Assembly (NCBI GenBank): GCA_944322645.1
Contig: CALUPI010000009.1
Coordinates: 1-40,544 of the forward strand
DNA: 40,544 nucleotides
Source of the DNA: an uncultured Ureaplasma sp.
GTDB lineage: Bacteria; Bacillota_I; Bacilli_A; Mycoplasmatales; Mycoplasmoidaceae
Direction of reading: 5' to 3'
This document shows positions 1-40,544 of this stretch, one piece after another. The translations under genes were made by a program, and so were the position numbers. The notes beneath the pieces are model-generated. The model was not told where the DNA came from. It saw nothing but the letters and a program-made list of their open reading frames with translations, and ran no database searches. Every line of letters starts with the position of its first letter. The first letter of the stretch is position 1.

Positions 1-253
1 TTAAACTATATAACTTTTGGTTAGAAACATTAAATTGTTCACTATTAACCAAACTTAGTGCATACTCATAAGCTTGGGCACTATTTGCAAATTGCTTGTT
101 ATCAAACATAACAGGACTATGAGAATCTAAATCAACAAAACTATTATTGGAACTAGATTTAGAAGCATAAACTGCTCCTAGTGCAACACCAGTAATTATT
201 GTTGCAGATGAAAAACCAATTAAAGTAGATAATATTATTTTATTCTTTTTCAT
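1..253 (-). CDS. Exported or membrane-anchored protein, N-terminal part only (cut by window edge)
   Basis: Only the first 84 codons are in the window. The start ATG at 253 follows a good ribosome binding site (AGGAGAG, about 6 bases upstream). The N-terminus is Lys-rich (MKKNK) followed by a hydrophobic stretch to about residue 30, so it is a signal peptide or signal anchor. There is no lipobox Cys, so it is not an obvious lipoprotein. The part after it is Ser/Asn-rich and hydrophilic, as expected outside the cell. The start lies 14 bases after the stop of the ABC permease gene, so it is probably the third gene of that transporter operon and may be an accessory or binding component. I do not recognise the family from this fragment. 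Confidence 0.7.
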   Translation of the reverse strand, partial: MKKNKIILSTLIGFSSATIITGVALGAVYASKSSSNNSFVDLDSHSPVMFDNKQFANSAQAYEYALSLVNSEQFNVSNQKLYSL

Positions 254-267
254 ATTTAACTCTCCTA

Positions 268-2109
268 TTAAGACAATCTTACTTTCTTATTAGCATAATA
301 TGCTAATGACATAAATAATATAATAATGGATAATTCTATGACAATTGAAGAAATTCATGAAGAATTATAAGGTTGAACTTCAATTGTAAATATTTGATTA
401 AAGGAATGAAGGTCAAAACCATTATTTGCTAATCTCACTTCTACAATAGCTGAATCCATTGCTTTTAAACTATCATATACATTATTTAAAAAGGCAACAG
501 TTGGAACATTATTAGTACTAATATAATCAATTCAATCTTGTTGAGTATCTAAAGTTGTAATATTAAACTTAGACTTAAATGCTTCAGGATCACATTGAGC
601 GTAAACGCCATTGTTGTTTAAAATAAAAGGAATTGAATTGTTTATATATACTAGATTATTAGCAAAGAAATCAATATCTTTACTAGAAGCTAACATGGTT
701 GATTTATAAATAGTATCAATTGGGTAGGTTGTCCTTAATTTAGTTTGAAATTCATTTAATATTGCATTTGTTGAATCAATTAATACTAAATTAAAATAAG
801 TATCATTATTGAATCACAAGTAATTAACTAATTGGGCTAATTCAGCAGAGATCTCTTGTGATATTAATCCAATAATATTTGTTATATTACCAGATAAATA
901 CTGGGCATAATATCAAACATAAAATAAGTTAGAATCACTATTACCTAATAGATCAAAAATAAAATTAATTTGCTTCTGATTTAATTTATCAAAATTTCAC
1001 ACTCCACCATCGTTGTTAATTAATGTATTATAAATTCCATTAACTTCTTCTTTGTTTGAAGCTACTGTTGAATTGTTATTAACTACATTCTTTACACTAT
1101 TTAATATCATGTTAGTTAATTCTTCAGCATTCAAAGCAAAGAAATCATTATCATTCATATTAGTTAAAATATATGAATTATTAGAATTTAAATAATTTGA
1201 TAAATTAGCAAAATTACTTGGCACATATCTAGATAAACTACCTGAATACATTAAATAATTGGATAAATTAACTTGATTATCAATTTGACTATATATAGCC
1301 TGTTGAGTTGCTATTGTGATATTACCAGGTATTAAATAGTTAAATTTATTAACATAATTAATACTATTAGCAATATCAACATTGGTGTTGTTCACTGCAT
1401 TTTGATCATAGTTATAATTGTAGGCATACACACTATTAATTAACTTATTATTGGCATCAAATTCATAAATTTTATCATATTGAACTTTAGCAGTTTTATC
1501 ATTAATGTTTTTATTAATATTGTTACATTGATTTTGGTTTGATAATAGAAAATTGCTAATACAAGAAGTGATTGGTGCTATTAATACGACTAAAAGAGAA
1601 ATAATCGGTGATCAAATTCTGCCTAACAATAGTGATAATAATATCAATATTGGTGTAAACACTAAAATATTAATAAATAATCCAATTAAGTTAGAAGTAA
1701 ATATTGCTGCAATTGTATCTGCTTTTACATGTAATCCCAACATTGTAAAAGTTGCTAGTAAAGTCATAATTGACATTAAAACAGTACTTGATATTATAAT
1801 AACTAATGTTTTTGCTCAAAACATTTGGTCTCTAAAAAAGTTCTTACCCAATAATTTAATATCGCTTAAATTATGTTTGTTTTCATTAAATAGTTTGATT
1901 GAAGTAAATAATAAAAAGATGATTAATATTACTTGTAAAATAATTGAGATAATAAAAGATGAATTAGATAAAACTTCGCCTCTTAAGTAATATGGTAGTA
2001 TCACTGTCACAATTGATCCAATTGCTGCAATTACTGCTAATAAAATAAATACAATTGAATTAAATAGTTGATAAAAGTAATATTTTATTAATTTATTTAC
2101 TTGCTTCAT
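268..2109 (-). CDS. ABC transporter permease with a very large extracytoplasmic domain
   Basis: The product is 613 residues, with several TGA codons read as Trp. The N-terminal ~190 residues hold about five hydrophobic segments (near residues 15-42, 48-70, 100-123, 130-160 and 165-185). A long Asn/Ser/Tyr-rich hydrophilic region of roughly 380 residues follows, then one last membrane segment (around SSWISSIVIELSIIILF) and a short basic tail. Six segments with the ATPase encoded just upstream fit an ABC-2 type permease, with the extra domain inserted between segments 5 and 6 and facing outside. The start at 2109 has GGAGG upstream and overlaps the end of the ATPase gene by 17 bases, so the two are translationally coupled. 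The substrate cannot be told. The family call rests on topology and context, not on a recognised motif. Confidence 0.65.
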
Positions 2110-2833
2110 CCTTAAATACCTCCAATTTTCCACTATTAATTTCATTATATTTTTTTATTAATTCATCTCCATGTACTGAACCGCTAAACTTTATTTGTCC
2201 ATTATCAATAATTGTTGCTGAATCAATATATAGTTTTAATTCTTGTAAAATATGACTTGAAATTAAAATAGTCACACCTTGACGATTAAAATATTTTAGA
2301 CACTCAAACAAAATTTCCCTACCGTGTGGATCTAAATAGTTTGTAGGTTCATCTAAAATGATAAATTGAGGTGATTCTAACATTATTCGAACCAACTCTA
2401 CTTTTTTCTTCTGTCCTGATGATAAACGATTAGGAGATTTATTTATGCAATCACCAATTTCAAACTCTTTTAATAATTTTGTAATTTTTTCCTTAATAAA
2501 TTTATCATTATTGTTAATAACTTGATATTCATTTTTTAAATATTCATAAACTGTTAATCCTGTTGGAAAAACGACCACATCAGGGAAATAAGAAACAACC
2601 AAGTTTGAATTTTTTAAATTTAAATAGTCTTTATTATTAACTAAAATTTTTCCTGATTGATTTTCTAAAGCTTTTGTTAATATTTTAATTAAAGTTGATT
2701 TACCTGCACCATTTCCACCAATTAAACCATGAAATGAACCTTTTTGAATACTAAAAGAAACATTTTTTAATGCAACTTTTGATTTATTATATTTAAAATT
2801 TAAATTCTTAATTTCTAAAAACATTTTTTCCAT
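2093..2833 (-). CDS. ABC transporter ATP-binding protein
   Basis: This 246-residue cytoplasmic ATPase would power the permease encoded directly downstream. Walker A is GGNGAGKST (about residues 39-47), the signature is LSSGQ (137-141), Walker B is FIILDEP (157-163), and an H-loop SSH follows. It is a short single-domain subunit as in ABC-2 type exporters. The reading frame is open up to an ATG at 2878, but I place the start at 2833. Two perfect TATAAT boxes lie at 2850-2869, between the two possible starts, so a transcript from either would not include the upstream ATG. An internal ATG at 2824 is also possible. The ribosome binding site is weak at all candidates. Confidence 0.85.
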   Translation of the reverse strand: MEKMFLEIKNLNFKYNKSKVALKNVSFSIQKGSFHGLIGGNGAGKSTLIKILTKALENQSGKILVNNKDYLNLKNSNLVVSYFPDVVVFPTGLTVYEYLKNEYQVINNNDKFIKEKITKLLKEFEIGDCINKSPNRLSSGQKKKVELVRIMLESPQFIILDEPTNYLDPHGREILFECLKYFNRQGVTILISSHILQELKLYIDSATIIDNGQIKFSGSVHGDELIKKYNEINSGKLEVFKDEASK

Positions 2834-2849
2834 ATTTCTTACCAACTTT

Positions 2850-2869
2850 ATTATAATATTTTTATTATA
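2850..2869 (-). promoter_or_regulatory. Two TATAAT -10 boxes ahead of the ABC ATPase gene
   Basis: On the minus strand TATAAT occurs at 2869-2864 and again at 2855-2850, 14 bases apart. Both are well placed for a transcript starting near 2857 or 2843. No clear -35 box is visible, which is usual for mycoplasma promoters. Confidence 0.5.
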
Positions 2870-3034
2870 ATATTTCACATTAATGTATTTTTTTAAAAAT
2901 ATTTGTAATTTTTACTTATTTAAAAAACCAAAATTATATAATTTTAAGCTTTAATGCTTTTTGAATAAAAATAAATTTGTAAATTTTAGTAAATTTTGAA
3001 ATCTTTTCATTGTTTATTAATGAGGTGAAAAAGA

Positions 3035-3433
3035 ATGAAAAATCAAAATTCTAAGTTCAAACATGTTCTAAATGATTATGATATTGAATCTGTTGAGATT
3101 CACAATTATGATTTATTTGCAAAATTAAAAGATAAAATAAAAAAAGAAAAGTCAAATAAGTTAAAGAAACCAAAGGAATATAAAATGGTAAGAAAATCAA
3201 AAACTGATACAATTCTTGAAGTTGTTTTAAATTTAAAAGAGGAATTTAGTGATCTAAAAACTAGAGTAGGTAATTTAGAAAATAGTTTTAATGATTTTAA
3301 GGTTGAAGTGAGAAATGAATTTAGTAATGTTAATTCACGTTTGGATAGACTTGAAGATGATGTTCAGATTTTAAAGCAGGATGTAAATCTTCTTAAATCT
3401 GAAGCTATAAAACATGGATGGAATATTAAATAA
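3035..3433 (+). CDS. Coiled-coil protein, paralogue of the gene at 40161-40544
   Basis: The product is 132 residues and has no signal peptide or membrane segment, so it is probably cytoplasmic. The first ~50 residues are basic (KDKIKKEKSNKLKK). From about residue 55 there is a heptad-repeat coiled coil (LEVVLNLKEEF, then repeated LxxDVxxLKxDV units) ending in LKSEAIKHGWNIK. It is highly similar to the partial gene at the other end of the window, which has more heptads. The style resembles the DUF16/UPF0134 coiled-coil family of Mycoplasma pneumoniae, but I only see similarity of pattern, not a diagnostic motif. The start at 3035 has GAGGTG 8 bases upstream. The gene stands alone and converges on a membrane protein gene. 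Function is unknown; oligomerisation is inferred from the coil. Confidence 0.8.
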   Translation: MKNQNSKFKHVLNDYDIESVEIHNYDLFAKLKDKIKKEKSNKLKKPKEYKMVRKSKTDTILEVVLNLKEEFSDLKTRVGNLENSFNDFKVEVRNEFSNVNSRLDRLEDDVQILKQDVNLLKSEAIKHGWNIK

Positions 3434-3530
3434 TCAAATATAATATATATAAATTATTTCTATAAATTAATATACTAATTTTTTCATTATCATATTTTAT
3501 ATTTTTAATCTATATTTATAAATTAAAATC

Positions 3531-4376
3531 CTAATATTTTGAAATTTGGTGTGGTTTAATAATTTCATTTTCAATATTTTTATTATCAACATCAGAATCA
3601 TTAAATTTTTGTTTTTTATTAATAAAATAAAGTGCAATGATTGAAAAAATTATTATACCAATCAATATTAAAATGAATAGTGATAATCCTAATCATATAT
3701 GTTTATATTTGTTTATTTTATTATCAATTCACTTTTTTAATCATAAATACAAGATTAAGCAATAATTATATAAACCAGAAAATGTCAATGGTAAGATTAA
3801 GTCATAGCAATTTTTGATAAATGGTAAATATGTCAATAAATTTATTACAGTTATTGATAATATAAATAATGTTATCTTTAATATTATAATTTGATGTTGA
3901 GTATTATCTCTAGTTTCAAATATATATTTAATATATCAAATAATGATGATACCAAAACCAATAAATAAAAAGGGAACAGGCACTCATCAATTTTTTTTAT
4001 CCTTAAATTTAATAATTAATAAAATTGCAAAATATCAACTAAAAATTATATAACCAGATAAATATATAAACACTCAAAGTATACCTATATTTATAGCTAA
4101 CATATTTGTGTTATGTCAATTATTAAACATATTTTCACCAATATAATTAAAAAGTGGAGTTGTTGATGCACTGTTAAATATATACGAACTTAATGAAAAA
4201 ATAGAATTTATAATTGCAATAACAAAGTATCATGTGTATAAAAAATAAACAAAATTGTATTTTGCTAGTTTATCAATAGAATTAAAATTATTATATTTAT
4301 TTGAATTAATATCAAATGATGTTGGATTTTGATCATTTATAGAATTAAATTCAAAAATTGTATGATTATTATTCAT
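3531..4376 (-). CDS. Hypothetical multi-pass membrane protein
   Basis: This 281-residue protein contains many Trp residues encoded by TGA, which breaks it up under the standard code. After an Asn-rich polar N-terminus of about 35 residues it has six or seven hydrophobic segments (for example YFLYTWYFVIAIINSIF, FLFIGFGIIIIWYI and LSLFILILIGIIIFSII), followed by a charged cytoplasmic tail. I do not recognise the family. It starts 33 bases after the pepP stop. There is no Shine-Dalgarno sequence before the ATG at 4376, only a run of TATA-like sequence, so it may have its own promoter and a very short leader. Confidence 0.7.
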
Positions 4377-4399
4377 ATATAATATATATTTTAATATGT

Positions 4400-4430
4400 A
4401 ATAAAAAAATTAAAGATATATTTTTTTATT
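4400..4430 (-). terminator. AT-only hairpin at the end of pepP
   Basis: An 11-base-pair stem (AATAAAAAAAT with ATTTTTTTATT) overlaps the pepP stop codon. All pairs are A-T, so the stability is low, and it may be only base composition. It could separate pepP from the membrane protein gene downstream. Confidence 0.3.
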
Positions 4431-5477
4431 AGCTTTTTCAGTTAAAACATGGACACAATTGTTTTCATCAATATATATAGTATCTTCAATCCTAACCCCA
4501 CCTAAATCTTTAATATAAATTCCTGGTTCAATTGTAAATACATAGTTTGGTTCAACTGGAGTTAATGAATTAGGAGAAATGTTAGGTAATTCATGAACTT
4601 CCATCCCCACACCATGTCCTGTAGAATGAGTAAAATATTTACCATAATTATTATTTTTAATATATTGACGACAAATATCATCAATCTCTTTTCCTAACAT
4701 TCCTAGCTTGGCTTGGTTAATTCCTTTGTTTTGAGATTCCAAAACAATATTGTAAATTTCTAATAATTTTTTATCTATATTCTTTCCAGTTCCAAATGTT
4801 CTTGTAATATCAGAACAATATCCATCATATACACAACCGATATCAATAGTTATCAATTCATTTGATTCAATTATTTTAGAACTAGGGGAATGATGTGGAA
4901 TGGCACCATTTTTACCAGAAGCTACAATAGGGTCAAATGAATTATTACTTGCACCTAATTCAAGCATATGTATACTTATCATCCTTGCCACTTCAATTTC
5001 TGTTTTACCTATTATTGCTTGTTTTTTAATCCAATTAATAGTTTCTGAGGCAATATCGGCAGCTTTTTTTAATTTTTGAATTTCTATTTTATTTTTTTGA
5101 ATTCTTAATCCTTTAGTTTTAATATAATGAATATTACAATCAAATTTAGAAAATAAATTTAGATCATCTACTAAACAATAATCAGATTCAATACCTAAAT
5201 TTTTAATATTTAATTTCTTTAATATTGATTTTATTTGTTCAACTAGATTTCCTTCACTAAGAACAATTTCATCAAGATTCTTAATTTTTTCATTAGCAGC
5301 AAAAAAATAGCGACTATCAACCAAAAAAATTGATTTGCCACTATTATTTATAAATAAATAACCTCATGAAGATTTAAAATCAAGAAATCAATAACGATTA
5401 ATTTCAGATGTTAATAAAATCCCGTCAAGATTATTTTTAGAGATTAAATCAACAATTACATCTAATTTGTTCAACAT
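4410..5477 (-). CDS. pepP: Xaa-Pro aminopeptidase (M24 metallopeptidase)
   Basis: The product has 355 residues, a normal length for the short bacterial proline aminopeptidases. It removes N-terminal residues from peptides with proline in second position, in the cytoplasm, using a two-metal site. The five M24 metal ligands are visible in order: Asp in ITIDIGCVYDGYCSDITRT (two Asp), His in HSTGHGVGMEVHE, Glu in FTIEPGIYI and Glu in GGVRIEDTI. The N-terminal ~120 residues form the creatinase-like domain. The ATG at 5477 shares one base with the TAA stop of rpmG (TAATG), so translation is coupled. Two TGA codons read as Trp lie in the first 50 residues; without them the N-terminus would be missed. 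Confidence 0.92.
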
Positions 5478-5641
5478 TATTTTTTAGCTTTGATTTCATT
5501 GTGTGAAGTAGATACTCTACAATTATTACAATATTTTTTTAATTCTAACTTTTCAGGTGTATTTTTAGCATTTTTCTTTGTTAAATAATTAATATGCTTA
5601 CATTCTGAACATTGTAATCTAATTCCTCTTTTAATAGCCAT
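5477..5641 (-). CDS. rpmG: 50S ribosomal protein L33
   Basis: This 54-residue protein of the large ribosomal subunit has the basic start [10 protein letters not shown] and four Cys in two CxxC pairs (residues 11/14 and 38/41), so it is the zinc-binding form of L33. The start is preceded by AGAGG. It is followed directly by pepP with a one-base stop/start overlap and diverges from rpsB. Confidence 0.95.
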
Positions 5642-5679
5642 AATAAAACCTCTATATGAAATTTAAATAATAATACTAT

Positions 5680-5685
5680 ATTATA
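5680..5685 (-). promoter_or_regulatory. -10 box for rpmG-pepP
   Basis: TATAAT on the minus strand, about 38 bases upstream of the rpmG ATG, with AGAGG between. No -35 box is evident. Confidence 0.5.
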
Positions 5686-5731
5686 TTATTACATAAAATT
5701 AAAAAATACAATAGAAATTTATAAATTATAG

Positions 5732-5737
5732 TATAAT
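5732..5737 (+). promoter_or_regulatory. -10 box for rpsB
   Basis: TATAAT in the divergent rpmG/rpsB gap, giving a predicted leader of about 40 bases that carries AGAAAGAGG before the rpsB start. Confidence 0.55.
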
Positions 5738-5784
5738 GATTTAGGTAAAATATTATATATTTATATAGAAAGAGGTATTCCTAA

Positions 5785-6759
5785 ATGGAAAATTCGGCTA
5801 AATTAAATGAGATTGAATCATCAGTTGCCACTGATGCAAATGCTGATGCTGCTAAAAGCAATGCAGCGACGCCTGCTGACTCTGTTCAGAATAAAGCCAA
5901 TGCAAATTCAATCCTAAAAAAGATGAAACAATTAGTTTCTGCATCAAAATTGATTGAAGCAGGTGCTCACATTGGATTAAATCCACGTAAATGAAACCCA
6001 AAAATGAGCCCATATATTTATGCTAAACGTTCTAACAACCACGTTATTGATGTATTAAAATCATTAATTTACTTAAATAAGGCATATTCTTTTATTCAAG
6101 AATTAACTAAAAATGGTGGACGTATATTAATAGTTGGAACTAATGGTAAATTAATTAAAGACTTAATTAAAGATGAAGCTAAAAGAGGTCAATGTTACTA
6201 TATCACTCAAAGATGATTAGGTGGTACATTAACAAACTTTAAAAACATTTCTAAATCTATTAAAAAATTAAATGATAATATTCAGTTACAAAAAACTGGT
6301 GAAATAGACAAATACACTAAAAAAGAACAAATTAACATCAATAAAGAAACTGAAAAATTATCTAAATTTTATGGTGGAATTCGTACAATGCGTAAATTAC
6401 CTAATGCGATTATTGTATTAGACCCTGACCATGATGCAAATGCAGTTGCTGAAGCAAGAAAATTAAATATTCCAGTAATTGCTATGGCTAACACAAATGC
6501 AAATCCAGATGTTATTGATTACATTATTCCAATTAATAATCATTCAATTAGATCAATTGCATTAATATTAGGTGTATTAATGGATGCTACATGTGAAGTT
6601 AGAAATGAACCTGTTAAATTTGTAGGTAAATCTGATGAAGAAATTGTTTTACCTGAAACTCAAAGCAAACGTCGTTTTAATGGTGAACCTATGCAAAAAG
6701 CTACAGTTAACCATGACAAACAAGCTTCAAGAAAAACAACTTCTGAAGAAAGTAAATAA
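5785..6759 (+). CDS. rpsB: 30S ribosomal protein S2 with disordered N-terminal extension
   Basis: The product has 324 residues, longer than the ~230-260 of most bacterial S2. The conserved S2 body begins near residue 46 (KKMKQLVSASKLIEAGAHIG) and contains the usual RWLGGTLTN, GGIRTMRKLPNAIIVLD and NTNANPDVIDYIIPINNHSIRSI stretches. Ahead of it is a ~45-residue Ala/Asn/Asp-rich, low-complexity segment, and about 45 polar residues follow the body. The long start is supported: AGAAAGAGG lies just upstream of 5785, and no comparable ribosome binding site is seen before the internal ATG near 5923. TGA is read as Trp in PRKWNPK and QRWLGG, both conserved positions. It is followed by a strong terminator. 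Confidence 0.95.
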
Positions 6760-6768
6760 TTTACTATT

Positions 6769-6803
6769 AAGAGACTTTATTATAAAAAGTCTCTTATTTT
6801 TTT
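6769..6803 (+). terminator. Rho-independent terminator of rpsB
   Basis: A ten-base-pair stem AAGAGACTTT/AAAGTCTCTT with a 7-base loop, followed by A and T7. The T run merges with a TATAAT (6803-6808) that probably serves tyrS. Confidence 0.88.
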
Positions 6804-6808
6804 ATAAT
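6803..6808 (+). promoter_or_regulatory. -10 box for tyrS overlapping the rpsB terminator tract
   Basis: TATAAT begins at the last base of the terminator T run and lies 24 bases before the tyrS ATG, with AGAGG in between. The spacing fits a short leader. Confidence 0.4.
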
Positions 6809-6832
6809 TAATAATAAGAGGTTAGACAAAAT

Positions 6833-8074
6833 ATGAAATTATTAGATGATTTAAAATGAAGAGGAATACTTAACTCTATTACTAATGAAGAAAAATTATA
6901 CTTAGCCATTGAACAAAATAAATGTGCCTATATTGGGTTTGATCCATCTGCATCAAGTTTGCATTTGGGTAATTATGTAATGTTAATAATGGCTAGAAGA
7001 TTGCAATCATATGGAATTAAGACATATGCGGTTGTTGGTGGAGCAACTGGAATGATTGGAGATCCAAGTGGTAAATCTAATGAAAGAAATCTACTAGATG
7101 CTGAAACTGTTAATAAAAATAAATTAGCAATAAAAAAACAATTAGAAAAATATGCATCTAAGAATATTTTAGATAATTTGGATAATTTTAAAGATATGAG
7201 CTTTTTAACCTTTTTAAGAGATGTAGGTAAAATGGTAAGTATCAATTATTTATTAGAAAAAGAAATTATCAAAACCAGATTAGAAACTACAGGTCTTTCT
7301 TATACAGAATTTAGTTATAATTTGATTCAATCATATGATTTTTTACAATTCTATAAAAATTATGGTGTCGCTATTCAAGTTGGAGGTAGTGACCAATGAG
7401 GTAATATAACTGCTGGAATTGAAATGATAAGAAAATCACTTGGAGATGATAATCTTGCTTGCGGACTAACACTTAACCTACTAACTAATAGTGAAGGTAA
7501 GAAATTTGGAAAATCAGAAAAAGGAGCCATATTTTTAGATCCAAAATTAACCTCACCATATGCAATGTATCAATTTTTAATTAATCAATCTGATGCTGAT
7601 GTAATTAAGTTATTAAAATTCCTTACATTACTAAGCCATGATGAAATTAATGAAATTGAAAAAATCCAAATGGCCGAACCATTTAAGAGACATGCCCAAC
7701 ACGAGTTAGCCAAATGAGTAATGGTTGATGTTCATGGCGAACAAGTATACAATAGAGTTAAGGAAATTTCATCAATTCTATTTAATGGTGATATAACATC
7801 ATTAAGTATAGATGAATTAAAAATGGCAATGGATAATGTTCCATCAGTTACAATTAATCATTCAGAAATAAATATTGTTGACTTTTTAATAGAAAATAAA
7901 ATAGCAGATTCAAAAAGAGCCGCAAGAGAATTAATAACTAATAACTCAATAATGATAAATGGAATCAAAATAAATGATTTAGAATTTGTTGTAAAAAAAT
8001 CTGACGCTTATAATCAAGAATTTACAATTACAAAAAAAGGAAAAAAGAACTATTTCTTAACAAATTGGAATTAG
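6833..8074 (+). CDS. tyrS: Tyrosyl-tRNA synthetase
   Basis: The product has 413 residues, the normal length for bacterial TyrRS. It charges tRNA-Tyr in the cytoplasm. The Rossmann fold begins with YIGFDPSASSLHLGN, where HLGN (residues 44-47) is the HIGH motif. The KMSKS loop is KFGKS (224-228), the variant common in TyrRS. An S4 RNA-binding domain sits at the C-terminus (IADSKRAARELITNNSIMINGIKI). TGA codons are read as Trp, for example in GGSDQWGN, a tyrosine-binding motif. The start at 6833 has AGAGG upstream. The last codons lie inside a hairpin terminator, and the stop overlaps the stop of the convergent surface-protein gene. Confidence 0.96.
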
Positions 8075-8089
8075 TTCTTTTTATTTTTT
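8042..8089. terminator. Bidirectional terminator inside the overlapping ends of tyrS and the surface protein gene
   Basis: An 11-base-pair stem, AAAAAGAACTA (8042-8052) with TAGTTCTTTTT (8072-8082), has a T-rich tail on either strand (ATTTTTT on plus, T6 on minus). It covers the last codons of both convergent genes. Confidence 0.7.
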
Positions 8090-9573
8090 CAATATTTAAT
8101 GAATCAAATAATTAGGATTATCAATAAAATACTAGAGGCAGCTATAATAATATAAAATCATGGTTCTTTATAGATTGGTGTCTTATTTTCTTCTTGAATT
8201 TCATTTTCTGGAAGATTTGGATTTTCAAGTTCTTCATCCTTTTCCTCATCTTTAATCTCTATTAATCGTCAAATTTGTTTACCATCTTCTTGATTGATAC
8301 AAATTTTATAAATTCCAGATGAATCAAATATGAGATTTATAGGCTGATTGTTATTAACATTTTCATTTTTATAAATATTGTTGTTAGAATCATATATTAA
8401 ATAACTATAATTATTAAAATAATCAAAATCATTAATTAATAAATTCAATTCATGTATAATTATAGGATTTTTAACAATAAATTCATTTGACCATTTTGTC
8501 TCTTTATTATCAATTGTAGATGCTCTAAAAATAAAGGCAGATGAGTTATATAAATCTATAGATATTTGATTATTAGTAGAATAAAATTCATATTTGGAAT
8601 TTTCATAATTATATTTATATCAGGCTCAATCAATTAAATGTTGATCCATTGTTATTGAATTTTTATAATAAATAATCGATTTTAAATTAATTGCACTATC
8701 ATTAATACTTACATTTTCTACCTTTATATTAATATTATCTAAAACATTAATATCAATTATATTTGAAGTAATATTCATATCTGCAGGATTATATATATTA
8801 TTATCATTAGTAATATCAAGTTTTACTTCAACATAAAACTTATAATGTCCAGGATCAAGAATTAAATTATTAATTTGATTTTCACTATTAGCTAATTCAA
8901 TTCATTGACCATTAATATTTACTTTTCATTGATATGTAACTAATAATAAATTACTATCAATATATTTATAAATATTATTATCATCAAACAACAGATTTAT
9001 AGACAATGTTTCTCCATAATATAATTTTGATTTATTAGCACTTATATTTGCATTAATATTCTTTGGAACAACTATCAATTGAAAAGGGAATGAACTAAAA
9101 ATATGATTTTGGATACCAAGAGTACCACCAGATTTATAATTATATTGCAAATTATAAAATCCTTCGTGTTCTTGGTTCACTGATTCAATTATAAGTTTAT
9201 TTTTTATATTATGTGAATTTCCATTTTTTGAATCATCACCCCAAAAATTTAAACACTTTCAATTTATATATTCATTATATGATTTATTATCATATTTCAT
9301 TTCTAGATTATTTTCTGACTTAAAATATCACTCATTTCAAATACAGAATTGATTTGCCCCTTGCTGTGTTTCACTTTTATATTGGAATTCTATCTTTTCG
9401 CCCGATCATACAATTGCTCTCTTATTTTCAGCAAAGTCACCTCTAAATCCAACAGTGTTTGATCTTGATTGTGGAAAATTCATACAAATAGAGGTATTTT
9501 CATTATTAGTCAACACATATGAATTAGAATTAAAAGCAGAAACTATAAAGGGTAAAATTTTTAAAATTTTCAT
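8071..9573 (-). CDS. Surface protein with Ig/PKD-like repeats and C-terminal membrane anchor
   Basis: The product is 500 residues. It has a short hydrophobic N-terminus (MKILKILPFIVSAFNS) without a lipobox Cys, a long Asn-rich extracellular part, one membrane segment near the C-terminus (PWFYIIIAASSILLIILIIWFIKYW) and a basic tail, so it is anchored with its bulk outside. Two stretches look like beta-sandwich repeats: GEKIEFQY... ending in HEGFYNLQYNYKSGG, and GETLSINLLF... ending in YQWKVNINGQW...PGHYKFYVEVKL. This is a resemblance only. A Glu-rich linker precedes the anchor. The start at 9573 follows TTGGTGA. It lies 42 bases after rsgA and may be read with that operon or from its own promoter. 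Role unknown; adhesion or host contact is a guess. Confidence 0.72.
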
Positions 9574-9615
9574 ATTAATCACCAATATAAATTAATGATT
9601 AAAATTAAAATTTTA

Positions 9616-10488
9616 CTATTTTTTAAATTTTAATTCTTCTTGCATTTTTAAATAATTATTATATCTATTACAATCTATTCTATTAGTTTCAACTAATTTT
9701 TTTATTTGACAATTAGGTTCATTAATATGTAAACAATTAGAAAATTTACACATTGGTGAATACTTTCTAAAATCATGAAAGCTGTATGCTAGTTCATTTG
9801 GTGTTAAAAAAATATCTATACTACTAAATCCTGGGGTATCAATAAACATACCATTATTAAATATAATCATTTGATTATTTGTTGTGGTGTGTTTCCCTCT
9901 ATTTAGGGCCTTGGAAATTTCTTGTGTTCTTAATGCTAAATTTGGATTAATTTTATTTAATAATGTTGATTTTCCAACTCCAGAATTACCAACTAAACAC
10001 ATCGTTTTATTACTGATATTGAATTTAATTTCTTCAAGATCTTTATAATCATTTGAATTATAAACCTTATATCCATTTGCTTTATATGTATGTATAATTT
10101 TCTCTATTTCTAAAAATTGTGTTTTACTTAACATATCCATTTTTGTAAAACATATTGAAACATTATCCACTCTTGATTCATAATGCGCTAAAAATTTATC
10201 CAGCAAATATAAATTCAAATCTGGAGATATTATAGATTGAATAATCATAATTTCATCAATGTTGGCAACTCTTGGTCTAATTAATAAATTTTTTCTATCA
10301 TAAATATCTTCTATAACATATGATTCATGTTGTTTAGAAACCTTTACATTGTCGCCAACAGTCGGTTTTAATAATACAGATTCATGACGAAAAATACCTT
10401 TTGGTTTTGCACTTACCAAAAGTTTATTTTCTAATAAAACATTTGCTATTCCACCTATAAAGCTTATTATTTTTCCTTTAAAAAACAT
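9616..10488 (-). CDS. rsgA: Ribosome small-subunit-dependent GTPase RsgA (YjeQ)
   Basis: The 290-residue circularly permuted GTPase acts in late maturation of the 30S subunit. The N-terminal OB fold (residues 1-65) carries DRKNLLIRPRVANIDE. The G motifs come in permuted order: TKMD (115-118, G4), GNSGVGKST (167-175, G1) and DTPG (217-220, G3). The C-terminal zinc knuckle is Cys247, Cys252, His254, Cys260 (CKFSNCLHINEPNC). The start overlaps the end of the kinase gene by 11 bases. The neighbourhood of kinase, phosphatase and rlmN matches the order I recall in M. genitalium. Confidence 0.96.
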   Translation of the reverse strand: MFFKGKIISFIGGIANVLLENKLLVSAKPKGIFRHESVLLKPTVGDNVKVSKQHESYVIEDIYDRKNLLIRPRVANIDEIMIIQSIISPDLNLYLLDKFLAHYESRVDNVSICFTKMDMLSKTQFLEIEKIIHTYKANGYKVYNSNDYKDLEEIKFNISNKTMCLVGNSGVGKSTLLNKINPNLALRTQEISKALNRGKHTTTNNQMIIFNNGMFIDTPGFSSIDIFLTPNELAYSFHDFRKYSPMCKFSNCLHINEPNCQIKKLVETNRIDCNRYNNYLKMQEELKFKK

Positions 10489-11644
10489 TTGTAGCTAAGG
10501 CCAAAATAGTTAAAATCATCGTCAATAATATTATTAGACCTAAACATGTGGAAGCAATTATTAAATATTTTTTTGTAAAAACTTTAGGAGTTTTTTCTAT
10601 AACAGGATTAATTGTCTTTTTAATATCAATTTCATAATTACGTTTTTCATCGGGACACAATAATTCAGTTTGCTCTATTATTTCTTCTTTTAAGCAATTT
10701 TCTAAGTCTTTTTCAAGTTCATCATCATTTTTATAACGTAAATTGATATTATTATCTAATGAAGCAGTACATTTATAAATAATATTATCAATTGTAATTG
10801 GTACATCTTTACGATGATATGAAATTATTGGAATATCATATTTTTTTCAACAACCAATTTTTTGAGCATCATTAAAAGAATTATTATAAAATGCTTGAAA
10901 TGGTAATTTACCAGTAAGCATTTGGTATAAAATTACACCAATTGAGTGTGTATCCAATTGAATGGAAACAATTTCAGCAAACTTTTTAATCGCATCCTCA
11001 TTTCCTGCTTTTATTCCTTTTCTTATTGTACTATTTAATTTTAAGATATCAGGACATGAATATAAGGGACTACAAAATATATCACCCTCATCAGTAATTG
11101 GAATATCATTATCATACATTGTAGAAATACCAAAATCAATTAATGTTAATTTTTGGTTTTGATCAACAATTATATTTTGAGGTTTAATATCTCTATGAAT
11201 CATTGGATGCTGACCATATGAAGTATGCATAATTTTTAATGCCTTAACTAGTTGACGAATTAAAAATATAGCTTCATGAGGAGAATAAACTTTACCAGAT
11301 TTTAAAATTTCTTCTAATGATCTCCCATCAATTCTTTCAAGAATTAAATATAAAAAATTATCATCAATATAATAATCATAAAGATTAACTAAATGACGAT
11401 CAGAATAAACATTATTTTTAAAAAGTTTTAATTCATCATATGCCTTATGATAACTAGAATTTTTAGTCTTTTCTAGTTTTATTACTTTTACAATTTTATT
11501 AACCTTGTCGTTTGGAGATTTGTTCACATCTTCAACATGAAAAATTGAAGATAAGCCACCATCTCTTCATCAACCAATAATTTTATATTTTTTTAATAAT
11601 GTTTTTCCGATTAGATTTTGCTTTTCTTGATTATTTAACCTCAT
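10478..11644 (-). CDS. prkC: Serine/threonine protein kinase, membrane anchored, no PASTA domains
   Basis: This 388-residue Hanks-type kinase probably modifies cytoplasmic or surface proteins and is opposed by the phosphatase encoded just upstream. The glycine loop is WRDGGLSSIFHV (residues 26-37), the ATP lysine is in VKVIKL (about residue 53), the catalytic loop is HRDIKPQN (150-157) and the metal site is DFG (170-172). A single membrane segment lies near the C-terminus (KYLIIASTCLGLIILLTMI), with only a few residues outside, so the sensor (PASTA) domains of many Firmicute homologues are absent. Two adjacent TGA Trp codons fall in the glycine loop. The ATG at 11644 overlaps the PP2C gene by 14 bases, with GGAG upstream. 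Confidence 0.93.
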
Positions 11645-12383
11645 ATTTCATTACTCCAATCGATGCATCATCAGTAGTATTATTATCTTGGGCATTTTTA
11701 AGGAATAAATGACAAATTTCTATCGGTGTTTTATTTTTAAAAATAAAGTTATCAACTGATAAAAACTTATAAATACCATCTGAGCACACTATTAAAATAT
11801 CATTATCTTCTAAATCATATTCAATTTCATCAAATCAAATTTCGGCCGGACTATTAGCAGCAACAAAATTTACTAAAGAGTGAAGATATGCTTCTCCTTT
11901 TTCTTCTCTTGCAGCTTCTACATCTTGATTTGTTCTAATCAAATAATTAATAAATGTATGTTGATTAACAAGTTGTTGTTTTTTACCGTTTTGATTATAT
12001 ACCATACACATTGAATCACCAAGATTCATAACTAATACTTTTTTATGTTTAGTGTCTACAATTGCTAAACATAAAGTTGTTGACATTTCTTTTAACATAC
12101 TATTTTTCTTAATTGCAGCAATAAATGCTACTTTAATTTCTTTAATAGTTGCCAACATTCAGTCATGTCATGAAATCTCTTTATCTTTTTTTAAAAAATT
12201 TTTTAATACTATTTCTGATGCTAATTTTGATGCAACTTCTCCACCATAATATCCCCCAATTCCATCACATATCAACAAAAATCCCAATCTTTTTAAATGA
12301 TTGTAATATGTCATTACACTATCTTGATTTTTAGTGTGTGTTGGTCCTCTAACTGAAAGTGTATCATAACTAATTTTTCTCAT
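11631..12383 (-). CDS. prpC: PP2C-type serine/threonine protein phosphatase
   Basis: This 250-residue metal-dependent phosphatase is the likely partner of the kinase encoded next. Family motifs appear in order: TKNQDS (Asp21), LLICDGIGGYYGGEVAS (Asp40 with the Gly pair), NLGDSMCMVY, ILIVCSDGIYKFL and TTDDASIGVM. Together these supply the acidic residues for the two metal ions. It is a bare catalytic domain without membrane segments, hence cytoplasmic. It overlaps rlmN by 14 bases upstream and the kinase by 14 downstream, so all are made from one transcript. Confidence 0.94.
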
Positions 12384-13401
12384 TTTGCGCCCTCAATTGT
12401 CCGCATGCTGCGGCAATATTACTTCCTTTTTCTTGTCTTATAGTTACTGTTATTCCATTTTCATTAAGAATATCAGCAAATTTTTTTACATTTTCACTTC
12501 TTTGAAAACTATGCTCATTAACACTATTATAAGGTATTAAATTAACATAACATAAAATATCTTTTAAATTTTTAGCCAATTCTATTGCATTTTCTTTGGA
12601 ATCATTAACGTCTTTTAACATTATATACTCAAATGTAATCCTACGTTTAGTTCTTATTGTATAGTCTTTAGCTGCATCTAATAACTGTTTAAAATTATAA
12701 GCTTTATTAATTGGCATAATCATGTCTCTAATGTTATTATTAGGAGCATGAAGAGAAATTGCTAATCCAACCTGTGGATGATCATTAATAAAATCATTAA
12801 ATTTTGGAATCAAACCACATGTACTTAAGGTTATTTTTCTAGCTCCTATTTGAAGTCCATGATCATCATTAATAATTTTGATAAATTTCGAAACATTGTC
12901 ATAATTATCTAATGGTTCACCAATCCCCATAATAACAATATTGGAAATTCTCCCTAATTGTTCATCATCTAAAATTTTTTGAATGGTAAGAACTTGAGCA
13001 ACAATTTCTCATGTTTCAAGATTTCTCTTCTTTTTTAATAATCCTGATGCGCAAAACTTGCATCCCATATTACATCCGACTTGAGTAGTTACACAAACAC
13101 TATAACCATAATCAAATTTCATTAATACTGTTTCTATTTTATTACCATCAATTAATTCAAATAAATATTTACGTGTTCCATCCTTTGGATCAGATTGAAT
13201 TATAATAGGATTTAAAAGTGCTAATTCAAAATTATTAACTAAAAATTCTCGATTAATTTTAGAAATATTAGTCATTGATAAAAAGTTGGTTTCTCTTTTT
13301 TTATAAATTCAATCAAAAACTTGAATTGCTAAATACTTTTTTAAACCATTGTCAATGAATATATTTTCTAAATCAGATAATGTATAATTTAAAATATTCA
13401 T
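12370..13401 (-). CDS. rlmN: Dual-specificity 23S rRNA/tRNA adenine C2 methyltransferase RlmN
   Basis: This 343-residue radical SAM enzyme methylates C2 of an adenine in 23S rRNA and in tRNAs. The iron-sulfur cluster motif is Cys110-x3-Cys114-x2-Cys117 (CNMGCKFC). The conserved [24 protein letters not shown] and the C-terminal AAACGQL, whose Cys (about 333) carries the methyl group, are all present. TGA is read as Trp at several sites. The gene opens the rlmN-PP2C-kinase-rsgA run. There is no Shine-Dalgarno sequence before the ATG at 13401, and a perfect TATAAT ends only 6 bases before it, so the mRNA may be leaderless. Confidence 0.95.
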
Positions 13402-13407
13402 ATTTTA

Positions 13408-13413
13408 ATTATA
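13408..13413 (-). promoter_or_regulatory. -10 box immediately before rlmN
   Basis: TATAAT on the minus strand with 6 bases between it and the rlmN ATG. A start of transcription at the usual distance would fall on or next to the A of the ATG. Upstream lies the terminator of the preceding gene, so rlmN needs its own promoter here. Confidence 0.55.
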
Positions 13414-13423
13414 TAAAATTAAG

Positions 13424-13448
13424 AAAAAAAGTTGGAAAAATCCAACTT
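13424..13448 (-). terminator. Rho-independent terminator of the split lipoprotein gene
   Basis: An eight-base-pair stem AAGTTGGA/TCCAACTT with a 4-base loop is followed on the minus strand by a run of T. It lies just past the stop at 13454. The palindromic stem is the most GC-rich part of this gap. Confidence 0.85.
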
Positions 13449-13453
13449 CTTAA

Positions 13454-14820
13454 TTATGCTCATCATGTTTGATAAAAATCAAATTCATATTTATTACCAA
13501 AATTATCCTTAAATTTAATTTCAAAATCGTCATCACCATTTAAACCATTAGATGGAGAAATTTTCACAGATTTTAAATTATTGACAACATTATCAGGTAA
13601 CAATATTTTACATACCTTATTTAATTCAAGATAAACATTTTTTGGTTGTTCAAGATTAGAATTGCATAATAATTGTAACTTAGAATATGCATTTTCGAAT
13701 GTATTATAACCTTCAGTAGATTTCATATTATTAATATCTATTTTTAATTGATAACCAGAATTGGAATTATCAATATTTGGCATAAAAATTTTGTTTAAAG
13801 ATGTAGATGGAGCTCAATATGATAAATCTTGTGAAGAAACTTGTGTATCTTTTTTAACTGAAATTGCTGGATTAATAGATTTTTCTAATTCATTTCAAAA
13901 ATCAGCAATATTAAATGTATAACCTAACATTTTAGCATTTGGTGAAACATTATTGTTGAATGATGAAACATAATTGATTAAACCATATTCTTGTAAGCTC
14001 GATTTGTCATAATCATATTCATGTTGACTATTAACAAATGCATTTTTTCAACCATCATTATCATTTTTATGTTTTTCACCTAGGAAAATTTCTTTAATAT
14101 CTTCAAAATCTACTTCATTATTAGTACCAGAAATATTTGCATCATGTTCTTGGATTTTTTGAGACAAACTTAATAATTCACTTTGTCCAACAAATTCAAT
14201 GTAAAACGGAAAATCAAAAGTAGTTGTTAAAATTTCTTTAATATCATTATCTTTTACTTCCGTTTCTTTATTATAACTAACAGTTATATTTACTAATATT
14301 TTTTCGTATTAATAAAATTTTTGTCAATACTAATGCTATTCACAGTAATAACATTACCACTAACATCAGTTCTGTCACATAATTCAATTTCTGTATTAAG
14401 TGTTTCGTTTTCTACAACACTTAGAAAATCTAATACAACATCATTTAAATCTTGTTGAATGATATTTTTAGCCAAATTACTAATTTTATCAATGGTTGAG
14501 TCTAATAATTGTAAAAATTCTAATATTGCATTTTGATTAAAATTTGGATCTATTTCATTTACAGAGCTTGTATCAGAAGGTCAAAATGGTAATACAGTTG
14601 GTCTATTAGGTGTGACTCCTTCACTAGATTCAATAGTAGTATAACCACCAAATGTAGAAGGTGTGTTGCTACTATTGAACTTAACATCATATGTTTGAAT
14701 TGTTGAAGGTGAGTTATCATGATTACTACAACTTGTCAATGTAAGAACTGTAGGAATTGTTACCAATCCAATTAATCCACCTATACCTAAAAATCATTTA
14801 TATTTTTTCTTTAAATTCAT
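13454..14820 (-). pseudogene. Lipoprotein gene interrupted by a one-base frameshift in an A run
   Basis: The start at 14820 (AGAGG upstream) opens a 175-residue frame with a lipoprotein signal peptide: Lys-rich N-terminus, hydrophobic core and lipobox LTSC. It ends at TAG 14293-14295 just after INTKKY. The -1 frame then stays open without any stop from about 14308 to TAA 13454-13456 (apart from TGA Trp codons), with the same polar Asn/Asp/Ser-rich style, ending in FDFYQTWWA. Adding a single A to the six-A run at 14304-14299 joins the two parts into one ~455-residue protein (INTKKILVNITVSY across the junction). So the gene is either switched off by slippage, dead, or affected by a sequencing error. 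The family is not recognised. A terminator follows at once. Confidence 0.8.
14299..14304 (-). repeat. A6 homopolymer at the frameshift point of the lipoprotein gene
   Basis: Six T on the plus strand (A6 on the coding strand). Seven A would restore the open frame. Homopolymer slippage is a known on/off switch for mycoplasma surface genes. Confidence 0.7.
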
Positions 14821-14830
14821 ATTTATACCT

Positions 14831-15406
14831 CTAACAATTTTGAATATTATCTTTAATAATATTATATATTTCTTTTACACATTTTTCTAAATTATCATTT
14901 ACAACAACAAATTGATAATTATCTTTTTCCTTTAATTCATCATAAGCTCTGTTAATCCTATTATTAATAACATCATTTGTTTCTGTACCACGATTGGATA
15001 ATCTTTGTTTTAATTCATCAATTGATGGAGGAATTATAAATATTGAGATTAATTCATCATGAGGAATCATCTTAAAAATATTATTTGCACCAATTACTTC
15101 AATTTCCAAAGCAACATTTTTACCATCATTAATTTGATCAATTAAATTTTTTTTAGGAGTTCCGTATTTATTTCCACAAAATTCTGCTCATTCAATTAAT
15201 TCATTATTATTGATTGCTTTTTCAAACTCATCATTAGTAACAAAAAAATAATCTACTCCATTTACTTCTCCATCTCTACTTTTTCTAGTTGTCATTGAGA
15301 CTGAATATGATAAATTTAGATCGCTAAATTTTAAAATTTGTTCAAAAATAGTATGCTTACCCACTCCGCTTGGTCCACTAATAACCACAACTTTACCTTT
15401 ATTCAT
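14831..15406 (-). CDS. gmk: Guanylate kinase
   Basis: The 191-residue enzyme phosphorylates GMP to GDP. The P-loop is [10 protein letters not shown] near the N-terminus, followed by the GMP-binding [22 protein letters not shown] and the lid/adenine region [11 protein letters not shown]. The length is usual. The start at 15406 has AGGAG upstream. It is divergent from def, as in the cluster order I recall from M. genitalium, and lies 10 bases upstream of the lipoprotein gene. Confidence 0.96.
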
Positions 15407-15476
15407 ATTTTCTCCTAATTAATTGAAATGTGTTAATATAATTATATATTATTATATATAATAAGAAAGTTTGAAT

Positions 15477-16061
15477 ATGAAAAAATTTAATCCTTTTTTT
15501 GATAATAAACTTAAACCAACAATGGAATGAATTGTACCAGATTCTGATCCTAGAATTAGAAAAGTATGTGAACAAGTTAAATTCCCGTTATCCAATGATG
15601 ATATTGAATATATAAAAAAAATGGTGGCTTATGTTGATGCAAGTTTTTATGAAAACTATGATCAATTCAATATCACCCCTGGTGTAGCAATTGCCGCTAA
15701 TCAAGTAGGTTTGTTAAAACGTATAATTTATTTTCATTATTTAGATGATTATGGAATAGAAAAACATTGACTAATTGCTAATCCTCAAGTTATCAATAAA
15801 TCTGAGGACATTACATATTTAGAGCATGGAGAAGGTTGTTTATCTGTACCTGAATCTAGACAAGGAATAGTACCAAGAAAAGCATCAATAAAATTTAAGG
15901 CATTTGATATTATTAATGAAAAAAACATAACTCTTGAATTAGAAGGATACCCTGCAATTGTTGCTCAACATGAACTTGATCATTTAGATGGGATTTTATA
16001 TTATGACCACATAAATGTGTTAGATCCAAATTATACAAATTCAAAATGAAAGAAAATTTAA
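15477..16061 (+). CDS. def: Peptide deformylase
   Basis: This 194-residue iron/zinc enzyme removes the formyl group from nascent proteins. The three signature motifs are present: GVAIAANQ (69-76), EGCLSVP (119-125, Cys ligand) and HELDH (165-169, two His ligands and catalytic Glu). Three Trp codons are TGA. The upstream region has TATA-rich sequence and only a weak AAGAAAG ribosome binding site. The stop codon lies in the loop of a bidirectional terminator and overlaps the convergent gene by 3 to 4 bases. Confidence 0.96.
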
Positions 16062-16077
16062 TTCTTTCATTTTTTTT
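16043..16077. terminator. Bidirectional terminator over the def and Sua5-RpiB stop codons
   Basis: A stem AAAATGAAAGAA/TTCTTTCATTTT has the stop codon of def in the 7-base loop. It is followed by T4 on the plus strand, continuing the pairing bases, and by T4 on the minus strand. Confidence 0.72.
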
Positions 16078-17041
16078 CATAATCAATAATAGTTTGAACT
16101 CTTTCTAAATGTCTACCGCCTTCAAAATTAGTAATAACAAAATTTTTAATATTTTCTAAATTTGTATCATAATCAAATAAACTAAAATCAAATATACCAA
16201 TATTTGCATCATCATGAAGTCTAGATAACTCTGAAATTTGATTATCATAAATAATTGCAGATCTTATTAAATAGTGTTTATTAAATAAAATATCTCATTT
16301 ATTAGGATTTTGAGTTAATACAACCCCATAAGTGTACTCATTATTTAATATTTCATTACATAAATTTTCTGCATTTTTTTCATTTAAAGGCATTATTTTT
16401 AATTGAAATTTTTCATTATCAATTATCTCTTTAATTGCATTTAAATATCCGAAACAAAGTTCATCATATAATATTATAAATTTCTTATTATGAATATTGT
16501 GATTATTGATAAAATCTTGAATTTCGACCAAATGTTCGCCTTCTCTTAAAATTTTTCAATTATCAATATCAATAATAGTAGATGCTAAATTACCACCTGG
16601 TTTCCCTTCAACCACAACCAAATCGAAATATCATTTTTTTGAACTAAATTGTGATTCAACATGATTTGAATCAATAATTGTTTGCTGATCACTAATGTTA
16701 GCACTGCTACAATATAATGTACCGCACTTTGATAATAAGTACAAAATATACTTATCATTTGGCATGCGGTAGGAAATTTGATTTTTTACAATTGTTACTC
16801 CTCCAGGTCAAAATTTATTAACAAATTCTTTTTGAATTTGTGTAAGTGTTCCTAAATCATTTAAATTAAAAATAAATTTTATAATTTTTTTATTTTTTGG
16901 TCTATTTTTAATTTGATAAATAATATTTTCATTATTGGCTAAAATACCCATAACAGTATCTGTAGGAATAATAACAGCTTTGTTATTTTTAATTTCAAAA
17001 ACAACAGAATCTAATTCACTATATTTATAAGTTTTAAACAT
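16058..17041 (-). CDS. Fusion of Sua5/YrdC threonylcarbamoyl-AMP synthase with a degenerate RpiB domain
   Basis: The product has 327 residues. Residues 1 to about 165 are a YrdC domain, which makes threonylcarbamoyl-AMP for the t6A modification of tRNA: PTDTVMGI (26-33), KNRPKNKK (45-52), FWPGGVTIV, SANISD and STIID followed by ILREG. From about residue 180 the sequence follows ribose-5-phosphate isomerase B: a beta-strand/helix opening FIILYDELCFGYLNAIKEII, then SRLHDDANIGIF and the clear RpiB ending FEGGRHLERVQTI. The RpiB active-site loop with its Cys (CGTGxG) is replaced by TQNPNK, and the early Asp-His pair is not kept, so isomerase activity is unlikely. The frame is continuous through four or more TGA Trp codons. 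It lies 15 bases downstream of prmC. Confidence 0.85.
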
Positions 17042-17056
17042 ACTAAATTTATTTTA

Positions 17057-17908
17057 TCAATTTTTGCTAATTACAAGAATTCTATCTAGGCCAGAATAAT
17101 CTTTTATTATTTCAATATTAATATCTTTGTAAATATTGGAAGCAAATGATGATATGGCCTCAGCCTGATTATAACCAATTTCAAAAATTATTAAAAAACT
17201 ATCTTGATTTAACACATTTAATGATTGTTGTAAAATCGCCTTGTATACCATTAAACCATTATCTCCACAATATAGTGCCATTAATGGATCATATTTATTC
17301 ACATTATTACCCACATGAATATCTCCAATTGATATATATGGCGGATTAGAAACAATAACATCTAATTTAGTATTAGTTTTGTAATAGTATTCTAAGTTTG
17401 GACTTAAGTTAATGTTAGTTTTTATATTAAGTTGCTCAGAATTTTTAACAGTATTAAAATATGCATTTTCATCAATATCAGATTGATACATTTCAATATC
17501 ATTAATTCTTGATTTTATTGATAAACCAATCACACCTGTCCCACAACAAACATCAGCTATATTTAATTTGTTAGTTTTTATAAGCTTTTCTTGAATTTTT
17601 TTAATTGCTATTTCAACAAGTAATTCAGTCTCTAGACGTGGACTAAAAACATTGTTATCAACTATAAAATCTAATCCATAAAAATGTACTTTATTAGTTA
17701 TTTTGCTTAATGGTTTACCATTTATATAATCATTAGCTGCTTCTAAAATTTTTTGAAAATTATTAATCTCGTCATTTTGGTGTTCGATTATATCTAATTT
17801 ATTTTTATAATGCAAAAAATGTTCAAGCAAAAAGTATGCAATATTTTCATTTTCCTTTGCTTTTTTTAACATTTCTAATAACATTAAATTCAATTCTTTT
17901 AAAGTCAT
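17057..17908 (-). CDS. prmC: Release factor glutamine methyltransferase PrmC (HemK)
   Basis: The 283-residue SAM-dependent enzyme methylates the Gln of the GGQ motif of the release factor encoded just upstream. It has an N-terminal helical domain, the linker FSPRLETE (88-95; consensus IPRPETE), the SAM site ADVCCGTGVIGLS (118-130) and the catalytic NPPY (188-191). The start lies 4 bases after the prfA stop, so the two are coupled. Confidence 0.95.
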   Translation of the reverse strand: MTLKELNLMLLEMLKKAKENENIAYFLLEHFLHYKNKLDIIEHQNDEINNFQKILEAANDYINGKPLSKITNKVHFYGLDFIVDNNVFSPRLETELLVEIAIKKIQEKLIKTNKLNIADVCCGTGVIGLSIKSRINDIEMYQSDIDENAYFNTVKNSEQLNIKTNINLSPNLEYYYKTNTKLDVIVSNPPYISIGDIHVGNNVNKYDPLMALYCGDNGLMVYKAILQQSLNVLNQDSFLIIFEIGYNQAEAISSFASNIYKDINIEIIKDYSGLDRILVISKN

Positions 17909-17912
17909 AAAA

Positions 17913-18992
17913 TTATATTTCTAAAGTTGACATTAATTCTGCTTGTTCCTCAGCAATTAAAGTATTAATAATTTCCTCTAAATCACCCATCATTACTCTA
18001 TCTAAATTATTTAATGTTAAATTAACTCTATGATCTGTGATTCTATTTTGCGGATAATTATAGGTTCTAATTTTTTCACTACGTTCACCAGTACCAACTT
18101 GACTTTTTCTTGCACTTGCTTGTTCATCATGTTTTTTTTGTTCAGCATTCTCTCATAATTTTGCTCTTAACATTTTCATGGCAATTTCTCTATTTTCAAT
18201 TTGAGATTTTGCTTCTTGAGATGCAACAACAATTCCTGAAGGAATATGAGTAATTCTCACCGCAGATTCAGTTCTATTAACATGTTGGCCACCTGCACCT
18301 GATGCACGATATGTATCCACTCTTAAATCTGCTGGATTAATATTAATTTCAATTTCATCTTGTTCTGGTAATACTGCAACTGTAATTGTAGAGGTATGCA
18401 CTCTTCCTTTAGATTCTGTTGCTGGAACCCTTTGAACTCTATGCACACCAGACTCAAATTTTAGTTTACTATATACATCTTCGCCACTTACCATGAATGA
18501 AATAAAATCATAACCATGGGCTTGTGGTGATAGCTCAAGAACATTGATCTTTCAACCTTGATTTTCAATATATCTCTTATATGTATCAAATAAATCTGAA
18601 ACAAAAATTGAAGCTTCGTCTCCACCAGCTGCTGGACGCATTTCAATAATCACATTTTTGCCATTATTTGGGTCATTTGGTAATAATAGTATTTTTAATT
18701 CTTCTTCTAGATTTGGAATTATATTTTTAGCATTATCTAGTTCTAACTGAAACATTTTAATCATTTCTTTATCATTTTCAGTTTTTAAAAATTCCTCAGC
18801 ATTTAATCCGTCTTCAATCAATTGCTTATATTTTTTAAATTCTTTGGCAATTTTTTCAGTTTGTTTTAGTTGAATATTGATTTCTCTCATTCTTGAAATA
18901 TCATTTCCAACTGTTTCTAATGCTAAATTTAACTCATCATTTTTTTTATCAATTTTCGCTAATGCATCAAATAATTTCTTATTGTATTCCAT
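17913..18992 (-). CDS. prfA: Peptide chain release factor 1
   Basis: The 359-residue factor ends translation at UAA and UAG. The catalytic GGQ is at 234-236 ([10 protein letters not shown]) and the stop-codon recognition tripeptide is PAT (190-192, in [14 protein letters not shown]). Since UGA is Trp here, RF2 should be absent and RF1 the only release factor; none other is in the window. TGA Trp codons interrupt the frame under the standard code. The ATG at 18992 has AGGA upstream. It is first in the prfA-prmC-Sua5/RpiB run. Confidence 0.97.
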
Positions 18993-19012
18993 AATTTAAT
19001 ATCCTAACTTTT

Positions 19013-19050
19013 AAAAAACACTAGAGACAAATAATTGACCTCTAGTGTTT
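19013..19050 (-). terminator. Rho-independent terminator after rpmE
   Basis: An eleven-base-pair stem AAACACTAGAG/CTCTAGTGTTT with a 13-base loop, followed by T6 on the minus strand. It separates rpmE from prfA. Confidence 0.85.
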
Positions 19051-19100
19051 ATAAATATATTCATAATTTCTTGAAGTCAATTGAATCAAGAGTGATTTAA

Positions 19101-19394
19101 TTATAAAGATTCAAGACCGTGTTTAACTTGAGTTTTATTTGCTTTTTTAACAGGTGCTGATTCTTCTTTTTTAGTGGTATTAAATGCTTTTCCTGTGCTA
19201 AATTTATTAGACAGTTTTTCAGCTCTACCACGTAAACTAGTATTAGATTGAGCCCCTACATAAAAAGGGTGACAATGTGAACATACATCGATCATAACAT
19301 TTCCATCTTTTGTAGATAGAATTTCAAATGATGATCCGCATGAAGCACATGTATATTTTGATTCATATACTTTTGGTTGTAAGTCTTTATTCAT
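19101..19394 (-). CDS. rpmE: 50S ribosomal protein L31, zinc-binding type, with basic tail
   Basis: The product has 97 residues. Four zinc Cys are present (16, 19, 38 and 41; CASC and CSHC), followed by HPFYVG and SLRGRAEKLSNKF. About 25 extra residues, Lys-rich and probably disordered (KKEESAPVKKANK...), extend the C-terminus beyond the usual ~70. The start has AAGGA upstream. It is a single-gene unit with its own promoter and terminator, ahead of prfA as in related mycoplasmas. Confidence 0.95.
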   Translation of the reverse strand: MNKDLQPKVYESKYTCASCGSSFEILSTKDGNVMIDVCSHCHPFYVGAQSNTSLRGRAEKLSNKFSTGKAFNTTKKEESAPVKKANKTQVKHGLESL

Positions 19395-19426
19395 ACTAAT
19401 TGTCCTTTTTAAATCGAATATATTTA

Positions 19427-19432
19427 ATTATA
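19427..19432 (-). promoter_or_regulatory. -10 box for rpmE
   Basis: TATAAT on the minus strand, 32 bases before the rpmE ATG, with AAGGA in the predicted ~25-base leader. Confidence 0.5.
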
Positions 19433-19468
19433 TATAGTAAATAACTATAACGCTTATTAATTATATCA

Positions 19469-19975
19469 TTATTTATTAATTTTATTAATATATATATTTT
19501 TTAAATTATCAATAAAATCTAAAAATTCCCTATCATTAGGAGATTTTGTTGCACATCCATAAAAATATTCAAAAGTTGAAATTTCAGTTTTTAATCTTTT
19601 AGCAACACTAAATAAATTGTTAAAATATTCTTTTACATCATATCCTAATCCAGCAGATGAATAAATATTTTCTTGTGCTCCTGTTGTAATAAATACATGT
19701 AATTTTTGATTTTGGAAATTAAATTCACCAGTTCTTCACACTTCAGCCATATATCTTGATAAATTTCATGGAATATTAAATCAATTAATAGGAAACAATA
19801 AAATAATATTATCAAACTGTTTTAAATATTTTTGTTCTATTTCAGGATTGAACGGTTTGCTTGCATCCAAAATTCTAGTTTCTAAATTTTCTAAATTTTG
19901 AAATTCGTTAAAAATTTTAATAGAAAATTGAGATGGGGCTGGGCAAATTCTTGCATATAAAAGTAAATTTTTCAT
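19469..19975 (-). CDS. NAD(P)H-dependent oxidoreductase, flavodoxin-like fold
   Basis: The product has 168 residues and resembles the flavodoxin_2/KefF-MdaB type of FMN or FAD quinone reductases. The first strand MKNLLLYARI leads to a loop PAPSQFS, where the flavin phosphate would sit. The central IILLFPINWFNIPWNLSRYMAEV is characteristic (usual form: PLxWxxxPAxLKxWxD), and FITTGAQENIYSS matches the later TTGGxxxxY motif. TGA encodes Trp twice in the central motif. It begins 2 bases after the recR stop with AAGGAG upstream, so it belongs to the dnaX-ybaB-recR operon. Its role there is not obvious; a general redox function is inferred. Confidence 0.82.
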
Positions 19976-19977
19976 TA

Positions 19978-20586
19978 TTATTCTCCTTTTTTTATTATTC
20001 TTTTATTACCAAAAGCATGTTTTAATGTTTCATTATCTGCATAGTCTAAAGATGAGTTTAATGGTAAACCAAAGCCAATTCGAAAAATATTAATATTAAA
20101 TTGATTTAGTACATTTAATATATAATTTGCAGTATATTCACCAGAATAACTAAAATTAGTTGCAATAATAATATTTTGTATTTTAGAATCCTCTTTTATT
20201 CTATTTTTTAATTCCATAATATTAACTTCAACAATTTCAGAGTTATTCTTTTTATTGGCTAATTCCCCATTTAAGACAAAATATAAACCATTATATGTCC
20301 CGGATGACTCAATTTTATCTAAATCTTCTATACTTGCAATTACACATAAAGAAGAGTGGTCACGATTTTTATTTGAACATATTGAACATATTAAAGTTTG
20401 TGAAATATTATTACATGCTAAGCATTTTTTTATATTTTTTTTAGCATTTAAAATTCTATTTGTAAAATCATGAATATATTTTTGATCTTGATCTAACATA
20501 TAAAATGCAAGTTTTCTTGCACTTTTTCTGCCTATTGAAGGTAAAGATGCTAATGCATCCACTAGTAATTCAAAATCATTTATCAC
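19978..20586 (-). CDS. recR: Recombination protein RecR
   Basis: This 202-residue DNA repair protein works with RecO and RecF in loading RecA. An N-terminal helix-hairpin-helix (LPSIGRKSARKLAFYM), a four-Cys zinc finger (55, 58, 67, 70) and a Toprim domain starting LCVIASIEDLDKIE are all seen. The start is taken as GTG at 20586; no ATG is available nearby and the spacing from ybaB (16 bases) fits. The order dnaX-ybaB-recR is the common bacterial one. Confidence 0.95.
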   Translation of the reverse strand: MINDFELLVDALASLPSIGRKSARKLAFYMLDQDQKYIHDFTNRILNAKKNIKKCLACNNISQTLICSICSNKNRDHSSLCVIASIEDLDKIESSGTYNGLYFVLNGELANKKNNSEIVEVNIMELKNRIKEDSKIQNIIIATNFSYSGEYTANYILNVLNQFNINIFRIGFGLPLNSSLDYADNETLKHAFGNKRIIKKGE

Positions 20587-20602
20587 AATATATTACCCAA
20601 TA

Positions 20603-20902
20603 TTACATCATTCCAGCTAATCCTGGAGCAATACTGTTAGCAATTTCATTTTTCTTTTGACTTGTTTGTTGAATCGCTAAATTAACAGCTTCAATTATTA
20701 AATCTTGAAGAGTGTCTGGATCTTCTGGATCGATAATTTTATCACTTATTTTAATATCTAAAATTTCTAAAGCACCAGAAATCTTAACAGTAATCATATC
20801 TCTTGAACAATATTCAAATTCCTTTGAATCAAATTCATCCATTTTTTTCTTTAATTGTTGTTGTGCTCTTTGAGCTTCTTGAATCATTTTTTGAATATTC
20901 AT
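20603..20902 (-). CDS. ybaB: YbaB/EbfC family nucleoid-associated protein
   Basis: The 99-residue small DNA-binding protein starts MNIQKMIQEAQRAQQQLKKKM, continues with the conserved middle VKISGALEILDIKIS and ends with a C-terminal helix. It lies between dnaX and recR as in most bacteria. AGGAGG precedes the start by 8 bases. Confidence 0.94.
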   Translation of the reverse strand: MNIQKMIQEAQRAQQQLKKKMDEFDSKEFEYCSRDMITVKISGALEILDIKISDKIIDPEDPDTLQDLIIEAVNLAIQQTSQKKNEIANSIAPGLAGMM

Positions 20903-20913
20903 ATTAATACCTC

Positions 20914-22710
20914 CTATTCTTTATTAAGAATGTCCATAATTTTTTGTTTTAAATCATCATGGTCATTATTTTCAATATTTTTATGTAAATATTTTAACAA
21001 ACTTAATTGCACATCTTCATATTGTTTATCTTTATTATTTTTATATATTTCTAATCACTCATTTGCTTTTCTTTTATCAATAGCAAATATTACTCGATTA
21101 TATGCATTTAATTTTTCACATATTTGATTATAAGTTTCTGGGTTCCAAAAATATTGATTAAATTTATCAGCTTCATTTTTATAATTAAACAAAATTACAA
21201 AACCATTTTTAGAACTCACTAATATTTTTTCAATATTTTTTAACAATATATCAATATTAGTGTCCGCAAAATAATCACTCTTAAATTTTAAAAGATTATT
21301 TGCATCGAATTTTTTAATTTCAGAATTACTATTACATGCAATAGACATAAAAATGTTTAATCAATCTTGATTAGATGTCTCATTAGCATTACTGTCAACT
21401 TCATTAATATTATGAGAATAGGGATTAATTATTTTTTTTGATTCATCAATCATGTAGTTAAAATCATAATTATCTTGTTGTTTAATACTCAAATCATTAA
21501 TTTCATTATTATCATTTAAGTCTTTTTTAAATTTATTAGTTACAGTTTCAGTAATAAAAACATCTTTTATATCTACAATTTGATTAGTGTTCTTTTCAAT
21601 AACTTCTTCATTCTTAGCATAATTTATATTTGGTAATGATAAATTAAATTTTAGCAATGTCAAATCAAAATAAAATTTAGAATTTCCATATTTTTTAATA
21701 TTTTCATAACATTCTCTTCAAACCTCAATAATGTTAATCATTTTTAAATAATCATCACAATCTAGAGCATATATTTCATTAGTCGATAATGCTGTTAACA
21801 AATTACAATCTTGTGTCTTTAAATAAATTGCTTTATCCATACATAAATTAATAATTTGGTTAATTAACCATAAATAATCGATATTTTTAGTTTCTCATGA
21901 ACTTATAATTGCAAAGATTTGCTTATGGTCATTTTTAATAATCCCATTAATTAAATCAATTATATTTTGGTTCGAAGTAATTCCAAAAATATTTTCAACA
22001 TCTTCAATTTGAATATTTTTATTGGAATAATTTGCTAATTGATCTAAGATCGATAAACAATCTCTAGCACCACCATCAGATAATAAAGCGATTTTATTTT
22101 TGGCATTATTAGCAATTAATATATTTTCAGAGTCACAGACATATGTAATTAATTGTTCTAATTCTTTAACTGATAACTTAGTAAAATCATACCTTTGACA
22201 ACGACTTACAATAGTTGTTGGTATTTTGTAGAATTCAGTAGTTGCAAAAATAAAAATTACATGTTGAGGAGGTTCTTCAATAGTTTTTAGTAATGCATTT
22301 CATGCACTAGTCGAAAGCATATGTGCTTCATCAATTATATATACCTTATATTTAAATTTACTAGGTGAATACTTTACTGTATCAATCAATTCTTTAATTT
22401 CATTTACACCATTATTTGATGCAGCATCTAACTCAATAATATCAATATCTAGATTATCATTAATAGTCTTACAATTGTTACACACATTGCAAACATCATT
22501 ATCAAAATTCAAACAATTCACACCTTTTGCAAAAATTTTAGCAATACTAGTTTTACCGCTTCCTCTAGTACCTGAAAAAATATATGCATGACTTATGTTT
22601 TGGTTTTGAATTGCTAATTTTAATGTTTTTACAATAAAATATTGACCAATAATTTGGTCAAAACTTATAGGGCGATATTTTCTATATAATGATAAATGTT
22701 GATTAATCAT
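20914..22710 (-). CDS. dnaX: DNA polymerase III subunit gamma/tau
   Basis: This 598-residue clamp-loader ATPase starts with the AAA+ domain: RKYRP box, Walker A GTRGSGKT (47-54), zinc Cys (66, 74, 77, 80), Walker B VYIIDEAH (123-130), followed by TIEEPP and the SRC motif IVSRCQRYDF. After about residue 360 comes a poorly conserved Asn/Asp-rich linker, then a C-terminal domain that would contact the polymerase. Three TGA Trp codons split the frame under the standard code. No Shine-Dalgarno sequence is seen; a TATAAT lies 7 bases before the ATG. I did not identify a frameshift signal for a separate gamma form. Confidence 0.95.
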
Positions 22711-22717
22711 AATAAAT

Positions 22718-22723
22718 ATTATA
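22718..22723 (-). promoter_or_regulatory. -10 box immediately before dnaX
   Basis: TATAAT on the minus strand with 7 bases between it and the ATG of dnaX. Transcription would start at or within a base of the start codon. Confidence 0.5.
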
Positions 22724-22788
22724 ATTTATATTCTTTAAATATTAATTTAATTTTATAATTCTATAATTAGAAATATTTGATATACAAA

Positions 22789-23253
22789 TTATATATATAT
22801 TTTTATGTTTTCAATATTTTCAATAATTTTTTTTAAATCTTTTCCTGAGATTGTAAATGAAGATGTTGGAGTTCCTCCAGAACAGATTAAAGAATCATAA
22901 TTAAATATTTCATTATCACACACATATATAATTGTCTTGTCGAATGGAAATTGAGGAACTGAACCAGAAATATATCCAGTTTTTAATGTTAATTCATTTT
23001 CATCCACAATTGATAATTTTTTACCAACTAAATCCTTAAATAATTTTCTATCAAATCTTTTATTTGCAATTGTTAAATAAATATAATAACTATTGTCATT
23101 TGATTTTAAAAATAAGTTTTTAGATTCTATACCATGAATATTAAATTTTTCATCAACCTTTAATGCGTCCTCTAAGCAATAAATAGGATCATGATTATAT
23201 CATTTATAACTTACATTATTTTTCTTAAGAATTAATTCAATTTTCTCTTGCAT
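22789..23253 (-). CDS. YbaK/ProX-type aminoacyl-tRNA deacylase
   Basis: This 154-residue single-domain protein hydrolyses mischarged tRNAs (Cys- or Ala-tRNA-Pro in known members). Family features are the NHDPIYC segment near residue 20, then GIESKNLFLK with the likely catalytic Lys, YIYLTIANKRFDRK, and the late GYISGSVPQFPF and DSLICSGGTPTSSFTIS (usual form: vsaGxRGxxixl). One TGA Trp is in the N-terminal part. The start at 23253 has TTAGGT upstream. It stands alone between dnaX and the transporter gene. Confidence 0.78.
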
Positions 23254-23325
23254 ATTTTACCTAATAATTTTTATTATATAGGAAAATTATATTATTATTA
23301 ATAAACAATTAGTTATGATAATGTA

Positions 23326-23354
23326 AATGTTTAGGTAAAAATGTCTAAAACATT
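23326..23354 (-). terminator. Possible hairpin after the transporter gene
   Basis: AATGTTTTAG pairs with CTAAACATT around a 10-base loop (one bulge), just past the stop at 23365. There is no clear T run, so it is a weak candidate. Confidence 0.3.
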
Positions 23355-23364
23355 CTTAGATTAA

Positions 23365-25134
23365 TTACTTATTTGATTTTAATTTTGTGAAATACAATTT
23401 TTTTTCAATTTTAAATATTTTACTAAATTTAATTATTGTATATGTCAATGTTACTAATGAAAATAACATAAATGGAATTACGAAGGCTTCAATTCCTAAA
23501 TAATCAATTGTAAAATATGCAAATAACAATACAAAACTCATAATTAATGTATGCATTAATATAACAACTCAAAATGATTTATTTTTCTTTGAAAATAATG
23601 TTGTAATTTGAGTTAACAAAGTTTCAGTCATCATTGAAATATGATATAAAACTATAAAAATAATAGTTACAGAAAATATTGGTTTATATGTTGGGTTGAA
23701 TCATTGATTATATCCTCAAAACATTGCCATTACACTTGCATCACCATTTGCATTTGACCCATATACAGTAAGATTTACTCAATATAATTGACCAAGCCCT
23801 TCTCCATTAGAATTGTTATTTAAATATTCAATTAATATTGGGTTGTCCATATATTTGTCTATCCAGTTTGGTGGGTTTAAATTTCCTCATAATTCATATG
23901 CATGTGAAAAACCACTAGAATTAGAGATACTTGGATTATATAGATTTTGAATAGCAAACAATTGCAATGATTCTAAGTTAGAAATATAAGATCCAATAAT
24001 TTTGGGCATACATGCCATTCATATCCCACTTGTGAATGTATTACATAAAATTGTTAAAGTTATAAATACTAAAAAGGGTTTTATATCTAAATATGAATAA
24101 TCCACATCTTCATGAGCAGTATAATATTTTAATGCATTTGATACTCCTGTACCAAAATATGGTAAAAAAAAGTTCATATTAAATCATAAAATTTTTGCCA
24201 TTATCATATTTAAAGGTAAAATTTGATTCGCTGATGAAGAAATAATTGAAAGAATTATAATCACTAATCCTCTAGTACTTGCCCTTCATGAACTTTCAAA
24301 ACTTACTTTATAACTATTTTTTAATAACATTTTAAATTGAGTTTTATTCATTTTTATATTCGATAATTTTCTATGTTCCTGTCGCAATAATAATCATGCT
24401 ATTATCATTATTAATGTCAATGCAATGCCTATATCAATAGATATACCTATACCTATCGATTCTAAGTCCGAAATATATGCAAAAATAACCATTGTTACAA
24501 TTGTAAATACAAAATTTAGCATTGAAAAAAACACTGCTAATAAATTACCTTTATTCTTAAAGATAATTATTATAAAAATTGCAAGTCATGAATTTAATAA
24601 TATACTTGGAGCAGTAGTTCAAATGAAATTTAATCCTTGTTCTTTAACTAATATTAAGTTAGGATGATTGCAATTATATGTAATATATAAATAACTTAAT
24701 CCAATATACAATCCTGTCATTACTATGCCAACTACAAAATTAACAATAAACTGGGTGGAAATTATTCCATAATCATCATGCAACCCAAAATCCTTATCGT
24801 TTCTTTCTTTTTTCAATTTTACAATTGTAATTGCCATTGTTAAACCTAATACTGCTCCAACATTAGTAAAAATAATTTGAAAGGATGATAATAAGCCTAT
24901 TCCCATCAAAATTTCTCCACCTACATTTTTAATAGAGCCAGAAATTAAACATATAACGATTGGCAAAAAACTCGTCAAAAATGATGAAATTATAAAAAAT
25001 CATCCATATTTGACCATATTGGTAAAAAAGTGTCAATCAACAATTGTTGTTAAATTTTTTATTTTTGAAATTTTATTTACAAATGTTTGATTATGCTTAA
25101 TAATTGTATGTAATCTAGAATGATCATTATTCAT
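23365..25134 (-). CDS. Large multi-pass membrane transporter, possibly MATE-like
   Basis: The product has 589 residues with about 12 hydrophobic segments arranged in two halves separated by a basic loop near the middle (LLLRQEHRKLSNIKMNKTQFK). The first half has GLLSSFQIIFTNVGAVLGLTMA followed by a charged loop, and the second half repeats the style, which resembles MATE-type drug/sodium antiporters. This is similarity of layout only. Between the late segments there is a ~70-residue polar stretch, probably outside. Many Trp codons are TGA. The start at 25134 overlaps the ytpR end by 8 bases, so the two are coupled. Substrate unknown; a flippase or other transporter is possible. Confidence 0.6.
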
Positions 25135-25708
25135 TTGCATATACCGATTTATAAGGTTCACCAATTTTATAAGTATGTTCTAATTCAATTATTCCATTAG
25201 ACTCAGTAGATAAACCAAGTTCTTTTGCACTACATAGCATACCAAATGATTTATAACCCATTAATTCACCATTAGAAATATAATTTCCATTAGGAAGAAA
25301 AGTATTATTTAAAGCACATACAGTAATTAATCCTTCTCTAGCATTTTTAGCACCACAAATAATTTGAATTTTATCATAACCAATATTAACCATACATCTA
25401 TGTAAATGTGTGTTAGGTATAATTTGACATTCCTCAATTTGAGACACAACTAATGTAGGATTTATAAAATTAGTCAAATCAATATTTGAAATATCATTAA
25501 TATAATTTAAAATTTTTTTATTAGGATATAAATATCCTTCAGGTAAATCAATATCATTTGATACGTTAAAAATATTAATTCCAACATACCTTTCATTAGA
25601 TTTTAAAATTGTAAATTTCTTATGGTGTTCAATGTTATTGATTTGTTCATTACTAATAGAAATTATCAATGTATCTTTTAATGATTTTTTGTTATAAAAA
25701 ATATTCAT
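25127..25708 (-). CDS. ytpR: YtpR-type tRNA-binding domain protein
   Basis: The product has 193 residues. The C-terminal ~110 residues are an EMAP/PheT-type OB fold: LVVSQIEECQIIPNTHLHRC, then IQIICGAKNAREGLITVCAL, then LMGYKSFGMLCSAKELGL. The N-terminal part matches the leader region of YtpR. Such proteins bind tRNA or other structured nucleic acids; the exact role is not settled. GAGGT precedes the ATG at 25708. It diverges from degV and is coupled to the transporter downstream. Confidence 0.85.
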   Translation of the reverse strand: MNIFYNKKSLKDTLIISISNEQINNIEHHKKFTILKSNERYVGINIFNVSNDIDLPEGYLYPNKKILNYINDISNIDLTNFINPTLVVSQIEECQIIPNTHLHRCMVNIGYDKIQIICGAKNAREGLITVCALNNTFLPNGNYISNGELMGYKSFGMLCSAKELGLSTESNGIIELEHTYKIGEPYKSVYANE

Positions 25709-25785
25709 AAATTACCTCATTATTGGTTTAAACTAATATTTATGTTATATTTATTATATAACTTAAATACTTTTAAGAGGTTATT

Positions 25786-26649
25786 ATGTCTAAAAAAATT
25801 GCTTTTTTATTAGATACAGGTTCATCATTCAATCTTTTTAATCATGAAAATTGTTTTATTTGTCCAATTAATATTTGTGTTGAACAAAATAATAAAGAAA
25901 TAGTCTACCAAGAAGATATTGATATAAGTCGAAATGAAATATATGATTTAATTAATAAGGATATAAAAATAAAAACTTCGCAACCTACCTTAGGAAAAAT
26001 TATGGAGTTGATGAATAATATTGTAAAAAAATATGATCTGATAATTGCAATTCCATTTTCTAAATATCTGTCCAATACTTTTAACACATTTGTTTCATGC
26101 GCAAAACAAATTAATAAAAATAAAATCATAGTTTTAGATTCTCATCCTATGTCTATTACTGGTAATTGATTAGTAAATGAAATAATTAAACTAAATAATT
26201 CTAATGTTGAAATTAATCAAAAAATACTTGATAAACTTGCTAAAAAATGTCGTGAAAATCAGTGTGGTGTGGTTATTGTTAATGACTTAAAACAACTTAT
26301 TGCTGGTGGTAGATTAACAGGAATAAAAGGATTACTTGCTAAAGCATTAAAGTTAAAATTATCTATTATGTATAAAGGTGATTTAAAATTATGTGCTAAA
26401 GATTTAACAATTGAAGGTTCAATTAATAAATCTCTTGATGAAATTAATAAAAAAATTAATTTTAATAAAAAAGGTATAAATAAATTAGTTATATTTCCAG
26501 ATTTAAATTCATCTGAGGAGAATGATAAATATATAAATTATTTAAAAAATAAACTAAAAATTAAAAATCCTGATATTGCATTATTACCAACATCAGTAGT
26601 TGTTCACACTGGTACTAATACATTTTCATTTTTAATTGAGTCAAAATAA
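25786..26649 (+). CDS. DegV family fatty-acid-binding protein
   Basis: This 287-residue cytoplasmic protein carries a fatty acid, in known members for the FakA kinase that feeds phospholipid synthesis. The N-terminal FLLDTGSSFN corresponds to the TDSTxD motif, SKYLSNTFNTF to the SGTYQS region, DSHPMSITGN to the DSxxxSxGxG motif, LIAGGRLTG to KGGRIS and VVVHTGTNTF to the C-terminal HxGPG motif. One TGA Trp (after ITGN) splits the frame under the standard code. AAGAGG lies before the start. The cupin gene follows 12 bases later. The fakA partner is not in the window. Confidence 0.88.
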
Positions 26650-26661
26650 AAGGATTAATAA

Positions 26662-26916
26662 ATGCAATTCATTAAATCTACTCCTATTTTTAATAATAAT
26701 ACATGTCCAGATGGAATCAAAAATGCTCATAAAACATCAAAAGGCATATGTGCTAAATTAATTGTGCTTAAAGGAATGTTAGAATTTATATATGAAGACA
26801 ATAATGAAACTCATATTATAGATACATCAAAAATTTTTGAAATAGATGAACAAAGATATCATCATGTAAATTTATTATGAGATGTTGAATTTAAAATTGA
26901 ATTTTATAAAAAATAG
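26662..26916 (+). CDS. Small cupin, DUF1971/TehB N-terminal-like
   Basis: The product has 84 residues. It starts KSTPIFNNNTCPDGIKNAHKT and continues with GICAKLIVLKGMLEFIYED and a late HHVNLLWDVEFKIEFY, which match the beta-barrel of the DUF1971 cupins (linked to tellurite resistance in TehB). The single TGA Trp (LLWDV) lies in a conserved position. AAAAGGA precedes the start. It is co-transcribed with degV. The biochemical role is unknown. Confidence 0.78.
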
Positions 26917-26966
26917 AATTTTTGTATTTTTAATTTACATTTTAGTATAATCATATTTTAATAAAT

Positions 26967-27007
26967 AAAAAAACAATAATTGTTTTCAATATGAAAAATT
27001 ATTGTTT
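26967..27007 (-). terminator. Rho-independent terminator of the DUF885 lipoprotein gene
   Basis: An eleven-base-pair stem AAACAATAATT/AATTATTGTTT with a 15-base loop, followed on the minus strand by T7. It may also serve the convergent degV-cupin unit, with a weaker tail on the plus strand. Confidence 0.75.
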
Positions 27008-27015
27008 AATTTTAA

Positions 27016-29715
27016 CTATATTTTATTATTAATCAATTGATTATTAATTGTTTCAACTAATACATCAAGAGGAATTTCACCATTCATTAACATTAAATTA
27101 AATAATTGTTTAATACTAGATTTATCTTCAATAAATTTATAATTTGGATTATCCTTATTCTCTGCTATTTTATGTGTCTTAAATCCTTCATATAATTCTT
27201 GAAAAATAATTTTTCCCAACATATACCCTGTTGCTTGAGAAGGAATAGACATATATCTAATTGATTCTGATGTAATATCTCCTAGACCTAATCCAGAATT
27301 AGCCAACATATAATTTCTTTCATCAGCCAATGAACTACCAAATGGTAGATCTATATTATTAGCCTCAAAAAAACTATTACCATTAGGATTATAATGAACT
27401 GCAGTATCTAAAGCCATACGCATATTTCTAAGTTGAGATTCATTCAAGAAACCATAATATGCTAACATATTAGCTAATTTTGTTGCAGCAACAGCTTTTT
27501 CAGCATCAGTTGTATATGCATCAACTTGATCAACAATATTTCAATATACTCCACCTTGATAATTTTTAATGAAATTAATTTCATCATTTGTTGGTTGTTG
27601 AGGATTTTTAATATTTAAAATTGTTGAATTGTTTTCTAACCAATTTGTTGGTAAAACATTTCCGTCATAATCATTACCATTTCATGTACCATATATACCA
27701 AGTTCAGCAGCAAATCATTCAGTAAAAACGGCTCAACCTTCATGATATGCATCGTTTTTAAAACTATATCCTGGTGTAATATTACTATTAATAACTTTAC
27801 CATCCTTCGTTCCAGGCATATATTCAGTTCAATATTCTTGTTGCGTGTGATGACCCATAGCTCCTTCATGTGTTGTTAGTGATGCAACACTTCATTTTTG
27901 TATACTATAATATGGATCACAATTATATTGAAATTGACATGAACCTCTTGGACCTTCCATACCCACTCCAATATCTTCTCTAATTGAATAATTATAAGGA
28001 GAAAGTACATAATCTTTAATAGGATTGAAATTATCATCATATACTGATTGTGTGCTTTCTTTAAATTGCATATAACTTTCTAAAGATAATACAGCGCCTG
28101 CTAATGCTTGATTTCCGCTGACAGTTGCTTCACTTCCATCAATATATTGTTTATTTTCTCATGGTATTTGATAACCTTGAGTAATAATTGTATTTTTATA
28201 TTTTAATAATTGTTCATCTTGAATATTTAATCAATATTGATTAATAAAAGCTTCAACATCAATCAATTTTTCTCTACCAAAGAAAAAATCTTCTTGATTT
28301 AACCAAATATTAAATCTCTTAAAAAAGCCGCTATCTGTTCCAGCTATTTCACTCAATTTCTTTTGTGTTGGTTTTGAACCAAATGGATCATTAGTATATC
28401 AAATGGTTGGATCAAAATTATTAACATCTTGTTTTAAAATATCTTGAATTACAAATGTTGCAATTTGTTGCATTTTTTTAGTACCTTCTTGAGTTAATTG
28501 AAGACCTTGTTTATATATTTCTTCTGCACTACGCTTAGTAGAATTGTTATTGTACAACATTTGTTGATAAATATCATTTCCAACATATGGAACACCTTTG
28601 ATATTTTTAATATTAGGATTTGGCATCATATAACCAATACCAATATTATTTGTTAATGTATCTTCTTCTGTAAATCCTAATCCATAAATATTAGTTGTTT
28701 CTCCATTTATACTAATTAGCAAAGTTTGTTCAATCTCAGGTATACTTTGTTGATTTTTAGATAAACTAATTGGTGAGCTTAATCCACCATAAGAACCATC
28801 TGCCTCATAATATTCACCACAATAAAATAACATAAATTCATTTAAATTTTTAACCAATAATTGAATCTTAGAATCAATGTCATTATTTATAATATTATTT
28901 TCAGATGCGATTTGCTTATAATTATTTAAAAAATTATCAAAATAAATATTATGATTAAGAACTGCACCATTATCAGAAAAAATGGATGTTAATTCAATTG
29001 AATCTTGTTGACTTAATGCATTTGCAATTTCAGAAGAGTAATAAAATTGCACTGTTTGTTTAATAAAACTTTTTTTAATCAAATTTGAGGGCATCACTTT
29101 AGCGTTCATACCTTCTCTTAAATAAGCTATCAAATAGATAATATAGTTATTTAAATTATCAATTCTAGAATTAATTGAACTCACTAATTCTAAATCAACT
29201 TCATCGCTAGGATCACCAGTTTCAAGATTTAATTTGTAAATGTTGATTGCATCCTTAATGTTATTTGATAAAGTATTTTCTCTAGATGATAATAATCTTT
29301 GACCAGTAATAGGATCAGAACCCAATAACATAAAGCCATTTTCAATATTCTTTGCTTTAATATCTCATTGCACTTTATAAGATTCTAGTCAAATTTTTTC
29401 ATTTATATCTAAATTAGATACATCAATTTTGTTTAGTGCATTAATCGCACTTTGTGTATTATCATATAAGTTCTGAATACTATTTTGAATTCCAGACTTT
29501 GAATTTGGATCATAAATTGGAAAACTATATTCAGGATTTAAATATTTTTTTTCATTATCTAAAAATTGCTGATTTGTTTGAAGAACAATACTATCCTGAT
29601 TTGAATCTTTATCATTACTACAACTACTTAATAATATTGATGTTGGAATTACTAATGTTGAAATACCCATTAATAAACCAATAGGAACTAAAATTTTTTT
29701 AAGAGCTAATTTCAT
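27016..29715 (-). CDS. DUF885 lipoprotein, predicted surface metallopeptidase
   Basis: The product is an 899-residue lipoprotein (signal ending LLSSCSND; lipid on the Cys). The C-terminal half carries DUF885 motifs: HEGAMGHH (616-623; usual HExxPGHH, with Met for Pro), EGWAVFTEWFAAELG (659 on), LRNMRMALDTAVHY and IPSQATGYMLGK. Together these resemble the zinc site of the DUF885/M32-like peptidases, so a cell-surface peptidase is inferred. The N-terminal ~400 residues are Asn/Ser-rich. I prefer the ATG at 29715 (GGTGA upstream) over GTG at 29727. Many Trp codons are TGA. A terminator follows. Confidence 0.85.
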
Positions 29716-29829
29716 ATTTTTCACCACACTTTCTTACTTTCATTTTATATATAAAAATAAGAATTTAGCATAAACTATACAAAAATAAATATTTATAAAA
29801 CAAATATAAGTAGTGAGAAAAAATATTAC

Positions 29830-29872
29830 AAAAAAAATGATAAAATATATATTATATACATATCATTTTTTT
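29830..29872 (-). terminator. Terminator after gatB
   Basis: A stem AAAAAAATGATA/TATCATTTTTTT overlaps the gatB stop codon and is followed by a T run on the minus strand. It ends the long rpsF-gatB gene run. Confidence 0.7.
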
Positions 29873-31310
29873 ATTTTTTTTCATTAATAATATCTTTTAA
29901 AATTTGATAAGAAATAACTGGGTTTGCTTGTCCATTAGTATCCTTCATTAACATACCAATAAAAAACTTTTCTCCCCGTTCAGGACGATCATAACAAGAT
30001 TGTAACATTTCAGGATTAGCATCCATATGTTTAATCAAGATATCTCTAATAATTTTTGGATCTTTAATTTGTTCAAATCCTAATTCTTTAATGACATCAT
30101 GTGGATTTTTGTTTTCCTTATAAATACATTCTAAAATTACCTTTGCTTGCTTACCATTAATTTCTTGTTCAATTAATAACTTTAACATTAATGATAAATT
30201 TCTAATTAAATCATCAGTTATATCGATGTAAGATTTATTATCTTTTTTTAATAAGCCAATTAATTCTATTCCTAATCATTTAAAACATAAATTATAATCA
30301 TTAATTTCATTAGTCAATAACTTAAATTTTGTATAAAAATCATAGTCATTAATTAATTGCTGAATAATAGAATCTTCTAATTTATTTTCTTTAAGATTAA
30401 CAATTATTTCATTTAAGGATAGGTTTTTTTCTGACATTATTTTAGTGAATTGATCATCACTTAAACTTATTCTCATAATATTTGGTTCATGTATATATCT
30501 ATAATTAATAGCATTAGTTTTTTCTCTCATATGAACTGTTAAATTTAAACTATCATCAAATCTTCTAGTTTCTTGAGAAATAACATTTCCAGTTAATAAT
30601 AATTGACTTTGTCTACTAATTTCATAATCAATTGCTTTTTTCACATTGTTAATAGAATTTATATTCTTAATTTCTACCTTGTTACCAAACTCTTTTTGAC
30701 CATATGGTCTTAATGAAATATTGATATCAGCTCTTAATGAACCATCCTCTAATTTAGCATCTGAAACATTAGCAAATTTTAAAATTTTCACTAATTCTCT
30801 TAAATATTGTTGTGCTTCATAACCACTTGAAATAACTGGTTTTGTCACAATTTCAATTAATGGCATACCTGCCCGATTATAATCTAAAAATATTTTTTTA
30901 TTTTCTGAAAATTGTTTAGCAGTATCTTCTTCTAGATGAATTCTTTCAATTTCTATTTGTTTAATATTTTTGCTTTCATTCTCAATTTCAATATAACCAT
31001 TTTGTCCGATAGGAAAATATTGTTGGGTAATTTGATAACCTTTGGGTAAATCAATATAAAAATAATTTTTTCTATCAAATTGAATATTTTTATAATTTAT
31101 ATCCATATGCAGTTCGTTAGCTAATCAAATAGCTTTTTTTATTGCATTAATATTTGGTTGTGGCATAACTCCAGGTAATGCTAAATCAATAGGATTAATA
31201 TTAGTGTTAGGATTTGAATAATGACAACTTTTAGATGAAGAAAACATTTTTGTTTTTGTATTTAAAACTGTATGAACTTCAATACCTATAATTACTTCAA
31301 AATTTTTCAT
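29871..31310 (-). CDS. gatB: Aspartyl/glutamyl-tRNA(Asn/Gln) amidotransferase subunit B
   Basis: The 479-residue subunit binds tRNA and phosphorylates the misacylated Glu- or Asp-tRNA before amidation. The N-terminus [21 protein letters not shown] is typical, as are [17 protein letters not shown], the metal/ATP region [10 protein letters not shown] and [16 protein letters not shown]. The C-terminal YqeY-like tail domain is present. Two TGA Trp codons are in frame. The start lies 2 bases after gatA. Confidence 0.97.
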
Positions 31311-31312
31311 AA

Positions 31313-32752
31313 TTAATTTAATCCTTTTATAAAGTTTTCTAAAATATAAGCAATATTTACAATTTTGACATCATCAAATTTCTTACCAGTAATATTGATT
31401 CCAAAAGGCAATGAGTTTTTTTGACTTAAAGGAATTGAGATTGATGGTAGTCCACCAAAATTTGCAATTTGTAAGGTGTTTTCGGCATCAGTCAAATATG
31501 GTTGAAAATTTAACACATCTTCAATTTTGGCAGCTGTATTTGACCCTCCAGGAATTATAAAAGCGTCATATTCAGACAAAATTTCATTTGCTCTATTGAC
31601 AATAATATTTCTAATTTTAGTTGCCTTTAAATAAACATTGTCAAAATTTTCCTCTGATGATAAATATGCACCGACAATATTTCTTTTAATGATTTCTTTT
31701 CCTAAATATTTAGATCTTGATTTAATTGCTAAATCTTTATAATCACAATAATTTATATCATTATGATTACCAAAAGTAATCCCAACTAAATTAGCAATGT
31801 TACTAATACCTTCAGTGTTTGCGATTGTTTTGTAAATAGCAGGAATAATTTTTATTAATTCATCTCCAAAATTTATATGAGTAACATTAAACTTGGAATC
31901 TAATTTATTCAAAAATTCATGATATTCATTCTTAATATTGTCATCCACATATTTAAATGAATCATCAATAATTGCTAATTTTGGTTTATAGTCCAAATTT
32001 AAAGATTTAAAAAAATCTTTTGTTTCTAATTCTATTGAACTATAATCATTAACATCTTTGCGTGCAATTGCATCCATTACTATTGCAATATCACTTACAT
32101 CATTAGCAATGACACCAACATGATCCAATGAAGATGCAAATGGCATTACACCAAAACGACTAACAACTCCATAACTTGGTTTAAAACCTACTAATCCTAG
32201 TAAATTAGCTGGACCTCTAATTGAGTCACCGGTGTCTGTTCCTATTGAGTATGAACATGTTCCATTATATACAGCCACTACACCACCTGAAGATGAACCT
32301 GCAACAATTCTAGATTCATCAATTGGATTTTTTATCATACCAAATCCTGAATATAATCCTGTACCACCAAAACCAAATTCATCATGATTCACTTTTGCTA
32401 AAATTAATGAATTAGAATTATATAATTCTTCTGCAACAGTTGCAGTAAATGGTGATTTATAATTTTCTAAAAACTTACTACCACCAGTTGAAATTTGGTT
32501 TTTTACCACAATATTATCCTTTAGTGTTCCACAAATTCCATATAATAAATTATCTTTATTTTTATCAATATTTTTATCTAATTCTTTTGCTTTGTTAATA
32601 GAATTTTCTAAATCAATATATAAAAAAACATTATCTTTTTTATCAAATTTATAATATTCAATTTTTTTAGCAAATTCATTAACCATTGATTCAATGCTAT
32701 ATTTTTTATTAATTAAATCATTATGAATTTCTAATATTGTTTTATTTTTCAT
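31313..32752 (-). CDS. gatA: Aspartyl/glutamyl-tRNA amidotransferase subunit A
   Basis: The 479-residue amidase supplies ammonia from Gln. The catalytic Lys is in GTLKDN, and the two Ser of the Ser-cisSer-Lys triad are in AGSSSGG and [11 protein letters not shown]. The Gly/Ser-rich amidase signature follows in normal order, and the length is standard. The frame contains no TGA, unlike its neighbours. The start overlaps gatC by 11 bases. Confidence 0.97.
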
Positions 32753-33038
32753 TTTTTACCACCACATAACCATTTTCAAAATCTATTGCATTGATTAAAC
32801 TGTCATTACTATCCTTATTCACTATTTCATCTTCTCTTCATAAACCTGAATTAGGGTTTTGAAGTTCAAAGTTATATTTTTCTCATTTAGATAAATTAAA
32901 ATTTTTAATATCCTCATCCACATTTGATAAATAAGCATCTACACTTTTAACATAAAAATCTAAATCAGTGTCATTTATTTCATACATTAATTCAGCTGAA
33001 TATTTTTTAATTAACTTTATTAATTCATCTCTTGTCAT
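32742..33038 (-). CDS. gatC: Aspartyl/glutamyl-tRNA amidotransferase subunit C
   Basis: This 98-residue small subunit helps GatA and GatB assemble. It is too divergent for a clear motif, but it has the right size, an N-terminal helical part (MTRDELIKLIKKYSAELMYE) and a late LWREDE resembling the LRxD motif of GatC. It overlaps gatA by 11 bases. Two Trp codons are TGA. AAAGGA lies before the start. Confidence 0.8.
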
Positions 33039-33049
33039 AAATATCCTTT

Positions 33050-34042
33050 CTAATCAAAGTAAACAGGGATTTTTTTATCTTCAACTAATTCACTATGGTA
33101 ATCATATGTTACTAGTGGTGTGATAATCTTAAATATTGGGAAGATAATTAACATATTTAATAATACTTCAGGAATAAATAAAACTCCTCTAATTCCAATT
33201 CATTGTTCATATAATAAGCTAGATAATTCAGCATCAAATTTAGGCATCATTAATACATTAATTAAAGCATCAGTAACAATTGCACATGTTAAAATCATAG
33301 AAAAATTAAAATACCAAGTTTTTTTATTAATAATTTGTCTCTGTGTTAATATTTTTTGGTTAGACTTAATGCGCTTATTATATATTCATAAACCAATTCA
33401 AATTGCAGCAATTCCTAATAATATAAAGCCACCAATGATTCCAGTTAATAAATATGGTGAAACACTAAAAGCTATTCCTAAAAACTCTATATTTATATTT
33501 GATTTACCCAAATCCATTAATAAATACAACATAACCAAAATATCTATACTTATTAATATAATTGTTGATCATATTGAGGATTGGATATTTTTATGTTTGG
33601 TATTCTTAAAAATTTCACTTATTAATCCACTTATTAATCCAAATGCCATACATGCAATTAAATATCCATAATGGAATACTCCAGCAGTTAATGCTACAGA
33701 GAGTAAATCAGTCAACGCTCCAATAAAAATACCTAAGAATGGACCAAACATTAATCCACCAATTTTTATTAGCATCCCCTCTATTGTTATTCTTGTTCCA
33801 GGCCATGCTCTAAAAACTACACCCATTATATCAGCTGTAATTACAGTTAACAAAATAATAATGGATATTGAAATTGCAATTACCATTGCAATACTTGCAA
33901 TTCCCTTAATACCAACCTTAGGTAAAATATAAAATCTTTTTTTATAGCGAATCAAATAATAAATTTTTTTAAAAATAGTAACAATTAATAATGCAATCAG
34001 AAATGCTATAAAAATAAAAAGAGGGTTTTTTATAAATTCCAT
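33050..34042 (-). CDS. ECF transporter S component-like membrane protein
   Basis: The product has 330 residues with six or more membrane segments. The central part GTRITIEGMLIKIGGLMFGPFLGIFIGALTDLLS, followed by a pair of segments, matches the substrate-binding S component of energy-coupling factor vitamin transporters (usual form: R.tfG.lpi.laG.lfGP..G...G...Dll). Folate or a similar vitamin is possible but not shown. N- and C-terminal extensions make it longer than the usual ~180-200 residues. It starts one base after the ung stop and precedes gatC. No ECF ATPases are in the window, so it must use shared ones. Confidence 0.72.
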
Positions 34043-34043
34043 A

Positions 34044-34700
34044 CTAACACCATTGAATAGTTTTTAAATTTAATTTTGTTAATTCTAAATTAACTTTTTT
34101 AAAAATATTTGAGCCAATAAAACCTTTATTAGCACTATAAGGAGAGGGATGGGATGTTTTTAAAATAATGATATTTTTTAGGTTTATTGAACTTACATAT
34201 TTATAGGCTCAATTTCCAAAACAAACAAATACTATATTATTATTTCTTTTACAAATATATTTTAATAAATTTTGGCTAAATTCTTCTCAACCTCAATCTT
34301 TACAAGATAGAGGATTATTTTTAAATACAGTTCAAATCGAATTAATTAAGAATACTCCTTGTTTTACTCAACTCTCTAGAGTATAATCAATAAGTTGTTG
34401 GTTATACTCCTTATATATTTCCTTAGCAATATTTTTTAAACTAGGTGGAGGATTCACACCAATATTGACACCAAAGGCAATTCCATTTGCTTGTTGATAA
34501 TTATGATAGGGGTCTTGACCCATAATTACCACTTTGATTTGTTCAACATCAATTAATTTAAATATTTTAAATATATCTTCTTGAGTTGGATATATTTGAT
34601 GAGAATAATTTTCAATTTTATTAACTAATATATTAAAATATTTCTTTTCAACTTCCATTGAAAAGAAATCTTCTCAACTATTATTCCTTAACAACTTCAT
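34044..34700 (-). CDS. ung: Uracil-DNA glycosylase
   Basis: The 218-residue repair enzyme removes uracil from DNA. The catalytic water-activating loop is GQDPYH (61-66), followed by QANGIAFGV and PPPSLKNIAKEI. The second active-site motif is SHPSPYS near the C-terminus. The LTV-type middle motif reads INSIWTV, and the usual His of the SHxxxGWE segment is Cys (SCKDWGWE). The start at 34700 overlaps the lipoprotein end by 20 bases. TGA Trp codons are common in its middle. Confidence 0.95.
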
Positions 34701-36456
34701 TATTATTGTTGAAATAAATATTTTGACCTTTTGAAATTGTTTCAAATTTTACCAATGCATAATATGTACTTAAACCAGAATTAAATGTTGGTTTAAAAGC
34801 ATTTAAATCAGTGTTGTTAGTTGGTAAAAAACTAGATGAACTTATTTTAATTAATTGATTATAACTATCTTCAATAGCTTTTGAATCAAGATCACTACTT
34901 AATGCACCTAATAATCATAAATTGATATAATTTGCTTTTGGTAATTCATTTTTATTATTAGCAACATATCTGTCACCTTGTTCATCATAAAAAGGATCAA
35001 CAAATATTTTAGAGATATAATTAATATCTTTATATCCTAATCCTAATGAATTCGCACTAAAAGATGAATAACCATAATCATTTTCATCTGAATTATCTTC
35101 ACCCATTGATGTTCATTGGTTGTTTAATGTGTAATAAGGTATTTTTTCAATACCATCATTATTAAAACTTGCTTCTGCAAGTTTAGATTGAATCTCATTA
35201 TATAATGATGCACCTAAACTTGTCTCACTATAACGATTATTTTTAGTTTCTGAATTAATAACCCTTCATTTAACACCATTTTTTTCAAGATATGTAGGAT
35301 ATGGGATGGCAGCATCCATATTTTCACTAACATTTTGTTTTTGGACTTGTGGCATTACATTATACAAACCAGTGTGAACATAATCCACAAGATTTGATAA
35401 TAATGGGTCAGTGTAAGCATATGATTCAGGCATTAGATTAAATTCTAAATTATTAATAATAATTTGAAAACCATTGTCTAAAGTGGTAATTCCTAGTTTA
35501 TTCAATACTTCTTGCTGTTCTGAAGTAATGTTAGCCATTACATCATTAGCAACCACATAGTCACCACCATTTTTTGCCGCTTTATATCATTGATAATTTA
35601 ATGTAATATTGCTAACATTTAATGTTTTTTGACCTGTGTAAACAATGTTATCTCCACCTTCTTGGTAATATGGATATGGAGAGTTGATGGTATTTGTATC
35701 AGCTATTGAAGTAATATTTGCATTAAAACCTGATGGTCATAAATGATAAGTATTACTACCAGAACCAAATGACATTCCTTGACCAACAATAAATTGTTGT
35801 GCTTGATTTTTAGTGTCAGGATTTGCACTAATTTCATTTGCTAAATTAAATACAGTATTTAATTGTTTTTCACCATTAACAAGGTTGTTATAAGTTTGAG
35901 AAAATTCAGAATTAATTACATAATTTATCATATTAGAAGCAAATGAATCAACTGCTATAAACACACTACCTAATATAGACATATAATTTAACATATTTGC
36001 AACTTTTTGTTGTTGTTCATTTATACTAACTCCAAGCATAAATGCAGCAGATTGATAATTTTGCTTAATGGAATTATTATCAATATTGCTAGGAGTGTTT
36101 CCATCTTGTTTATGAGCATCTATCAATGCTTGTAGTTGTTTAGGATTATTTAATGTGTTTTGTACTTGTTTATTAGAAATATCTAGATAATAATCTTTAA
36201 GTTCATTAATATCTACTCATTCATTTTGATATTCACCATTCAATGAGTTGTTTCTATTATAAAATTCTATGGTTCCAGATTTTGTATTATATCTTAAATT
36301 ATTTTCATTATTAATTGACAAAACAGTATAAGGTCCAAAAGGACGACCACCATTAGAACTACATGATGTTAATAATGTTACTGGTAAAATAGCTGATATT
36401 GTAAGCACACCAGCTGCAATAAACACATATTTTAATTTTTTATTTTTTAATTTCAT
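34681..36456 (-). CDS. Lipoprotein of unknown function
   Basis: This 591-residue surface lipoprotein has a signal MKLKNKKLKYVFIAAG, a hydrophobic core and a lipobox LLTSC (Cys about 32). The mature part is rich in Asn, Ser, Gln and Tyr, without membrane segments; one stretch (SILGSVFIAVDSF) is mildly hydrophobic. I do not recognise a family. Its place between dnaB and ung, 5 bases after dnaB, is like the hypothetical genes found there in M. genitalium, so it may be an old resident of the cluster. Five or so Trp codons are TGA. Confidence 0.82.
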
Positions 36457-36461
36457 AATAC

Positions 36462-37841
36462 TTATCCTTTATTAATATTTATTGAATTATATTTACCTGT
36501 ACTCTTGTCAAAACCCAATGTTACCATACCTGTTCGACCATTTCTATTTTTTTCTATATAAAAATTAACCTTTACAAAATCCTTATATAAAACACCACCA
36601 TTAGGTAACTTGCCTTTTGTATTTTCATCTATTTGATCTCTTTGATAATCTAAAAATGAAACAATATCTGCATCTTGTTCAATTGAACCTGATTCACGTA
36701 AATCAGATAACATCGGCTTTCTGTCTGCTTCTTTTCGATCTTCAATTTTTCTAGATAATTGTGCAATTGCAATAATAGGAATATTTAATTCTCTAGCCAT
36801 AATTTTTAATTTCCGAGAAATAATCCCAACCTCAACTGAACGATTAAATCCTTTAGTATTAGACTCAATTAATTGTAAATAATCTACAACAACAAGCTTA
36901 ATATTATATTTTTTAGAAATTTGAAGTAATTTAGCTTGAATATCTAATATTTTGATAGATGGGGTATCATCTATAAAAAAATTTAATTTACTCATTTCTT
37001 CAATTTTGCTATGAATTATCATCTCTTCATCGCTGTTTCATTTACCACTTCTAAATATAGAATTTTTAATTCTACATTCACTGCAAATCATTCTTTCCAT
37101 AATTTGTTCAGTCCCCATTTCTAATGAAAACATTACAACACAATCATTAGACTTTTTATCAATCTTTTTTAATGCATTAGATAAAAAATTAATTGCTAAT
37201 GCAGTTTTTCCTAAACTTGGACGTGCAGCTAATATAATTAAATCTCCTGGTTGAAATCCATTAGTAATTTCATCAATTTCTCCAAAACCTGAAGTTGTTC
37301 CAGTTATTTTACCTGAATTATTCTTAATAATTTCAAGTTTATCCTTAAAATTTTCAACATATTCAGAAATAAGTGAAACATTGTTTAAATTACGTGAATT
37401 AATAATTGAATCAACATTAACTTGTAATTTTTCAAAACTTGAATTTGGATCAAACATATCATAATCAGGGTCTGTAATCCAATTATTAATATATTTATCT
37501 AAACTACGCTTAGTGGCATTATTGATGACTAATGTGACATAAGTGTTAATATTGTCTACTATTGCAATATTACTAACGATATCATTCATAAAATTTATCA
37601 ATGCACCAATATCTTCATACTCATTTAAAGATTTGATTTTTGTTTGTAAAGTATATAAATCTATTAATACTTGTTCATCATTCATTTCTTTAATTAATCT
37701 ATATAGATAGCGGCATTTCTCATTTTCAAAATGCTGAGTATCCACTCTAGATAAAATTTCAGGTCTACTATATTCATCAATTATTAAATTTGCAACAATA
37801 ATACTCTCAGCATTACTTACATCAGTTGGATCAAATGACAT
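36462..37841 (-). CDS. dnaB: Replicative DNA helicase DnaB
   Basis: This 459-residue hexameric helicase unwinds DNA at the fork. The N-terminal domain (to ~100) binds primase; the RecA-like domain has Walker A ARPSLGKT (206-213), FSLEMGTEQIMERM, Walker B LVVVDYLQLI and the later SDLRESGSIEQDAD. One TGA Trp (SGKWNSDE) splits the frame under the standard code. It starts 2 bases after rplI, with AAGGA inside the rplI end. Confidence 0.97.
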
Positions 37842-37843
37842 TC

Positions 37844-38284
37844 TTATATTTCCTTTACATTAACAACCACATTTGCTACAACTTCTTTTTTGTATAAATT
37901 AATTTTAATAATTGATTTTCCTAATGTTAATTTATAAGATTGATCAAACATATGTTTATCAATCAATTTCTCATTTTTATTAATTAATTCTAAAATTGCC
38001 TTATTACTAATATATCCATATACATTACCATGATTAGACTTTAATTCAAAATTAAGAATCATTTTTTCTAACTTATCTTTTATGGTGTTAGCATTAGCAA
38101 TTTCTAATTCAACATTGTATTTAGCTAAATCAATATCTTGTTGACGTTTAGACATTGATGCATTATCAATACCTGAAGCCAATTTAGATTTAATTAAATA
38201 ATTTTTAGCATAACCGTCAGATACCTCAACAATATCATTTTTCTTACCTAAATTTTTTACATCAGTTAATAAAATAACTTTCAT
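37844..38284 (-). CDS. rplI: 50S ribosomal protein L9
   Basis: The 146-residue protein has the typical N-terminal MKVILLTDVKNLGKKNDIVEV and GYAKNYLI, a long connecting helix and a C-terminal domain. GGAGG lies just before the start. It is part of the rpsF-ssb-rpsR-rplI-dnaB run. Confidence 0.97.
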   Translation of the reverse strand: MKVILLTDVKNLGKKNDIVEVSDGYAKNYLIKSKLASGIDNASMSKRQQDIDLAKYNVELEIANANTIKDKLEKMILNFELKSNHGNVYGYISNKAILELINKNEKLIDKHMFDQSYKLTLGKSIIKINLYKKEVVANVVVNVKEI

Positions 38285-38314
38285 TGTTTTTCCTCCGACA
38301 GTATAATAATATAA

Positions 38315-38545
38315 TTAGTCTTTAACAAATGGTAATAATGCTACAATTCTTGATCTTTTGATAGCATTAGCAACTCTTCTTTGGTGACTTGTACAGCATC
38401 CAGAAATTCTACGAGGAAGAATTTTTCAGTTGCTATTTACATATTTAGTCAATGTTTCTGTGTCCTTGTAATCAACTTGTTCAATACCTCTGATACAAAA
38501 TTGACAAACTTTTTTACGTGGTTTACGTTTATTAAAATTATTCAT
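38315..38545 (-). CDS. rpsR: 30S ribosomal protein S18
   Basis: The 76-residue protein has KVCQFC (Cys14, Cys17) and [18 protein letters not shown] (Cys50, His54), suggesting the zinc-binding form. The RISGCC region binds 16S rRNA next to S6, its partner, encoded two genes upstream. One TGA Trp is present. Confidence 0.96.
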
Positions 38546-38559
38546 AATTTACCTTCTTC

Positions 38560-39084
38560 TTAATTAAATTCTTTTTCTCAATCTAATTCATTAAATTCAT
38601 CAAAATCAGATGTATCTTCATTTTCAATTGAATCATTGCTAGATACATTATGAGAATTAATGATGTTATCAATTTCAACAACAACATCTGAATAATCAGA
38701 TTTTGGTTGAATTGTTGATTTATTAGAAGCACTTGATGTTGATGGTTGTGAAACAACATTAGTATCCTCATGATTATTCTTTTTAAAACTAAATGCTCTA
38801 ATATTGTCAACTAATACTTCTGTAACATATGAAGTTTGGCCATTCTGCATAACATATTTACGCTTAGATAATCTACCATCAATTGCAACAAATGATCCTT
38901 TAGTTAAATTTGCATTTACATATTTTGCACTATTTCCTCAAATTACACATGGAATAAAATAAGTTTCATTTGAATTTTTTGAGTCATCTACAGCAACTGT
39001 AATATTAGATTGATCTAGTCCTTTTGGTGTAACTCTACCTTTTGGGTCTTGAGCTAAATAACCATTTAAAAAAACTTTATTCAT
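38560..39084 (-). CDS. ssb: Single-stranded DNA-binding protein
   Basis: The product has 174 residues. The OB fold (to ~105) starts MNKVFLNGYLAQDP and contains FIPCVIWGNSAKYV and SFVAIDGRLSKRKY. The rest is a Ser/Asn/Asp-rich disordered tail ending DFDEFNELDWEKEFN, an acidic tip that replaces the usual DDDIPF protein-binding tip. It begins 3 bases after rpsF, between rpsF and rpsR as in most bacteria. Confidence 0.96.
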
Positions 39085-39087
39085 AAA

Positions 39088-39495
39088 TTATTTTTGTGCA
39101 TTAATACGTTCTTCATTACGTTTTTTAATTTCTTCTTGAACATTAGCGTAAATTTCAGCACGTTTTTGGTTACTTTTAATTTTCTTTTCATTAATTGTGG
39201 CTCTATAACCATAATCTTTTTCTAAATTAATAATTAAATGACGTAATACACTTTTATTAATTCTTGCTAATCTACGGAATTCATTAATTCCATTTGGAGT
39301 ATTAGATTCGAAATTTAATTGGAAATAATATCCACGATTAAGTTTTTGAATTGAATATGCTAATTCTTTCAAACCATGTTTAGTTAATTGGATATTATCA
39401 ACACCTAATTCTTTTGATAGTTCATCACATACTTTGTTAGCTTGTTCTTCATCAATATCACCACGAACAACTAACATGATTTCATATTTTGCCAT
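39088..39495 (-). CDS. rpsF: 30S ribosomal protein S6
   Basis: The 135-residue protein binds S18 and 16S rRNA. The core is MAKYEIMLVVRGDIDEEQ ... GLKELAYSIQKLNRGYYFQLNFES, then RINKSVLRHLII. A ~35-residue Lys/Glu/Asn-rich helix extends the C-terminus. AGAAAGGA is placed before the start. It is the first gene of the long run to gatB and has a structured leader upstream. Confidence 0.97.
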   Translation of the reverse strand: MAKYEIMLVVRGDIDEEQANKVCDELSKELGVDNIQLTKHGLKELAYSIQKLNRGYYFQLNFESNTPNGINEFRRLARINKSVLRHLIINLEKDYGYRATINEKKIKSNQKRAEIYANVQEEIKKRNEERINAQK

Positions 39496-39588
39496 AATTG
39501 TCCTTTCTCTTATGGATTTCTATTTTTAAAAAACTCAAATAATGAGTAAGAGTGTTTTAGGATATTACATAACAAAATATCTTAAAAC
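39496..39588 (-). promoter_or_regulatory. Structured 5' leader of rpsF (possible attenuator)
   Basis: The predicted ~93-base leader begins with a 13-base-pair hairpin (39588-39554, one G-U pair, 9-base loop). A small hairpin ACTCA/TGAGT follows with T6 directly after (39547-39528), then the ribosome binding site. The second element looks like a weak terminator placed before the gene. Some bacteria have an S6:S18-binding leader here, but I do not see its conserved CCG element. Confidence 0.45.
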
Positions 39589-39594
39589 TTAATT

Positions 39595-39600
39595 ATTATA
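39595..39600 (-). promoter_or_regulatory. -10 box for the rpsF gene run
   Basis: TATAAT on the minus strand, with the predicted transcription start at the first base of the leader hairpin (39588). No convincing -35 box. Confidence 0.5.
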
Positions 39601-39805
39601 AACTAAAAAGTTTAATATTTTATATTAATTAACAATATAAAAGAAAAAAAGGTAACTTACCTTTTTGTCTCTTTATTCAATTAACAAGTGCAAAACTTTA
39701 ATTGTGGTATAAAAATTTTTAACAAGATTTTTAATCATACTAAAATATTTGTGTGATATAACATTTGACTAAATAATCCTATCAATTTATTAATTGGTAG
39801 TTTTT
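39601..39805. other. Non-coding stretch with two terminator-like hairpins
   Basis: Apart from the hairpins listed separately (39641-39666 and 39779-39807), I see only AT-rich sequence here. There is no reading frame of note, no tRNA, and no direct repeat. It probably includes decayed sequence from the IS30-type element next to it. Confidence 0.5.
39641..39666 (-). terminator. Short hairpin terminator between the transposase remnant and rpsF
   Basis: AAAAAGGTAA/TTACCTTTTT, with only a few bases for the loop (the inner pairs must open), is followed on the minus strand by T7. It could end transcripts from the coiled-coil gene and the remnant before the rpsF promoter. Confidence 0.55.
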
Positions 39806-39807
39806 TT
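39779..39807 (+). terminator. Hairpin with T7 on the plus strand, no upstream gene
   Basis: A nine-base-pair stem CTATCAATT/AATTGGTAG (one G-U) with loop TATT, followed by T7 on the plus strand. There is no plus-strand CDS upstream. It abuts the stop of the transposase remnant, so it may be a leftover end of that element. Confidence 0.4.
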
Positions 39808-40129
39808 ACATTTTATTTTTATATTCATACAAATCATAACTACTTTTTCAATTAAAAATTTCTCTACTCATATGATTAATTTGGTTTTGCATATCATTAA
39901 TATTGGAATCTATGAGTGCTGAAAAATCAAATCCTTTTTTATAAAATCGTCTAATAATTCCATTTAATGTTCATTACTGCCTTTTTGATAAGAAGCATAT
40001 GGTACATTCACAGCATTTTAATTCTTTATTTAAATTAGTGTAATCAATGCTATATAAAGTATGTGGTCATTTAATTATTAATTCATTCAAATTACTATTA
40101 TTGATTACCATTTGTTTGCTTTTGAGCAT
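39806..40129 (-). pseudogene. Decayed IS30-family transposase, C-terminal part
   Basis: In pieces on the minus strand: TNLNKELK (frame 1), then PYASYQKGSNEH (another frame), then LNGIIRRFYKKGFDFSALI ... INHMSREIFNWKSSYDLYEY. This is the end of the IS30 DDE transposase (usual form: PYSSxxRGTNENxNGLIRRFxPKGTDF...INxxPRKxLxWKTPxE), including the catalytic Glu of NEH. One missing T between NEH and LNG would restore that join; another shift lies before PYAS. A short open frame from ATG 40129 ends in frame 1. No intact terminal repeats are seen. It is surely inactive. Confidence 0.72.
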
Positions 40130-40160
40130 AAAAATAATAAATTTAATTTAAAAAGAAATA

Positions 40161-40544
40161 TTAATTAATATTTCATCCATGTTTAATAGCTTCAGATTTA
40201 AGTGAATTCACATCTTGTTTTAAAATATGAACATCAGATTTAAGAACATTAACATCATCTTTTAAAATATTTACATCATTCTTTAAAACGTTAACATCAT
40301 CTTCAAGCTTATCCAGACGAGAATTAACCTTACTAAATTCTTCTCTTACTTCAGTTTTAAAATTATTTAAATCATTCTTAATTTCTTGAATTTTAGATTT
40401 AACTTCAGTTTTAAATTCACTAAATTCCTCTTTTAAATTTAGCACAACTTCATACAACAAATCAATTTTACTTTTTTTTGCCATTTTAGATTCCTTGTCT
40501 TTTGCAATATTATTTGATTTTTCTATCTTTATTTTATCTTTTAA
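40161..40544 (-). CDS. Coiled-coil protein, paralogue of 3035-3433 (N-terminus beyond window)
   Basis: The frame is open to the window edge, so the start is outside; 127 residues are visible. The ATG at 40484 is internal, because the residues before it (LKDKIKIEKSNN...) match the matching part of the paralogue. The coil has extra heptads: LEDDVNVLKNDVNI, then LKDDVNVLKSDVHILKQDVNS, ending LKSEAIKHGWNIN. The paralogue at 3035 has three fewer. The Trp near the end is TGA here and TGG in the paralogue. Probably cytoplasmic; function unknown. The IS30-type remnant follows it. Confidence 0.8.

Follow-up and report, generated by a model that had tools for sequence, protein, structure and literature searches.

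The window, the whole 40,544-nucleotide stretch of DNA analysed here, comes from a gut Ureaplasma-like bacterium and carries a gene in which sua5 is joined to an rpiB-like sequence (Table 1). The frame of this gene contains five TGA codons; it is open only when TGA is read as tryptophan, and is broken under translation table 11. Two Pfam domains score above the cut-off in its product, Sua5_yciO_yrdC followed by LacAB_rpiB. Directly upstream is a methyltransferase gene, presumably prmC, a name given by sequence recognition. At the other end, a peptide deformylase-like gene on the plus strand (15471-16061) runs convergently towards the fusion gene, and the two overlap by four bases.

Table 1. 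Location of the fusion gene, its neighbour, its domains and motifs, and the standalone rpiB copy (positions are those of the window unless another locus is given).
Feature	Position	Strand	Remark
sua5-rpiB(A) fusion gene	16058..17041	-	327 aa with TGA = Trp
prmC-like methyltransferase gene	17054..17908	-	directly upstream of the fusion gene
TsaC/Sua5 (YrdC) domain, residues 17-168	16538..16993	-	Pfam, E 1.9e-24
RpiB-fold 'A' domain, residues 187-324	16070..16483	-	Pfam, AlphaFold2 model, Foldseek
YDEL, residues 192-195	16457..16468	-	RpiB Asp-His site, here Asp-Glu (alignment)
TQNPNK, residues 243-248	16298..16315	-	site of the CGTGxG catalytic-Cys loop, lost (alignment)
LSRLHDDAN, residues 272-280	16202..16228	-	ring-opening His276 kept (alignment)
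FEGGRHLERV, residues 306-315	16097..16126	-	phosphate-binding Arg310/Arg314 and His311 kept (alignment)
standalone rpiB copy B	L130:6167-6739		contig C12; 191 aa

Four other genomes of the genus contain the fusion frame with both domains, which in one of them is cut by a contig end. An assembly or frame artefact was rejected, since the same fusion is present in five genomes. Overall identity among the orthologues is about 44-70%; the protein described here is about 70% identical to its counterparts in G554 and G559. An earlier sequence-only reading of this DNA had reported a Sua5/YrdC and RpiB fusion in one frame, which the Pfam matches and the five genomes bear out, and the survey of relatives extended beyond the genus to other families of the class.

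The N-terminal half has the KxR...SxN catalytic tetrad and the Thr/Ser/Arg threonine-binding residues of the TsaC/Sua5 family: T27/T29, K45-x-R47, S113-x-N115, S154 and R166 are kept, in columns that are invariant in 14 aligned sequences. Because every column invariant over these 14 relatives is retained, the Sua5 half is probably an active threonylcarbamoyl-AMP (TC-AMP) synthase of the TsaC type. The sequence-only reading was thus right to see a t6A-synthesis domain with its main motifs intact. Archaeal and yeast Sua5 proteins also begin with a TC-AMP synthase domain and continue with an alpha/beta domain, but there the second domain is the SUA5 domain, whereas here Pfam identifies LacAB_rpiB. 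No C-terminal SUA5 domain was detected; the only Pfam families above the cut-off in the fusion protein are PF01300 and PF02502. The suggestion that RpiB independently replaced the C-terminal domain of an archaeal-type Sua5 is abandoned in favour of a TsaC-type protein plus RpiB.

Does the C-terminal domain (A) have the RpiB fold? The Pfam LacAB_rpiB match covers residues 222-318 (E 3.4e-13), and the AlphaFold2 model is a full RpiB alpha/beta sandwich with a mean pLDDT of 88.7. In Foldseek, the best RpiB match in the PDB is 6mu0 (E 4.7e-9), with 1o1x (E 5.0e-9) and 4em8 also found; the model is paired with LacA (4lfk_A) as well. The fold first proposed from the letters of the sequence is therefore supported by structure prediction. 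The RpiB signature EGGRHLERV (residues 307-315) and the reading of the CGTGxG catalytic-Cys loop as TQNPNK are confirmed in the sequence. The early Asp-His pair had been described as gone, which is correct for the His, replaced by Glu194, but not for the Asp, still present as Asp193 and in three of four comparable orthologues. The single chain thus lacks a complete RpiB pocket. The domain evolves fast: its tree branch is about 2 substitutions per site, and the RpiB part is 63-68% identical to the nearest orthologues, compared with 76% for the Sua5 part. The retained His and Arg residues do not change among the fused copies; the Cys-loop region varies freely.

The assembly (787 kb, 93.9% complete) contains exactly two RpiB-family matches, the fusion gene and a standalone copy (B) on contig C12. 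By alignment, B carries GGDHASY and CGSGIG. In place of SRxHN it has NARENQSN, with one residue deleted, and EGGRHxxRV is missing. In the model of B the RpiB fold extends to about residue 130, and the tail beyond it is of low confidence; having lost the ring-opening His and the Arg pair, B does not hold a complete pocket in one chain either. A separate intact rpiB, which the sequence-only reading had thought worth looking for, was not found in the assembly, the sole other RpiB-family gene being incomplete.

The same division is seen across the genus, sampled in ten genomes. Five of these (the present one, G000, and G554, G557, G558 and G559) are split, each having a fused A and a standalone B; G552, G553, G555, G556 and G560 have a single RpiB each, with all pocket residues present. 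In all five split genomes, B has kept the Asp, His, Tyr, Cys, Ser/Thr and RpiB-type GxR Arg and has lost the ring-opening His and GGRHxxR. Conversely, A has kept the ring-opening His in all five and RHxxR in all four that can be measured (the fifth is cut by a contig end after its His). It has lost the Cys loop in 5/5, together with the His of Asp-His, the Tyr and the GxR Arg. The split assemblies are 94, 82, 85, 84 and 74% complete, so a complete rpiB could be missed in any one genome; the rough chance that it was missed in all five, calculated from these values on the assumption of independent gaps, is less than 1 in 10,000. G554 has a third RpiB-like frame (L125:4298-4786) that is far more degenerate, scoring 24 bits and missing nearly all pocket residues.

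Gene order bears on the ancestry of both copies. The order prmC-sua5-rpiB is conserved in related genomes, so A occupies the ancestral place of rpiB. In four of the five unsplit genomes rpiB adjoins sua5: in G552, G553 and G556 it shares 8-16 nt with the end of sua5, in another frame, and in G560 it lies close by. This supports the earlier idea that the fusion arose through neighbouring genes. Where a split genome has both flanks on the contig, B is found between clpB and tdk, except in G557, where its neighbours are dnaX and tdk; no rpiB was found in the tdk flanks examined from unsplit members of the genus.

Profile scores place both copies with RpiB. The four complete copies of A score 53-73 bits against RpiB profiles and 30-41 bits against LacA/LacB, and the ranges for B are 121-133 and 90-108 bits; examples are 64 versus 35 bits for A and 128 versus 108 for B. 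NCBIfam agrees for both copies, and neither reaches the LacA/LacB cut-offs of TIGR01118/TIGR01119 (A, 12.6 versus 181 bits; B, 79.9 versus 312.6 bits). In a tree that leaves A out, B groups with the RpiBs of the genus and family (91/90). Long-branch attraction is the likely reason why the tree puts A next to f8 RpiBs, and AU tests of these short, fast-evolving RpiB domains do not reject a grouping of A with LacA or of B with LacB (p about 0.22); synteny and profile scores were therefore used to judge the ancestry. Resolution is poor in the Sua5 tree of the genus, where the unfused G556, with its complete RpiB, stands beside the fused G557 (84/86), so the tree does not show that the fusion arose only once.

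RpiB usually works as a homodimer that forms two equivalent sites; in each of these, the Asp-His, Tyr and Cys loop come from one chain and the His and Arg residues from the other. The fold, the sua5-adjacent place in relatives and the summed pockets of A and B are those of RpiB (e.g., Mycoplasma genitalium, PDB 6mu0), except that each chain of a normal RpiB carries the full set of pocket residues, and A and B carry part of it each. In the crystal structures of LacAB (PDB 4lfk-4lfn), also built from two RpiB-fold subunits, LacA contributes Met92, His96, Asn97, Arg130, His131 and Arg134 to the active site, and LacB contributes Asp8, His9, Arg39, Tyr42, Cys65 and Thr67 among others; the second site is vacant, and either subunit alone is inactive (PMC3755991). 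In the RpiB dimer of C. immitis, too, the partner protomer contributes a conserved Asn that reaches the pocket (PMC3212906). Against a full match with LacA, residue 97 is Asp rather than Asn in most A domains. The residue table of the five genomes shows the same complementary half-sites in two paralogous chains, A with the A-type His and Arg and B with the B-type Asp-His, Tyr, Cys and Ser/Thr. Since the residues of A and B divide along the line that separates LacA from LacB, a shared A-B active site is proposed.

The metabolic context calls for such an enzyme. Transketolase and Rpe are present in the genome, a gene that we take, by sequence recognition, to encode PRPP synthetase lies on the same contig as B, and RpiA was not found above the cut-off in any of the ten genus genomes; a ribose-5-phosphate isomerase step is therefore needed. 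We consider it probable that A and B are the two obligate partners of a heteromeric ribose-5-phosphate isomerase, of independent origin but similar in operation to LacAB, with A as the tail of an active TsaC/Sua5. This proposal is based on sequence, synteny and fold prediction, from which we infer the pairing of A with B, its activity and its substrate. In the most likely history, rpiB was duplicated in this lineage, one copy was fused to sua5, and each copy lost what the other kept: the copy after sua5 would have lost the Cys-loop half to become A, and the copy between clpB and tdk would have lost the His/Arg half to become B. Only the A-B pair would then complete one site, combining the Cys loop of B with His276, Arg310, His311 and Arg314 of A, and the second site would be dead, as in LacA-LacB.

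Is the fused domain instead a pseudoenzyme, kept for structure, dimerisation or ligand sensing on behalf of Sua5, with Rpi activity coming from elsewhere? This was the view of the sequence-only reading, and the loss of the Cys loop and of the His of Asp-His in all fused orthologues speaks for it. However, the residues that A retains are the half that acts in trans, they are invariant in the fused set amid a freely varying Cys-loop region, and the only other RpiB is complementary. This view would predict an intact RpiB elsewhere, but no complete Rpi enzyme was found in the rest of the assembly; the pseudoenzyme is unlikely. A related possibility is that B is a weak homodimeric RpiB and A a relic decaying since the fusion. 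The H99N variant of E. coli RpiB, as cited in PMC3755991, keeps its Km with a 26-fold lower kcat and is thus slowed, not dead, so B alone might retain weak activity; the long branch of A would also fit decay. Yet A has an open frame and a conserved C-terminal half, its His and GGRHxxR persist in orthologues whose overall identity is only about 44-70%, and B has lost the phosphate-binding Arg pair besides the His, so this account is very unlikely.

Could A and B be a displaced LacA/LacB pair, that is, a galactose-6-phosphate isomerase? The division of pocket residues is identical, true LacA/LacB tandems are known in related genera, and the AU tests do not reject it. Against this identity, RpiB profiles outscore LacA/LacB for both copies, A sits at the rpiB place of sister species, B groups with RpiBs of the genus and family and keeps the RpiB-type phosphate Arg (GxR), and LacB Arg39 is absent. 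The genes lacA and lacB are clustered among lac genes, whereas the present A forms the tail of Sua5 and B is encoded on a different contig. There was no match to lacD (TIGR01232) in this genome or its relatives, which is weak evidence, as related genomes with LacAB tandems also lack it. The profile scores, the synteny and the missing lacD place A and B with RpiB, and a LacAB identity, most improbable, was rejected.

If A and B do form a heteromeric ribose-5-phosphate isomerase, then an obligate heteromer of the LacAB kind would have arisen from a homodimeric RpiB a second time, independently. One genus would show both the state that preceded and the state that followed the duplication, the loss of complementary halves of the active site and the fusion. 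A protein of tRNA modification would be required for an essential step of carbon metabolism, and annotators relying on motifs within single chains would misname both halves or call both dead. It is conceivable, though unlikely, that assembly of Sua5-A with B, or binding of ribose-5-phosphate at the shared site, alters the activity or stability of Sua5, so that translation capacity tracks the supply of nucleotide precursors.

The Sua5-RpiB fusion itself is not unique; the unusual part is the half-site state and the mirror-image partner. Other families of the class also have such fusions: L009, L014, L017 and L029 share the domain order, at a full length of about 343-354 aa, but their RpiB domains keep the Asp-His, Cys, His and RHxxR. 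Their tree positions are scattered, and they are probably independent fusions. Searches of a library of open-access papers turned up no account of a Sua5-RpiB fusion or of a split RpiB, which is weak evidence.

Other arrangements of the family occur among relatives. In another genus of the family, three frames of about 285-340 aa (L075, L077 and L078, in G481, G484 and G483) contain LacA-like and LacB-like halves, apparently a single-chain version of a complementary pair. In G304, G300, G301, G302 and G299, a LacA/LacB-like tandem (L103 and L105-L108) represents the only RpiB-family genes; transketolase was not found in G299 and G304, the two checked, and G299 also lacks Rpe and lacD.

Elsewhere in the window, two small heptad-like proteins, encoded at 2996-3433 on the plus strand and 40161-40484 on the minus strand, have a near-identical C-terminus (SRLDRLEDDV...LKSEAIKHGWNI). 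They resemble the coiled-coil DUF16-like families of mycoplasmas.
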